The notes under the pieces were generated by a model that saw only the letters and a program-made list of their open reading frames with translations, made no database searches and was not told the DNA's origin. Below, one piece after another: positions 1 through 58,456 of a stretch of 58,456 bases of DNA. Origin of the DNA: Opitutia bacterium. Its GTDB lineage: Bacteria > Verrucomicrobiota > Verrucomicrobiia > Opitutales > T3Sed10-336. The stretch's first letter is position 1. The number at the start of each line of letters is the position of its first letter. The stretch is taken from contig PWMU01000154.1 in assembly GCA_003558065.1 (NCBI GenBank), positions 1 through 58,456 on the forward strand, given 5' to 3'. The translations under genes were made by a program, and so were the position numbers.

Positions 1-54
1 GGCAGGGATTTCGAAATTGCAAAAACACCCTCGCACCGTGATACTTCGGGGGTT

Positions 55-291
55 ATGAACGAATTTCTGTTACAATTCATCTACGCGGGGATCATTGTGG
101 CAGTCGTTATGGGGCTCTCAGGCGTCCTCCAGATTCCCAATAACCTCTTTTTCCAGCGCATTTTGCGCCGAACCCGGGGAAAAGGAACCGAAGACCTCCG
201 TGAAAGTCTGAAGCGAACGGACGAGCCGGCGCCGCCCTTCGACCCGGAGTCCTCCGGGGCTGATTCGCAAGGAAGCGGCCCCATTCCCTGA
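55..291 (+). CDS. small single-pass membrane protein, hypothetical
   Basis: This 78-residue protein has one strong hydrophobic segment at about residues 5-27, followed by a basic stretch (RILRRTRGKG) and a Pro/Ser-rich acidic tail. The likely topology is a short outer N-terminus and a cytoplasmic tail. It ends 36 bases before the glycosyltransferase gene on the same strand, so the two may be cotranscribed. I recognise no family, and no function is assigned. The length and composition are plausible for a real gene, but it could be an unconserved ORF. Confidence 0.5.
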   Translation: MNEFLLQFIYAGIIVAVVMGLSGVLQIPNNLFFQRILRRTRGKGTEDLRESLKRTDEPAPPFDPESSGADSQGSGPIP

Positions 292-327
292 AATTCCTCA
301 AACCGACTTCCAACCACGGGACCTGTT

Positions 328-1674
328 ATGTCCGAGAAAAAACGTCGAAGAACAAAAACCATCAAACAGCGTATAGCCATGGTCTCCACCCACGGCTACG
401 TAGCGGCCAATCCGCCACTCGGTGCGCCGGATACCGGGGGTCAGGTGGTGTACGTCATCGAGCTGTCCAAAAAACTCGCCCAACTGGGTTACAAAGTCGA
501 TATCTGGACCCGTCGCTTCGAAGACCAGCCCGAAATCGATACGATCAACGAAGACGTCCGCGTGATTCGCGCCCCGTGCGGGGGAAAGGAGTTCATTCCC
601 AAGGAGTACCTTTACCGCAAACTGCCTGAATGGACGGAGAACGCCCTGCGGTACATCAAGAAGCACAAGCTCGAATACCAGTTCATCAACAGCCATTACT
701 GGGACGCGGGGCTGGCATCCCAGCACCTGGCCGAAGTGCTCGACGTTCCCCACGTGCACACTCCCCATTCGCTCGGGAGCTGGAAGAAAAAGGAAATGGA
801 GGCCGACCATCCTGAAGACCAGCACACCTTTGAAGAGAAGTATAACTTTTCCCGGCGTATCCACCATGAAAACACGCTTTACAAGGAGGCCGACCTGATT
901 ATCGCGACGACTCCGCCGCAATACGACTTCATCACCACCGATTATCACGTACCGGCCGAGGACATCCGCATGATTCCGCCCGGCTACGACGACAATCGCT
1001 TTTTTCCCATGAGCGAGCCCTCCCGCAAGGCCGCGATGGAGCGCCTTGGATTCAAGGGAAAAACTATTGCCTGCGTGGGGCGGCTGGCCGAGAACAAGGG
1101 TTTCGACCTTTTGGTCGACGCGTTTGCCGTCGTGGCGGAACGGAACGAGGAAGCCCACCTGCGACTGGCGGTCGGAGTGGAAAATCCGGACCAGCCTCCG
1201 CAGTTGTTGAAAGAGCTCAAACAGAAGGTGAAAGACTACAAATTGGGAGAGCGGGTGACGATCACGGGATCGATCTCCGACGAGGATCTTCCCGACTTTT
1301 ACCGCGCCGCCGACGTCTTCGCCCTGCCCAGCCGCTACGAGCCCTTTGGCATGACCGCCGTCGAGGCAATGGCCTGCGGCACCCCAACGGTCCTCACGGT
1401 CCACGGCGGCCTGTATCGGGCGATTGCGTACGGCGAGCACGCACTGTACGCGGACTCATTCGACAAGGAGGATTTCGGAATCACGCTGCTCAAACCCATC
1501 CGTTACCCGGCGCTCCGCTCGCGATTGAGCCGAAACGGTTCCCATCGCGTCCGGAGCCTGTTTACTTGGACCGGAATCGCGCAGCAGTTGCTGAAGGCGG
1601 TCGAAGGCCGCGACTCGGCGAGTTTCAATGTCACCCGGCGTTCATACCGGGACCTCTGGTCGGAGGACGTGTAG
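328..1674 (+). CDS. GT4 glycosyltransferase, sucrose-phosphate / mannosylfructose-phosphate synthase-like
   Basis: This 448-residue enzyme has the two-lobed GT4 layout. The N-terminal lobe opens with a glycine-rich motif, STHGYVAANPPLG then DTGGQVVYV, typical of sucrose-phosphate synthase and of mannosylfructose-phosphate synthase. The C-terminal lobe carries CVGRLAENKGFD and the nucleotide-sugar EX7E motif (E338 and E346, in EPFGMTAVEAMACG). The expected reaction is transfer of glucose or mannose from a nucleotide sugar to fructose-6-phosphate in the cytoplasm. The next gene, 5 bases on, begins with the matching HAD phosphatase, which supports a two-step route to a non-reducing disaccharide. 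The sequence alone does not settle whether the product is sucrose or mannosylfructose. Confidence 0.88.
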   Translation: MSEKKRRRTKTIKQRIAMVSTHGYVAANPPLGAPDTGGQVVYVIELSKKLAQLGYKVDIWTRRFEDQPEIDTINEDVRVIRAPCGGKEFIPKEYLYRKLPEWTENALRYIKKHKLEYQFINSHYWDAGLASQHLAEVLDVPHVHTPHSLGSWKKKEMEADHPEDQHTFEEKYNFSRRIHHENTLYKEADLIIATTPPQYDFITTDYHVPAEDIRMIPPGYDDNRFFPMSEPSRKAAMERLGFKGKTIACVGRLAENKGFDLLVDAFAVVAERNEEAHLRLAVGVENPDQPPQLLKELKQKVKDYKLGERVTITGSISDEDLPDFYRAADVFALPSRYEPFGMTAVEAMACGTPTVLTVHGGLYRAIAYGEHALYADSFDKEDFGITLLKPIRYPALRSRLSRNGSHRVRSLFTWTGIAQQLLKAVEGRDSASFNVTRRSYRDLWSEDV

Positions 1675-1679
1675 GAGAC

Positions 1680-3755
1680 ATGGCAATACGACTTTTCTCA
1701 TCAGACCTTGACGGCACGCTTTTGGGCAAGCCTGACGCCACGGTGATTTTCAAGTGCACCTGGGACAAACTTCCCCGCGAAAAGCGGCCCTTTCTCGTGT
1801 ACAACACGGGACGGGTTCCCAAAGACGCCCTGGGGCTTATCCCGAAAGCGAATCTGCCCAAGCCGGATTACCTGATCTGCGGGCTCGGCACCTCCATCTA
1901 CGATTACACCTCGAACTGTTTCCTTGAGGGATTCGAGCACACCCTGCTGCCGGACTGGGACCGGAAGAAAATCGAGCGAATACTGACCCAGACATACCAA
2001 CTGGAGACACTGCCGGACCCCTACCAGAATCCGTTCCGATCATGCTGGTATTTTCACGACGCTTCGCAGGAACAGATCGACCGTCTTCGCCAGGAGCTGT
2101 CGGAAGCCGGCCTTGACGTCACTTTGATCTACTCGAACGCCCGCGAGGTAACGATTCTCCCTCGATCAGCGAGTAAAGGGAAAGCACTGAAATGGCTGAT
2201 CCGCCACCTAAAGGTCAAGCCGAGCGAGACCCTGGTTGCCGGAGACGGGGGTAATGACAGTTCAATGTTCCAAATCAAAGGAAGCAACGGTATCATCGTG
2301 GAAAACGCCCAACCGGAGCTTTACGAAGCGACGGTCGACCTCAATGTTTATCTCGCTCAAGGTTTCAATGCGGATGGAGTGCTGGACGGGCTGAAACATT
2401 TCGGTGTAATCGAGAAACCTGAAACTGTCGGTTACCAGATCCTCACCGAGCAGAATTTTGAACCTGAGATCATCCATCTCTTCGATCCCTGCGAAATCCA
2501 GGAACTTAACGTCGAGCAGCGCGATTTTATCGGCCATGCCTACCAGAAAGCGATCGAGGGCATCCGCAAGAACATCACGCCCCTGGGCTTTTCCGCTTGC
2601 TCGATGGAGGACAATGAGGTGCGCGGCACCGACGTTAATTATCACAGTGTCTGGGGGCGGGACGGGGCGATCACCATCATCGGCACGCTGTCATTGAAAG
2701 ACCCTGATATTCGTCGTTGCCAGCGCGCAACACTGGCGACGCTCCTCCGTCATATTTCGCCGAATGGACAGATCCCGGCAAACGTCCGTGTTCAAGACGA
2801 CACGCCGGATTACTCGGGGATCGGGGGCATCTGCGCGGTGGACAGCGGGCTCTGGGTGATCATCGCAACCTACGAATACCTTCGCGTGACCAAGGATCAC
2901 GAGTTTCTGGAAATTTACTTCGAGCCTCTTCAAAGAGCGATGAACTGGCTGAGCGCGCACGACGGCAACAACGACGCCCTGCTTGAAATTCCGGAGGCGG
3001 GCGACTGGACTGACCTGTTCGGCCGGAGCTACAATGTCCTTTACGATGAAGTCCTCTGGTACCGGGCCAATGTCTGCTTCGGGTTGATGCTGGAATGGCG
3101 GGGGGAGCCGGAGCGCGCCGGCGACTACCTCCGGTGGTCGCAAACCATCAAGGCCGCCATTCTGCGAAAGTTCTGGCCTTCGACCAATGGTTACGATGTT
3201 GCGAGCAAATCCTTCGCCGACCAGCAATTTTCGCTGGGCGACACCAGCTACCTGCTGGCTGAAGTCACCCCGTTCAGTTTCAGTTGGCGTTGTGATGTGT
3301 ACGGGAACATCCTGGCTTTCCTCTACAACGTGCTGGATCTGGAGCGGGCCAAGATCGCTTTCCGCTTCATGTGGGGGGTCGGAGTCAATCATCCGTCGCC
3401 GGTCGCCAATCTGTATCCGAAAGTCACCGGCGGCGACCCGGACTGGAAAAGCTATTATACGGTCAATCTGCTGAATCTTCCCGACCATTACCACAACGGG
3501 GGCATCTGGCCGTTTATCGGCGGTCAATGGGTGCGCTTCATCAATCGTCTCGGTCTCCGTGACATCGCCTACCAGGAACTGGTTCGATTGGCGGAACTGA
3601 ACAAGCTGGGGAAATCCCACGAATGGGAGTTCAACGAATGGGCCCACGGCAAAACCGGAATCCCGATGGGCAAAGCCTACCAGGCCTGGTCCGCAGCGGG
3701 GTTCGTCCACGCCTGCCATGATCTGCAGGTCGATAAGAAGGATTTTCTAAAATAG
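1680..3755 (+). CDS. fused HAD sugar-phosphate phosphatase + GH100/GDE-type glycoside hydrolase
   Basis: This is a 691-residue two-domain protein. Residues 1-245 are a HAD-IIB phosphatase of the sucrose-phosphate phosphatase type, with nucleophile motif SSDLDGTLL (D9, D11) and loop VAGDGGNDSSMF. Residues about 255-685 resemble an (alpha/alpha)6 hydrolase of the GH100 invertase or amylo-1,6-glucosidase (GDE) class, with VWGRDGAI, EAGDWTDLFGR and a late HNGGIWPFIGGQW motif. I chose the ATG at 1680, after GGAG and 5 bases past the GT4 stop; an in-frame extension to 1566 would overlap that gene. The domain order suggests one protein can dephosphorylate the disaccharide phosphate and hydrolyse a glycoside, or that the second domain remodels a related glucan. 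The hydrolase substrate is inferred. Confidence 0.85.
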   Translation: MAIRLFSSDLDGTLLGKPDATVIFKCTWDKLPREKRPFLVYNTGRVPKDALGLIPKANLPKPDYLICGLGTSIYDYTSNCFLEGFEHTLLPDWDRKKIERILTQTYQLETLPDPYQNPFRSCWYFHDASQEQIDRLRQELSEAGLDVTLIYSNAREVTILPRSASKGKALKWLIRHLKVKPSETLVAGDGGNDSSMFQIKGSNGIIVENAQPELYEATVDLNVYLAQGFNADGVLDGLKHFGVIEKPETVGYQILTEQNFEPEIIHLFDPCEIQELNVEQRDFIGHAYQKAIEGIRKNITPLGFSACSMEDNEVRGTDVNYHSVWGRDGAITIIGTLSLKDPDIRRCQRATLATLLRHISPNGQIPANVRVQDDTPDYSGIGGICAVDSGLWVIIATYEYLRVTKDHEFLEIYFEPLQRAMNWLSAHDGNNDALLEIPEAGDWTDLFGRSYNVLYDEVLWYRANVCFGLMLEWRGEPERAGDYLRWSQTIKAAILRKFWPSTNGYDVASKSFADQQFSLGDTSYLLAEVTPFSFSWRCDVYGNILAFLYNVLDLERAKIAFRFMWGVGVNHPSPVANLYPKVTGGDPDWKSYYTVNLLNLPDHYHNGGIWPFIGGQWVRFINRLGLRDIAYQELVRLAELNKLGKSHEWEFNEWAHGKTGIPMGKAYQAWSAAGFVHACHDLQVDKKDFLK

Positions 3756-3787
3756 GAAGACCCGCAACATAACGATGCGGGTCTTCC
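3755..3787. terminator. bidirectional hairpin terminator between convergent genes
   Basis: GGAAGACCCGC (3755-3765) and GCGGGTCTTCC (3777-3787) form a perfect 11-bp stem, extendable by one A-T pair, with a short loop. It starts on the last base of the stop codon of the fused phosphatase/hydrolase and lies 25 bases past the end of the opposing porin-like gene. Read on the minus strand it is followed by a T-rich run (CTATTTTAG), so it fits a terminator best in that direction and may serve both. Confidence 0.75.
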
Positions 3788-3812
3788 CGAAAAGAGGCCG
3801 ATGCATTCCGGC

Positions 3813-4577
3813 TCAGAATGCCATGGTGAAGGCCGCAGTCCAGAACAGGAAATCGCGCTCTTCCTCGAAATCGTCGGACACTTCCAGATTGGCACGCCCT
3901 TCATACCGAAGACCGGCAGTAAAAGTCGCAACCTCGCTCAGGCGATACGGAATTTCGGCGTATAAGCCGTAATAAAGGTGATTCTCTTCAAAAAGCCGGT
4001 CCTCGTCAACATATCCGCCAAAGCCCCCCAAGTCCAGCGTTGCGGGGACTTCACCTCCGAACGGCATGCTGTATTCGAGCAAACCCTCGATGGTAAAGCT
4101 CTTGTCGATATCGTAATAAAAGTACGTTCCGGCGGTGAACAATGAGTCGGCTATCTGCTCGTAACGAAGCCCGAGATAAGGCTCGACCGTATCATCACGG
4201 GTTCCCTGTTGCGGAAAATGATAGTAGACGGCGCCCAGATCCACGAAGAGCCCGTGCTGGAGTTCCGCATCGAAGCCGGCGTAAACATTGACTTCATTCT
4301 CGGAGGGAAAGGCGGGGACCCCGTCAACCATCGCAGCTTCGGCACCGGTTCCGCGGGCCGGGGTCGAGGCCCAGCCGCCAAGGTACAGGTCTCCGGCGGC
4401 GGCTCCGTCGGACTGGATCTCCACCGAGGGCATGATTGTGGGCCCGGCTTCTTTAACGCCGCGGAAAAGGTATTCGGAGGCGAACTTGACCTCCGTAACG
4501 ATAATATAATCTTCGGCCTGCAAGGCAGTGCAGCCCACGGCCGACGCAAGCAACAGTGATGTCAGTTTTTTATTCAT
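3813..4577 (-). CDS. TorF-like (TIGR02001-type) outer-membrane putative porin
   Basis: This 254-residue precursor starts with a signal peptide (MNKKLTSLLLASAVGCTALQAE, cleavage near residue 21). The mature part alternates polar and aromatic residues as expected for beta-strands and ends in an aromatic residue (FTMAF), the usual outer-membrane barrel terminus. The early motif SEYLFRGVKEAGPT resembles the SdYrfRG start of the TIGR02001 / TorF putative porin family. It is a single gene, convergent with the disaccharide cluster and sharing its terminator. The transported substrate is unknown. A generic small beta-barrel is the main alternative. Confidence 0.72.
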   Translation of the reverse strand: MNKKLTSLLLASAVGCTALQAEDYIIVTEVKFASEYLFRGVKEAGPTIMPSVEIQSDGAAAGDLYLGGWASTPARGTGAEAAMVDGVPAFPSENEVNVYAGFDAELQHGLFVDLGAVYYHFPQQGTRDDTVEPYLGLRYEQIADSLFTAGTYFYYDIDKSFTIEGLLEYSMPFGGEVPATLDLGGFGGYVDEDRLFEENHLYYGLYAEIPYRLSEVATFTAGLRYEGRANLEVSDDFEEERDFLFWTAAFTMAF

Positions 4578-4723
4578 AGCTTAATTGCAGTTACGGTTCA
4601 GTTAGGAGCAAAGCGCCGGGGGGGCCGGCACATGGAGGTTTGGTAATTCCACGTTGATTGTACCCGGTATTCCCGCCCCTGACGCAATGATAAAAATCAC
4701 GGAAACCTTTAAAAAAGCGTAAA

Positions 4724-5317
4724 TTAAGAGTACCTCCGCCGGCTTTCCAGAGCACTTTTCAGGGTCACCGGGTCGGCATAAAACACACCGCCGCCGCTGG
4801 GAAGCCCGAAACCGATACGGGTCACGGCAACTCCCTCCGGCACCAGATTCTCGGTGATGAAATGACACGTGGCCTCCCCTTCGACATCGTTGGGCAGGGC
4901 CAGCACGAGTTCCCGGATGTTGCCCGAAGCCAGCCGGCCGGCCAGAGATTCCAGGTTGAGCTCCTCGGGCCCCACCCCGTTGATCGGCGACAGCTTCCCG
5001 TGGAGCACGTGATAAAGCCCGCGGTGGGCCGAAGAACGCTCCAGGGCGGCCTGGTCCAACACCTGTTCAACCACGCAGATTAGGCTCGGATCGCGCTCGG
5101 GATCGGAACAGATCCCGCAGACCTCGGCTTCCGCCAAGCCCCCGCACACCGTGCAACGGCGAACCTGCGACGCGGCCCGTTGAAGGGACTCGACCAACTC
5201 CGGCAGCCGGTTGGGGCGCTCAACCAGAAGGTGCAGCGCCAACCGTTCGGCCGAACGAAAGCCAAGCCCGGGAAGCTGCTTCAACTTCTTTTGAAGATCC
5301 TCAAAAGCGGATGACAT
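4724..5317 (-). CDS. recR: recombination mediator protein RecR
   Basis: This 197-residue protein (E. coli RecR is 201) acts with RecF/RecO to load RecA at gaps. It has the N-terminal helix-hairpin-helix (LPGLGFRSAERLALHLL), a four-cysteine zinc motif (CTVCGGLAEAEVCGIC) and a Toprim domain from ICVVEQVLD to ALPNDVEGEATCHFI. The ATG at 5317 gives the normal RecR N-terminus (MSSAFEDLQKKLKQLPG); the longer ORF from 5350 would translate part of a repeat array. It lies downstream of ybaB on the same strand, the usual pairing, but with an unusually long 245-base spacer. dnaX, often the third partner, is absent here. Confidence 0.95.
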   Translation of the reverse strand: MSSAFEDLQKKLKQLPGLGFRSAERLALHLLVERPNRLPELVESLQRAASQVRRCTVCGGLAEAEVCGICSDPERDPSLICVVEQVLDQAALERSSAHRGLYHVLHGKLSPINGVGPEELNLESLAGRLASGNIRELVLALPNDVEGEATCHFITENLVPEGVAVTRIGFGLPSGGGVFYADPVTLKSALESRRRYS

Positions 5318-5345
5318 AAAACTGACGGCGGAGCCGGGTTCAGGA

Positions 5346-5380
5346 TTCAACGTTCAAAGTTCAACGCTCAAGATTCGTTC
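5346..5380. repeat. degenerate heptanucleotide array upstream of recR
   Basis: Five consecutive seven-base units can be read: TTCAACG, TTCAAAG, TTCAACG, CTCAAGA, TTCGTTC. The array ends 28 bases upstream of the chosen recR start, so it lies in the recR leader or promoter zone. Related period-7 arrays occur next to thiC, lpd and gatB in this window. Confidence 0.65.
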
Positions 5381-5562
5381 GGAGCGCGCTGCTCCGGGAT
5401 CAGGGTTGGCGGGAGGGATTCGAAGTATTCACGTTTCAGGCCACATGAAAAGCGGAATCGGGAAACCCGCGCCCAACGGATTCATCCCCGGCCGGTCCGG
5501 GCCTCCCCGGGCCGGACCCGATCCCCCCGGACAGGAACAATGAGCCGCCCGGCCGGTCCGGA

Positions 5563-5871
5563 CTAAAAGAGGCCGGGCATATTCATGCCGCCGGTCACCT
5601 TCTGCATCTCCGTCTCGTTGTATTCCTTGGCTTTGGCGGCAGCCTCCTGGACCGCGGTAAGGAGAGCCTGTTCGACCATCTCCTTGTCTTCCTTGAGAAA
5701 TTCCTCGTCGATCTTAAGCGAGCGGAATTCGCCCGCGCCATTGACTTTGACCGCGATCGCCCCGCCGCCGCTGGTAATCTCGAATTCCTTTTCCGCCAGC
5801 TCAGCCTGCAGCGTTTCAATCTGCCGCTGCATCTTCTGCGCTTGTTTCATCAACTTGCCGACACCCGCCAT
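5563..5871 (-). CDS. ybaB: YbaB/EbfC family nucleoid-associated protein
   Basis: This 102-residue protein has the YbaB/EbfC layout: a basic N-terminal helix (GVGKLMKQAQKMQRQIETLQ), a central beta-sheet (ITSGGGAIAVKVNGAGEFRSLKI) and a C-terminal helix ending in VTGGMNMPGLF. The family forms tweezer-like dimers that bind DNA non-specifically. I chose the ATG at 5871 (MAGVGKLMKQ) because it matches family starts; the ORF extends 19 codons upstream to 5928 without family-like sequence. It precedes recR in the same direction. Confidence 0.92.
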   Translation of the reverse strand: MAGVGKLMKQAQKMQRQIETLQAELAEKEFEITSGGGAIAVKVNGAGEFRSLKIDEEFLKEDKEMVEQALLTAVQEAAAKAKEYNETEMQKVTGGMNMPGLF

Positions 5872-5941
5872 ATTGTTCCAAAGTTTGAAGTTTTCTCGAT
5901 AGAACCGTTCATCCGGAAGATTCACCAAACCCCCTCCCGGG

Positions 5942-6859
5942 TCAAGCCAATCGCTTCAGGAGAGCTTCGTAACCTTCCCGGTACGACGGGTACAAGGGCG
6001 ACCACTCGAAAGTGCGTTTCAGCTTATCGTTGGCGATACGGCGTTTCCGAGCCCGCCTTCCCCGCTTCCCGGACCGGGGGCCGGAGAGGTCGGGATCGAA
6101 GCGCGGGGTCTCCCGTCCCGACCGCATCGCCAGCCATTCCGCGACCCGGCCTCTCTCTTCCGGACAATCGTCGACGACGTTGTAGACCCCGTCTGTTCCC
6201 GGACGCGCACCGTCGAAAACGCTCCACACGGCCCGGCAGACATCCTCAACATGGATCGCGTTCATGATCCCCTCGCGGTCCCCCGGAAGCGCGCCGTCGC
6301 CCGCAAGTATCCGGTCGAGCAGGTAGTGACGCCCGGGACCGTAGATTCCCGCCAGCCTCAACACGTACCTTCGTTCCGCGGTACCGGGACCTTCGAGTAC
6401 CTTTTTCTCGGCGCCAACCAAGAGATCCGCATACTCCGAACGCCCTCCGACCGGCGCCGTTTCATCCACCCTGCCTCCGTCGTCCTGAGGGTAAACACCG
6501 ATGCTGCCGGTATAAACAAGAACGCGCGCCCGACCCCCGGCCAGCCAACGGTTGATCGATTCCTGACCCTCGAGATAGGAACGCCGGTATCCTTCAAGCC
6601 CGCCGCTCCGGGAACTGACGCAGTTCAGCACCAGATCCTGCACCGGATCGATTTCCCCGTGCCAGTCGTCGCTCTCGAGTTCGGAGCAGACCGCATCGAC
6701 CCCTTTTTGTTTCGCAAGTTCATCCGCCTTGACCCGGTTGCTCGTCAGGGCGCTCACCCGCATACCCCGCGCCAATGCCTGACGAACCACCCTCCCCCCG
6801 ACGTACCCGCACCCCAGGACGGCAACGCGGCCGGATTTCGCGACGAAAGATTGGTTCAT
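5942..6859 (-). CDS. NAD(P)-dependent epimerase/dehydratase (extended SDR, YeeZ-like)
   Basis: This protein of about 305 residues begins with a Rossmann nucleotide-binding strand (RVAVLGCGYVGGRVVRQAL; GxGxxG at residues 15-20). It also has VYTGSIGVYP, RLAGIYGPGRHYLLDRI and NAIHVEDVCRAV, all typical of atypical/extended short-chain dehydrogenases such as YeeZ. The classical YxxxK pair is not obvious, which is common in the YeeZ group. The substrate is unknown. A start at 6859 (MNQSF) or 6868 (MCVM) are both possible. It is divergent from the DJ-1 gene with 44-53 bases between them, so the two share a promoter region. Confidence 0.8.
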   Translation of the reverse strand: MNQSFVAKSGRVAVLGCGYVGGRVVRQALARGMRVSALTSNRVKADELAKQKGVDAVCSELESDDWHGEIDPVQDLVLNCVSSRSGGLEGYRRSYLEGQESINRWLAGGRARVLVYTGSIGVYPQDDGGRVDETAPVGGRSEYADLLVGAEKKVLEGPGTAERRYVLRLAGIYGPGRHYLLDRILAGDGALPGDREGIMNAIHVEDVCRAVWSVFDGARPGTDGVYNVVDDCPEERGRVAEWLAMRSGRETPRFDPDLSGPRSGKRGRRARKRRIANDKLKRTFEWSPLYPSYREGYEALLKRLA

Positions 6860-6912
6860 AACACACATTTTACTCTTGGGTTTTTTGCGGCGACAACCTA
6901 GACTTCACGGTC

Positions 6913-7452
6913 ATGAAAACGGCGCTGATCATTCTCTCTGAAGGGTTTGAGGAAATCGAAGCCCTTACGCCGGTCGACATTCTCCGAAGAGGAGACATCC
7001 AATGTACCGTAGCCGCGCATCACGACAACAAATTCGTCACCGGAAAGACGGGAATCCAGGTCGTCGCTGACGAGTTGTTCCGCGACGCATCGGAACGGGA
7101 GTACGATCTGCTGGTCATCCCCGGTGGCCCAGGGATTCGCCACCTTCGCAAGGATCCCGGCGTCCTGGAGTACGTGAAGCGCCACGCCGGTGCCGACAGG
7201 TTGGTCGGCGCCATCTGCGCCGGGCCGACGCTTCTTAATGACGCCGGCCTGCTCGATGACAAAAGGTACACGGCTCATTTCTCGGTCACAGACGAGCTGC
7301 CGGACATCATTGCCGATCAGGCTGTGGTCCAGGACCTGAACATCGTCACTTCCCGGGGCGCCGGCACGGCGCTGGAGTTCGGCCTTTACCTCCTGGAGGT
7401 CCTGCGGGACAAGGAATCGAGCTCAGCCGTGCGGAAGGCCATCTGCGCCTAG
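6913..7452 (+). CDS. DJ-1/PfpI family protein
   Basis: This 179-residue protein has the DJ-1 fold. The nucleophile-elbow cysteine C102 lies in VGAICAGPTLL and the conserved glutamate E16 in EGFEEIEALTPVD. The motif IPGGPGIRHL precedes the elbow, and TSRGAGTALEFGL is the family C-terminal signature. Members act as oxidative-stress chaperones or as glyoxalase-type detoxification enzymes; the exact activity cannot be read from sequence. The length is close to bacterial YajL (about 196) and human DJ-1 (189). The 267 bases to the next gene hold nothing I could identify beyond a presumed promoter. Confidence 0.9.
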   Translation: MKTALIILSEGFEEIEALTPVDILRRGDIQCTVAAHHDNKFVTGKTGIQVVADELFRDASEREYDLLVIPGGPGIRHLRKDPGVLEYVKRHAGADRLVGAICAGPTLLNDAGLLDDKRYTAHFSVTDELPDIIADQAVVQDLNIVTSRGAGTALEFGLYLLEVLRDKESSSAVRKAICA

Positions 7453-7719
7453 CACTCGAAGCCCCGCCGGGAGCGGCTCACAGCCCTCCGTCGCTGGTCA
7501 AAAGTTCGTAAAATTCCCGGGGCTCCCGCCTATTCAGGCGAACCTGCGATCTGCGGAAGAAAGCAGTCTTTACACCGCCCCGGAAACCCCATAGTACCTG
7601 CGACAGGCCCGGAACGCTTCCAGTGAACTCCGACAGGAGGCCGGATCCGTGAGTCGGATGACTTTTCAATCCAGGTTGCGCGCACAGGAGCACACTGTTG
7701 CCCGGGTTCCTTTCCAATC

Positions 7720-9588
7720 ATGAGTTTCCATCTCAAATCCATCCTGATCTTTTCGCTGATCTTCACGATCCTAATCAGCGTCGCCTTTCTGCTGCTTGAA
7801 GGAACTCTCGTCAAGGCACTGGGGACTCAATCCCACATCATTCTTCTGGCATTGATCGGGTGCACGCTACTGGTTTTGAGCGGTTATGTCTGGGACCGCA
7901 GCACCATTGCCAATCTCACGACTTTGAAGCAACAAATCGAGGTTTCGCAACCGGAAGCGCCGCACTCGTCGAATTCGAGCGGCCTGGAGATCCCCCGTGA
8001 CGGCCAGAATGAGATTCTCGGCATCGCCCGCCAGATCGAACAGATGGCGCAATCCCTTCAAAAGGTCGACGCCCGCTACCGCGCAATCGTCGAGGACCAG
8101 ACCGACCTGGTCTGCCGCTACCTCCCGGACGGCAAACTGACATTCGTCAACAACGCGTACTGTGATTTCGTCTCTGATACGCGGGAAAACCTTGCCGGCC
8201 AGCTTTTCTTTCCCTTTAGCCCGGATCAGAACTCGAACATTCATAAGCTCATCAAGGAACTTTCGTCGAAAAACCCGATCGCGACATTCGAATACGAGAT
8301 GGCCCTGGCCGACGGAACGGTGAAGTGGCACCAATGGACAAACCGGGCGATTTTCGATAATTACGGCCGCCTGTTCGAACACCAGGCGGTCGGGCGCGAC
8401 ATCACCGACCGCAAGCAGCTTGAAGAACAGGTGCGGCAATCGCAGAAACTGGATTCCATAGGCCAGCTCGCCGCCGGCATCGCCCACGACTTCAACAACA
8501 TCCTGACCGTCATTCAAGGTCACGCCAACCTGCTCCTTTCACCAGATCGGCCCCGGGAATCGTCGAAGCGCTCAGCCGAACAGATCTGCCTGGCAACGGA
8601 ACACGCCAGCAATCTCTCCCGCCAGCTGCTGGTTTTCAGCAGCAAGCAGGTCATGCACACCAAGCCGCTGGACCTGAACGAAATCATCCAGAACCTGACA
8701 AAGATGCTCGCCCGAATCCTGAACGAGGACATCCACCTCGAACTTGAATGCATGCCGAGGCTCCCGCAGGTGAAAGCCGACTCGGGAATGATGGAGCAGA
8801 TCATATTCAATCTGACGGTCAACGCGCGTGACGCGATGCCCGAGGGCGGAACCCTGACGGTCAAGACGTCCACTGAGATTATCGGGCGGGCGGGCAGCAA
8901 GCGTCATCCGGAAGCCTATTCCGGACGTTTTGTGAAGTTGACCGTCCGGGATACCGGATGCGGTATCAAACCGGAAAATCTTTCCCAGATATTCGAGCCT
9001 TTCTTCACAACCAAGGGCGTCGGCAAGGGCTCCGGCCTTGGACTGTCGACCGTGTACGGGATCGTCAAACAGCACAATGGCTGGACGGAAGTTGCCAGCC
9101 AGGTCGGACACGGCACGGTATTCGACATCTTTCTGCCGTTTATCGAGAGCAAGAACCGCGAACCGGAGCCACCGGTCGCCACCCCCGAAGCCGCCGGAGG
9201 TGTGGAGACCATTCTGCTCACCGAGGACGAGCCGGTCCTGCGCGAACTGGTCAAGGACATCCTGGAGGATCTCGGTTACCGTATCATCGAAGCGGAATCC
9301 GGCCCGGCCGCGCTGGAGCAGTGGAAACAGCACAAAAACGACATCGAACTCCTCGTGACCGATATGGTCATGCCGGACGGGATGAACGGAAAGGAACTGG
9401 CCGAGAAACTCCTGGGTGAGCGCCCGGACTTGAAGGTCCTCTATATGAGCGGCTACAGCGCCGGTGTTGTCGGCAAGGAACTCTGTCTCAGGGAAGGCAT
9501 CAATTTCATGCAGAAGCCCTTCGATCCGGCCAACCTGGCGAAGACCATCCGCAAACGCCTCGACGAAGAGGTCACGGTTCTGATCTGA
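7720..9588 (+). CDS. membrane hybrid histidine kinase (PAS-HisKA-HATPase-REC)
   Basis: This 622-residue sensor has two N-terminal transmembrane helices (about residues 7-26 and 37-56), a PAS domain (about 115-230, ending [13 protein letters not shown]), and a HisKA domain with phospho-acceptor H256 in [12 protein letters not shown]. The HATPase_c domain carries N-box ([13 protein letters not shown]), RDTGCGI and [11 protein letters not shown] motifs. A C-terminal receiver domain carries acidic residues LTEDEP and phospho-acceptor D548 (VTDMVMPDG). There is essentially no periplasmic loop, so sensing is probably through the membrane or the PAS domain. No response regulator or output gene adjoins it; the phosphate may pass through the REC domain to a distant partner. 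Confidence 0.92.
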
Positions 9589-9630
9589 TCATCCCCCTGT
9601 CGTTCGGGTCCGGGAGCGCTGGGAAAGGCC

Positions 9631-10797
9631 CTAATACACGTCTCGCTGATAGCGCCTTTCTTTCCGCATCAGCTTAATATAGCTCGCCGCCTCTTCTTCG
9701 CTCATCCCCCCTTGTTCTCGGGCAATTTGATGGAGCGCGGCGTCCACATCCTTGGCCATTCGGTGGGCGTCTCCACAGACGTAAAACAGGCACCCGCCAT
9801 TGATCCATTCCCATAGAACCTCCGCCTTCTCCAGCATGCGGTGCTGCACGTAGACCTTCTTCTCCTGATCCCGCGAGAACGCAAGGTCCAGACGGTGAAG
9901 CTTTCCGTCCGAATAGTACTGCTCAAGCTCCTCCCCGTACAGGTAATCGTAATCGCGGCGCTGGTCGCCAAAAAAGAGCCAGTTCCGCCCCTTGCTTCCA
10001 AGCGCCACCCGTTCCTGCAAAAAGGCGCGAAACGGCGCAATGCCGGTTCCCGGGCCCACCATGATGATGTCGCGATCGGCATCTTCGGGGAGCCGGAAAT
10101 GCGACTTGGCCAGAAAGACGGGCACCTCCTTCACTCCCGGTTCCACCCGGTCCGCCAGGTAGGTCGAGCACACGCCCACCCGGTCGCGGTTGTTGGTCCG
10201 GTAGCGTACGACCGCAACCGTCAGGTGTACCGCTTCCGGATACAGGAGAGGCGACGACGCAATCGAGTAGAGGCGCGGGACCAACCGCTTCAACTGTTCG
10301 ACAAAATCCTGCGGTTCGAAACGCACGCTTGGGTACTCCTCCAGCAAATCGACACACTCGCGGTTTTTGAGGTACTCCGTCATGGCCGCTCGCGCCTCGG
10401 GTTTCAGCAGGGCATCCAATCTCTCCTGATCCGCCGGGTCGGTCGCCCGTTCCAGCAATGCCTGGAGAAATTTCTTGCTCTGCATCGTAATGTTCAGCCT
10501 TTGCGTCAAAGCTTCCCGGAGACTGATCCTTTCCTCCTCCCTGGGGAGAGCCACCGGTTCGTCCCCTTTGCTTCCGAGGGCCGCGATCAACTCCTCCACC
10601 GCCCGAGGGTCGTTAGTGGGGAAAACCCCGAGCGAGTCACCGACCTCGTACTCGATTCCGCTTCCGGAAATCTCCAGCGCGATGTGACGGGTGTCCTTCT
10701 GCGAACCCGGCTGATTCAACGGCCGATTTTCCACAATCGACGACAAAAAAGGATGGTTCTTGGAATAAACGGAAGTGGCTTCTGTCTCCTTGGTCAT
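9631..10797 (-). CDS. sulfite reductase flavoprotein (alpha)-like, FAD/NADPH module only
   Basis: This 388-residue protein has the FAD- and NADPH-binding half of CysJ/cytochrome P450 reductase-type diflavin enzymes: VGDSLGVFPTNDP, RLYSIASSP (FAD), GVCSTYLAD, GPGTGIAPFRAFLQ (NADPH), WLFFGDQ, FYVCGDAHRMAKDVDAAL and a terminal RYQRDVY. The N-terminal flavodoxin (FMN) domain of CysJ is missing; its start at 10797 (MTKETEATSV) leaves no room for one. It probably passes electrons from NADPH to a sulfite reductase hemoprotein using a separate flavodoxin or ferredoxin. No hemoprotein gene is in the window. It is convergent with the histidine kinase gene. Confidence 0.85.
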   Translation of the reverse strand: MTKETEATSVYSKNHPFLSSIVENRPLNQPGSQKDTRHIALEISGSGIEYEVGDSLGVFPTNDPRAVEELIAALGSKGDEPVALPREEERISLREALTQRLNITMQSKKFLQALLERATDPADQERLDALLKPEARAAMTEYLKNRECVDLLEEYPSVRFEPQDFVEQLKRLVPRLYSIASSPLLYPEAVHLTVAVVRYRTNNRDRVGVCSTYLADRVEPGVKEVPVFLAKSHFRLPEDADRDIIMVGPGTGIAPFRAFLQERVALGSKGRNWLFFGDQRRDYDYLYGEELEQYYSDGKLHRLDLAFSRDQEKKVYVQHRMLEKAEVLWEWINGGCLFYVCGDAHRMAKDVDAALHQIAREQGGMSEEEAASYIKLMRKERRYQRDVY

Positions 10798-10991
10798 GAA
10801 AAGTCTTTCACTAATTGACGAAAAACAAGCTGCGCCCGCCCCGGGGAGGCTCCCGGGCGCTCGAGACGCACCTTGAACCAACCTACCAGAACCTTGCTTC
10901 AACAAAAGCGAAAAATAAAGTTTCGAAAGTCCGGGGCTGAGCGCTTGCGCGGGAGGGTTATTCGGCTTGTATTTGGAAGGTGCGAACTGTC

Positions 10992-11759
10992 ATGGATTCA
11001 TCGGAACCGAAGAAAGAGGTGCGCCTGCAAAAACTGATTGCCGACGCTGGAATCTGTTCCCGCCGCGCGGCCGAGGCGCTCGTTGCCGAGGGCGCGGTCA
11101 AGGTGAACGGGAAAACCGCGGAGATCGGACAGAAAGCGGATCCCGGAAAGGACCGGGTCCTCGTTTCCGGCAAGCCGCTTCCTCCGCCTCCCGCCCGAAG
11201 CCTCACTCTGGCGATGAACAAGCCCCGCGGCTACCTCTGCAGCAACAGCGATCCGCACCACCACAAAACCGTATTCCAGCTCCTGCCGCCGGAATTCGAC
11301 AAAATCCGCCTATTCTGCGCCGGGCGTTTGGACAAGGAAAGCGAGGGGCTCCTGATTCTGACGACCGACGGCGATCTCACCCACCGCCTCCTCCACCCGT
11401 CGAGGCAGATCAGCAAACGCTACCGTGTGCGCCTGCAGCACCCGTTCCTGAGAAAAGACCTCCCACGCCTTCTCAAAGGCGTTCGCGACGAGGGCGAGCT
11501 GCTGCGGGCCGACAAAGTCTACCTGCTCGGCCCGGAAAAAACGCCGGAAACCTCCGACCAGCTCGAAGTTCACCTTCACCATGGCCGCAAGCGGGAAATC
11601 CGGCGCCTCTTCGAGTGCGTCGGCTGCCGCGTCAGACGACTCAAACGCATTCAGATCGGCGGATACGTCCTCAAGGGCCTCGCACCGGGGAAAGCCCGCG
11701 TACTCGGCCCCGCCGATGTCAAGGCCCTGCTGGAAGACCCGGTCCAGGGAAGGCGGTAA
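10992..11759 (+). CDS. RsuA/RluB/RluE/RluF family pseudouridine synthase
   Basis: This 255-residue enzyme has an N-terminal S4 RNA-binding domain (about 10-60: RLQKLIADAGICSRRAAEALV) and a synthase domain with catalytic aspartate D114 in CAGRLDKESEGLL. Further family motifs are AMNKPRGYLCSNSD and HHGRKREIRRLFECVG. It converts a uridine in rRNA to pseudouridine; which site cannot be told. I prefer the ATG at 10992, 11 bases after GGAAGG. A GTG at 10980 is in frame but touches the ribosome-binding site. A 193-base spacer separates it from the divergent sulfite reductase gene. Confidence 0.9.
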   Translation: MDSSEPKKEVRLQKLIADAGICSRRAAEALVAEGAVKVNGKTAEIGQKADPGKDRVLVSGKPLPPPPARSLTLAMNKPRGYLCSNSDPHHHKTVFQLLPPEFDKIRLFCAGRLDKESEGLLILTTDGDLTHRLLHPSRQISKRYRVRLQHPFLRKDLPRLLKGVRDEGELLRADKVYLLGPEKTPETSDQLEVHLHHGRKREIRRLFECVGCRVRRLKRIQIGGYVLKGLAPGKARVLGPADVKALLEDPVQGRR

Positions 11760-11938
11760 TTCAGGTTTCGGCCGTAACAACCGCCTTCAAGACCGGGTTT
11801 GTGCGTTCAGGAGCGCCCGGCTGAACGGCACCGCTCCCGGGACCGGCAAGCCCGCCCTGAAACTCAAAGCCGGAAACCTTCTCCGTCGGCGGTCGAAAAT
11901 CCTCGAAACCCGCGCCCCTTTCTGCCATCACGCTCACC

Positions 11939-12817
11939 ATGGAACGCATCGACGGAAATCAGATTTCGGCTGAGATCATCACGGAACTCAAGCAGGAGGT
12001 TTCGGCGTTGGAAGGCGCCAGACCCTGCGTGGTTTTCATTCGCGTGGGCGAAGATCCGGCCTCGGTTTCTTACGTCAAGAAGAAGGACAAAGTCGCCAGA
12101 GAGATCGGTATCGACAGCAGGCTCAACGCGGTGCCGGAATCGATCACCCAGGACGAGCTTTTCGCGCTCATCGACGGCTTCAACGAAGATCCAGGCGTAT
12201 CCGGAATCCTTATCCAGTCGCCGCTTCCCTCCCACCTCGACGAACTGGCCGCGTTCCGCCGTGTGAAGCCGGAAAAGGACGTTGACGGCTTTCATACGGT
12301 CAACCTGGGAATGCTCTGCCAGGAGGATGAGGCGGGCTTCGTCGCCTGCACTCCGGCCGGCATCATGGAGCTGCTTCAACGCTCCGGGGTGAAGCTATCC
12401 GGCAAGCATGTCGTCGTGCTGGGCCGCAGCCTGATCGTCGGAAAACCCGTCGCTCTTCTCGCGCTCCAGAAAAAGAACTGGGCCAACGCCACGGTGACCG
12501 TGTGTCATTCGCGCACCCCCGACATCGCCGAGGTCACCCGCCGGGCCGACGTCCTGATCGCCGCAATCGGGAAGCCGGGTTTCGTCTCCGGGGACATGAT
12601 CAAGCCGGGCGCCGTCGTCGTCGACGTCGGCATCAACCGGATTCCCGACTCCTCGCGCAAATCAGGCTACCGGCTCACGGGAGACGTCGATTTTGATTCC
12701 GTCGCCGAACACGCGTCCAAAATCACGCCGGTGCCCGGAGGCGTCGGCCCGATGACCGTCGCCATGCTCATGAAGAATACGGTGAAAGCCTTCCGCCTCC
12801 AACAGAACACAAAATAA
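11939..12817 (+). CDS. folD: bifunctional methylenetetrahydrofolate dehydrogenase / cyclohydrolase FolD
   Basis: This 292-residue cytoplasmic enzyme interconverts 5,10-methylene-, methenyl- and 10-formyl-tetrahydrofolate with NADP. It has the YxxxK pair (Y45, K49 in SYVKKKDK), [12 protein letters not shown], the PEKDVDGFH loop, the [13 protein letters not shown] nucleotide-binding turn and the closing [16 protein letters not shown]. The length matches the family (about 285-300). The 179 bases before it hold no recognisable signal. It is followed after 73 bases by the FtsB-like gene. Confidence 0.96.
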
Positions 12818-12825
12818 GCGCAGCC

Positions 12826-12855
12826 CGATTCCATTCTTGCAAAATCGATTCCATT
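12826..12855. repeat. 10-bp direct repeat with 20-bp period
   Basis: CGATTCCATT occurs at 12826-12835 and again at 12846-12855, exactly two helical turns apart, between folD and the FtsB-like gene. It could be a binding site for a protein contacting one DNA face, or chance. Confidence 0.4.
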
Positions 12856-12890
12856 GTTTCAGAATGTGGATACGAGTTTGGGTTGTCCGC

Positions 12891-13187
12891 ATGAAAAGCG
12901 TGTTTTTGGGAAAGGTCATCTACTACAGTTACCTCGCGGTATTTGCGGGTCTTTGTGTGTTCTTCTGCATATTCCTGCAGAAGACCTATCGGGAATACAC
13001 CACTCTCAAACACCGCCAGGAACAATACACACGGCAGGTGGAACAGGCTGAGCAGGAGCTGGCCTACAAGAAGCACTATTACGAGAACCTCCACAATAAT
13101 CCCGAGTTTGTGGAGCGGGTCGTCCGTCAGAAGCTGGGCTACGCCAGGCCCGACGATATCCTTTTCCGTTTCGAGCGGGAGGAGTAA
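12891..13187 (+). CDS. FtsB/DivIC-like septum formation initiator
   Basis: This 98-residue bitopic protein (start MKSVFLGKV) has one transmembrane helix at about residues 8-28, then a coiled coil (TYREYTTLKHRQEQYTRQVE...), then a short C-terminal motif, EFVERVVRQKLGYARPDDILFRF. The last motif is the hallmark of FtsB/DivIC proteins, which with FtsL and FtsQ activate septal wall synthesis. An in-frame ATG at 12864 would add nine residues; 12891 gives a more usual short cytoplasmic tail. It is convergent with uvrB. Confidence 0.8.
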   Translation: MKSVFLGKVIYYSYLAVFAGLCVFFCIFLQKTYREYTTLKHRQEQYTRQVEQAEQELAYKKHYYENLHNNPEFVERVVRQKLGYARPDDILFRFEREE

Positions 13188-13252
13188 GGTGAGGGGTTCG
13201 GGTTTTCCGGATCGGTGCCCCTAGCCAAAGTCGTACCCGCGGCAGGGAGAGT

Positions 13253-15274
13253 TCAGTTTCTCTTGTCCGCCTTCCGACTCCGTTTCTTCTTCCGGCCCGC
13301 CGAATAACCTCCTTCTTTCCGGTTCCTGAGGGCATCGATCTGGTCGCGGAGAATCGCGGCGCGTTCGAACTCCAGGTTTCGCGCCGCCTCGAGCATCTCC
13401 TCCTCCAACTCGGCGAGGACCCGGGCGACATCCTGGTCGCTGGTCCCTTCGCTCACGGCGAGCGCGTCCCCCTTAACCTCGTCGTCATACCGGTGCAGGC
13501 TCGCCTGATCGCCGCGCTTCACGCTTCGCGGGGTGATTCCGTGCTCGCGGTTGTAGGCGATCTGCTTTTCGCGGCGGGCGTTGACCACGTCGAGCGTTCG
13601 CTGTATCGACCCGGTAATGATGTCGGCGTAAAAGATGACACGGCCCTTTTCATGACGTGCCGCCCGGCCGGCGGTCTGGATCAGACTGGTCTCGCTGCGG
13701 AGAAAGCCCTCCTTGTCGGCATCCAGAATCGCGACCAGGGCGACTTCCGGAAGATCGATTCCCTCGCGCAGCAAATTGACCCCCACCAGCACGTCGAATT
13801 CGCCGCGGCGCAGGTTCCTGAGGATTTCCACCCGCTCGATCGCGTCGATGTCGGAGTGCAGGTACTCCACGCGTATGTCCGAATCCCTGAGGTAGGTGGC
13901 AACGTCTTCGGAGGTTCGCTTGGTCAGGGCTGTCACCAGCACCCGCTCGCCTTCTCCGGTGGCTTTCCGGACCTCGCCGATCAGGTCCTCCACCTGTCCG
14001 CGGATCGGACGCACCTCGACCTCAGGGTCCAACAACCCCGTCGGCCGGATCACCTGCTCGACCAGGACGGCCGACTTTTCCAGCTCGTATTTAGCCGGGG
14101 TCGCGGAGACGAACACGAGTTGCCTGGCCAGTTCCTCGAATTCCCGGTAAGCGAGCGGCCGGTTGTCCAGCGCCGAGGGGAGCCGGAATCCGTGATCCAC
14201 CAGCGTCTGTTTGCGAGAACGGTCGCCCGCGTACATGCCCCCGATCTGGGAAACCGTGGCGTGACTTTCGTCAATGAACACCAGGAAGTCCTCCGGAAAG
14301 AAGTCGATCAGGCACCACGGGCGTTCGCCCTCTCCGCGGCCGGAAAGGTGTCGTGAATAATTCTCGATACCGCTGCAAAACCCCATTTCCTGCAGCAGTT
14401 CGAGATCGTACTGGGTACGCATTCGTATCCGCTGGGCCTCGAGCAACTGGCCGTTTTTCTCAAACTCGGCGACGCGCCGCTCCAGTTCCTCCCGGATGAC
14501 ACCGATGGCCGATTCCATTTTCCGCCTGGGTGTTATGAACTGGTTCGCCGGATACAGGTCGAAGGAGTCGACCGGTTTGATTGTCTCTCCCGTTTCCGGA
14601 TCAATCTCCGCGAGGCTCTCGATTTCGTCTCCAAAGAATTCCACCCTGAGGCCGCCTTCGGTATACGCGGGCATCACGTCGACCACGTCCCCCCTCACCC
14701 GGAAACGCCCCCGAGCAAGCTCGTAATCGTTCCTCTCGTAAAGGTTTTCGACCAGGCGGCGGAGAAACGCGTCGCGATTGAATTCGCCGCCGGTCCTGAG
14801 CGGGATCATCATTTCCTCGAAATCCTCCGGCGACCCCAACCCGTAGATACACGATACACTCGCCACGACGATCACGTCACGACGGCTGATCAGGCTGCTG
14901 GTCGCGGAAATGCGCAGCCGTTCGATCTCCTCGTTGATCGAGGAGTCTTTTTCGATATAGGTGTCGGTCCGGGGGACGTAGGCTTCGGGCTGGTAGTAGT
15001 CGTAATAGCTGACGAAGTATTCGACCGCGTTGTCGGGGAAAAAGCTCTTGAATTCCGAATACAATTGGGCGGCCAGGGTCTTGTTATGGGATATAATGAG
15101 CGCGGGCCGCTGGCAGCGCTCGATGACGTTCGCCATAGTGAACGTTTTCCCGGAACCGGTCACCCCGAGGAGCGTCTGGTAGCGGTTGCCGGCGTTCACC
15201 GAATCCGCCAGGAGCCGGATCGCCTCGGGCTGATCCCCCGTGGGTGAGTAATCCGATTCAAGCTTAAACTTCAT
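13253..15274 (-). CDS. uvrB: excinuclease ABC subunit B
   Basis: UvrB (673 residues, the normal size) is the damage-verifying helicase of nucleotide excision repair. Visible features are Walker A GVTGSGKT (residues 37-44), the beta-hairpin [12 protein letters not shown] that probes the lesion, the Walker B region FIDESHAT, helicase motif [15 protein letters not shown] and a C-terminal UVR motif ([23 protein letters not shown]) that binds UvrC. The tail is very basic ([14 protein letters not shown]). The start at 15274 ([15 protein letters not shown]) is the family start; the ORF runs on to 15385 into the divergent gene. A TGTTCC half-site lies at about 15293, but I see no complete LexA box. 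Confidence 0.97.
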
Positions 15275-15383
15275 GGTACCTACGCGGGAAGATGTTCCGG
15301 TTCGGCGGGATTCGCAAGCGTTCGAGGACTCGGGAACAGGGGAAGAAGGTAGACACTCCCCCTCGGCTGAGTACAGTCCCGGC

Positions 15384-15944
15384 ATGCAACACTACGAATT
15401 CCAGAGGCGGCTCAAGACCGTCTATGACAAAGCGGTGGCCACGTATGGGCGCGGGGAACGGAATGTGAACATGTTTTTCGACAGGACCGAGCTCGAATTC
15501 CTGCGCGCCATTGGCGCCACCCCGATGGAAATTTACGATTACGCTGAAGACCTCAACAGTGACGGCGAGCCCGATTGGGAAACCGTCCTCCTGGTTCAGG
15601 CGATTCGCCGCGATTACTTTCTCCAGGTCCAGGGGGGAGCGTTTTCGCAGACGACGCTTTCAGAAGCGGCATTTCCCGCGAGGGAAGACGAGATCGAGGG
15701 AATCTCCTGGCTGCCCCGGTTGATCCTCAAAGCCAGATCCAAACTCAAAGGGGAATTGCCGGAAGACCTCATGTACGTGTGCGGCGGCGACCGGAAATTC
15801 TTTCGCGAGCACGACATTCACCCGGCGGAATTCCTGCACCTGACCTGGAGTCACCTCGACAACGACGCGGCCATCGTCCGGTGGGTGCTGGAACGGAGCG
15901 GCCGGCCCCTCTCAGTCCCAGACCCCCAGTTCCCGAAATCGTGA
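15384..15944 (+). CDS. DUF5069-like protein
   Basis: This 186-residue soluble protein begins MQHYEFQRRLKTVYDKAV at an ATG 110 bases from the divergent uvrB start. The second half (ISWLPRLILKARSKLKGELPEDL...CGGDRKFFREHDIHPAEFL...IVRWVLER) resembles the DUF5069 pattern of a conserved LPR-KAR helix, a D-r-f loop and a closing V-x-W helix. The first half (FFDRTELEFLRAIGATPMEIYDYAEDL) may be a separate helical module. The function is unknown. Its last 33 bases overlap the 3' end of the convergent uracil-DNA glycosylase gene. Confidence 0.7.
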   Translation: MQHYEFQRRLKTVYDKAVATYGRGERNVNMFFDRTELEFLRAIGATPMEIYDYAEDLNSDGEPDWETVLLVQAIRRDYFLQVQGGAFSQTTLSEAAFPAREDEIEGISWLPRLILKARSKLKGELPEDLMYVCGGDRKFFREHDIHPAEFLHLTWSHLDNDAAIVRWVLERSGRPLSVPDPQFPKS

Positions 15945-16637
15945 TTCCGCCGCGGGCCCCCAGCCGCGGTTGGCGGCCGGGTTGGCCGGGCTCGGGTGCG
16001 GGATCGATCCTATCTGCCTCGGTTCCGCTTCAAAAACGTCTCGCAGCCGCTTCTCCGCGTAACCGCCAATACCGATCAACCATTCCGGATCCAGGATCCG
16101 AACGACTTCCCGCAAGTGCGCGTCGCACACCTCGCGCAGGGCCTCCGCCTCCGCCTTCGGCAATTTGTCCGGAGTGCGGTTCCGGCCGCCTTCCTCCATG
16201 AACACGAGCGGGCAGTAATTGGCGACAAAATGATCGGCAAAAAACGCCTCCGCCTCACCAAATCGCTCAGCAAAGAGCCCCCAAAGCCGCTTGCCGCTCA
16301 CCTCGGAACGACTGCAGTTGAATCCCTCGATCGGGCGTTTCGGATGCTCGACGGCCGGCCGGCCGACGGCGGCTTCCACCCCCACCCAATCCCGCACAAG
16401 CGAAATCTCTCCGAAGGGCACGCCCGTCTGGGCCATACCCCAGGGACCCGGGTTCATCCCCAGCAAGACGACCTTCTTCGGCGAGGCCGCGTGTTTCTCG
16501 AGGTAAAGCGCATGAGCCCGCCAGGCATAATCCAACGGATTGTAGACGTGCGTGACCGGCGGACTGAAAACGAGCCCGCCGACCGCATCCCGCAAGGCCG
16601 CCGCTGCCTCGATCATCTTTTTGGCTGTTCGAGTCAC
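15912..16637 (-). CDS. SMUG1-type uracil-DNA glycosylase
   Basis: This 241-residue protein has the SMUG1 (UDG family 3) signature LLGMNPGPWGMAQTGVPFGE, which forms the uracil-binding pocket, and the late catalytic motif GSIPHPSPANPAAN, in which the HPS segment inserts into DNA. The region NYCPLVFMEEGGRNRTPDKL also fits this family. It would excise uracil or 5-hydroxymethyluracil from DNA as the first step of base excision repair. Its 3' end overlaps the DUF5069-like gene by 33 bases in convergent orientation. The dUTPase gene in this window is a functional complement, as both keep uracil out of DNA. Confidence 0.88.
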   Translation of the reverse strand: MTRTAKKMIEAAAALRDAVGGLVFSPPVTHVYNPLDYAWRAHALYLEKHAASPKKVVLLGMNPGPWGMAQTGVPFGEISLVRDWVGVEAAVGRPAVEHPKRPIEGFNCSRSEVSGKRLWGLFAERFGEAEAFFADHFVANYCPLVFMEEGGRNRTPDKLPKAEAEALREVCDAHLREVVRILDPEWLIGIGGYAEKRLRDVFEAEPRQIGSIPHPSPANPAANRGWGPAAESRFRELGVWD

Positions 16638-16783
16638 CCAACGAATCCAAGCGTTTTCCTTGTCCGACGCCAGCCGAATTTCCCGAAAAGAGACAGGCCC
16701 TTACCGCTCCTTGCCTGCCCGCGCGGAAAACATTTTCCGCATTGAAATCCTCACCGTTCCCCCTTTAATCTCCACCATCAAGC

Positions 16784-18866
<2,083 letters not shown>

Positions 18867-18868
<2 letters not shown>

Positions 18869-18922
18869 TTCGTGACTCGTGATTCGTCATTCGTAGTTCG
18901 TGACTTGTCATTCGTGGTTGGA
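18867..18922. repeat. heptanucleotide array directly after thiC
   Basis: Seven related seven-base units and one diverged unit follow without gap: GATTCGT, GACTCGT, GATTCGT, CATTCGT, AGTTCGT, GACTTGT, CATTCGT, GGTTGGA. The first unit overlaps the TGA stop of thiC by two bases. This is the clearest of the period-7 arrays in the window. It lies 103 bases upstream of the MFS transporter start. Confidence 0.85.
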
Positions 18923-19024
18923 GAGGCGTGGCGGGCGGAATCGACGGGGCGGGCGAGGCCCCCTCTGCAAAAAACGGGTGCTTGAGTCGTCCGGAAATCG
19001 CCTGTTGAATCACCTCTCGAGGCC

Positions 19025-20356
19025 ATGGCACAAGCGAGCACAGCTGAGAAGAAAAACGTTCACGCCTGGTGCATGTACGATTGGGCGACCAACGGGTACC
19101 AGGTGACAACCGCTTCCGCGCTTTTCCCGGTTTTTTTTGTCGAGGCCATTGTTCCGGAGGGGTTCGCGGTCTTCGGCCGCGAGATTCCGGCATCAGGCCT
19201 GTGGGGGGTCGGTCTCGGCACCGCCGCGATCATCGTATTCCTGATGGCCCCCGTCCTCGGGGCGATCGCCGACCTCACGCTCCTCAAGCGGAAATTCCTC
19301 ATGACCTTCGCCTGGGGCGGCTGCCTGTTCGCGTCCTTGCTGTTTTTTGCGACCCCCGGCATGGTGTGGCTCTCGCTCCTCCTCTTCATAGCCGCCCAGG
19401 TCTGCTACACCTCGGGCAATGTCTTTTACAACGCCTTCCTTCCAGGGCTCGCCTCGGATGAAGACATGGACCGCATTTCCGGCCGCGGCTTCGCGTACGG
19501 CTACATCGGCGGGGCTCTGCAGTTCGGGTTCTCCCTGGGTCTCGTATCCGGCCACGATCTGATGGGACTCTCCCAGGAGCTCGCCATCCGCCTGGCGCTC
19601 CTCACTGCGGGACTCTGGTGGCTTGGATTCTCGGCGTACACCTTCATCCACCTCAAGGAAACCCCGCCGCCGGGATTCCGGGAACAGAGCTTCAGGAGTC
19701 CCGCGGCCGCGGTCCGGCAAGGGGTCGGCCAGACCTGGAGCATCGCCCGGCGCCTGCCGCGTTTTCCGGCCTTGCTGCTCTTCCTACTCGCCTTCTTTTT
19801 CTATAACGACGGAATTCAGACCGTCATCGGGGTCTCGGCCGCCTACGGCAAGGACGAACTCGAGCTCGGCACCCAGGCGATCATGATCACCTTTCTGATC
19901 GTCCAGTTCGTCGCCTTCGGCGGCGCCCTGCTCTTCTCGCGGATCGCCGGCAGGATCGGCGCAAAGAATGCCGTGCTGCTCTCGCTCGTCATCTGGAGCG
20001 GCATCGTGATCTACGCCTATTTCCTGCAGGCCGGAGACATTTTCGGCTTTTTCGTGCTCGGGGTCATTGTCGGACTGGTTCTGGGAGGCAATCAGGCCCT
20101 GAGCCGTTCGCTGTTCGCCAGCATGATCCCGCGGGAATCCTCGGCTAATTTCTTTGGCTTCTTCACGGTCTTCCACAAGCTCTCGGCAATCCTCGGGCCG
20201 CTGCTTTTCGGGGGGCTGGCCATCCTCTTCGATTCGGCCCGTCCGGCGATTCTGGCGATTATCTTCTTCTTTGTGGTCGGCGGTCTGCTCCTGGCCTGTG
20301 TCGACGTCGAAAAAGCCCGCGGCTCGCGCGGACTCTGGCTGGAATCGGCATCTTGA
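19025..20356 (+). CDS. MFS transporter, UMF1/Atg22-like
   Basis: This 443-residue membrane protein has about twelve hydrophobic helices. The N-terminal signature HAWCMYDWATNGY followed by a long first helix (ALFPVFFVEAI) is characteristic of the UMF1 / Atg22-like family, whose fungal member exports amino acids from the vacuole. The later motifs GLVLGGNQALSRSLFASMIP and ANFFGFFTVFHKLSAILGP also belong to this family. The substrate in bacteria is unknown. Its stop codon lies within the -35-like hexamer of the lexA promoter. Confidence 0.88.
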   Translation: MAQASTAEKKNVHAWCMYDWATNGYQVTTASALFPVFFVEAIVPEGFAVFGREIPASGLWGVGLGTAAIIVFLMAPVLGAIADLTLLKRKFLMTFAWGGCLFASLLFFATPGMVWLSLLLFIAAQVCYTSGNVFYNAFLPGLASDEDMDRISGRGFAYGYIGGALQFGFSLGLVSGHDLMGLSQELAIRLALLTAGLWWLGFSAYTFIHLKETPPPGFREQSFRSPAAAVRQGVGQTWSIARRLPRFPALLLFLLAFFFYNDGIQTVIGVSAAYGKDELELGTQAIMITFLIVQFVAFGGALLFSRIAGRIGAKNAVLLSLVIWSGIVIYAYFLQAGDIFGFFVLGVIVGLVLGGNQALSRSLFASMIPRESSANFFGFFTVFHKLSAILGPLLFGGLAILFDSARPAILAIIFFFVVGGLLLACVDVEKARGSRGLWLESAS

Positions 20357-20381
20357 CAAATGAACGGATGTCCATAGGTTT
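20353..20381 (+). promoter_or_regulatory. putative lexA promoter with imperfect LexA-like dyad
   Basis: TTGACA (20353-20358) is a consensus -35 hexamer overlapping the previous stop codon. A weak -10-like CATAGG lies at 20374-20379. Between them GAACGGATGTCC (20362-20373) is an imperfect GAAC-N4-GTTC-type dyad with one mismatch. Such a placement suits LexA autorepression. One mismatch and a weak -10 keep this tentative. Confidence 0.4.
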
Positions 20382-20390
20382 TCATTCACC

Positions 20391-21023
20391 ATGGACTCAC
20401 TCACACTGCGCCAACAGGAAATCCTCGGCTTCATACGGGTCTCTTCACAGAAAAACGGCTATTGGCCGAGCATTCGGGAGATTCAGGAGCACTTCGGCTT
20501 TAAGAGCACGAACGCCGTCGCCGGCCACCTTCTGGCCCTCGAACGCAAAGGCGCCATTTCACGGGTTCCGGGTCAGGCCCGTGCCTACCGGATCCTGTCC
20601 GACAAAAAACCGTCCGCCCCCGATCACACCCTCTCCGTCCTGGAAATCCCCGTCTACGGCAACATCGCCGCCGGCTACCCGGAAGGCGTCGAGTCCGGGC
20701 ACGCCATCGCGAGCCTCCAGATCGATGTTGAATCCGCGGGCCTCAACCGCAAGAGCGCCAATTTCGCCCTGCGGGTCCGGGGAGACAGCATGGTCGACGC
20801 CGGCATCCACGAAGGTGACACGGTCATCCTGGAAGTTCGAACACCGCGCAACGGCGATATCGTCGCGGCCCTGATCGACGGGGAAACCACCCTGAAGCGC
20901 TATGTCCAGCAATCCGGGCAACCGCCCTTCCTGAAGGCCGAAAATGTCGCGTATCCTTCAATTTATCCGACTTCGGAATTGATTATTCAGGGCGTCGCCA
21001 CTTCGGTTGTCCGCAGGCTTTAA
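20391..21023 (+). CDS. lexA: LexA repressor
   Basis: This 210-residue SOS repressor has an N-terminal winged helix (TLRQQEILGFIRVSSQKNGYW, then PSIREIQEHFGFKSTNAVAGHL as recognition region) and a C-terminal S24 peptidase domain. The self-cleavage site is A94-G95 (GNIAAGYPEG). The catalytic dyad is S133 in VRGDSMVDAGI and K169 in ETTLKRY. RecA filaments stimulate the cleavage, releasing SOS genes. The length is normal. It is a single gene followed by tRNA-His; several SOS-type repair genes (uvrB, ruvB) lie nearby. Confidence 0.96.
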   Translation: MDSLTLRQQEILGFIRVSSQKNGYWPSIREIQEHFGFKSTNAVAGHLLALERKGAISRVPGQARAYRILSDKKPSAPDHTLSVLEIPVYGNIAAGYPEGVESGHAIASLQIDVESAGLNRKSANFALRVRGDSMVDAGIHEGDTVILEVRTPRNGDIVAALIDGETTLKRYVQQSGQPPFLKAENVAYPSIYPTSELIIQGVATSVVRRL

Positions 21024-21088
21024 GCAACTTTTCAAATAACCGTTGACAGCTCTGGTAAAAAAAACGAAACATTCCCTTTCTGGCTGAT

Positions 21089-21166
21089 GGTGGTTGTAGC
21101 TCAGCTGGTCAGAGCACCGGATTGTGGTTCCGGGGGTCGCCGGTTCAAATCCGGTCAGCCACCCCA
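21089..21166 (+). tRNA. tRNA-His (GTG)
   Basis: A complete cloverleaf is visible. The acceptor stem GTGGTTG pairs with CAGCCAC. The D-arm is GCTCAGCTGGTCAGAGC, the anticodon stem CCGGA/TCCGG encloses loop TTGTGGT with anticodon GTG at 21124-21126, and the T-arm is GCCGGTTCAAATCCGGT. The extra G at 21089 (G-1) opposite C73 is the identity element specific to tRNA-His. CCA is encoded at 21164-21166. A TTGACA hexamer at 21043-21048 may belong to its promoter. Confidence 0.97.
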
Positions 21167-21286
21167 TCCTTCGCCCCGCCAGGCGCGGCTTCGGATGGCA
21201 GGTCAGTCCATTTGCCCCGCCCGTTTTCGAAAGCTCGCGACGCTTAAAAGGCGAAGGAGGCCCTCCGCGGCTTGAGCCCGGGAGGG

Positions 21287-21658
21287 TCAGATATGCTTCG
21301 AGTCGTTCCCGTCCTTTTCCGTGTAACCGGTATCCTGGCGAGTATGATTGACCTCGTTCTTTTTCAGGTAAGCCTGGTAAACATCATCGGCTGACATACC
21401 GAGAGCCTGCGCGGTGGAAATGAGGAAATGGAAGAGGTCAACCACTTCCACCTTCGCATTCTGTTTGTCGAACTCCTGATACTTCGCCCACCATTTCCAG
21501 GGCACGGAATCGATCAACTCGGCCATTTCCTGCTGCATCGCACGGGTGTAGTTCAATAGCCAGCGAACCTGCTCGTCGTCGGAAAGCCCGTCCAGCTTCA
21601 CGCCAATACGTTCGTTTAACTTTTGCTGTAATTGGAAAATCTCTTCGAGCTTATCCAT
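21287..21658 (-). CDS. dimeric all-alpha dUTPase (MazG-like NTP pyrophosphohydrolase)
   Basis: This 123-residue all-helical protein carries the metal-binding motifs of dimeric dUTPases: QQEMAELIDSVPWKWW (ExxE type) and AKVEVVDLFHFLISTAQALG (ExxD type), followed by AYLKKNEVNHTRQDTGYTEKD at the C-terminus. It should hydrolyse dUTP to dUMP and pyrophosphate, lowering uracil incorporation and supplying dTMP synthesis. Short phage-like and bacterial dUTPase_2 proteins have this size. It is a lone gene opposite the flanking tRNA. Downstream is a GC-rich hairpin (CCCTCC/GGAGGG, about 21259-21286) that might terminate it. Confidence 0.85.
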   Translation of the reverse strand: MDKLEEIFQLQQKLNERIGVKLDGLSDDEQVRWLLNYTRAMQQEMAELIDSVPWKWWAKYQEFDKQNAKVEVVDLFHFLISTAQALGMSADDVYQAYLKKNEVNHTRQDTGYTEKDGNDSKHI

Positions 21659-21948
21659 AGCTTCCGTTCTTTGAGATACTGAATATTAAGGGGATAACAC
21701 TTTCCCGGCAGGGGTTGTCATCGGGAATTTCCATTTAATGATTGTTTTTCTAGAGAAATGGTTTTTCTTTGAAGCTGAGATTGCAAGGCTGAAAAGCGAA
21801 AGACCTCCACCACTCATGTTGGAAGGGAGCCGGGAACCGGCATCCGTTCGCATACCTTGCCCGACGAGATCCGGCACCGGAGATTTTTGCCATTGCACGA
21901 ATCCCGAACCGATCCACCGAAACACAAACGGTATACCGCACAAAGACC

Positions 21949-23091
21949 ATGGAAGAGTCCACAAACCAAGATTCGAAAAATTCGCAGGAAACATCAAAAA
22001 CAGGCGCCCCCTTCGAGAAGGGCAACGACCCCAAAGCACAGGACGCCGCCAACCAGCGACCACCCAGCCGCCGCCGCCCCCGCCGGACCGGCAGCACGGA
22101 AATCCGGGGATCGGCCGGCACAAGCGACACCACCGGCACAACGCCAGCCAGCAAGCCCTACCCCGCTTCCCTGATGAAACAAAAGGACGACGGCCCCTCG
22201 CCGCGCAGCGACGTAGCCCCGACCCCTCAGAAGAGTCGCCCCCCGGAAAAGCAGCCCCCTTCACCGGCGAAGTCCGAGGCCCCGAAGGAGCCTGCTAAGC
22301 GCGCTGCTCCACTGCCCTCATCGAAGCCGGCGGGAAACGCCGACGACACCCCCGGGCCTGTCGAGGCCGAAAGTAAAGGGCAGCCGTCGGAGACGAGCTC
22401 GGAAGGAAGCGAAGGAGAACCGCGTCCCCGGCGGCGCAGACGCCGGGGAGGACGCAATCGGCGCGGCGGCAAAACGGCTGGAAACGAAGGCGAGAAGAGT
22501 GAGAACCGAAACGACGGCCCGAAAGACGGAGGGCGCTCCCGCTCACCGCAGGCAAAAGCCGAAGGCGGCCGCCAGCGCTCGCGGAACCAGCGCCAGCAGG
22601 AGGGGCCCCGCCGCAGGAGGCGACCTTCCGAAGCCGCGGCCTCCGACTCCACCAGCAACGGCCGCACAGCCAAGCGGCCGTCGAGAGCCGCTCCGGCCCG
22701 GCAGCCCAAGGGATTGCTCTCCCGTGTGGGACGCTGGATCCGTTCGATCGTCACTCCTCCCGAGGATGAAAGCAGGCAAGAGGACAACTCCGGCCGGAAA
22801 CGGCCGCCCCGGAAAAAACGGTCCGCCTCCCAGGAAGGAAGAGACGGCCCCCCTAAACAGAAGCGTACCCGCGGCGGTGGCGGCCGGGGACGTCAACGCT
22901 CGCAGAACCGCGAGGAGGAACCTTCCGAGCCGACTCCCAGGCCCTCTTCATCTTCGTCCTCACGCGATGCCTCATCGTCCTCCTCCAAGGATTTGTCTGC
23001 CGATTACGCTTCATCTTCACCTTCATCCAAGTTCCAGTGGGATGCGTCTTCGCCGGAACAGACGCCGAAAGAGTGGCGCCCCGGCGACTAG
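21949..23091 (+). CDS. disordered Arg/Gly/Ser/Pro-rich basic protein, unknown
   Basis: This 380-residue protein is low-complexity nearly throughout. It has Pro/Ser/Lys stretches, arginine clusters with RGG-like motifs (PRRRRRRGGRNRRGG near residue 160, RTRGGGGRGRQRSQNRE near residue 318), and a serine-rich acidic C-terminal tail. The only ordered-looking piece is a short amphipathic segment, KGLLSRVGRWIRSIV, near residue 255. Such RGG/SR composition usually means RNA or nucleic-acid binding and possible condensate formation; that is inference. The reading frame is open for 1.1 kb against GC-rich shadows, it starts ATG and has codon-like composition. It lies upstream of ruvB and ends in a hairpin shared with two other genes. 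Confidence 0.68.
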   Translation: MEESTNQDSKNSQETSKTGAPFEKGNDPKAQDAANQRPPSRRRPRRTGSTEIRGSAGTSDTTGTTPASKPYPASLMKQKDDGPSPRSDVAPTPQKSRPPEKQPPSPAKSEAPKEPAKRAAPLPSSKPAGNADDTPGPVEAESKGQPSETSSEGSEGEPRPRRRRRRGGRNRRGGKTAGNEGEKSENRNDGPKDGGRSRSPQAKAEGGRQRSRNQRQQEGPRRRRRPSEAAASDSTSNGRTAKRPSRAAPARQPKGLLSRVGRWIRSIVTPPEDESRQEDNSGRKRPPRKKRSASQEGRDGPPKQKRTRGGGGRGRQRSQNREEEPSEPTPRPSSSSSSRDASSSSSKDLSADYASSSPSSKFQWDASSPEQTPKEWRPGD

Positions 23092-23092
23092 C

Positions 23093-23118
23093 AGCCTGCC
23101 GGCGAAGCCCGACAGACT
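23093..23118 (+). repeat. short palindromic hairpin element, copy 1
   Basis: Directly after the stop codon of the Arg-rich gene, AGCCTGCCGG (23093-23102) faces CCGACAGACT (23109-23118), pairing at 8 of 10 positions. Bases 23101-23119 match 31387-31405 at 18 of 19 positions, so this is the same element that follows the H1-like gene. Confidence 0.7.
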
Positions 23119-23265
23119 CCCGGAACACAGCGTCAACCCAACGGGAAACAGAAGGAATGCCCCCCGGACCCACGGCTGAAGCCCGGGATTCCGGGGGGTT
23201 GTTCGCTTCCGAAAGACAATGGAACGAGAACCGGCTCGCGCTGCCGGGAGTTGCCTTTTGACGAA

Positions 23266-24330
23266 ATGCAATCAGAGTCGCCATCAATCATGAGCGAACC
23301 GGATAAAGGCGCCCACTACATCAAAACCGCGCTCGAAGCCCCTCCCTCAAGCGAGGAAGCCGTTCTGCGGCCCACTCGCTTCACCGATTTCACCGGTCAG
23401 CATAAAACCATCGAACGGCTCAACGTGATGGTCGGCGCCGCCCGGCGCCGCAACGATCCGCTGAACCATATTCTCTTCAGCGGACCGCCCGGATTGGGGA
23501 AAACGACCCTGGCCCTGATCCTGGGGCACGAAATGGGACGGAATGTACGCATCACATCCGGACCGGTGGTCGAGAAACCCGCCGACCTCGCCGGTCTGCT
23601 CACCAATCTCGAAGAAGGGGATATCCTCTTCATCGACGAAATTCACCGCATCCCCAAGACCGTGGAAGAGTACCTGTATTCAGCCATGGAGGATTTCCGG
23701 CTGGATATCATGATCGACCAGGGACCGAACGCGCGCAGTGTACGCCTGAATCTCTCTCACTTCACCCTGGTCGGAGCGACCACCCGCAGCGGCCTTCTGA
23801 CCACCCCCCTGCGCAGCCGCTTCACCCTGCAAACCCGTCTCGACTATTACGGGAAAGAAGACCTTCTGAAAATCGTCCGGCGCAGTTGTGAATTGCTCGA
23901 GGTGGAAGTCGACGAAGCCGGCGCCCGGGAAATCGCGTCTCGCGCCCGCGGCACGCCAAGGATCGTCAACAACCTGATCAACTTCATCCGCGACTTTGCC
24001 CAGGAACGAGCGGACGGGGTCATTACACGGGAGGTGGCGGTCGCCGCGCTCGAACTACTGGAAATCGACGCCCGGGGCCTCGACGAGATGGACAAACGCG
24101 CCCTGCGTGTGATCGCCTCCAATTACAACGGAGGGCCTGTCGGACTCACCACGGTCGCCATCGCTGTCGGCGAAGAACCCGAAACGCTGGAGGAAGTCCA
24201 TGAACCGTTCCTGATCCAGGAAGGCTACCTTCAGCGGACAGCCCAGGGACGGGTTCTCACCGGAAAAGGCTACGAAGCGATCGGCTTTGATCCGGGTTCC
24301 GGAAAGCCGCTGCAGCAAAGCCTGTTTTGA
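23266..24330 (+). CDS. ruvB: Holliday junction branch-migration helicase RuvB
   Basis: RuvB (about 354 residues) is the hexameric AAA+ motor that drives branch migration with RuvA. Visible are LRPTRFTDFTGQ, Walker A SGPPGLGKTTLA, Walker B ILFIDEIHRIP, sensor I VGATTRSGLLTTPLRSRF, the arginine-finger region, and the C-terminal winged helix (EPFLIQEGYLQRTAQGRVLT). Start choice is open: ATG 23266 follows GGGAG by 15 bases, while ATG 23290 gives MSEPDKGAHY. ruvA and ruvC are not adjacent. It is convergent with the SUI1 gene, 6 bases apart. Confidence 0.96.
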   Translation: MQSESPSIMSEPDKGAHYIKTALEAPPSSEEAVLRPTRFTDFTGQHKTIERLNVMVGAARRRNDPLNHILFSGPPGLGKTTLALILGHEMGRNVRITSGPVVEKPADLAGLLTNLEEGDILFIDEIHRIPKTVEEYLYSAMEDFRLDIMIDQGPNARSVRLNLSHFTLVGATTRSGLLTTPLRSRFTLQTRLDYYGKEDLLKIVRRSCELLEVEVDEAGAREIASRARGTPRIVNNLINFIRDFAQERADGVITREVAVAALELLEIDARGLDEMDKRALRVIASNYNGGPVGLTTVAIAVGEEPETLEEVHEPFLIQEGYLQRTAQGRVLTGKGYEAIGFDPGSGKPLQQSLF

Positions 24331-24336
24331 AGCGAA

Positions 24337-24750
24337 TCAGCCGCCCGCAAGAACCGGGCGGTAACCTTCCGCTTGAAAGAAGGCGACCAGCTTATCCCGC
24401 TGGTCCCCCTGCAACTCGATATGGGTTCCTTTGGCGGCTCCCCCCACGCCCATCTCTTTGCGCAAACGCCTCGCCAGCTCCTCCCGCTTCTCTGCGCCCA
24501 CAAAACTCAAGCCCGACACAACGGTGACGGTCTTGCCTCCGCGCCCGGACTTCTCGCGCCTGATGTCGACCCGCCGCCGTCCCACGCCGGCATTCTCCTG
24601 CTTGCCGGAACGGCGCTTTTCCCCCTTCTTCGACAGCGAATCCTCCCCGCCAGGAGTGCCGGAAGCCAACGAATCGGTGCCGAGGGCGCCGAAGAGATTC
24701 TGGTTCAGCTCTTCTCCGCCGGACGTTGAGATGCGTTCGCCCCTGGACAT
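24337..24750 (-). CDS. SUI1/eIF1-like translation factor (YciH family)
   Basis: This 137-residue protein has a disordered N-terminal half (residues 1-65, Ser/Gly/Lys-rich) and a C-terminal SUI1 domain. The domain signature is GRGGKTVTVVSGL, then a helix with EELARRLRKEMGVGG, then GTHIELQGDQRDKLVAFFQAEGYRPVLAGG. Bacterial YciH proteins resemble eukaryotic eIF1 and may police start-codon or initiator-tRNA choice, but their role is poorly known. It follows a small hypothetical gene by 4 bases, so the two form an operon. Confidence 0.87.
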   Translation of the reverse strand: MSRGERISTSGGEELNQNLFGALGTDSLASGTPGGEDSLSKKGEKRRSGKQENAGVGRRRVDIRREKSGRGGKTVTVVSGLSFVGAEKREELARRLRKEMGVGGAAKGTHIELQGDQRDKLVAFFQAEGYRPVLAGG

Positions 24751-24754
24751 AACT

Positions 24755-24994
24755 CTAACCTTTCAAATGCTCCCCTTTGCCCGAAACACGAAGCTCGTCG
24801 TCGATATAAGCCAACGCCTTCTGATAGCTCCTTCTCTCGAGAAAGTGAAGCAACTGAGTCGGCAAACGTTCCCGATCGGCAGCGAGGATCTCGTCCAGTT
24901 TCCGCAATGACGAGACGACGATGCCGTCATCCGCGCGCTCGATTCCACGCTCCATCGTGCGCAATTCATTCGCAATCGTTTCCATCAGGTTCAT
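24755..24994 (-). CDS. small helical hypothetical protein
   Basis: This 79-residue, apparently all-helical protein (start MNLMETIANELRTMERG) has no transmembrane segment and no motif I recognise. It contains an RMERGIERADDGIVVSSLRKLDEI-like amphipathic region and LLHFLERRSYQKALAYIDDEL, reminiscent of short scaffold proteins. It lies just upstream of the SUI1 gene (4-base gap), which suggests coexpression and perhaps a translation link. The ORF extends further upstream, but the chosen ATG is the first with a plausible start. It is divergent from sucA with 85 bases between starts. Confidence 0.65.
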   Translation of the reverse strand: MNLMETIANELRTMERGIERADDGIVVSSLRKLDEILAADRERLPTQLLHFLERRSYQKALAYIDDELRVSGKGEHLKG

Positions 24995-25079
24995 AAATCC
25001 CAATCTATGCAGAAGGCGGCATCGGGAAACAAGAAGAATTGAAAAAACGGGATTCGTCCTTGTCACTCATAGCACTTTG

Positions 25080-27890
25080 ATGCATGGTGTTAAGCAAACC
25101 GTGAGCCAGCCGAAAATGCATGCTTCAGGCAGTAGCCGTCTTTCCTTTGCCAATCTTGAAAATGCCGACTTGATCGACGAATACTACGACTCCTGGAAAC
25201 AAAACCCCGAGTCCGTGGAGCCCGGATGGCGGGCTTTTTTCGAAGGGTTCGAGCTCGCAAACGGAAATGGCGGAGTAAACGGCGACGGCACGAAGACCGC
25301 GGAGCCGGTTTCGAGCCGCCAGTCGATCAAGCAATCGCGGGTCGACAGCCTGATTTACGCGTACCGGGGTCTGGGACATCTTATCGCGGATGTCGACCCC
25401 TTGCGTCCGGGGCCGGAATCCCACCCGAATCTCGAGCTTGAGAATTTCAGTCTGTCCAAAGAGGACCTGGATGAATCCTTTGACGCCGGCCATCTTCTGG
25501 ACGGCGGCATGATGAAGCTTCGCGAAATCATCCGCATCCTGCGAGAAACGTACTGCGAGCACATTGGTGCGGAATACATTTACATCCAGAGCAAGGATAT
25601 CCGGCGCTGGCTCCAGCGGAAAATGGAACCGGTCCGGAACCAGCCGAAATTCCCCAAAGGGAAGAAGGTCCGGATTCTCCGGAAGATCCATGAAGCCGAG
25701 ATCTTCGAGCGCTTTCTGCATACGCGGTATTCCGGCCAAAAGCGATTTTCGCTCGAGGGCGCCGAGACCACGATCGCCTGTCTCGACTCGCTGATCCAGA
25801 AATGTCCCGAGTTCGGCGTGAAAGAGGTCGTCATGGGAATGGCTCACCGCGGACGGCTCAACGTTCTTGCCAACATCATGCGCAAGTCCTACGAGCTGAT
25901 CTTCGAAGAATTCACCGAGAATTACATTCCGGACTCGGTTTTCGGAGACGGCGACGTCAAATACCACCTCGGCTACGAATCCAAACTGCAGACCGAATCG
26001 GGCGAAGAAGTGGAAGTGCGCCTGGCCTCGAACCCCAGCCACCTCGAGGCGGTCGATCCCGTGGTACAGGGGAACGCCCGCGCGCGTCAGCGTCTCCGCG
26101 GCGATACGGAACGCAAAGTGGTCCTGCCGCTTCTGTTGCACGGTGACGCCGCGTTTTCCGGGCAGGGCGTCGTGGCGGAAACCCTTAATTTCTCACAACT
26201 CCCCGGCTATCGCACGGGAGGGACCATCCACCTGGTCATCAACAACCAGATCGGCTTCACCACCAAACCCTCCGAATCCCGTTCGAGCCGGTACTGCACC
26301 GACATCGCCAAGATGATCGAAGCACCGATCTTTCACGTCAACGGCGACGACCCCCTCGCCGTTACGATGGTGTTGGAGCTCGCACTGGAATTCCGTCAAA
26401 CCTTCCAGCGGGACGTGGTCATCGATATGTACTGCTACCGTAAACACGGCCACAACGAAACCGACGAGCCGATGTTCACCCAGCCGATCCTGTACCAGGG
26501 GATCGCCAAACAGCCGCCTATCAGCAAGACACTCACCGAACGGCTCATCCAGGAAGGAACGCTGAGCGAGGCGGAATCCGAAAAAATCCAATCCGAATAC
26601 CGCAAGACGCTGGACGAAGCTTTTGACAGAGTCAGCAAAGCCCAGGAAAAGTCCAAACGGAGCCGGAAGTCCACGGAGGCGAAAGTCTTTCAAGGCTCGA
26701 ATGCCGTGTTTCAGATTCCCTACTCCTTCGATCCCATCGAAACAGGAGTGGACATGAAGGTATTAGCGAAGGCGGCCCGGGGCCTCTCCACCGTTCCCGA
26801 GAATTTCAAAGTCAATCCCAAGATCAAGCGCCAGCTTGAGGGTCGCCGGAAAGCCTTTGACGAGGACCTTCCGATCGACTGGGGATTCGCCGAGGACCTC
26901 GCCTACGGCACCCTGCTCCTCGAAGGGACTCCCGTGCGGCTTTCGGGTCAGGATTCGGAAAGAGGGACGTTCAGCCACCGCCACGCCGCATTCTACGACG
27001 TCGAAACCAGCGAACGCTTCGTCCCGCTTCTCAACCTCGACAAAAATCAGGCGCAATTCTGCGTGTACAACTCGACTTTGTCGGAGGCCGGCGTCCTTGG
27101 GTTCGATTTCGGGTACTCGCTGGACTACCCTCAGATGCTCTGCATCTGGGAAGCGCAATTCGGAGACTTCGCCAATGGCGCACAGGTGATCATCGACCAG
27201 TTCATCACCACCAGCGAATCCAAGTGGCAACGCGTCAGCGGCATCGTTCTCTTCCTGCCTCACGGCTACGAGGGTCAGGGACCGGAACATTCATCCGCGC
27301 GCCTCGAACGCTTTCTCCAAAACGCAGCCGAAGAAAACATCCAGGTCTGCAACACGACCAACGCAGCTCAATTCTTCCACCTCCTGCGGCGGCAGATGAA
27401 GCAACCCTACCGCAAGCCGCTCGTCATCATGACCCCGAAGCTTCTCCTGCGGCACAAGGGCGCTGCGTCCCCGATCAAGAACTTCACCCAGGGCAGCTTC
27501 CAGCCGATCCTCGACGATACGAATCCCCCGAAAAAGCCGGAACGGCTCATTCTCTGTTCCGGCAAGGTGTACTACGACCTCGACGAATACCGGAAACGGC
27601 ACGAAATCGCGGACACGGCGATCGTTCGGATCGAACAACTCTACCCGCTCCACAAGGAAAAGCTGAAGGAGATCGGCGACCGGTACAAACGGGTGAAGGA
27701 GATCGTCTGGTGTCAGGAGGAGTCGCGGAATATGGGGCCCTGGTTCTACATGAGGCCGTTGATTGAAGAGTTGCTGGGCCGGCAACCCCGATATGCCGGA
27801 CGGGAGGCCAGCGCCAGTCCCGCGGTGGGCTCTCTCGCCCGCCATAAAAACGAACTCCGCGAGTTCCTGGAGAACGCTTTTTCCCAATAG
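25080..27890 (+). CDS. sucA: 2-oxoglutarate dehydrogenase E1 component
   Basis: SucA (936 residues; E. coli 933) is the thiamine-diphosphate decarboxylase of the 2-oxoglutarate dehydrogenase complex. The N-terminus has the E1o signature ([20 protein letters not shown]), followed by [15 protein letters not shown], the ThDP-binding region [16 protein letters not shown] and [13 protein letters not shown]. The second half has the pyrimidine-binding transketolase domain and [24 protein letters not shown] take the ATG at 25080; an ATG at 25116 is also in frame. sucB follows after 8 bases, so the two form an operon. Confidence 0.96.
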
Positions 27891-27898
27891 AAATAAAA

Positions 27899-29173
27899 AT
27901 GGCTGTCGAAGTTAAAGTCCCCAGCGTGGGCGAATCCATCACCTCCGGAATCCTCGCATCCTGGCGGGTCAAGGACGGGGATTACGTTGAACGCGACCAA
28001 CCGATCTTCGATCTGGAGACCGACAAAATCACCTCCGAAGGGCTTGCCGAGTCAAACGGCCGGATTTCCCTGAAGGCCGAGGAGGGCGAGGAGGTTGAAA
28101 TCGGTCAGGTTGTGGCTGAAATTGATGATTCCGTCGAATCCGGCGACGGAGATTCCCGCGAGCGCGAGGCTAGCCAACCCAGGGAATCGCGTCGGCCGGA
28201 AACCCGCGATGAAGACTCGTCCGAAGACGACGAACCCCAACACGCGCTGTCGCCGGCCGCCCGCCGTGCGGCGGAAGAATTGAACGTCAATACTTCGCGG
28301 ATAAAGGGTTCCGGCAAGGACGGACGCGTCACCAAAGGCGACGTGGAGGCTGCAGCAAAGAGCCGTGAGGACGGCGAAAAGGAATCGGCTTCCAAGCCGG
28401 AGGATGAACGTCCCGCCGAGCCCTCCGGGGAGGAAGCCCCCGCCCGGCCCGCGGAGGTTCCCGCTCCCGCCGGTCGGCGAACGACCCGAAAGAAACTTTC
28501 ACCATTGCGAAGAAGAATCGCCGAGCGCCTGGTCGCCTCCCAGCGCGACACGGCCACCCTGACGACCTTCAACGAGGTCGACCTTTCTTCAGTCAAAAAC
28601 CTCCGCGGCCGGCATCAGGATTCCTTTGTCGACAAACACGGAATCAAGCTCGGCTTTATGTCGTTTTTCGTCAAGGCGACGGTCCACGCGCTCAAGGAAG
28701 TGCCCGCGGTCAATGCACAACTCGACGGAGACACCCACGTCCAGAACCATTTCTACGACATCTCGGTGGCCGTCAGTACAGATAAGGGTTTGCTCGTTCC
28801 GGTAATACGGGATTGCGACCGGATCGGCTATGCGGAGATCGAACGGCGCATCGCCGACGTTGCCAAACGGGCGAAGGAAGGTAAAATCCAGCTCGAAGAA
28901 TTGGAAGGCGGTGTCTTCACTATCACCAACGGCGGCATCTTCGGGTCGGTGCTCTCGACGCCGGTCATCAATCCTCCCCAAAGCGCGATTCTGGGCATGC
29001 ACTCCATCCAGGACCGCCCGGTTGCCCTCAACGGTGAAATCGTGATCCGTCCGATGATGCAACTGGCCCTTTCCTACGACCACCGGCTGATCGACGGACG
29101 GGAAGCGGTGACGTTTCTGCGGAAGATCAAGGAAGCCCTTGAGGAACCGACCCGGATCCTGCTTGAAGTGTGA
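27899..29173 (+). CDS. sucB: dihydrolipoyllysine succinyltransferase (E2)
   Basis: SucB (424 residues) transfers succinyl groups to CoA and forms the core of the complex. The N-terminal lipoyl domain (1-76) has the lipoylated lysine K43 in [10 protein letters not shown] long acidic/Arg linker follows, then the peripheral E1/E3-binding domain ([21 protein letters not shown]), a Pro/Ala linker, and the catalytic domain ending in the HxxxDG active site [15 protein letters not shown]. It follows sucA by 8 bases. The 240-base gap to lpd holds inverted repeat arrays. Confidence 0.96.
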
Positions 29174-29226
29174 GGCCGGACCAACGGGCCCGCACCCTCC
29201 CCCGAGTTTTGGCTTGCGCGAACCGG

Positions 29227-29405
29227 AATGAAGGTTTCGGGTTCGAGTGATCGGGAGTGGGTCTTTCGGCCGCGCGGCCGCCACCGATTCAGTTTTATTG
29301 AATCTTTCACGGCGAGATTCTCGCCAACTCTCCAGAACACCAAGCCATCCGCACGGCCCCTGCAACCCGAATACTCAAGACCGACACCCGAAACCTGAAC
29401 CCTGG
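29227..29405. repeat. opposed heptanucleotide arrays between sucB and lpd
   Basis: Near the start codon of lpd six seven-base units run 29364-29405: AACCCGA, ATACTCA, AGACCGA, CACCCGA, AACCTGA, ACCCTGG. A shorter array in the opposite orientation lies at about 29229-29255 (reverse complement ACTCCCG, ATCACTC, GAACCCG, AAACCTT). ACCCGAAACCT at 29386-29396 is an exact 11-bp inverted copy of 29232-29242, so the two arrays could pair in RNA. Confidence 0.7.
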
Positions 29406-29413
29406 AATCTCTC

Positions 29414-30814
29414 ATGTCCGAAAACCAATTTGATGTAATCGTCGTAGGAGCCGGCCCGGGAGGCTACGTTTCGGCCATCCGGGCCGCGCAGCTCGGCCTC
29501 AAGACCGCCCTGGTGGAGAAGCGCAAAACCCTTGGCGGCACGTGTCTCAATATCGGGTGCATCCCCAGCAAGGCCCTGCTTCATTCCACGGAGATTTTTC
29601 ATTTTCTGCAGGAGAAAGGCGCCGAGCACGGCATCAAAACGGGATCCGTCAAAATCGATGTTCCCGCACTCATGAAGAAAAAGGACGCCGTCGTCAGCAA
29701 TCTCGTCAAAGGCGTGGGCACCCTCGTATCAAAGAAAGGCGTCACCGTCTTCAACGGATCCGGACGCCTAAACGACACCCATACTGTGGAAGTCGACGGG
29801 GACAAGAAGACAACCCTGACCGCAAAGAATATTATCCTGGCAACCGGTTCGGCCGTCATTGAGATTCCTTCGCTGAAGATCGACGGCAAAACCATCGTCA
29901 CCAGTGATCATGCCATCGCTTTCGATTCGGTTCCGAAGAAACTCGTCGTGGTCGGGGGCGGGGCGATCGGTCTGGAACTGGGAGCCGTGTGGGCGCGCCT
30001 GGGGAGCGACGTTACCATTATTGAATTCCTTCCGCGGATCGCACCAACATTCGACACTGACATTTCCAGAACGGCCGAGCGAATTTTCAAGAAGCAGGGG
30101 CTCAAGTTTGAAACCGGCACCAAAGTCACCGGGCTCAAGAAGCAGAAGTCGAAGACGATCGTTGTGGCTGATAAGGACGGGACGGAGAAGCAATTCGAGG
30201 CCGACAAAGTGCTGGTGGCGGTCGGACGCAGGCCGTACACCGAAGGGCTCGGTCTGGAGGAAGTCGGGGTCGAACTCGACGAGCGGAATCGCATCAAAAC
30301 TGACGAATACCTGCGTACGAGTATTAAGAATATCTACGCTGTCGGAGACATCATTGCCGGTCCGATGCTGGCCCACAAGGCCGAGGAAGAAGGCGTCGCC
30401 GCTGCGGAAATCATCGCGGGAAAGCCAGGGCATGTTAATTACGACGTCATACCCAACGTCATTTACACCGATCCCGAAATTGTCAGTGCGGGAATGGGCG
30501 AGGACGAAGCCAAAGAGAAAAAGATAAAGATCACTATCGGGAAGTTCCCGCTCTCCGCGAACGGACGCGCCCTGGCCATGGATGCGACGGAAGGTATGGT
30601 TAAAGTCATCGCCTCGGCCGAGAACGACCGGGTCCTGGGCGTCCAGATTATCGGCAGGAACGCGTCGGAATTTGTCGCCGGCGCTGTCGCCCACATGGAG
30701 TACGGCGGAAGCGCCGAAGACATCGCCCGCACCGTCCATGCCCATCCGACGGTTTCAGAATCGGTCAAAGAAGCCGCACTTGCCGTGGACAAGCGGGCCC
30801 TTCACTCGCTTTGA
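29414..30814 (+). CDS. lpd: dihydrolipoamide dehydrogenase (E3)
   Basis: This 466-residue FAD enzyme reoxidises lipoyl groups of 2-oxoacid dehydrogenases. It shows the FAD motif [18 protein letters not shown] (GxGxxG, 12-17), the redox disulfide C44-C49 in [13 protein letters not shown], an NAD-binding Rossmann motif [19 protein letters not shown], the FAD motif [19 protein letters not shown] and the C-terminal active-site [13 protein letters not shown]. It is downstream of sucA-sucB in the same direction, so the whole complex is encoded together. A repeat array occupies its immediate leader. Confidence 0.97.
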
Positions 30815-30983
30815 TGACCGATCCGCCTCGTACGCACCGCGCCGAAAAATAAGTTACAGTGCCGGCTTGATGCGATTCCAGGCCAAGCCCGATCATACGA
30901 ATCCTGGGTTTCCTTTTCCCGGTCAATGCCCACAGCCAGAGGTTGTTCGAAAGGGTCTTCTCCTCGCTGTGGCGCTTTTTCCG

Positions 30984-31118
30984 GACACACCCCACCGGTC
31001 TTTTTAGAGGGGACTCGTTACACATTCCACTCTTGTGCTGGTCATTACCCATATTCCGGGTCGCGGGACACTATACGAGTTGGCGGGCCGAACATGCGCC
31101 AGCATGGTGGGGTGTGTC
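30984..31118. repeat. inverted pair of a dispersed repeat (CATGCGCC element)
   Basis: GACACACCCCACC (30984-30996) is matched by its exact reverse complement at 31106-31118, and ACTCGT (31013-31018) by ACGAGT (31075-31080), so the flanks form a long hairpin. Bases 31093-31117 match 58163-58187 at 23 of 25 positions. The left arm, with AGAGGGGA at 31006-31013, looks like an internally deleted copy of the same element in the opposite orientation. Confidence 0.75.
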
Positions 31119-31261
31119 GACGAACCGGCTTGAATACACAAAGCCGCGCCTGAAATACCTTTTCGAGTCAGCCCCAGCCAGGCCGAATGGCACGGTTAAG
31201 GCGCGACTCCGCGGTCGAAACCGCCCCAACACCGCAACCAAGAGCTAAAAACCAAGCCAAT

Positions 31262-31327
31262 CCGTGGCGACCGGGTTTATCCCGGGAGAGCCCAAACGGA
31301 CGACCGGGGAAAACCAGGTCGCCACGG
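31262..31327. repeat. 24-bp inverted repeat, hairpin element
   Basis: The arm at 31262-31285 (begins CCGTGGCGACCGGG, ends TCCCGG) pairs with 31304-31327 (begins CCGGGGAAAACC, ends GTCGCCACGG) at about 21 of 24 positions around an 18-base loop. It has no T-run, so it looks more like a palindromic repeat than a terminator. Confidence 0.75.
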
Positions 31328-31377
31328 CAGTTGGGATTCGAACGGCAAGGCGCTCAACCGAGTGCCATTCCTTTCAC

Positions 31378-31405
31378 GAGTCTGTCGACGAAGCCCGACA
31401 GACTC
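31378..31405 (-). terminator. perfect hairpin after H1-like gene (palindromic element, copy 2)
   Basis: GAGTCTGTCG (31378-31387) and CGACAGACTC (31396-31405) form a perfect 10-bp stem with loop ACGAAGCC. It abuts the stop codon of the minus-strand H1-like gene. The sequence is shared with 23101-23119 and related to 56928-56973, so it is a dispersed element placed at 3' ends. It may act as an RNA 3'-end stabiliser or terminator. Confidence 0.75.
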
Positions 31406-31966
31406 CTAGCGCCCCGTCAACCCAAGTCGCTTCTTCACATTGTGTACGGTGGAAGGGGATACCCCGAATTTGCCCGCCACCTCCTTGCCGGTCATTTTGG
31501 CATCAAAGGCTTTCCTCATCTCCTCGACCATGCTTTCGGTCAGCTCCGCACGCGAGCGACGTTTCCTGGCGGGAGTCTTCTTTTTCGACGCTGTCTTAAC
31601 GCTTCCCTTACGGGCGGCTGTCTTCTTCTTGCCGGCGACCTTTTTTCCGGCCGTGGTTTTCTTCTTGGTTGCTCTCTTCTTCCTGCCCGCGGTTTTCTTT
31701 TTACTTGCCGCTTTCTTCTTACGCGCGCCGGTTTTCTTTTTGGCCGCGGCCCTGCCCAATACTTTCTTGCGCAACGCAGGGCTTCCGTACTCGGCGAGCT
31801 CACGGATCAATTCATCGACACTATCCAGTCCCGCCTGTTTCGGCAGGCTCTTAAGGGTGCCTGCTCTTGCCTGCTTCTGTTCTTCCAACCTGGACAGTTC
31901 CGATTGAAGGGCTCGAATCGCTTCGGATTCACTTTCGTATTTCTTTCCTAGTGTTCTTATAGCCAT
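31406..31966 (-). CDS. histone H1-like lysine-rich protein with C-terminal HTH
   Basis: This 186-residue protein has three parts. Residues 1-70 are helical, with a coiled-coil-like segment (SEAIRALQSELSRLEEQKQARAG) and a helix DSVDELIRELAEYGSPALRKKVLG. Residues about 72-138 are an Ala/Lys/Thr-rich tail of repeated KKK, AGKK and ARKK units like eukaryotic histone H1 tails. Residues 139-186 (ELTESMVEEMRKAFDAKMTGKEVAGKFGVSPSTVHNVKKRLGL) resemble a helix-turn-helix with the turn at FGVSPSTVHNV. It likely compacts or bridges DNA in the nucleoid; the HTH suggests some sequence preference. No operon partner. An AT-rich dyad lies in its promoter region and a hairpin follows its stop codon. Confidence 0.85.
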   Translation of the reverse strand: MAIRTLGKKYESESEAIRALQSELSRLEEQKQARAGTLKSLPKQAGLDSVDELIRELAEYGSPALRKKVLGRAAAKKKTGARKKKAASKKKTAGRKKRATKKKTTAGKKVAGKKKTAARKGSVKTASKKKTPARKRRSRAELTESMVEEMRKAFDAKMTGKEVAGKFGVSPSTVHNVKKRLGLTGR

Positions 31967-31989
31967 ATCTTATCGTTTGTTTTTATCTC

Positions 31990-32076
31990 AAGTATCCCCA
32001 CATGGGTTACAAGCTCCAATTACTAATTGAATGTTATTTGATGATTTGTCCAGTACATAACATTATGTGGATACTT
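31990..32076. promoter_or_regulatory. AT-rich dyad upstream of H1-like gene
   Basis: AAGTATCCCCACAT (31990-32003) is an inverted match of ATGTGGATACTT (32065-32076) except for a two-base bulge. Inside it ACATAA (32055-32060) and TTATGT (32063-32068) form another small palindrome. TGTGGATAC (32066-32074) matches the complement of the DnaA box TTATCCACA at 8 of 9 positions. It lies 24-110 bases upstream of the H1-like start, so it may be its operator. Confidence 0.45.
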
Positions 32077-32268
32077 TGATACCGAAGACATCGGTCATTC
32101 AACCCAGAGGTTACCCTGAGCACCGCAACCGCAAGTGGCGCGGGTATCGTTTAGCGTTCTTACAATACCAACTGAAAATGAGGTTTTGAAAACCGCGGGA
32201 AGTTCAAGATTTATCAACTTTTTTGCAGAAGGCATTCCCAACATGGGGGGTTACAGTGGAGCTGTGAT

Positions 32269-32310
32269 AGGGCGCAGATACAGAAGCAAATCCGGCGCTT
32301 CGCCCTTTTT
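32269..32310 (+). terminator. terminator-like hairpin with T-run in gene-free region
   Basis: AGGGC (32269-32273) pairs with GCCCT (32302-32306), and inside it GAAGC (32283-32287) pairs with GCTTC (32297-32301). Five T's follow at 32306-32310. This resembles an intrinsic terminator for a plus-strand transcript, although no gene is seen upstream. It might end a small RNA starting near 32100-32200. Confidence 0.35.
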
Positions 32311-32676
32311 GTGCAGGTTAGACCTATCCGGGCCTTTCGGTCGGTTTTTGGGCTCACGCCAAGACAACGGGAACCAGCGGTTCAGGGTCCAGGTGTTTTT
32401 GACGACTTTTTTGTTTCGCCATTCATTAGGTCGGCACAACGGTCGTGAAGAAATCACGGCAATCATTTCACAGACGGTTTGGATGCGGTACTTGCCGAAA
32501 ATCGGCTTGTTTTCGCGGCTGCGTCCTGTGGCAACCTGTCCGGCCGAGCCGCTCGCAGCCGGGGCCGGGCACGAGTGCGGGTCCGGTTTTCTCCGCATTG
32601 ACGTCTCGCCTGAAAGGCAGGAAGGCCGACGGCCCGGACCTAACCTCGGCCCCAACCTAATTCGAAGGGCGCTTGT

Positions 32677-32763
32677 CTCGGTTAAGCTCAGAGTTGAACG
32701 CGCTTCGAGCGTGTTGTCTCAGGCCAAAAGCCTAAGCTACTTCGATCCAGCGCCTTAACCGAG
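32677..32763 (+). ncRNA. possible structured RNA closed by a 10-bp inverted repeat
   Basis: CTCGGTTAAG (32677-32686) and CTTAACCGAG (32754-32763) are exact inverted copies enclosing two smaller hairpins (ACGCGC-TTCGA-GCGTGT near 32696, AGGC-CAAAA-GCCT near 32721). An alternative outer pairing is GGGCGCT (32668-32674) with AGCGCCT (32749-32755), which is tRNA-acceptor-like. However, no proper T-arm can be drawn, so it is not a normal tRNA. Strand and function are unknown. Confidence 0.3.
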
Positions 32764-32886
32764 CCCCGTTCAACCAGACCCATATAAAACAGCGAAGGGG
32801 AAGATTTCTGGAATCCCGGCTTGCCATGAGGTTTTTTTTCTGTTCGTTTGTCTTCCCGGCAAACTGTAAATCGAGGAGACCACGCA

Positions 32887-32976
32887 ATGATGAATATTAC
32901 CTGGTATAAAATTCTTCGCTCGGCGAAGCGGTCTCCGGTGGCACAGGGTTTTCTTATTTCCGGCAAGCGACATTGA
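32887..32976 (+). CDS. possible 29-residue small protein
   Basis: A short ORF (MMNITWYKILRSAKRSPVAQ then GFLISGKRH) starts 9 bases after a strong ribosome-binding site, GAGGAG, and uses a tandem ATG. It is basic, with no clear transmembrane segment. It lies in an otherwise gene-free stretch 144 bases upstream of the ABC exporter. A leader peptide or a chance ORF are both possible. Confidence 0.25.
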   Translation: MMNITWYKILRSAKRSPVAQGFLISGKRH

Positions 32977-33120
32977 AACGCTAAGCCCCCGTCACAACTC
33001 CACCCCACCTGAGGCCCGCGACGGAACCCGTCCCGGGGCGGTTTCCGCGTTTGATCGGCCAGCAGCTTCTCCGGAACAGCCGCTTTTACCGTTCCCACCC
33101 ACTCATTCACACGTCTTCCC

Positions 33121-35409
33121 GTGAACACCACATCCACTGAACGTAACCAGGAAATTGTCCGGCGCTACACCGGACAACCCGCGGCGATGCCGCCCGAGGT
33201 ACGCCGACGCATCGAAGATGCCTGGGGTGGCGGGCCGGTACAGCTCTATGCCCTGGCCGACCTCGACCACACGCTGAACCTTTCCCAGGACTGGGTTGCC
33301 CTGGGCCCGGAGCACTTCGCCATCCACCGGCTGTCAAACAATCCCGGAAGCGAGCCTCGGCTTACCATTGTCCGGCTTGCGAACGTGCGCGAGGTGAAGG
33401 AGGTGCCCGGTCTTACCTGTACCAAGGTCATCCTGAGCGGACAACCCGGGGAGCCGGCTTTGGCCGAGTTCCGTTACTCCCAGCGGCAAAGCCGAGCCGT
33501 GGGGGCGCTTCTCTACGTTCTTCGCCAGCGAATTGAAGGCAAGTCCGCCGAACACGACGGAGCCGACAGGATTTACGCGGAAGGCGTCGCAAAACCCATC
33601 CGCGAGGCGCAGGCCAGCGTCGCCTCGAACCGCGCGGCGATTGTGTGGCGCCTGCTGGGCTACCTGAAGCCCTACCGGACTCAGGTGGCGCTGGGAATGC
33701 TGGCGGCGACTGTGATGACCGTCGTCGGACTGGTTCCCCCCTACCTGACCGGGTACATCATCGACACGGTCATTCGCCCTTTCCAGGACGGCGAACTCTC
33801 CGAAGAAGCGGCGCTCAAGACGGCCCTGGTGATCATTGCCGGCCTTGCCGCCGTGTTTGTAACACGGGAAGCGATGACCTGGGTGCGCTTGAGAAAGATG
33901 GCGGTACTGGGCGAACATGTCGCCCGCGATCTTCGCAACGACCTTTACGATCATTTGCACAAACTCAGCGTCAGCTACTTCTCTTCGAAGCAGACCGGAA
34001 GCATCATCAGCCGCGTAAGCTCGGACACCGACCGGATCTGGGACTTTATTGCGTTCGGAGTGGTGGAAGTTTCCCTGTCATTGCTTATGTTGATCGGTCT
34101 CGGCTGTGTGCTGATCTATCTCGATTGGCAGCTTGGGTTGCTCATGACGCTTCCGGTTCCGGTCATGCTTTACATGATCTACCGGAACGGCCGCGGCATG
34201 CAGCGGATGTTCCTGCGCGCCTGGAGAAAATGGTCGAACCTGACCGATGTTCTTTCGGATACCATTCCTGGAATCCGTGTCGTCAAGGCATTCAACCAGG
34301 AAACCTATGAAAAGGAACGTTTCGGCCGGCGCAACGCCACAGTGACGGACGAATTTTTCCGGATTCACCATCGCTGGACCGCGTTCTGGCCCTTTCTCCT
34401 GCTCTTCGTTCACTCGATGACCGTGGCGGTCTGGTTCTTCGCCCTGCCGCGGATCGTGGGAGCGGATCCGACACTGACGGCGGGTACCTTCGTGTCGTTT
34501 CTGCTTTACCTGGGAATGTTCTTCCAGCCCATCGAGGTATTCGGACAGATGTCGCGGATGGTCAACCGCTCGATCAGTTCTGCCCACCGGATATTCGAGG
34601 TCCTCGACACCGAACCCGATCTGACGGATGTCAAGACGCCGGTGCAGCTCGACCGGATCGAGGGCAAGGTCGATTTCGAGAACGTCACTTTTTCCTACGA
34701 TCCCGTACGTCCGGTACTCAAGGGCATATCCTTCCGGGTCAAACCCGGGGAAATGGTCGGACTGGTGGGGCCTTCGGGGTCCGGGAAGACGACAATCATC
34801 AATTTGGCGGCGCGCTTCTACGATCCAACCGGCGGACGGATTATGGTGGACGGACACGATCTGCGCGAGGTCGATTCCGGCGCTTACCGGCAACAGATCG
34901 GCATGGTGTTACAGGATCCTTACCTGTTCCACGGCAGCATCCTGGAGAACATTCGCTATGGCATGCAGACCGCTTCGATTGAGAACGCGGTCGAAGCCGC
35001 GCAGGCGGCCAATGCTCACGACTTTATCTGCAAGCTCTCCCATGGATACGACACGATCGTGGGAGAACGCGGCCACACGCTTTCGGGAGGAGAACGCCAG
35101 CGTATTTCGATCGCCCGTGCGATCCTCCACAATCCGCGCATCCTTATCCTCGACGAAGCGACCAGCAGCGTCGATACTGAAACCGAACGCAAAATCCAGG
35201 AGGCGCTCGATCGGCTCGTGACAGGCCGTACGGTATTTGCGATCGCTCACCGGCTCTCAACCCTCACGCGGGCCTCACGTCTCTTTGTCATCAAGGAAGG
35301 ACGCCTGGTTGAACAGGGCACCCATTCCGAGCTTCTGGAAAAGACGGACGGGGTCTATCGCAAGCTTCACGATATGCAGCGAGAGTTGCACGAAATGTAT
35401 GCGGTATAA
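33121..35409 (+). CDS. ABC exporter, fused permease and ATPase (cyanophycin-associated type)
   Basis: This 762-residue half-transporter begins with GTG. Residues 1-165 are a soluble N-terminal domain (LYALADLDHTLNLSQDWVALGPEHFAIHRL) absent from MsbA-like proteins. Six transmembrane helices follow (about 185-465), then the ATPase domain with Walker A GPSGSGKTT (K556), signature LSGGERQR, Walker B ILILDEATSSVD and switch IAHRLS. It probably works as a homodimer. The following DUF1854 gene, 55 bases on, is the partner that defines the ABC/DUF1854 pair annotated elsewhere as cyanophycin-metabolism-associated. The substrate is unknown, and no cyanophycin gene is in this window. Confidence 0.88.
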   Translation: MNTTSTERNQEIVRRYTGQPAAMPPEVRRRIEDAWGGGPVQLYALADLDHTLNLSQDWVALGPEHFAIHRLSNNPGSEPRLTIVRLANVREVKEVPGLTCTKVILSGQPGEPALAEFRYSQRQSRAVGALLYVLRQRIEGKSAEHDGADRIYAEGVAKPIREAQASVASNRAAIVWRLLGYLKPYRTQVALGMLAATVMTVVGLVPPYLTGYIIDTVIRPFQDGELSEEAALKTALVIIAGLAAVFVTREAMTWVRLRKMAVLGEHVARDLRNDLYDHLHKLSVSYFSSKQTGSIISRVSSDTDRIWDFIAFGVVEVSLSLLMLIGLGCVLIYLDWQLGLLMTLPVPVMLYMIYRNGRGMQRMFLRAWRKWSNLTDVLSDTIPGIRVVKAFNQETYEKERFGRRNATVTDEFFRIHHRWTAFWPFLLLFVHSMTVAVWFFALPRIVGADPTLTAGTFVSFLLYLGMFFQPIEVFGQMSRMVNRSISSAHRIFEVLDTEPDLTDVKTPVQLDRIEGKVDFENVTFSYDPVRPVLKGISFRVKPGEMVGLVGPSGSGKTTIINLAARFYDPTGGRIMVDGHDLREVDSGAYRQQIGMVLQDPYLFHGSILENIRYGMQTASIENAVEAAQAANAHDFICKLSHGYDTIVGERGHTLSGGERQRISIARAILHNPRILILDEATSSVDTETERKIQEALDRLVTGRTVFAIAHRLSTLTRASRLFVIKEGRLVEQGTHSELLEKTDGVYRKLHDMQRELHEMYAV

Positions 35410-35464
35410 GGAAATACAGCCCGGTTGCACAACCCCGACCCTGCAGTACGATCTCTGATACGCC

Positions 35465-35977
35465 ATGTCCCAACAAGCATCCACTCACAACTCCGACGCC
35501 GCCTTTCAGCCCGAAGGCCTGTCGTTCCGTCTTCGACGCGACAGCGCCGGGACGGTATGGCTGGACCGCAATGGAACCTCCACGCGTGTCCACCTTCACC
35601 TGTGTTTTCCATGGACAGAACCGCAGCGGTTTCTTTCATTGCGCGACGAAGACAAGAACGAACTCGCCCTGATCAAGGATCCCGACGAACTGGACGCGGA
35701 TTCCCGGGCGGCATTGGAAAAGCTTACCGAAGAATCCCGTTTCGTGTTTCCCATCACCGGTATTGAATCGGCCGATCCCGACTTCGAACTTCGCGTCTGG
35801 AAAGTCCGGACGCAAGGCGGCCCCCGTCAGTTCCAGACCAAACTGGACGACTGGCCGCGCCCGTTGCCGGATGGAAGCCTCCTGCTGCGGGACATCTCCG
35901 GCGACCTCTATCATATCAAAGACCCCGACGCGCTCGACCCGAAAAGCCGCCGTATCCTTTGGGCGTTTATGGATTAG
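35465..35977 (+). CDS. DUF1854 family protein
   Basis: This 170-residue soluble protein carries the DUF1854 features: FPWTEPQRFLSLRDEDKNELALIKDPDELD early, FVFPITGIESADPDFELRVWKVRTQGG in the middle, and LLLRDISGDLYHIKDPDALD at the end. The paired KDPDxLD motifs suggest an internal repeat. It directly follows the ABC exporter and is most likely its accessory or regulatory partner. The molecular function of DUF1854 is not known. It is convergent with the nuclease/phosphatase lipoprotein gene, with a GC-rich imperfect hairpin region in the 114-base gap. Confidence 0.85.
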   Translation: MSQQASTHNSDAAFQPEGLSFRLRRDSAGTVWLDRNGTSTRVHLHLCFPWTEPQRFLSLRDEDKNELALIKDPDELDADSRAALEKLTEESRFVFPITGIESADPDFELRVWKVRTQGGPRQFQTKLDDWPRPLPDGSLLLRDISGDLYHIKDPDALDPKSRRILWAFMD

Positions 35978-36091
35978 AGATCGGTCGTTCACGATCGATA
36001 ACAGCCCCGCATCCCCGCGGGAACAACAAGTCAGTCTTGACCGGAGCGCGGGGACAATCCCGCCCCTAATTCATCTTCGACAAATAACCGG

Positions 36092-36943
36092 CTAAGACTG
36101 CTCGAAGACGATGTCCGCGACCAGGGGCAGATGATCTGAAGCCTGGGTTTCCGGAATCCAGGCTTCTTTGGGAACGAGGCCTTTCCCTTTTTCCAGAAAG
36201 ATGTAGTCAATCCGGCGATCGGGATTGTCGCTGCGAAAGGTGAACCCGTCGCCCTCTCCCACCGCTTCCCATGTATCGATAAAATCCTCCTTCATTTTAC
36301 CGTGGGTACGGCTGCCGGGAAAGTCGTTAAAATCGCCGGAAATGATCACCGGCAGCCCCTCGTAGGTTTCGACAATCTCCCGGAACTGCCGGATGTTTTT
36401 CAAGCGTTCGGAATCATCGCGCCGGTAATCAATGTGCGTGTTCATGAACACAAGCTCCCGGCCCCCGATCTCGAGGACCATGTGAATGACCCCGCGCTGC
36501 TCACCCTCACGAATCATGCGCAGGTGAGAATTGGATTCCTTGAGGACGGGAAAACGGGTCAGTACGGCGTTTCCGTAGTCGCCTCCCTGGAATTCAATGT
36601 TGCGATCAAAAAAGACGTTCATTCCGGTCAGTTCGGCCAGCTTCCCGGGAATATCGACCCCGCCGCTGCGTTCCACGCCCCGGTCGACCTCCTGGAGCGC
36701 CACAATGTCAGGCTCCTCGCGCACGATGACCTCCGCGATGCGCCGAATATCAACCTGACCGTCCATTCCGCGGCCGTGCTGAATGTTGTAGCTCATTACC
36801 CGAATCGTCACGACGTCTTGCTCCTCAGCGGTTTCACCCATTTCCGCAACGCTCATACAGCCGCCCAACACCAAGGGCAACAGGAAGAAGGCGGCAACGC
36901 GGACTGCGAGCCTTGGAAACAGGTTTGAATGAAGGAAGTGCAT
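36092..36943 (-). CDS. lipoprotein of the endonuclease/exonuclease/phosphatase (EEP) family
   Basis: This 283-residue precursor has a lipoprotein signal: a basic/hydrophobic start, then FFLLPLVLGGC, with lipidated cysteine C29. The mature part has the EEP catalytic motifs: MSYNIQHGRG, IVALQEVDRGVERSGG (metal-binding E), MNTHIDYR, ISGDFNDFPGS and ASDHLPLVADI. It would cleave a phosphodiester or phosphomonoester (nucleic acid, inositol or sphingolipid type) outside the inner membrane. The substrate cannot be read from sequence. It is a single gene next to tRNA-Gly on the same strand. Confidence 0.88.
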   Translation of the reverse strand: MHFLHSNLFPRLAVRVAAFFLLPLVLGGCMSVAEMGETAEEQDVVTIRVMSYNIQHGRGMDGQVDIRRIAEVIVREEPDIVALQEVDRGVERSGGVDIPGKLAELTGMNVFFDRNIEFQGGDYGNAVLTRFPVLKESNSHLRMIREGEQRGVIHMVLEIGGRELVFMNTHIDYRRDDSERLKNIRQFREIVETYEGLPVIISGDFNDFPGSRTHGKMKEDFIDTWEAVGEGDGFTFRSDNPDRRIDYIFLEKGKGLVPKEAWIPETQASDHLPLVADIVFEQS

Positions 36944-36977
36944 AAAAAAATCCTCCCGTGCGGAAGGATTTTCAGGG

Positions 36978-37050
<73 letters not shown>

Positions 37051-37170
37051 AGATTAGAGAAAGCCAATCTCCGCAATCGCCCCCCCTCTGTCAACAGGTT
37101 TTTGACCGGAATTTCCCCCCGGCGGGCACCGTCCGGCCTGTCCCGGCGAGATCCCCCTCCACGGTTCAGG

Positions 37171-38415
37171 TCAGCCTGAAGTCCCGATTTCCCCTCCCCC
37201 GTTCGGCTCGTCGGCGCTCTTGAGGAGGCGGGCCCGGCGGTGTTTCTGGGTGAACTCGAGGAAAATGGAGGTGCCCACGCCATCCTGGCTCTCGATACCG
37301 ACCCGGCCGCCGTGGTCGCGCATAATCCGCTGAACAATCATCATGCCCAGTCCGTGGCCCCGCTTCTTGGTCGTGTAGTAAGGTTGAAACACCCTGGAGA
37401 GATTGTCCCGGCTGATGCCGCTGCCGGTGTCGGCAATCTGGAGATAGACCGAATTTTCGTCGCTCCAGGCCCGCACCCGCAGATGTCCTCCTATATCCAT
37501 AGCATCCATCGCGTTTCTGAAAATATTGAAAAACACCTGCTTAAGTTGGTTTCGGTCACCGATAATCACCGGCAGGTCCCGGTTGAGTTCGACATCCACC
37601 TGGATGTCGCGGTCGGCCAATTCGTCGGCCTGGGTTCCAAGCACTTCTTCGATCAGGTCCAGCAGATGAATATCAGAGAAATCGGGCGGGCTGGGCCGAA
37701 TGGCTTTGAGAAAATGATTGATGATGCCGTCCAGCCGCCCGATCTCGCCCTCACAGACCTCGACCGCATCCCGGATTTTGGCCGCCTGGGGCGATTCCTC
37801 GAGCTTGCGGAGCTGACGCTGGATCAATTGAAGGTGAATATTGATCGTATTCAGAGGGTTCCCCATTTCGTGGGCGACACCACCGGCCAAAAGCAGAATC
37901 GACGAGGTCTTCTCGTTCTCGATCATCTCTTCGGTCGACAACTTTTCAGCGGTAATGTCATGGAGGATGACGGCGAAATGCGCGGTTTCCCGCTCTTCGG
38001 ATTCGGTGTCGTCTTCATCGTCGAGTACTTCCTTGAACGGTACGATGTACAGCCTCAGGCAACGCTTTTCAGGGTAACTGATTTCAATTTCCCGCAACAG
38101 CAGGGGAAGCTTGGGGCGCAGCGCTTCGAGATTGGTCTCCATACTCTTCGCCAAATCCGGAACCAGTTTCCAGAGCGTGACGTTCCCTATATCATCGTCC
38201 TTGAGGCCGATCAGGCGGCTGGAGGCTTCATTCGCGTATTCGATGACTCCGTGAGGATCGATGACGAGAATGCCCTCCCGAAGAGTATTGAACACCGTCT
38301 CCAGAAGCCGTCGCTCGCGCGCCAGCCGCTGGACCAGGTTCGTCAGGTTGACTGAATCCAGGCTTTCGAGGCGTCCGAGAACCTTGTCGAGGGAACTGAT
38401 TTTCTTGGCTACCAT
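37171..38415 (-). CDS. cytosolic PAS histidine kinase (NtrB-like)
   Basis: This 414-residue kinase has no transmembrane helix. An N-terminal helix (1-38) leads into a PAS domain (about 39-160: LREGILVIDPHGVIEYANEASSRLIG). A HisKA domain follows with H182 in LAGGVAHEMGNPLNTI, then HATPase_c with NIFRNAMDAM, ADTGSGI and KKRGHGLGMMIV. An acidic insert (LDDEDDTESEERE) lies in the PAS domain. The family usually works with a sigma-54 response regulator, but none is adjacent. The AraC gene lies 31 bases upstream on the same strand, so the two may be cotranscribed. Confidence 0.9.
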   Translation of the reverse strand: MVAKKISSLDKVLGRLESLDSVNLTNLVQRLARERRLLETVFNTLREGILVIDPHGVIEYANEASSRLIGLKDDDIGNVTLWKLVPDLAKSMETNLEALRPKLPLLLREIEISYPEKRCLRLYIVPFKEVLDDEDDTESEERETAHFAVILHDITAEKLSTEEMIENEKTSSILLLAGGVAHEMGNPLNTINIHLQLIQRQLRKLEESPQAAKIRDAVEVCEGEIGRLDGIINHFLKAIRPSPPDFSDIHLLDLIEEVLGTQADELADRDIQVDVELNRDLPVIIGDRNQLKQVFFNIFRNAMDAMDIGGHLRVRAWSDENSVYLQIADTGSGISRDNLSRVFQPYYTTKKRGHGLGMMIVQRIMRDHGGRVGIESQDGVGTSIFLEFTQKHRRARLLKSADEPNGGGEIGTSG

Positions 38416-38446
38416 AAGGGAACTCTTCCCAGCAATCGCTTCGTTA

Positions 38447-39343
38447 TCAACGGGTCAGGTACATCTTCCGGTACGAACGCGGTGACATTCCGTAGTAACG
38501 CTTGAAAAAACGGCAAAAATGCGGGGCGTCGGAATAACCCAACGCATACACAATGTCGGAAATGGAATTCTTCGGGTCAAGCAGCTGGTTGCAGGCGTAG
38601 TGTATCCGTCTCCGCTGAAAGTAATCGGTGGGCGTCAGGCCCGTGGACTCCTTGAAGCGTTTACTGAGGTAATCAACGGAAAGGCCGGCCTCGGCAGCCA
38701 GGTCCGCCAGTTGGAACGGCTTGTTCTCCTGCAGGCACTGTTCGATGTATTCCAGCGCGGTCCAGACTTCGGCCCGGAAGGGGAGATTGATATCCTCGTG
38801 CTCCTCCTCGCGAACGAAGGCGCGGCTCAGCTTGATCAGGAACTTCAAAAACCCCGATTTCAGGTAAAGGATCGACGGGTGCTCCTGTTCCAGCTCCGCG
38901 CTCAGGTCGTCCAGCTCCTTGACGCATTGCGCGGACTCCTGCGAATCGAGCGAAAACTGCGGAATGGCGAAATGTTCGTGATGCTGAAAGAGACTCGGAG
39001 CCAGGAAAAGCGAGACCAGCCCGTCGTGGTTCCAGAGCGAACGCAGCTCATACAACAGCCATTCGGAAAGGTAGTAGATGTTGATCGCTTCCAGTTGAGA
39101 ATCCTGAAGCCCCGCGATCGCATGGACTTTTCCGGGGGGAACCACCAGAACCGAGCCGGGCTCGAGTTTCCGCTCGTAAAGCTCGGTAGAATGCAAAGCC
39201 GTTCCCTTTTGAATCAGCGAAATCTCGTAGTAACCGTGATCGTGGGGCGGAACATCCCCGTGCATCACTATCCTCTTGAGATTGAGCGGCTTTCGGGAGT
39301 AAAGGGAAACTTGCTCCTGACTGATGGAAAACGTCGGCTCCAT
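38447..39343 (-). CDS. AraC family transcriptional regulator with cupin sensor
   Basis: This 298-residue regulator has an N-terminal cupin-like ligand domain (GDVPPHDHGYYEISLIQKGTA, then PGSVLVVPPGKVHAI) and a C-terminal AraC double HTH (FQLADLAAEAGLSVDYLSKRFKESTG and ISDIVYALGYSDAPHFCRFFKRYYGMSPRSYRK). Cupin-AraC proteins commonly sense carbohydrates. It is divergent from the PhyH dioxygenase gene across a 116-base region with two direct repeats, making that gene a likely target. It is followed by the histidine kinase on the same strand. Confidence 0.92.
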   Translation of the reverse strand: MEPTFSISQEQVSLYSRKPLNLKRIVMHGDVPPHDHGYYEISLIQKGTALHSTELYERKLEPGSVLVVPPGKVHAIAGLQDSQLEAINIYYLSEWLLYELRSLWNHDGLVSLFLAPSLFQHHEHFAIPQFSLDSQESAQCVKELDDLSAELEQEHPSILYLKSGFLKFLIKLSRAFVREEEHEDINLPFRAEVWTALEYIEQCLQENKPFQLADLAAEAGLSVDYLSKRFKESTGLTPTDYFQRRRIHYACNQLLDPKNSISDIVYALGYSDAPHFCRFFKRYYGMSPRSYRKMYLTR

Positions 39344-39362
39344 AATGGGGAAAACCGGATTT

Positions 39363-39391
39363 ATTCAACTATTTCTCCCCAAACATTCAAT
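39363..39391. promoter_or_regulatory. direct repeats in the AraC-PhyH divergent promoter
   Basis: ATTCAAC (39363-39369) and ATTCAAT (39385-39391) lie 22 bases apart, about two helical turns, in the AT-rich stretch between the divergent AraC and PhyH starts. AraC proteins typically bind such direct half-sites spaced about 21 bp. No experimental support. Confidence 0.4.
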
Positions 39392-39459
39392 CAAATCCGC
39401 GCGCTTCGTGATAAAGTTTGCCAGCCCGCCTTTCCCGGCTCCAGAAAAAGCAGGAAGTT

Positions 39460-40236
39460 ATGATAACCGAGGAACCGCTCACCACTGAAGAGAATCTCCC
39501 CGAAAATAAAGTCAAACAGTACCGGGAGCGCGGCTTTGTTGCTATTCAGGGAATCATCTCGAAAGAACGGGCCGCCCGCTACCGGGAGGCCGCGCTCGAG
39601 CTCGCCGCACGGCGCCGGTCCTCCTTCGACAGGAAGGTCTTCACCCAGTTGGTGAACGCGTGGCGGGAAAGCGAACCGCTCAAGGAACTGACGCTTGACC
39701 CGAATGTCGCCTCGGTCGCCGAAACCCTCGCCGGGGGCCCGCTCCGTCTCTGGCACGACCAGGTCCTCATCAAGAACCCGAAAAACAGTGCTCCGACCGA
39801 GTTTCACCAGGACCAGCCCTACTGGCCGCACGCCAACTCGGTCCGCCCGATTTCAGCTTGGGTCGCCCTCTGCGACGTGCCGGTCGAACGGGGCTGCATG
39901 ACCTTCATCCCCGGGTCCCAGCAACGCACCGGCCTGGCCGCGCAAGACTTGACCGACGCGGGAAGCCTCATGTCCCTGTCTCCGGACCTGCGATGGGAAG
40001 AGCGGATCACGGTGCCGTTGAAGGCGGGTGATTGCACCTTTCATCACGGCCGCACCGCCCACATGGCGACGCCCAACTTCACCGACGATCCCCGAGTCGC
40101 CCACGTGGTGATTTTTATCGACGCCGGGACCACCTACCGGAAAAAGCCGCACGTGGTAACCGACTCCCTCGACCTCGAAGACGGCGCGCCGCTCGACGGA
40201 GAGTTGTTCCCGCGGGTGCCGGTCCGGCCTGAATGA
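39460..40236 (+). CDS. phytanoyl-CoA dioxygenase (PhyH) family oxygenase
   Basis: This 258-residue Fe(II)/2-oxoglutarate oxygenase starts at ATG 39460, after the ribosome-binding site AGGAAG. The facial triad is H116 and D118 (EFHQDQPYW) with distal H201 (HHGRTAHMATPNF). Other family motifs are VAIQGIISKE near the start, WVALCDVPVERGCMTFIPGSQ and LKAGDCTFHHG. The family hydroxylates diverse lipids, amino acids and glycosides, so the substrate is open. The divergent AraC regulator suggests inducible, perhaps sugar-linked, use. It is convergent with the glycerate kinase gene. Confidence 0.88.
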   Translation: MITEEPLTTEENLPENKVKQYRERGFVAIQGIISKERAARYREAALELAARRRSSFDRKVFTQLVNAWRESEPLKELTLDPNVASVAETLAGGPLRLWHDQVLIKNPKNSAPTEFHQDQPYWPHANSVRPISAWVALCDVPVERGCMTFIPGSQQRTGLAAQDLTDAGSLMSLSPDLRWEERITVPLKAGDCTFHHGRTAHMATPNFTDDPRVAHVVIFIDAGTTYRKKPHVVTDSLDLEDGAPLDGELFPRVPVRPE

Positions 40237-40350
40237 TGCGCCCTTTGCTCCGAGCCTGCCCGCCCAGCACCGCCGGACTTCTGGTTGGTCTGATCGGCTG
40301 GCCGCTGGCCTGCACGGGAGACCTCCTGGTCGCGGCTCCGGAAGGGCTGC

Positions 40351-41571
40351 TTATCCCGGCGAATTGAGACGGTTCAAAGCGCGTTGCACGGCCTTTTCCA
40401 GCAACTCGGCGGTTCGCGGCAACGCCTCCTCAAGCGCCATACCTTCCGGCGTCACGACTTCCAGCCAGACGCCCGCTTTTCTCAGCCCTTGCCGTTCCTT
40501 TTCGGACAAGTCGATGGCACCCGCCAACACCACGACCGGTTTCCCCATCGCCGTCGCCTCCCTGACGATTCGCCCCGGGCCCTTACCCGACAGCGAGCCA
40601 CTGTCGAATCGTCCCTCTCCGGTAAAAACCACATCAGCCCGTTTGAGCCGTTCGCTCAATCCCAACCAATCCGACACCAGTTCAAACCCCGGAACCCGGC
40701 GCGCACCGCAGGCCACCTGCAGACCGAATGCGATGCCCCCGGCCGCCCCCGCGCCGGGTTCGTCAGGCGTTGAATCGGCAGCGCCGAAGGTCCGGCACAG
40801 CTTCGCCGCCATTCGGTGAGTGGCGCTTTCCAGGCGGGGAAGATCCCCGACTTTCGCCCCTTTCTGCCGGGCAAACGTAAACACCGCGCCGTTGCTGCCG
40901 AGCAACGGATTTTCAACGTCACACGCAATCCGGATCGGCGGCAGAACGCGCATGCCCCGCGTCGCAAATTCCCGGATCCCCTCCCAGTGCCCGGGCGTGC
41001 AGCCAAGGGCGCCGGCGAATGGCCGCGGCACCTTGGTTCCCCGGAGCGGGTGTTCGGGCTTCACTCGCAATCCGAGCGCCGATAGGGCCCCGAGCCCGAG
41101 ATCGTGCGTCGCGCTGCCGCCAACACCCAGCAGTATCGCCCGCGCGCCTCGATCCGCCGCCGCGGCAAGCAAGTCGCCCGTGCCGCGGCTCGTCGTCGTC
41201 CACGGATCCCGTCGCTCGGGCGGCACCAACTCCAATCCACTGGCCCGCGCCATTTCGATCACGGCAACTTCTCCGCTTCCGGACAAACCGCAGTCGTCCT
41301 TCAGGGCCGCGGGCAGCCGCTCCAACGCCACGGTACCGTACTCCGCCTCGACCGGATCAAAGCACGGCCCGCAGACGCCGGCCCGGCGCAACTCCCCGCC
41401 CGCGCGCCGGGTGAGAATGGACGCAAACCCCTCCCCTCCGTCAGTCAACGGCGCGGCGTCCACGCACACTTCGGGACACCTCTCCCGCACCGCACACGCC
41501 ACCTCCCTGCAAATCGATTCGGCATCGAGCGCATCTTTGAACTTGTCGAAGGCCAATAGCAGGCTATCCAT
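40351..41571 (-). CDS. glycerate kinase (GarK/GlxK type)
   Basis: This 406-residue kinase has the type-1 glycerate kinase motifs: LLLAFDKFKDALDAESIC, APLTDGGEGFASIL, GTGDLLAAAADRGARAILLGVGGSATHDLG, RIACDVENPLLGSNGAVFTFARQKGA, GAGAAGGIAFGL and DVVFTGEGRFDSGSLSGKGP. It phosphorylates D-glycerate, feeding it into glycolysis. It is slightly longer than the roughly 380-residue norm. It is the last gene of a minus-strand cluster with two sugar ABC permeases and a membrane protein (6-base gap upstream), suggesting a sugar or sugar-acid catabolic unit. Confidence 0.92.
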   Translation of the reverse strand: MDSLLLAFDKFKDALDAESICREVACAVRERCPEVCVDAAPLTDGGEGFASILTRRAGGELRRAGVCGPCFDPVEAEYGTVALERLPAALKDDCGLSGSGEVAVIEMARASGLELVPPERRDPWTTTSRGTGDLLAAAADRGARAILLGVGGSATHDLGLGALSALGLRVKPEHPLRGTKVPRPFAGALGCTPGHWEGIREFATRGMRVLPPIRIACDVENPLLGSNGAVFTFARQKGAKVGDLPRLESATHRMAAKLCRTFGAADSTPDEPGAGAAGGIAFGLQVACGARRVPGFELVSDWLGLSERLKRADVVFTGEGRFDSGSLSGKGPGRIVREATAMGKPVVVLAGAIDLSEKERQGLRKAGVWLEVVTPEGMALEEALPRTAELLEKAVQRALNRLNSPG

Positions 41572-41577
41572 CCCAGC

Positions 41578-42030
41578 CTATCCCGAGGAACCGCCCTTCT
41601 TCCGTTTCAAACGCCGGACGCACCCGGCGCCCAGGAGCAGGAATACAAGCGAAACGCCCCACCAGGTCAGAACGTGAGGAACCGTCAGCGCGCCGATCAG
41701 ACCCGCCGGACTGCTCTCGAAGGCGATCCATTGGAAAACCAGCGGGCCCAGCAGGATCCCGACCGCCGCACCCAGAAGCACCAGAAACACCCCTTTACGG
41801 ACAAACCAGGCCACAGCAAAACCCAGCAGGAAAGCGGCGACCAGGTTCGGGAGGTTGGCCGAGACGAGCAGCGAAAACGTCACCGCGCCGGAATGTCCGC
41901 CTTCTCCGAGGCGTTGCGCAATCGGCTGGAGCCAGTCCAATTCCATCCATAAAGGGAATACGAACAACTCGGTCAGGATGATCACAAACATCCCGATCAA
42001 AAACGATAATGCCACTCCGGTAGTCTTCAT
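41578..42030 (-). CDS. four-helix membrane protein, hypothetical
   Basis: This protein of about 150 residues (start MKTTGVALSFLIG) is largely hydrophobic, with four predicted helices and a basic C-terminus (VRRLKRKKGGSSG). An in-frame ATG at 42084 would add an acidic 18-residue start (MGDEIPEIRDG). I recognise no family. It lies between the MalG-type permease (121-base gap) and glycerate kinase (6-base gap) on the same strand, so it is probably expressed with them. A role in sugar uptake is only inferred from position. Confidence 0.65.
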   Translation of the reverse strand: MKTTGVALSFLIGMFVIILTELFVFPLWMELDWLQPIAQRLGEGGHSGAVTFSLLVSANLPNLVAAFLLGFAVAWFVRKGVFLVLLGAAVGILLGPLVFQWIAFESSPAGLIGALTVPHVLTWWGVSLVFLLLGAGCVRRLKRKKGGSSG

Positions 42031-42151
42031 CGCCACACCGACCGTAAAAAAACCGTCTCGAATTTCCGGAATCTCATCACCCATTCATGCGGAACGACCA
42101 TCGCCGGAAAGCGCCGGTCCGTTGTCTTTCGTCCCGGCACACGCACCCTGC

Positions 42152-43081
42152 TCACCCTTTCACCGATCCGACGGTCAGGCCGGAAAGGAAGAAGCGCTGC
42201 CCGACCAGGAAAAGCACAATGACCGGGACCAGCATGAGCAGCGAGGCGGCCATCATCAGGTGCCACTCGGTCGCGTACTGTCCCTGGAAGGCCTGAAGTC
42301 CGACCGGCAGTGTGCGAAGGTATTCCTGGTTGGTGGCGACCAGCGGCCACAGGAACGCGCCCCACACCGTCATAAAGGTCAGGAGGGTCAGCGCGGTAAG
42401 CCCTGGAATGGAGAGGGGAAGAATGACCCTGGTGAAGATGCTCCAGTGGCTGCAACCGTCGATCTTCGCCGCCTCGTCGAGCTCTTTGGGAAGACTGATA
42501 AAGAACTGGCGCAGGAGAAAGGTCCCGTAGGCGGAAAACATCCCCGGTGCGATCAAGGCGAAATAGGAGTCCAGGCCGGCCAGCCGACCGACCCCCGGCC
42601 CGTCACCACCGAGCCCCAGGTAACGCAGGCTCATCCAATCCACGAAGGGAGCGACGATCTCCAACCCCTCCGGAATCAGCTTCATCAGGATGAAGTTGGG
42701 AATCATAATCACCAGCCCGGGAATCATCATGGTCGCCAGATAGGCCAGGAACAGCTTATCGCGCCCCGGCCAGCGGATCCGGCTGAAGGCGTAGGCCGCC
42801 ATCGCACTGGTCATTACCTGGCCGGCGGTCGCAACAACCGCCACGACGAGACTGTTGATGTAATACCGTAGAAACGGCACGATTTCCCAGACGATGATGA
42901 AATTCTCCCAGCGCCAGTGCTGGGGAATAATCATCTCCCAGAAGTTATCCGTCGCCCGCATTGCGGCCTCCGCCGGGGCCAGCGCGGTCGTGATCATAAA
43001 CGCGAGGGGCATCAGGCAGGTGATCCCCCCGAGGATGAGGGGGATGTGCCAAAGTGATTGCCAGCGGGATTGTTTGCTCAT
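42152..43081 (-). CDS. carbohydrate ABC transporter permease, MalG type
   Basis: This 309-residue permease has six transmembrane helices and the CUT1-family EAA loop, LPKELDEAAKIDGCSHWSIF then ILPLSIPGL, near the C-terminus, which contacts the ATPase. The N-terminus (WQSLWHIPLILGGITCLMPLAFMI) and the later LPVGLQAFQGQY segment are typical of MalG/LacG proteins. It has an insert of about 35 residues (PEGLEIVAPFVDWMSLRYLG...) before the EAA loop. It follows the MalF-type permease by 13 bases. No substrate-binding protein or ATPase gene lies nearby, so a shared ATPase is likely. Confidence 0.92.
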   Translation of the reverse strand: MSKQSRWQSLWHIPLILGGITCLMPLAFMITTALAPAEAAMRATDNFWEMIIPQHWRWENFIIVWEIVPFLRYYINSLVVAVVATAGQVMTSAMAAYAFSRIRWPGRDKLFLAYLATMMIPGLVIMIPNFILMKLIPEGLEIVAPFVDWMSLRYLGLGGDGPGVGRLAGLDSYFALIAPGMFSAYGTFLLRQFFISLPKELDEAAKIDGCSHWSIFTRVILPLSIPGLTALTLLTFMTVWGAFLWPLVATNQEYLRTLPVGLQAFQGQYATEWHLMMAASLLMLVPVIVLFLVGQRFFLSGLTVGSVKG

Positions 43082-43094
43082 GCGGTGATCTCCT

Positions 43095-44012
43095 TCAGTC
43101 CTCGATACTGCCGCCGCCTTTCTTCCAATTGAGGAGCGTCAGGCCAAAAATCAGCAAGAACAGGATCCATGAAATGGTCGCGGCGTAGCCCATTTCAAAA
43201 TCCTGGTAGGCTTTCAGATAAATATAATACCCCAATGTCGTGGACGCACCGAACGGCCCGCCCTCGGTCATAACCATGACCGCTTCCGCCCCCCATTGGA
43301 GTCCGTTGATGATACCGATGGTAAACAAAAAGAAAGTGACCGGCATAACCGAAGGCCAGGTCACGGCCCAGAAGCTCTGCCAGGAATTCGCCCCTTCGAT
43401 TTCGGCAGCCTCGTACAATTCGGTGTTCACATTACGCAGCGCGGCTATGTAGAGCACCATCCCAACCCCGCCGATCATGATCCAGATCTGCATAATGATG
43501 ATTGCCGGCTTGACCCACATGGGATCGGTCAGCCAGTTCGGGCCGTCGATGCCGATGAATGCGAGAATGGAATTGAACAGGCCGTAATCCGGATTGTAGA
43601 TCCAGCGCCACAGGTAATAAATGGCAATCCCGGCCAGAATGCTGGGAAGAAAGAAAACGAGCCGGTAAATATAAGTAAACCGAATATTCTTCACCAGGAT
43701 CAGCGCCACGATCAGCGAGGTGGCGATGTTCACCGGGAGGCTCATCAGCATGAAGCCGGTGTTGTAGAGGTACTTCCAGAAATCGGGGTCGTTGGCGCGA
43801 ATCCCGTCGACGCTCTGGTGAAATCCGATCAGTTCCCAGAAATTCGCCAGCCCGACCCATTGCGGGGGGGTCAGCAGGTCCCAGGAGGTAAAACTCAAAA
43901 TCAGCGAAGCCACCACCGGGCCGGCGGTAAAGGCGAAAAAACCGAGAATATTCGGCAAGAGAAACGCGAGCGCAATGAGTGTCTCTCTTCTGCGAATACC
44001 GCTGCCCTTCAT
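43095..44012 (-). CDS. sugar ABC transporter permease, MalF type
   Basis: This 305-residue permease has a basic start (KGSGIRRRETLIALAFLLPNILGFFAF), about six helices, and an EAA loop (NTELYEAAEIEGANSWQSFW then PSVMPVTFFLF). It ends with a short charged tail, NWKKGGGSIED. With the MalG-type partner it should form the channel of a CUT1 importer for a di- or oligosaccharide. It is the first gene of the minus-strand cluster. The upstream region has a LacI-operator-like core. Confidence 0.92.
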   Translation of the reverse strand: MKGSGIRRRETLIALAFLLPNILGFFAFTAGPVVASLILSFTSWDLLTPPQWVGLANFWELIGFHQSVDGIRANDPDFWKYLYNTGFMLMSLPVNIATSLIVALILVKNIRFTYIYRLVFFLPSILAGIAIYYLWRWIYNPDYGLFNSILAFIGIDGPNWLTDPMWVKPAIIIMQIWIMIGGVGMVLYIAALRNVNTELYEAAEIEGANSWQSFWAVTWPSVMPVTFFLFTIGIINGLQWGAEAVMVMTEGGPFGASTTLGYYIYLKAYQDFEMGYAATISWILFLLIFGLTLLNWKKGGGSIED

Positions 44013-44317
44013 ACGCCGAAACCTCCCGCAGCGGTCATCACCGAATGAACCCCTGTTAATAAAACCGTTTCCATAAGCCGAACATCCAAAATGAAAGCGG
44101 TATTTAAGGAACTATTTCCGCCCCTGCCAACCCTGAAATGAAGAAATACCGGATGTCCGCTGCGGGGCCGGCTAAAAGGGTTCATCGCTCCAAAAGCGCT
44201 TCACATCGAACCGACCGCCCACGTCACCGGCCCTGACCGGAGCGAATCGAAAGCCGACCTCCGATTCCGGCAAGCGGCATCCCTGCAAGGATCGAAATCC
44301 GTCTTGCGGTACCTGGA
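44013..44317. other. promoter region of the sugar-permease operon
   Basis: This 305-base gap holds no gene. AAACCGTTT (44062-44070) is a palindrome with one central base, resembling the core of LacI-family operators (GAAAC/GTTTC type), about 50 bases upstream of the MalF-type start. Downstream of the superoxide dismutase there is an AGCGCTTTTGGAGCG-like small hairpin near 44190. The operator reading is tentative. Confidence 0.4.
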
Positions 44318-45088
<771 letters not shown>

Positions 45089-45169
45089 GGCTTGTTCGAT
45101 TGATCGTTTTCAGGGTTAAAAGGAAGGTAAAACTAATCCGATCCAGGAATCAACGCAACCCCGGAATTC

Positions 45170-46618
45170 CTACAGCTTGCCCAGTTCCTCCCGGAGCACC
45201 TCGTCGACGACTTTCGGGTTCGCCTTGCCGCGGGTGGCCCTCATCACCTGGCCTTTCAGGAAGTTGATCGCATTTTCCTTGCCTGCCTTGTAGTCCTCCA
45301 CCGACCTGGGATTGGCGGCGATCACCTCGTTGCAGAGAGCGGTCAATTCGCCGGTATCGCTCGATTGTTTGAGTCCCTTGTTCTCGACTATCTCCCCGGG
45401 GAGCTCCCCGCTTTTAAACATTTCAACAAAAACCTCCTTGGCGATATTGTTGGAAATGACGCCCTCTTCCACCAGCTTGACCAGAGCGGCGATGTGGTCG
45501 GGGCGGAGCTTGCTCTCGTCGATGCCGATGCCGGCGGCGGACAACTCGCGCAGCAGGTCGTTCGCGATCCAGTTCGCCGCCGCTTTCGGCCGGCCGCATT
45601 TTTCTGCCGTCTCCTCGAAGAATCCGGCCAGCCGGTGATCGGGAACCAGCACCGAAGTCACTGTGTACGGCAAATCGTACTCCTCGAAATAGCGTCGTTG
45701 CCGTTCATAGGGAAGCTCCGTAAGCGTCGCCCGAAGATTCTCCAGCCACTCCTGATCGACGCGAACGGGCATCAGGTCCGGATCGGGGAAATAGCGGTAA
45801 TCGTGCGCCATTTCCTTGGTGCGCATCAACGTGGCCGCGCCGGCCTCCGCGTCCCACCGGCGGGTTTCCTGGATGACCTGGCCGCCCGCTTCCACCACTT
45901 TGATCTGCCGCTGAATCTCGTAATCGATCCCGTTGCGCACGCCGGAAATGCTGTTCAGGTTTTTCAGCTCGACCTTGACCCCCAGTGTATCCGATCCCTC
46001 CGGACGAATGCTGATATTGGCATCACATCTGAGCTGCCCTTTTTCCATGTCGCAATCGGAAATGCCGCCGCAGATCATGATCTGCTTGAGGGCGGTGAGG
46101 TACGCATACGCTTCGTACCCGGAACGCATATCCGGCTCGCTCACAATCTCCATCAGCGGCGTTCCGGCCCGGTTGTAGTCGACCAGGCTGTCATCGTCGT
46201 AGTGATTGAGCTTCCCCACATCCTCTTCCAGGTGAATACGTGTCAGTTTCACGAACTTGTGTTCGCCCATCACGTTGCGGGAAGGGCCGGGCAATTCGAT
46301 TTCGAGCTGTCCCCCGACACAGATGGGCTGGTCGTACTGGGAGATCTGGTAATTCTTCGGACTGTCCGGATAGAAGTAATTCTTCCGGTCCCACTTGCAG
46401 ACGGGCGCGATATCGCAGCCGAGCATGAGTCCCGCCTTGATGATCTGGTCGATCGCCCGCTTGTTCATCACCGGCAACGTGCCGGGGAGCCCGAGCACGA
46501 CCGGATCGGTCAGCGTGTTCGGCTCGTGACCGTAGCCGGCGGGCGCCCGTGAAAACATTTTGGACTCCGTCTTGACCTGGACGTGAACCTCAAGGCCGAT
46601 AACCGCTTCGTAGTTCAT
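45170..46618 (-). CDS. gatB: Asp/Glu-tRNA(Asn/Gln) amidotransferase subunit B
   Basis: GatB (482 residues) binds the misacylated tRNA and its kinase site activates the Glu or Asp side chain. It has the opening MNYEAVIGLEVHVQVKTESKMF, LGLPGTLPVMN, DRKNYFYPDSPKNYQISQYD, HLEEDVGKL and MEIVSEPDMRS. The C-terminal helical/YqeY tail (GQVMRATRGKANPKVVDEVLREEL) contacts the tRNA. It is the last gene of the rpmI-rplT-pheS-pheT-gatC-gatA-gatB run. A short heptad repeat lies in its 39-base leader. Confidence 0.97.
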   Translation of the reverse strand: MNYEAVIGLEVHVQVKTESKMFSRAPAGYGHEPNTLTDPVVLGLPGTLPVMNKRAIDQIIKAGLMLGCDIAPVCKWDRKNYFYPDSPKNYQISQYDQPICVGGQLEIELPGPSRNVMGEHKFVKLTRIHLEEDVGKLNHYDDDSLVDYNRAGTPLMEIVSEPDMRSGYEAYAYLTALKQIMICGGISDCDMEKGQLRCDANISIRPEGSDTLGVKVELKNLNSISGVRNGIDYEIQRQIKVVEAGGQVIQETRRWDAEAGAATLMRTKEMAHDYRYFPDPDLMPVRVDQEWLENLRATLTELPYERQRRYFEEYDLPYTVTSVLVPDHRLAGFFEETAEKCGRPKAAANWIANDLLRELSAAGIGIDESKLRPDHIAALVKLVEEGVISNNIAKEVFVEMFKSGELPGEIVENKGLKQSSDTGELTALCNEVIAANPRSVEDYKAGKENAINFLKGQVMRATRGKANPKVVDEVLREELGKL

Positions 46619-46624
46619 AAGGAA

Positions 46625-46652
46625 AGGTTTCAGGTGTCAGGATGCGGGACTT
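46625..46652. repeat. short heptanucleotide array upstream of gatB
   Basis: AGGTTTC, AGGTGTC, AGGATGC and GGGACTT follow each other at seven-base steps between gatA and gatB. On the coding (minus) strand this reads as GACACCTGAAACCT, related to the ACCCGAAACCT array upstream of lpd. It includes the last codon of gatA and ends 7 bases before the gatB start. Confidence 0.5.
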
Positions 46653-46657
46653 GCTCC

Positions 46658-48127
46658 TCATTTCAGTTCGGGGTGTTTGGCGTGATAGTGGTGGGCCTGT
46701 TCGAATGTGTTCGCAATGGCGAACAGGTCGCCTTCGTGAAAGGGACGGCCGAGAATCTGCAGACCGATGGGCAAGCCGCTTTCGCTGAAGCCGCAGGGAA
46801 TGGAAATGCCCGGGATTCCGGCGAGATTGGCCCCGATCGTATAGGTGTCGCTCAGGTACATCTGAAGCGGATCGTCGGTCTTCTCGCCCTTCCTGAAAGC
46901 GGGCGAGGGAGTCGTGGGCGTCAAGAGCGCGTCGACCTCGTTGAAGGCCTTGAGGAAATCTCCCCGGATAAGGGTCCGCACCTTCTGGGCCTTGAGATAA
47001 TAGGCGTCGTAATAACCGCTGCTGAGCACGTAGGTGCCCAGGATCACGCGCCGCTTCACCTCCGGGCCAAATCCTTCGGCGCGACTCTTGAAGTAGAGGT
47101 CGATGGCGTCAACCGCCTCGGGACTCCGGTGGGTGTAGCGAACGCCGTCATAGCGGGCCAGGTTGGAAGAGGCTTCCGCCGTCGCAATGATATAGTAAAC
47201 ACCGACCGCGTGCTCGGTGTGCGGCAGGGAGACGTCGACGATCTCGCAGCCTTCACTCCGATAAAACTCAACGGCCGCCTGCACCGCTTTCCGAACTTCC
47301 GGATCGAGCCCTTCTCCGAAATACTCCTTCGGAATTCCCAGCTTCCAGGGGCCGCGCTTCTTCTCGATTTCCTTCCGATAATCCGGAATGTCCGTCTTGA
47401 ACGACGTCGAATCACGGTCGTCGTGTCCGGCAATAGCCTGGAGCAGAAGCGCCGCGTCCTCGACCGTATGGGCAAACGGGCCGATCTGGTCGAGGGACGA
47501 GGCAAACGCCACCAATCCGTACCGCGAGACGAGGCCGTAGGTCGGTTTCATGCCGACCACCCCGCAGAGCGCCGCGGGCTGGCGAATGGAACCGCCGGTA
47601 TCGCTCCCGAGGCTGAGCGGCGCCTCTCCGGCCGCCACACACGCGGCGCTTCCGCCGCTGCTGCCGCCGGGTATGCAGTCGGTATTCCAGGGATTCACGG
47701 TGGTTTTGACCGAGGAATTCTCGGTCGACGAGCCCATCGCGAACTCATCCATATTGAGACGCCCCCAAATGACCGCACCGTTCTCCTTCAACTTACGGAT
47801 CGCGGTTGCGTCGTACGGAGATACAAATTTGCCCAGCATCCGGCTGGCGCAGGTAAGCGGCTGGCCCTCAACGGCGAGGATATCTTTGATACCTATGGGA
47901 ATACCATCGAGGGGCCCGAGCTCGCGGCCGCGGGAGCGGCGTTCGTCGGAAGCCTTCGCCCGGGCGAGCGCATCGTCCTCGTCGAAACTGATAAACGCCC
48001 CGACCGAGCCGTCGACCGCCTTCGTCCGCTCGATCACCGAACGAACGATCTCCTCCGAGGTAATTTTCTTCGATTCCAGCTCCCGGGACAATTCGGAAGC
48101 GGTACGATAATACAAAGTTTCCGCCAT
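46658..48127 (-). CDS. gatA: Asp/Glu-tRNA(Asn/Gln) amidotransferase subunit A
   Basis: GatA (489 residues) is the amidase subunit that releases ammonia from glutamine or asparagine. The Ser-cisSer-Lys triad is visible: K81 (IPIGIKDIL), S156 (PGGSSGGSA) and S180 ([16 protein letters not shown]). I chose the ATG at 48127 after a strong GGAGAGGAGA site; the ORF extends upstream into gatC. It is 16 bases downstream of gatC. Together with GatB and GatC it implies that this organism makes Gln-tRNA and/or Asn-tRNA by the indirect route. Confidence 0.97.
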
Positions 48128-48143
48128 GGCCTGATCTCCTCTC

Positions 48144-48437
48144 CTACTCCACCACCTTGGGCACGACAACCATGTTGCGCCGTGAGGCCGGGGCGTTCTG
48201 CAACGCCGTTTCCACCGAAAATCCCGGTTCGGCCGTGTCTTCGCGCCAGACGTTCTCCAGGGGAAACGCGTGCGCGGTCGGCTCCACTCCCGAAACATCA
48301 ACCGTATTCAATTTTTCGATATACTCCAACACGTCTCCAAGCTGCCCGGAAAAGCGCTCCTTCTCCTCGTCGGTAAGGGAGATCCGGGCCAGGTTGGCCA
48401 CGTAGTCGATGTCGATGCCGTTTTCGTCCTTTGCCAT
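48144..48437 (-). CDS. gatC: Asp/Glu-tRNA(Asn/Gln) amidotransferase subunit C
   Basis: GatC (97 residues) is the small subunit that wraps around the GatA/GatB interface. It has the family pattern [65 protein letters not shown] and the ending [16 protein letters not shown]. It begins 3 bases after the pheT stop codon, so translation is probably coupled and the pheST and gatCAB genes form one transcript. Confidence 0.96.
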
Positions 48438-48440
48438 AAC

Positions 48441-50897
48441 TTACTTTCGGATCCGGTAGGAGGTTTCCTTTGCGATATCGTCCTGGACCTTCTGGAAAAC
48501 CTGATTGACCTCCTCTTCGGTCAGCGTCCGGTCGGCGGCGCGGAAGATCAGGCTGAACGCGAGGCTCTTCTGACCCTCGGGAATGCCCTTTCCTTCGTAC
48601 AGATCGAAGAGCGCCACGTTTTCCAGGTCGAAGCTGTCTCCGGCCGCCCGGCGCCCGAAAGTCTCAAGCTTTCGGCGGACGGCGCCGGCCATCTCGTCGC
48701 GGTGCACCAGGAGGGCCAGGTCGCGTTCGGCCGCCGGGTAGGAACTGAATGGCTGGAATGTCGGACGCGGCAGCGCCTGTTCGAACTTCTCCGGAAGGAT
48801 TTCCAGGATCCCCGAAACCACCGTTCCCTCGAGATCGTAGGCCTTAAGGAGTGCCAGGTTCAACAAACCCAAACGGGCTTCAACTCCCCGGAATAAATCC
48901 CCGAGCTTCGCTGAGTGCCCCTCCTGCCAGGCCGAATTGGTCATGGGAACCGGTCCGACCTCCTCGGCGCTCAAGTCAAAGCCCGCCAACTGCGCCAGAT
49001 TGAGGATCAGGTTTTTGGCCGTGTAGAAGTCCGCGGGCTCGCGCGTTTTCCAGGAACGCACCCCTTCCGGGTTGAAAATCACAAAACAGACGGTGTTCAC
49101 TTCCGCCACAGCCCCCTCCAGCTCACGGAATGTCCGTCCGCGTTCGAAAAAGCGGACACCGCCGGTTTTCCGGTACCGGTTGAGCTTCAGCACATCGAGC
49201 AATCCGGGTATCAGTGACCAGCGCAAATGAGACTGGTCGGAACTGAGGGGATTCGATAACCGCAGGGAATCCATGCCCGCGTTGGAGAACCACTTATGCA
49301 GTTCCTCCCAGGATCGAAGGGAATAATTGAAACACTCGTTAAAGTGCTGCCCGGCGAGGTAATCGGCCGCCCGGCGGCTGAACACGACCTGGCGGTCGTC
49401 ATCCGCATCCAGACCGATGCAGCGGACCGGCGCCTCGGGAATCTTATCGGTTCCGTGAATACGAACGACTTCCTCCACCAGATCGATCGGGGCTTCCAGG
49501 TCGGTGCGAAAACCGGGAATCTGCACGACCCACTTATGCCCCATGTCGCTGGTGTCGTAACGGGACACCTTCAATTCGAGCGATTCCAGGATTTCCTCAA
49601 TAGTCTGGTCGGCAATCTCCAGGCCGCCGCGGCGCCGAATGAATTCGAAGTCGAGTGTGATCTCCTGTTGCAGTTCGGGCTCGTGGCCGACCTGGATCCC
49701 GTCGCTGTCGATTCGACCGCCGGCGATATCCAGAATCAGGTCCAACGCCCGCTGAGCGGCGTACTTCACCCCGCGAGGATCCACACCCCGTTCAAAGCGA
49801 TACGAACTGTCGGTGGAAAGATTCAATCTCCGGGACGTGTTCCGAATTGAACCCGCCCGGAAACAGGCGGACTCCAAAACAATATCCGTGGTGGACTCAT
49901 CCACCTCCGCGTCGATACTTCCCATGACCCCCGCGACCACCAGGGGTTTCCCGGCGTCCGCGATCACCATCATGCTCTTGCTGAGTTCGCGCTCCTTGTC
50001 GTCGAGCGTCACTAGCTTCTCGCCTTCCCTGGCACGGCGGATCACCAGTTTCCGCCCGCCGATTTTCGCCGCGTCAAAGGCATGGAGGGGCTGCCCGAGT
50101 TCGAGCAGCACGTAGTTGGTGATATCGACCACGTTGTTCACCGGGCGCAGACCGACCGAAACCAGAATCCGCCGGAGCCACTCGGGACTGGGACCGACTT
50201 TCACGCCTGTGACCGGAAAAGCCATATATAACGGACAATCCTCTTCGGCCTCCACCGTGACCGACTCGATTAGCTGCGGTTGCCCCCCTGGATTTTCCGG
50301 CGAGAACGAGTGGGTGAACTCCGGGTAGCGCAATTCCAGTCCGAAATAAGCCGCCAGCTCCCGCGCCATTCCCACATGGCTCAAACAGTCGGGCCGGTTG
50401 GGGGTCACTTCCACGTCGTAAACCACGTCCCCCCCCGGGAAAAGCTCGTTGATCGAGGTGCCGATTTCGGGGCGCTCCCGCAGAATGAGCAGTCCCTCCG
50501 CATCGTCGCTGATCCCGAGTTCCCGCCCGCTGCACATCATCCCCTCCGAACGGACTCCGCGAAGTTTCGATGCCTTGATTTTGAAACCGCCCGGCAGCTC
50601 GGCGCCCGGCAATGCCACCGGAACCCGGTCCCCCACTTTGTAATTTTTCGCCCCGCAGACAATGGACCGCGGCTCTTCCCCCTCGTACACGGAGACCCGG
50701 CAGACACTCAGGCGGTCGGCATTGGGATGAGGCTGGCTTTCCAGCACTTCTCCCACCACGACCCCCGGCATTTCCGGCAATCCCGTCTTCTCGACGCCTT
50801 CCACCTCGAACCCGATCAACGTAAGCGCTTCCTCGACCGCTTCCGGGGAATGGTCGAGGTCAATATACTCCTGAAGCCACTGCGTACTGATCTTCAT
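48441..50897 (-). CDS. pheT: phenylalanyl-tRNA synthetase beta subunit
   Basis: PheT (818 residues, normal for the long bacterial form) begins MKISTQWLQEYIDLDHSPE. It has an EMAP/tRNA-binding domain (about 40-155: VVGEVLESQPHPNADRLSVCRV, MMCSGRELGI), B3/B4 editing domain (NNVVDITNYVLLELGQPLHAFD), a B5 domain, the catalytic-like core and a C-terminal anticodon-binding FDX-ACB domain (QPFSSYPAAERDLALLVHRDE). It forms an alpha2-beta2 enzyme with PheS. Its start overlaps the pheS stop by one base (TGATG), which couples their translation. Confidence 0.97.
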   Translation of the reverse strand: MKISTQWLQEYIDLDHSPEAVEEALTLIGFEVEGVEKTGLPEMPGVVVGEVLESQPHPNADRLSVCRVSVYEGEEPRSIVCGAKNYKVGDRVPVALPGAELPGGFKIKASKLRGVRSEGMMCSGRELGISDDAEGLLILRERPEIGTSINELFPGGDVVYDVEVTPNRPDCLSHVGMARELAAYFGLELRYPEFTHSFSPENPGGQPQLIESVTVEAEEDCPLYMAFPVTGVKVGPSPEWLRRILVSVGLRPVNNVVDITNYVLLELGQPLHAFDAAKIGGRKLVIRRAREGEKLVTLDDKERELSKSMMVIADAGKPLVVAGVMGSIDAEVDESTTDIVLESACFRAGSIRNTSRRLNLSTDSSYRFERGVDPRGVKYAAQRALDLILDIAGGRIDSDGIQVGHEPELQQEITLDFEFIRRRGGLEIADQTIEEILESLELKVSRYDTSDMGHKWVVQIPGFRTDLEAPIDLVEEVVRIHGTDKIPEAPVRCIGLDADDDRQVVFSRRAADYLAGQHFNECFNYSLRSWEELHKWFSNAGMDSLRLSNPLSSDQSHLRWSLIPGLLDVLKLNRYRKTGGVRFFERGRTFRELEGAVAEVNTVCFVIFNPEGVRSWKTREPADFYTAKNLILNLAQLAGFDLSAEEVGPVPMTNSAWQEGHSAKLGDLFRGVEARLGLLNLALLKAYDLEGTVVSGILEILPEKFEQALPRPTFQPFSSYPAAERDLALLVHRDEMAGAVRRKLETFGRRAAGDSFDLENVALFDLYEGKGIPEGQKSLAFSLIFRAADRTLTEEEVNQVFQKVQDDIAKETSYRIRK

Positions 50898-51937
50898 CAG
50901 GCGAACTGTTGGAGGAAGCGGAGGTCATTCTGATAAAAGTAGCGAATATCGTCCACACCGTAGAGAATCATGGCAATCCGCTCAATCCCCATCCCGAAAG
51001 CGAACCCCGAATACTTCTCAGGGTCGTAGCCGACCGATTCAAACACGGCCGGATGCACCATGCCGCACCCCGCGATTTCGATCCACCGGCTCCCGAGTTT
51101 CTCGAGGTGGGAGGACGAGAAATCCACTTCAAAGCTCGGCTCGGTATAGGGGAAGAAATGCGGGCGGAACCGGGTCCGCGCATCCTGGCCGAGGAGCGAG
51201 CGGATGAAATAATCCAGCAGCGCCTTGAGATCCTTCACGGATACATCCTGGTCGACATAGAGGCCTTCGACCTGGTGAAAATTCGCACTGTGAGTGGCAT
51301 CGGCCGTATCCCGGCGAAAGCAGCGCCCGGGCGAAACGACGCGCACGGGAGGCGAGGTCTTGAGCATGTGGCGGATCTGAACCGAAGAGGTGTGGGTCCG
51401 CAAAAGGTAACGCTCCCGTTTCATCTTGGAAACATTGCTGAAACGGGCGGATTCGGGCAGGTAATAGGTGTCCTGCAAATCGCGCGCCGGATGATCCGAC
51501 GGCGTGTTCAGGGCGTCGAAACAGTAATACTCGGTCTCGACTTCGGGCCCTTCCACCACGGAAAACCCGACCTTGCGCAGAATCGAGCAAATCTCCTCCC
51601 GCACCTGGGCAAGCGGATGCAGCGAGCCGGGGCCGCCATCGGGACTCGGCAGCGACGGATCGATCGAAGGCCCGAGTCGGGCGGCCGACTCCTTTGCCTC
51701 AATGGCCCCGAGCAGTTCCGCAAACAGGGACTCGAGTTCGCCTTTAACCTCGTTGAGGCGGCGGCCGACCCTCGGTTTGTCCTCCCTGGGCACCGAAGCC
51801 ATGCCCTTCATGACCTCGGTCAACTCCCCTTTGGGGCCGACCAGGCGGGCCTTGAATGATTCCAGATCCGCCCGCGTCGAGACTTCCCGCGCCCCCTGCT
51901 TCGCCCGTTCGAGAATGGACTGGAGCTTTTCTTCCAT
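50897..51937 (-). CDS. pheS: phenylalanyl-tRNA synthetase alpha subunit
   Basis: PheS (346 residues) is the catalytic class II subunit. It has an N-terminal coiled coil (1-100), motif 1 (HPLAQVREEICSILRKVGF), the substrate region GPEVETEYYCFDALNTP and SDHPARDLQDTYY, RTHTSSVQIRHM, motif 2 (CFRRDTADATHSANFHQVEG) and motif 3 (AFGMGIERIAMILYGVDDIRYF). It follows rplT by 20 bases and overlaps pheT by one base. Confidence 0.97.
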   Translation of the reverse strand: MEEKLQSILERAKQGAREVSTRADLESFKARLVGPKGELTEVMKGMASVPREDKPRVGRRLNEVKGELESLFAELLGAIEAKESAARLGPSIDPSLPSPDGGPGSLHPLAQVREEICSILRKVGFSVVEGPEVETEYYCFDALNTPSDHPARDLQDTYYLPESARFSNVSKMKRERYLLRTHTSSVQIRHMLKTSPPVRVVSPGRCFRRDTADATHSANFHQVEGLYVDQDVSVKDLKALLDYFIRSLLGQDARTRFRPHFFPYTEPSFEVDFSSSHLEKLGSRWIEIAGCGMVHPAVFESVGYDPEKYSGFAFGMGIERIAMILYGVDDIRYFYQNDLRFLQQFA

Positions 51938-51957
51938 GGGCCTGAAACTCCGCGGCG

Positions 51958-52392
51958 TCAGGCCTTGCTCTCGGAATCCCCGGCTTTTGCCGCCGTCCAG
52001 CTCCGGGTCGGCTTCAAGGTCGACGCCTTCTGCTTGGAGGCCAGGCCTTCCTTGGCCTTCTTGACGATCCCCTGGAACGCTTCACTGTCGCGCACCGCCA
52101 TGTCGGCGAGCACTTTGCGGTCCAACTCGATACCGGCGACCCGCAACCCCTCCTGAAAACGGCTGTAACTCAGGCCGGCTTCACGGCAGGCAGCATTGAT
52201 CCGGACGATCCAAAGCGAGCGCCAGGTGCGCTTTTTCAGGCGGCGATGGTAATAGGAATACTGGTCGGCATGCGCGACGGCTTCCTTGGCGTAGCGGAAG
52301 AGGCGGGATTTGTTCCCGTAATACCCCTTGGCCCGCTTGAGCATTTTTTTGCGGCGGCTGCGCGAGGCAGGTGAATTGGTGGCTCTTGGCAT
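51958..52392 (-). CDS. rplT: 50S ribosomal protein L20
   Basis: This 144-residue protein matches L20 ([26 protein letters not shown] with a small N-terminal insertion, then [25 protein letters not shown]). L20 binds 23S rRNA early in assembly and can repress its own operon. The usual length is about 118. Here about 25 extra residues follow the core at the C-terminus ([21 protein letters not shown]...). It lies between rpmI (92 bases upstream) and pheS. Confidence 0.95.
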
Positions 52393-52484
52393 GGTACGGC
52401 TCTTTTCCTGAAAATCAATTAACCGGGGAATCGGAGACCGGATTCCCGGGCGATTCCGGCTGACTCATTGCGGTCTGCGAAGCT

Positions 52485-52679
52485 TCAGCTCCCGAAAGGC
52501 ATCGCCTTGCGGAACGAATCCGCGTGTGTCTCGGAAACCAGCTTGGCCTGGCCGAGACGACGCTTTTGTTTGCGGGTCTTTCTTCTCAAAAGATGGCGCA
52601 TTCCCGGGCTGCGACGGACCAGTTTCCCGGAGCCGGTGACCTTAAAGCGCTTCACGATGGATTTCTTCGTTTTCTGCAT
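52485..52679 (-). CDS. rpmI: 50S ribosomal protein L35
   Basis: This 64-residue, very basic protein has the L35 pattern KTKKSIVKRFKVTGSGKLVR followed by RRSPGMRHLLRRKTRKQKRRL and a tail ending in FRKAMPFGS. I chose the ATG at 52679, which gives the family length; the ORF runs on upstream through a leader of about 100 bases. It is the first gene of the operon with rplT. The usual upstream gene, infC, is missing here. The leader has a possible -35 (TTTACA near 52730), but no -10 could be fixed. Confidence 0.93.
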   Translation of the reverse strand: MQKTKKSIVKRFKVTGSGKLVRRSPGMRHLLRRKTRKQKRRLGQAKLVSETHADSFRKAMPFGS

Positions 52680-52807
52680 GGCTTTCCTGAGTGAAAAAGG
52701 TTGAATAAAAAGAACCCCGAACCCCTTGTAAAGAGCAAAGAACCAATATTTCCCGATTTCGACGCGTCGAACCCGGGACCGGCGCAACTTTCAGGAACCC
52801 CGCAACC

Positions 52808-53818
52808 TCAGGACCGCACCCGGTAGCGGCCGGCCATCTTTCCGGCGATCCCGGCCACTTCCGCCCTCAGGCGCGTCGGCGCCCGAACCTCCACCGCATC
52901 CGCCCACGAAAGAATCCACCGGAGCAACTCCGGCGTGATCTGGAGGGAAAGACTCAGTTCGACTTCCCCGGTCCGCAAACGCCGGGTCTTCTGGGAAGCG
53001 TGCCACTCGCGCTCCGCCACCACCCGCGCCGCCCAGTCCCGGAACCGCAAGACCACCCGCTCCGCTTTCCCCTCCCGGTACACCCCCAGGGAACCGGCCC
53101 AGAATGTCTTGGGATCGAACGCGCCGTCCCGGTCGAATGACTGGGGCAACAATTTCACCTCCGACATTCGCGGAAGCGCGAAAACCCGCCAGTCGCGCCT
53201 CACCTCGTCCCACCCGACCACGTACCAGCCGCCGTCCGCAAACCGCATCTGGTACGGATGAATCGTGCGCCCACGCGCCTCCGCATCCTGGAGACCGCGA
53301 TAGTTGAAACGCAGCCGCTTTTCATCCATCACCGCCTTGCCGACCTTGCTGTAGGCGTCCAGATTCGCCTTCGACGGCTGCGGCTGACGGAATTCCACCC
53401 GCGTCGCCAGGTTCTCCCACTGAAAGACCACGCTGTCGGCCAGCTGGGAGGTCAGTTTCTCGAACGTCTGCCGCAGCATCCCCCCGTACCGGCTCCCCCG
53501 GTACGAGTCCAGAGATTCACGCGCGACAAACAACGCCAGCAGATCGCCCTCAGTCACCTGCAACCCGGGAAACGTCTTCACCGAACGCGTATAGTAATAC
53601 GACCGCCCCGCGGCATCGTAATCGATCGGCAGCTCCAGCTGGTCGCGCATGTAGTCCAGATCGCGCTGGACCGTCTTCGTGCTGACCTCCAGTTCCTTCG
53701 CCAGCTTCGAACAATTGGCCGGCGCCCCATCCGACAAGGCCTCGTGAATCCGCTGCATCCGCACAATCGGCGGGCGGCTCCGGGGCGACCCTTTCACATC
53801 CGTGCTCGCCGGTACCAT
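52808..53818 (-). CDS. WYL-domain transcriptional regulator (YafY/DeoR type)
   Basis: This 336-residue regulator has an N-terminal winged helix-turn-helix (RMQRIHEALSDGAPANCSKLAKELEVSTKTVQRDLDYMRD), a WYL sensor domain (KRLRFNYRGLQDAEARGRTIHPYQMRFADGGWYVVGWDEVRRDWRVF) and a C-terminal WCX extension. WYL domains bind nucleic acid or nucleotide ligands in the regulators studied. The start ATG at 53818 opens MVPASTDVKGS. A perfect operator-like palindrome is 24 bases upstream, so it probably represses itself. The divergent gene 217 bases away may be its target. Confidence 0.92.
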   Translation of the reverse strand: MVPASTDVKGSPRSRPPIVRMQRIHEALSDGAPANCSKLAKELEVSTKTVQRDLDYMRDQLELPIDYDAAGRSYYYTRSVKTFPGLQVTEGDLLALFVARESLDSYRGSRYGGMLRQTFEKLTSQLADSVVFQWENLATRVEFRQPQPSKANLDAYSKVGKAVMDEKRLRFNYRGLQDAEARGRTIHPYQMRFADGGWYVVGWDEVRRDWRVFALPRMSEVKLLPQSFDRDGAFDPKTFWAGSLGVYREGKAERVVLRFRDWAARVVAEREWHASQKTRRLRTGEVELSLSLQITPELLRWILSWADAVEVRAPTRLRAEVAGIAGKMAGRYRVRS

Positions 53819-53841
53819 GTGTAACTTAGCGCTCACACCTC

Positions 53842-53900
53842 GGACAGAATCTGTCCAACCCGCAAACGGCAACACTAATCGTCCCGCTGGACAGCCGTCC
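53842..53900. promoter_or_regulatory. WYL regulator operator: GGACAG palindromes
   Basis: GGACAGA-A-TCTGTCC (53842-53856) is a perfect palindrome with 7-bp arms. GGACAGCCGTCC (53889-53900) repeats the GGACAG half with GGAC/GTCC arms. Both lie between the WYL regulator start and the divergent gene. This is a good candidate autoregulatory operator. Confidence 0.6.
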
Positions 53901-53901
53901 C

Positions 53902-53927
53902 CCCGCAGGAGCGGTTTCACGCCACGA
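53902..53927. repeat. REP-like repeat, copy 1
   Basis: A 26-base element (starts CCCGCAGGAGCGG, ends CACGCCACGA) that recurs at 54802-54827 with 23 of 26 identical bases, exactly 900 bases downstream and in the same orientation. It lies between the WYL operator sites and the next gene. Confidence 0.7.
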
Positions 53928-54034
53928 TCCCCGGCTTCCGACCCCCGCGCGAAAAGAAATCCGGTCCCATTCCGGGAGATCCCTTGACTCAGACACCCTT
54001 TGTCCGACCCCATGAAGTAGGATCGCCGCTATTT

Positions 54035-54781
54035 ATGATGACCCAACACCGCCCAACCCTCACCATCCCGGCCTCCGACTGGCACCGCTGGCGAAACGAA
54101 GCCGGCAAACTCATACGGCCGCACGACGACCCCCTGGGCCTCCGCCTGCCCCGGGGCTGGTCCGTCAGCCGGCGGAACCCGGGCAAAGTCCTGTGCGCAT
54201 TTCCCGGCCTGAAGCTCAAACCCGGCTTCCGCCTCGCCGCCTACCAGTACTTCGACGGGGGCAACGGCAACGGCTTTGTGTACGCTCTTCCGCAGGACGC
54301 CGTGCTCCCTGAGCCGCACACAGTAGCCAAGCCCGAAGACCTCCGCACCCTCACGAAACCTCCCGGAACCCTGGGCCACTTCATGGAAGCGATCGAAGGG
54401 GACCCGTCTGTCGAGTCCTACGCCCAGGCCTCCCTCCTGGTACGCGAACTCTACGAATTCGGCGCTTTCTGGCACGGAATCCACTGGGACGTCGAGCACC
54501 TGGTCACAGGCAACCCCTGGTCCCCGGAAAACTCCGATCCCGGCGCCCACGACCTGCCTTCCCCGAAAGGCGAATGGCATTGGAACGCACCGCCGCCCGA
54601 GGATTGGCGCCCAAAAGTCACAATCGGTGGAGAATTCATCGCCGTCACCTTCCACACCTTTTCCGCCCTCGGAGAAGAAACCCTCACCCGCCACACCGAC
54701 ACCTACCTTTCTGGCTCCTATGTACCAAGATTCGCCGAACCCGCCCGCATCGCCACCGGCCGCGAGAGTTTCATCTTTTAG
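54035..54781 (+). CDS. hypothetical protein divergent from WYL regulator
   Basis: This 248-residue soluble protein (start MMTQHRPTLTIP; a TTG at 53984 with GGGAG is an alternative) matches no family I know. Notable stretches are LIRPHDDPLGLRLPRGWSVSRRNPG, a Trp/His-rich region EFGAFWHGIHWDVEHLVTGNPW, and VTIGGEFIAVTFHTFSALGEETLTRHTDTYL. The several conserved-looking His, Asp and Trp residues could suit an enzyme or ligand-binding protein. It is divergent from the WYL regulator and probably controlled by it. Near-identical REP-like repeats lie just outside both ends. Confidence 0.65.
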   Translation: MMTQHRPTLTIPASDWHRWRNEAGKLIRPHDDPLGLRLPRGWSVSRRNPGKVLCAFPGLKLKPGFRLAAYQYFDGGNGNGFVYALPQDAVLPEPHTVAKPEDLRTLTKPPGTLGHFMEAIEGDPSVESYAQASLLVRELYEFGAFWHGIHWDVEHLVTGNPWSPENSDPGAHDLPSPKGEWHWNAPPPEDWRPKVTIGGEFIAVTFHTFSALGEETLTRHTDTYLSGSYVPRFAEPARIATGRESFIF

Positions 54782-54801
54782 CCCGCGCCGCCTTGAGCCT
54801 T

Positions 54802-54827
54802 CCCGCAGGAACGGATTCACGCCGCGA
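54802..54827. repeat. REP-like repeat, copy 2
   Basis: A 26-base element (starts CCCGCAGGAACGG, ends CACGCCGCGA), the direct partner of 53902-53927. It starts 20 bases after the stop codon of the hypothetical gene. A more diverged copy in the reverse orientation lies at about 58253-58277. Confidence 0.7.
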
Positions 54828-55273
54828 AACTCCTTGCCCATCCGGTGCAACAACTTTTGCACATACTGGTGGTTCTGCCGCCTGTAAGAAGCAATCCCTT
54901 CAATTCCGCGTTTTCCAGTGATCCGTGGTTAAACAAAGGTTCGGAAAGCCGGGCCGGGACAAGCTCATCCCGCCAAGATCAGGAATCTTGCCATATTCCA
55001 TACTGTAGGCTCATATCCCTTCAGTTTCTTCCTTCATTCTGAATCCTTCTCACGAAAACCAACCATGATTCGACGGACGATTCGCACGTTCAGGCCAGGG
55101 AAACGGCGGCGCGAATGCTGAACGGGATTGTTTCCCCCCGCCCGAAGGTGACGAGCTCGATGTCATTGTCGACCGCGTACAACAATCCCGGGCGGATGCC
55201 AGGATTTGCTGGACATCCCGAATCCATCTGGATTATTGCGGGATCCAGCCCTTATTTCTTTACGCAGGCCATT
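54828..55273. other. spacer before phosphoesterase gene
   Basis: After the repeat, no gene is convincing up to the phosphoesterase start, though its frame remains open back to 55115. The segment is mixed in composition and contains an AAGATCAGGAATCTT palindrome near 54977, which could be a weak terminator or binding site. I see no promoter with confidence. Confidence 0.4.
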
Positions 55274-56929
55274 ATGAACCCTATTCGAACCTCACCCACC
55301 TTTCTCGAAACCGGCGGCCCGGAGTGTTCCGCGGCTTCATCCGGCGTTCCGCAACAGTCCGGAATCCGGGGCGCGTTTTCGGCGGCGTTCCTGGCGATCG
55401 CGATACTCGTTTCCTTTACCGCTCCCGAGGCCGCGGCAGGTACGGCCAAAGGTGTGGTGTTTCACGACATCACCGGTACGGGAAAGCTGGAGGCCGACGA
55501 CCCTCCGGTAGCCGGGGTCGCTGTTTCAAACGGTCGCGATATCGTGATCACGGATGGCCGGGGGCGTTACGAACTGCCCATGGAGGAAGACACCGTGATC
55601 TTCGTGATCAAACCGCGGGGCTGGACCACGCCCGTGGATGAAGCTCAGATCCCACAGTTTCATTATCTGCACAGTCCCGGAGGGGCGGCGGGAGACGCCT
55701 ACGCCGGCTTGGAACCGACCGGCGCAGCGCCGGAGTCGATTGATTTCCCGCTTTACCCGCAGGAGGAGCCGGAACAATTCGAGGTATTGGTTTTCGGCGA
55801 CACGCAACCTCGCAACCTCGAGGAGATCTATTATCTGGCGCACGACAGCCTCCACGAACTCGACGACGTCGACACCGTTTTCGGTGTCACGCTGGGAGAT
55901 ATCGTTTTTGACAACCTGGAACTGTTTGAGGACCTCAATTCGGCGGTTGCCACGGTCGGGATACCGTGGCGGCACGTAATCGGCAATCACGATCTCGATT
56001 TTACCGCCTCAGCCCACGAAAGTTTGCGCGGAACCTACCGGCGGGTGTATGGGCCGAACCACTACTCGTTTGCCTACGGTCCGGCGCATTTCATCGCGGT
56101 GGACAATATCCGCTGGCAGGGCGAACACGACACCCGAAGCTATCGGACGGGCCTGGGCGAGGAGCAGATGACGTTCATCCGCAATGAGCTGGCGCGCATT
56201 CCCGGGGATCGGCTGGTCGTGTTCATGGCGCATATTCCCTGGATCGGCTCCACGCCCTGGGCCGACGAGGACGAGCGGGATGAATTTTTCGGGCTTCTAC
56301 AGGACCGGCCGCGCGCGATCTCCCTCGTTTCCCACGCACACCAGCACTACCACGAATTCATAGGCGAGGATTACGGATGGCCGGAGGAATTTTCACATCA
56401 CATGGTAGTCGTCGGAGCCTCCTGCGGCTCCTGGTGGCGGGGCGCTCCCGACGAGTATGGCATCCCTCATTCGATGATGAGGTGCGGCACGCCGACGGGA
56501 TACGCGTTTCTCTCGATCGACGGCTCCGACTGGAATCTCCGTTATCAGGCGGCCCGGAAACCGGCCGATTTCCAGATGCACCTTCATGCACCCGACACCG
56601 TGGCAAGCGGCGCGGAAGAAACGAAAGTCTTCGCCAATGTTTTCAATGCCTTGCCCGACGCGAAAGTCCGCATGCGAATCGGCGGTGAGGGAAAGTGGCG
56701 GTCGATGCAGCAAGTGACTGAACCCGATCCGTTTTTCGAAGCCGCACGGGAACGCGAAGAGGCGCTGCCGGATAGTCCCTGGCTGGGAATGCCCGGCCTC
56801 CGGCCCTCGCGCCACCTTTGGATGGCCAATCTGCCAACCGGTTTGGCGCCCGGGTTCCATGCCATCGACGTGCGGGCTGAAGACGATTGGGCCGTGTACA
56901 AAGGCCGGCGTTTGATCCGGATTCACTAG
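55274..56929 (+). CDS. secreted calcineurin-like metallophosphoesterase
   Basis: This 551-residue protein has a hydrophobic segment at about 34-52 (FSAAFLAIAILVSFTAPEAAAG), a likely signal peptide with a long charged front. An N-terminal beta-sandwich (TAKGVVFHDITGTGKLEADDPPVAGVAVSNG, a Cna-B/SdrD-like fold) comes before the phosphoesterase core: VFGDTQ, TLGDIVFDN, VIGNHDLDF, VFMAHIPWIG and VSHAHQHYHEF. A C-terminal domain follows. The core motifs hold the dimetal ligands. The family includes nucleotidases and phosphodiesterases; the substrate is open. The ATG at 55274 is my choice; the frame is open to 55115. A palindrome abuts its stop codon. Confidence 0.85.
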   Translation: MNPIRTSPTFLETGGPECSAASSGVPQQSGIRGAFSAAFLAIAILVSFTAPEAAAGTAKGVVFHDITGTGKLEADDPPVAGVAVSNGRDIVITDGRGRYELPMEEDTVIFVIKPRGWTTPVDEAQIPQFHYLHSPGGAAGDAYAGLEPTGAAPESIDFPLYPQEEPEQFEVLVFGDTQPRNLEEIYYLAHDSLHELDDVDTVFGVTLGDIVFDNLELFEDLNSAVATVGIPWRHVIGNHDLDFTASAHESLRGTYRRVYGPNHYSFAYGPAHFIAVDNIRWQGEHDTRSYRTGLGEEQMTFIRNELARIPGDRLVVFMAHIPWIGSTPWADEDERDEFFGLLQDRPRAISLVSHAHQHYHEFIGEDYGWPEEFSHHMVVVGASCGSWWRGAPDEYGIPHSMMRCGTPTGYAFLSIDGSDWNLRYQAARKPADFQMHLHAPDTVASGAEETKVFANVFNALPDAKVRMRIGGEGKWRSMQQVTEPDPFFEAAREREEALPDSPWLGMPGLRPSRHLWMANLPTGLAPGFHAIDVRAEDDWAVYKGRRLIRIH

Positions 56930-56973
56930 CAGCCTGTCGTACTTAGCCTGCCGGCTGAATCCGACAGGCTGCT
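56928..56973 (+). repeat. palindromic hairpin element, copy 3
   Basis: AGCAGCCTGTCG (56928-56939) and CGACAGGCTGCT (56962-56973) form a perfect 12-bp stem that overlaps the TAG stop of the phosphoesterase gene. The loop holds a second palindrome (AGCCTGCCGGCT). CCTGTCG/CGACAGG relates it to the elements at 23093 and 31378. Confidence 0.75.
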
Positions 56974-57083
56974 CAGAATGAGGGGAAGCGAATGTAAGTT
57001 GGATGCCATAATTTGAAAAAACCTCGACGCAGCCAGCCGACCGCAAAAATTTATTGCCGCACTTAAATCAACTTGAACTTTCC

Positions 57084-57995
57084 ATGAACAGAGCGAAAAT
57101 CGCGTCGAACCCCTCCGAAATGATGAACCGCACAAAAATCGGCGCAATAACTCTGGCGAGCTGGATTTTGTTTGGCGTTCTTTTGTCCGGCGGCGAACGT
57201 GAGGCCGGAAATCGCACGCCGGACGGGCCCATGACGAACGACGACATCATGGAACTGGTGGAAAGCGGGCTTGGCGAAAGGACCATCGTCAGGCTGATCG
57301 AGCGCAATGAGGGGAATTATGATCTGAGTGCGCGAGGCGTCCGAAACCTCGCGACAGCCGGCGTATCCGACTCCGTGATTCAGGCAATGTTCGAGGCGGA
57401 GGACAAGGACCGGGAGGGAGTGGAGGCCCCGGAGGCCACGCCGCGCCAGGACCCCTCGGCAGCGGACCGCGGAGTCGAAGCAAGCCGGGATCCAGGCGAA
57501 CGCTCACGCTATTTTAATATCGGAGCCGGAGCGAGAGCCTTGACGGTCGCCAACGATATATCGGGTGTGGATGACGAACATTTCAACGGGGGCGAATTTT
57601 TTTTCACCGCGTCGTTTCCCCAGGTGGAGAAGTGGCTCGGGCTGAGCGGAAACGTCTATCACCTCACCCACTCGGACGGTGAATTCGACGATCTGGACGT
57701 CACGGGATTCGAGTTGGAGGCCAAGGCGGGTTACAACATCGCGACCCCCGGCTTCAAGGGGTATGGCTTGTTGGGGTTCTACGCCGAGGAATGGGAGAAC
57801 GGGGACTCGGAAACCTTCTCCGGAGCCCACATCGGCGGCGGGCTCGGGTGGAACTGGGAATGGGTGTCTCTGGATTTTCAGCTCCGGGTCCGGGACTCGC
57901 GCGACTACGAGGATTTTTATGAAGATGCTTTTTCGGACTCCGACCCGAGGGCGGTCGGGGTCACGGGAAACGTACGTGTCGGTGTGCGGTTCTGA
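57084..57995 (+). CDS. outer-membrane beta-barrel protein with N-terminal helical domain
   Basis: This 303-residue protein has a signal peptide (hydrophobic run IGAITLASWILFGVLLSGG), then a helical domain (about 40-100: MTNDDIMELVESGLGERTIVRLIERNEGNYDLSARGVRNLATAGVSDSVIQAMFEA). That repeated D-x-x-x-L-x-x-x-G pattern is common in secreted bacterial proteins of unknown function. An acidic linker follows, then a beta-barrel-like C-terminus ending GNVRVGVRF, with an aromatic last residue as in outer-membrane proteins. ATGs at 57120 and 57123 are also possible starts. Function unknown. Confidence 0.72.
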   Translation: MNRAKIASNPSEMMNRTKIGAITLASWILFGVLLSGGEREAGNRTPDGPMTNDDIMELVESGLGERTIVRLIERNEGNYDLSARGVRNLATAGVSDSVIQAMFEAEDKDREGVEAPEATPRQDPSAADRGVEASRDPGERSRYFNIGAGARALTVANDISGVDDEHFNGGEFFFTASFPQVEKWLGLSGNVYHLTHSDGEFDDLDVTGFELEAKAGYNIATPGFKGYGLLGFYAEEWENGDSETFSGAHIGGGLGWNWEWVSLDFQLRVRDSRDYEDFYEDAFSDSDPRAVGVTGNVRVGVRF

Positions 57996-58141
57996 GTGGC
58001 GGCCCGCGATTTTCATTTTCCTGGCGGCTTCACCCGTCTAAAACGGCCCGCACCATGCGCTTTTTTCCCACCACTCTGTCAGCAATCTACCGTGCGTCAT
58101 CAAGTCTTCGGATTCTTTTCCCCTGCAAATGCAAGATCATT

Positions 58142-58190
58142 CCCCTCTTGAGAGGGGGGGACCATGCGCCGGCATGGTCGGGTGTGTTTT
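58142..58190. repeat. CATGCGCC dispersed repeat, right copy
   Basis: CCCCTC-TTGA-GAGGGG (58142-58157) forms a hairpin. It is followed by a 25-base block (58163-58187, starts CATGCGCCGGCATGG) that matches 31093-31117 at 23 of 25 positions. GCCGGC and CATGC-GCATG pairing gives a second small hairpin. It lies between two genes. Confidence 0.75.
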
Positions 58191-58201
58191 CGGAAAACCT
58201 G

Positions 58202-58456
58202 ATGAAGGAAAGCAGGGTTGCAGCCGTTCCCGCACGATCAAACCCGGTATTTCGCGGCGCAAAGCCGCTCCCGCAGGAAGGTGCGGATCGAGAACCTTCG
58301 GGAAGTTCAACTGGCGCGCCGCGGCGCAGAGGACTCTCCCGCGTTCCGATCCCGCTTGCGGCCGGATTCGCAGCTCTGTTGTCCGGCTGCGCGCCAGCCG
58401 ACATCCGCGAAGGCGACTCGCCGATCCGCCTGCAAACCGATTGGTACGCGCAACCC
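58202..58456 (+). CDS. THI5/NMT1-like ABC substrate-binding lipoprotein (5' part, cut by window end)
   Basis: Only the first 85 codons are present. Near residue 48 a lipoprotein signal is clear: RVPIPLAAGFAALLSGC, with the lipidated cysteine in LSGC. It is followed by SPIRLQTDWYAQP, the start of THI5/NMT1/SsuA-like periplasmic binding proteins (the family opening is often LQTDWYPQ). These bind thiamine pyrimidine precursors, nitrate or sulfonates. The only in-frame ATG upstream is 58202, giving an unusually long basic N-terminus that translates a REP-like sequence (about 58253-58277). The start is therefore uncertain. A possible link to thiamine supply fits the thiC riboswitch but is not shown. 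Confidence 0.6.
   Translation, partial: MKESRVAAVPARSNPVFRGAKPLPQEGADREPSGSSTGAPRRRGLSRVPIPLAAGFAALLSGCAPADIREGDSPIRLQTDWYAQP

Follow-up and report, generated by a model that had tools for sequence, protein, structure and literature searches.

What does a bacterial protein do that carries, on a single chain, both a histone H1-like arm and a domain expected to read DNA sequence? The question is raised by a gene for a protein of 186 amino acids in a 58,456-nucleotide stretch of DNA (contig PWMU01000154.1, here called the window) from an Opitutia bacterium. The organism is placed in the GTDB family T3Sed10-336, which is now the Verruconatronumaceae, a soda-lake lineage (PMC13274419).

The gene and the parts of its protein

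The gene is a minus-strand open reading frame that runs from an ATG at 31966 to a stop codon at 31406-31408 (Table 1). It had been annotated from the sequence of the window and is exactly placed, and four orthologues together with purifying selection on the N-terminal domain and the helix-turn-helix (HTH) show it to be real. The orthologues, 60-69% identical, are found in four related genomes of the same GTDB-level family; beyond them lie tens of shorter relatives. In pairwise NG86 comparisons of the window gene with its orthologues, the N-domain and HTH have a dN of about 0.11-0.38 and a dS that is above 1.3 or saturated, and both are under purifying selection. The linker evolves faster (dN 0.41-0.57 in the same pairs), with its composition kept. 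A search of the window's own genome for a second copy of the gene found no paralogue.

Table 1. Features of the gene and its surroundings, in window coordinates
Feature	Position	Strand	Basis or remarks
lpdA-like gene	29414-30814		591 bp from the open reading frame
Dispersed repeat, downstream of the gene	31184..31293		Pieces at some 30 other genome places, mostly of 31264-31292
Perfect hairpin of 10 bp, immediately following the stop codon	31378..31405		Dispersed repeat (31371-31405), about nine partial copies elsewhere
Gene for the coiled coil / basic linker / HTH protein, 186 aa	31406..31966	-	Open reading frame, orthologues, purifying selection
Trihelical HTH, residues 139-183	31418..31552	-	HTH_23 profile, AlphaFold2, VIA-align
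Predicted recognition helix, residues 171-180, STVHNVKKRL region	31427..31456	-	Alignment, model
H1-like Lys/Ala/Thr linker, residues 73-138	31553..31750	-	AlphaFold2, charge count
Short helix, residues 50-60, after the conserved 'GLDSVDELI' turn	31787..31819	-	AlphaFold2, weak H-NS alignment
Long helix, residues 13-44, predicted coiled coil	31835..31930	-	AlphaFold2, mean pLDDT about 92-96
Weak dyad upstream of the gene	31990..32076		Sequence; arms 31990-32003 / 32065-32076, 2-nt bulge
CAATTA, tentative -10-like element, 17 nt downstream of TGGACA	32024..32029	-	Read from the sequence
TGGACA, -35-like element at -86 from the ATG	32047..32052	-	Orthologue comparison
Dispersed repeat with inverted-repeat ends, divergent upstream gap	32677..32772		About 30 other copies
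ABC transporter gene, 762 aa, divergent	33121-35409		1,154 bp from the open reading frame

The N-terminus had been described as acidic and helical, of which the second half stands. Its long helix shows a heptad pattern (I17, L20, L24, L27, L38 and L41), and the best hydrophobic period in the N-domain helix is 3.5 (shuffle p = 0.019). The coiled coil predicted for residues 13-44 would provide for self-association. A third helix is placed by AlphaFold2 at residues 63-70. The domain is, however, near neutral, with a net charge of -1 over 59 residues (-4 over residues 45-60).

The segment first read as an H1-like tail is indeed rich in lysine and alanine, but it forms an internal linker ahead of the HTH. 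Its 66 residues include no acidic residue and carry a net charge of +32; in the comparison with H-NS-like proteins, the linker of the window protein is given a net charge of +36. From about residue 95 the Lys/Ala/Thr arm has low pLDDT and is predicted by AlphaFold2 to be mostly disordered.

The HTH-like character proposed for the last 45 residues is backed by profile matches in relatives and by a confident trihelical model. The Pfam profile HTH_23 (PF13384) matches 30 of 31 aligned family members, with a best E of 3.4e-7; the window protein itself scores E = 1.5e-4 and 21.9 bits, under the curated cut-off of 24.6. Structure prediction had been named as the check that could overturn this claim, and AlphaFold2 gives an HTH at the C-terminus, with helices at 144-155, 160-167 and 171-180 and a mean pLDDT of about 95 over 144-180, a model that supports the domain independently of the HTH_23 score. 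The predicted recognition helix is strongly conserved across the family alignment. The presence of a sequence-reading domain and an H1-like arm on one chain, as proposed in the initial annotation, is thus backed by the homologues, by the selection on the domains and by the confident model of the HTH; the targeting of compaction that the annotation suggested from it is a possibility.

The nearest solved fold of this HTH is the DNA-binding domain of GcrA (VIA-align Z 6.6, rmsd 1.4, 48 residues), which the model of a short relative also resembles (Z 8.0, rmsd 1.6, 48 residues). After GcrA come the HTHs of Tc3, Hin, resolvase and paired domains, with IstA also among the matches. Most of what VIA-align covered is the HTH, so that the fold of the N-domain was barely probed, and, according to the guidance for that method, the GcrA-like fold may be just a common arrangement. 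Foldseek against the PDB gave no match at E <= 0.001. Membership of the GcrA family was rejected on profile score, the full-length profile (PF07750) giving 10.5 bits against a cut-off of 26.9, and the likeness is confined to the HTH fold. In Caulobacter GcrA the DNA-binding domain is N-terminal, whereas the HTH of the window protein is C-terminal. The C-terminal ending, 'RLGL(S/T)GR', is similar to that of GcrA.

An Opitutales family with a basic linker

Profiles built from the window protein and its orthologues find relatives in 102 of 223 Opitutales genomes, many of the matches being weak and restricted to the HTH; elsewhere in the phylum the matches are few and weak. Named matches belong to the Opitutaceae and other Opitutales (Geminisphaera, Ereboglobus, Cephaloticoccus and 'Didemnitutus'), and one relative comes from the window's own family (G004:C364). 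A clear member, L081, lies on a contig labelled Elusimicrobia GWA2_66_18, the result either of lateral transfer or of wrong binning.

The same order of parts is found in the 107 members that were parsed: a coiled coil, the motif 'LPxxYGFxSxxxFIxAL', a basic linker and the HTH. The linker is basic in essentially every member, with a mean charge of +9.2 over the 107, and an AT-hook-like RGR/GRP core occurs in 22 of them. Linker lengths span 13 to 79 residues across the family, and most members have short ones, usually of 20-26 residues (median 23). The five members of the window clade, with linkers of 58-79 residues, have about threefold the family length, and a FastTree tree of the N-domain and HTH recovers them as monophyletic (support 1.0).

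Lys/Ala-rich sequence has also arisen in other branches, where it is placed as a tail after the HTH (L007, L032, L033 and L034). A distant relative, L201 (G052:C9:30100-30900), has between its coiled coil and its HTH a long linker of Ala, Lys, Arg and Val that seems to have expanded independently. In view of these tails and the L201 linker, the best interpretation of the H1-like arm is that a basic linker was already present and was elaborated repeatedly. And because the H1-like part is in the window clade a lineage-specific expansion of the linker of a wider family, the natural comparison is with H-NS-like and not with H1-like proteins. A second coiled-coil and HTH paralogue, with a longer and less basic middle part, is present as L198 in genome G001 and as L199 in genome G002; no paralogue of this type was detected in the window's genome.

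Surroundings of the gene

The gene is, as first described, isolated in a repeat-rich gap, being separated from its neighbours by 591 bp and 1,154 bp with repeat families inside. The neighbours are, from a reading of their translations, presumably an lpdA-like gene and an ABC transporter, and the transporter is followed by a DUF1854 protein (together 33121-35977). In the sister genome G001, too, this ABC transporter lies beside the orthologue (L061), and apart from this no conserved neighbour gene was found among the relatives.

Two of the three dispersed repeat families in the gap have hairpin-forming ends. A dyad that had been noted in front of the gene is present, but it falls below a shuffled-sequence null and is unconserved in the orthologues; the strong dyads (31262-31327 and 31378-31405) sit 3' of the gene. 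A link between the protein and the palindromic repeats, also suggested initially, finds no favour here: the dispersed repeats occur across the genome, with copies at tens of other loci, and those strong ones that neighbour the gene are on its 3' side. The flanking palindromes were accordingly rejected as a likely binding target. The gap gave no Rfam match up to E 0.5, which led to the rejection of a known RNA element there, and a phage origin was rejected since no match was found among 50,697 phage records.

The repeats around the gene, together with Hin, resolvase, IstA and Tc3 among the fold matches, could suggest a mobile-element DNA-binding module, such as an IS accessory or resolvase-like HTH, that binds dispersed intergenic repeats. 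We regard such an origin as very improbable, given one chromosomal copy in the genome, the spread of the family across the Opitutales, the want of any phage match and no sign of repeats accompanying the gene elsewhere.

All five long-linker orthologues carry TGGAC[A/G] between -81 and -88 from the start, within upstream DNA that is otherwise poorly alignable. From its conservation and position it is most simply taken as a -35 promoter element; a generic sigma-70 scan found no promoter upstream of the gene.

In several orthologues a palindrome precedes the start by 20-70 nt; such palindromes may point to autoregulation, and they bear on the main rival explanation, a conventional dimeric regulator. 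On that account the protein would be an ordinary site-specific transcription factor, whose coiled-coil dimer sets two HTHs on a palindromic operator while the arm speeds the search and raises affinity. The strong conservation of the HTH and its recognition helix suits such a regulator equally well, and the nearest folds, those of GcrA, Hin, resolvases and others, belong to site-specific proteins. The palindromes, however, differ in sequence between species, with only that of G003 exceeding the shuffled null, no neighbouring target gene is conserved, and a disordered linker of 60-80 residues is long for rigid dimer spacing. We consider this explanation rather unlikely, though it is the strongest of the alternatives.

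Comparison with H1-like proteins

AlgP/PhaF, HctB (of the HC2 family) and the Burkholderia H1-like proteins share with the window protein a long, disordered Lys/Ala-rich segment. In those proteins the arm is a terminal tail with no HTH described, whereas here it is an internal linker joined to an HTH. The likeness in sequence is weak: the Histone H1-like HC2 profile (PF07382) gives E = 0.05 and 14.1 bits against a cut-off of 40, on which score HC2 membership was rejected, and the Burkholderia H1-like profile NF038053 gives E = 0.008 and 16.4 bits against 80.

Such matches would suit a protein that, like AlgP/PhaF or the chlamydial HctB, serves as a lysine-rich tether or in compaction, with its arm on the DNA and its coiled coil on polyphosphate granules or partner proteins. 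There is a precedent in AlgP, in which a helical N-domain and a KPAA tail serve to position granules on the nucleoid (PMC9239181). A tethering role is nevertheless improbable, since both profile scores are far under their curated cut-offs, AlgP/PhaF and HctB have no described HTH, and the HTH is here constrained and present also in relatives that lack the long arm.

Comparison with H-NS and Rok

H-NS, MvaT and Lsr2 have almost no sequence similarity, yet all combine N-terminal oligomerization, a basic linker and a C-terminal DNA-binding domain, and the same domain order is found in Rok of Bacillus (PMC6936261). The window protein resembles the H-NS family (PF00816; enterobacterial H-NS and the Burkholderia Bv3F type) in its helical, coiled-coil N-region, its short helix, its flexible basic linker and its C-terminal DNA-binding domain. 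The linker, with its low pLDDT and net positive charge, is flexible and basic as in H-NS, MvaT and Lsr2. In contrast to H-NS, an HTH occupies the place of Histone_HNS, and the charge asymmetry of H-NS is just partly matched, in that the N-domains are not acidic on average (mean net charge +1.7 over the family; zero or below in 41 of 107). Rok likewise has a predicted coiled-coil N-domain, a linker and a helical C-terminal DNA-binding domain (PMC6936261), but its linker is neutral and Q-rich and its winged helix reads the minor groove, whereas the window protein has a strongly basic linker and a plain trihelical HTH.

In profile comparisons by hhalign, the family aligns in register with beta-proteobacterial H-NS at a probability of 28% and with gamma-proteobacterial H-NS at 18%, both below significance. 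The beta-proteobacterial set consists of database proteins only, gathered with an approximate consensus query, and its match extends over the coiled coil into the beginning of the 'GLDSVDELI' motif; the gamma-proteobacterial match weakly pairs the short helix with the site-2 motif of H-NS. Sixty column shuffles of the beta-proteobacterial set reach at most 1.2%, but as such shuffling also destroys the heptad pattern, the match of the N-domain to H-NS is suggestive only. Coiled coils, moreover, match each other easily, which weakens the likeness. Membership of the H-NS family was rejected on profile scores, as PF00816 is not among the listed matches, either of the window protein (to E 5) or of 31 members (to E 0.1).

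Canonical H-NS gave no match over the cut-off in 45 Opitutales genomes, including the window's own, while an E. coli control was positive. With no detectable canonical H-NS, the architectural role appears to be left vacant. The window's genome has three copies of HU.

A proposed role in the nucleoid

On balance, we favor a nucleoid-associated or global-regulator DNA-binding protein built on the H-NS/Rok plan. This reading is preferred because the layout is kept throughout the parsed members, with a basic linker in essentially every one and HTH_23 in nearly all of those aligned; because helix, disorder and HTH are confidently modeled in turn, with a heptad period in the first; because canonical H-NS went undetected in the 45 genomes and the hhalign match is in register; and because the gene is free-standing, without a conserved partner outside the sister genome, and has a conserved promoter-like element. 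The short linkers of most family members count against it.

Under the H-NS/Rok plan, the N-terminal coiled coil and the short 'VGLxSxDELI' helix would form a dimer or oligomer. The Lys/Ala arm, to judge by its charge and by H1-like tails, would grip the DNA backbone without sequence preference and hold the chain on the DNA, while the C-terminal HTH, whose predicted fold is like that of GcrA and Hin, would dock at preferred sites and nucleate binding. Multivalent binding of this kind may then coat or bridge DNA, such that loci are repressed or organized. The roughly threefold longer linker of the window clade would add non-specific affinity and reach, which could perhaps be of use to haloalkaliphiles, since electrostatic binding is weakened by salt.

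A bolder reading, which we hold tentatively as a possibility, is that the Opitutales family represents undescribed H-NS-type silencers and bridgers of the Verrucomicrobiota, in which a sequence-reading HTH replaces the minor-groove reader. In the soda-lake clade the linker would have become an H1-like arm, so that one chain would combine specific targeting with compaction in the manner of H1.

Significance

Our searches of the open-access literature, which extended to nucleoid proteins of the Opitutales and Verrucomicrobia, yielded no description of a dedicated nucleoid organizer in the Opitutales, whether H-NS-like or not, and nothing on the present family. Tests may be possible, as the same GTDB family includes a described and cultured relative, Verruconatronum alginivorum (PMC13274419). 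If the proposal is true, the Opitutales family would be another solution to the problem of organizing the nucleoid, and its series of linkers, from 13 to 79 residues, would offer a way to measure the share of the basic arm in searching, coating and bridging DNA.
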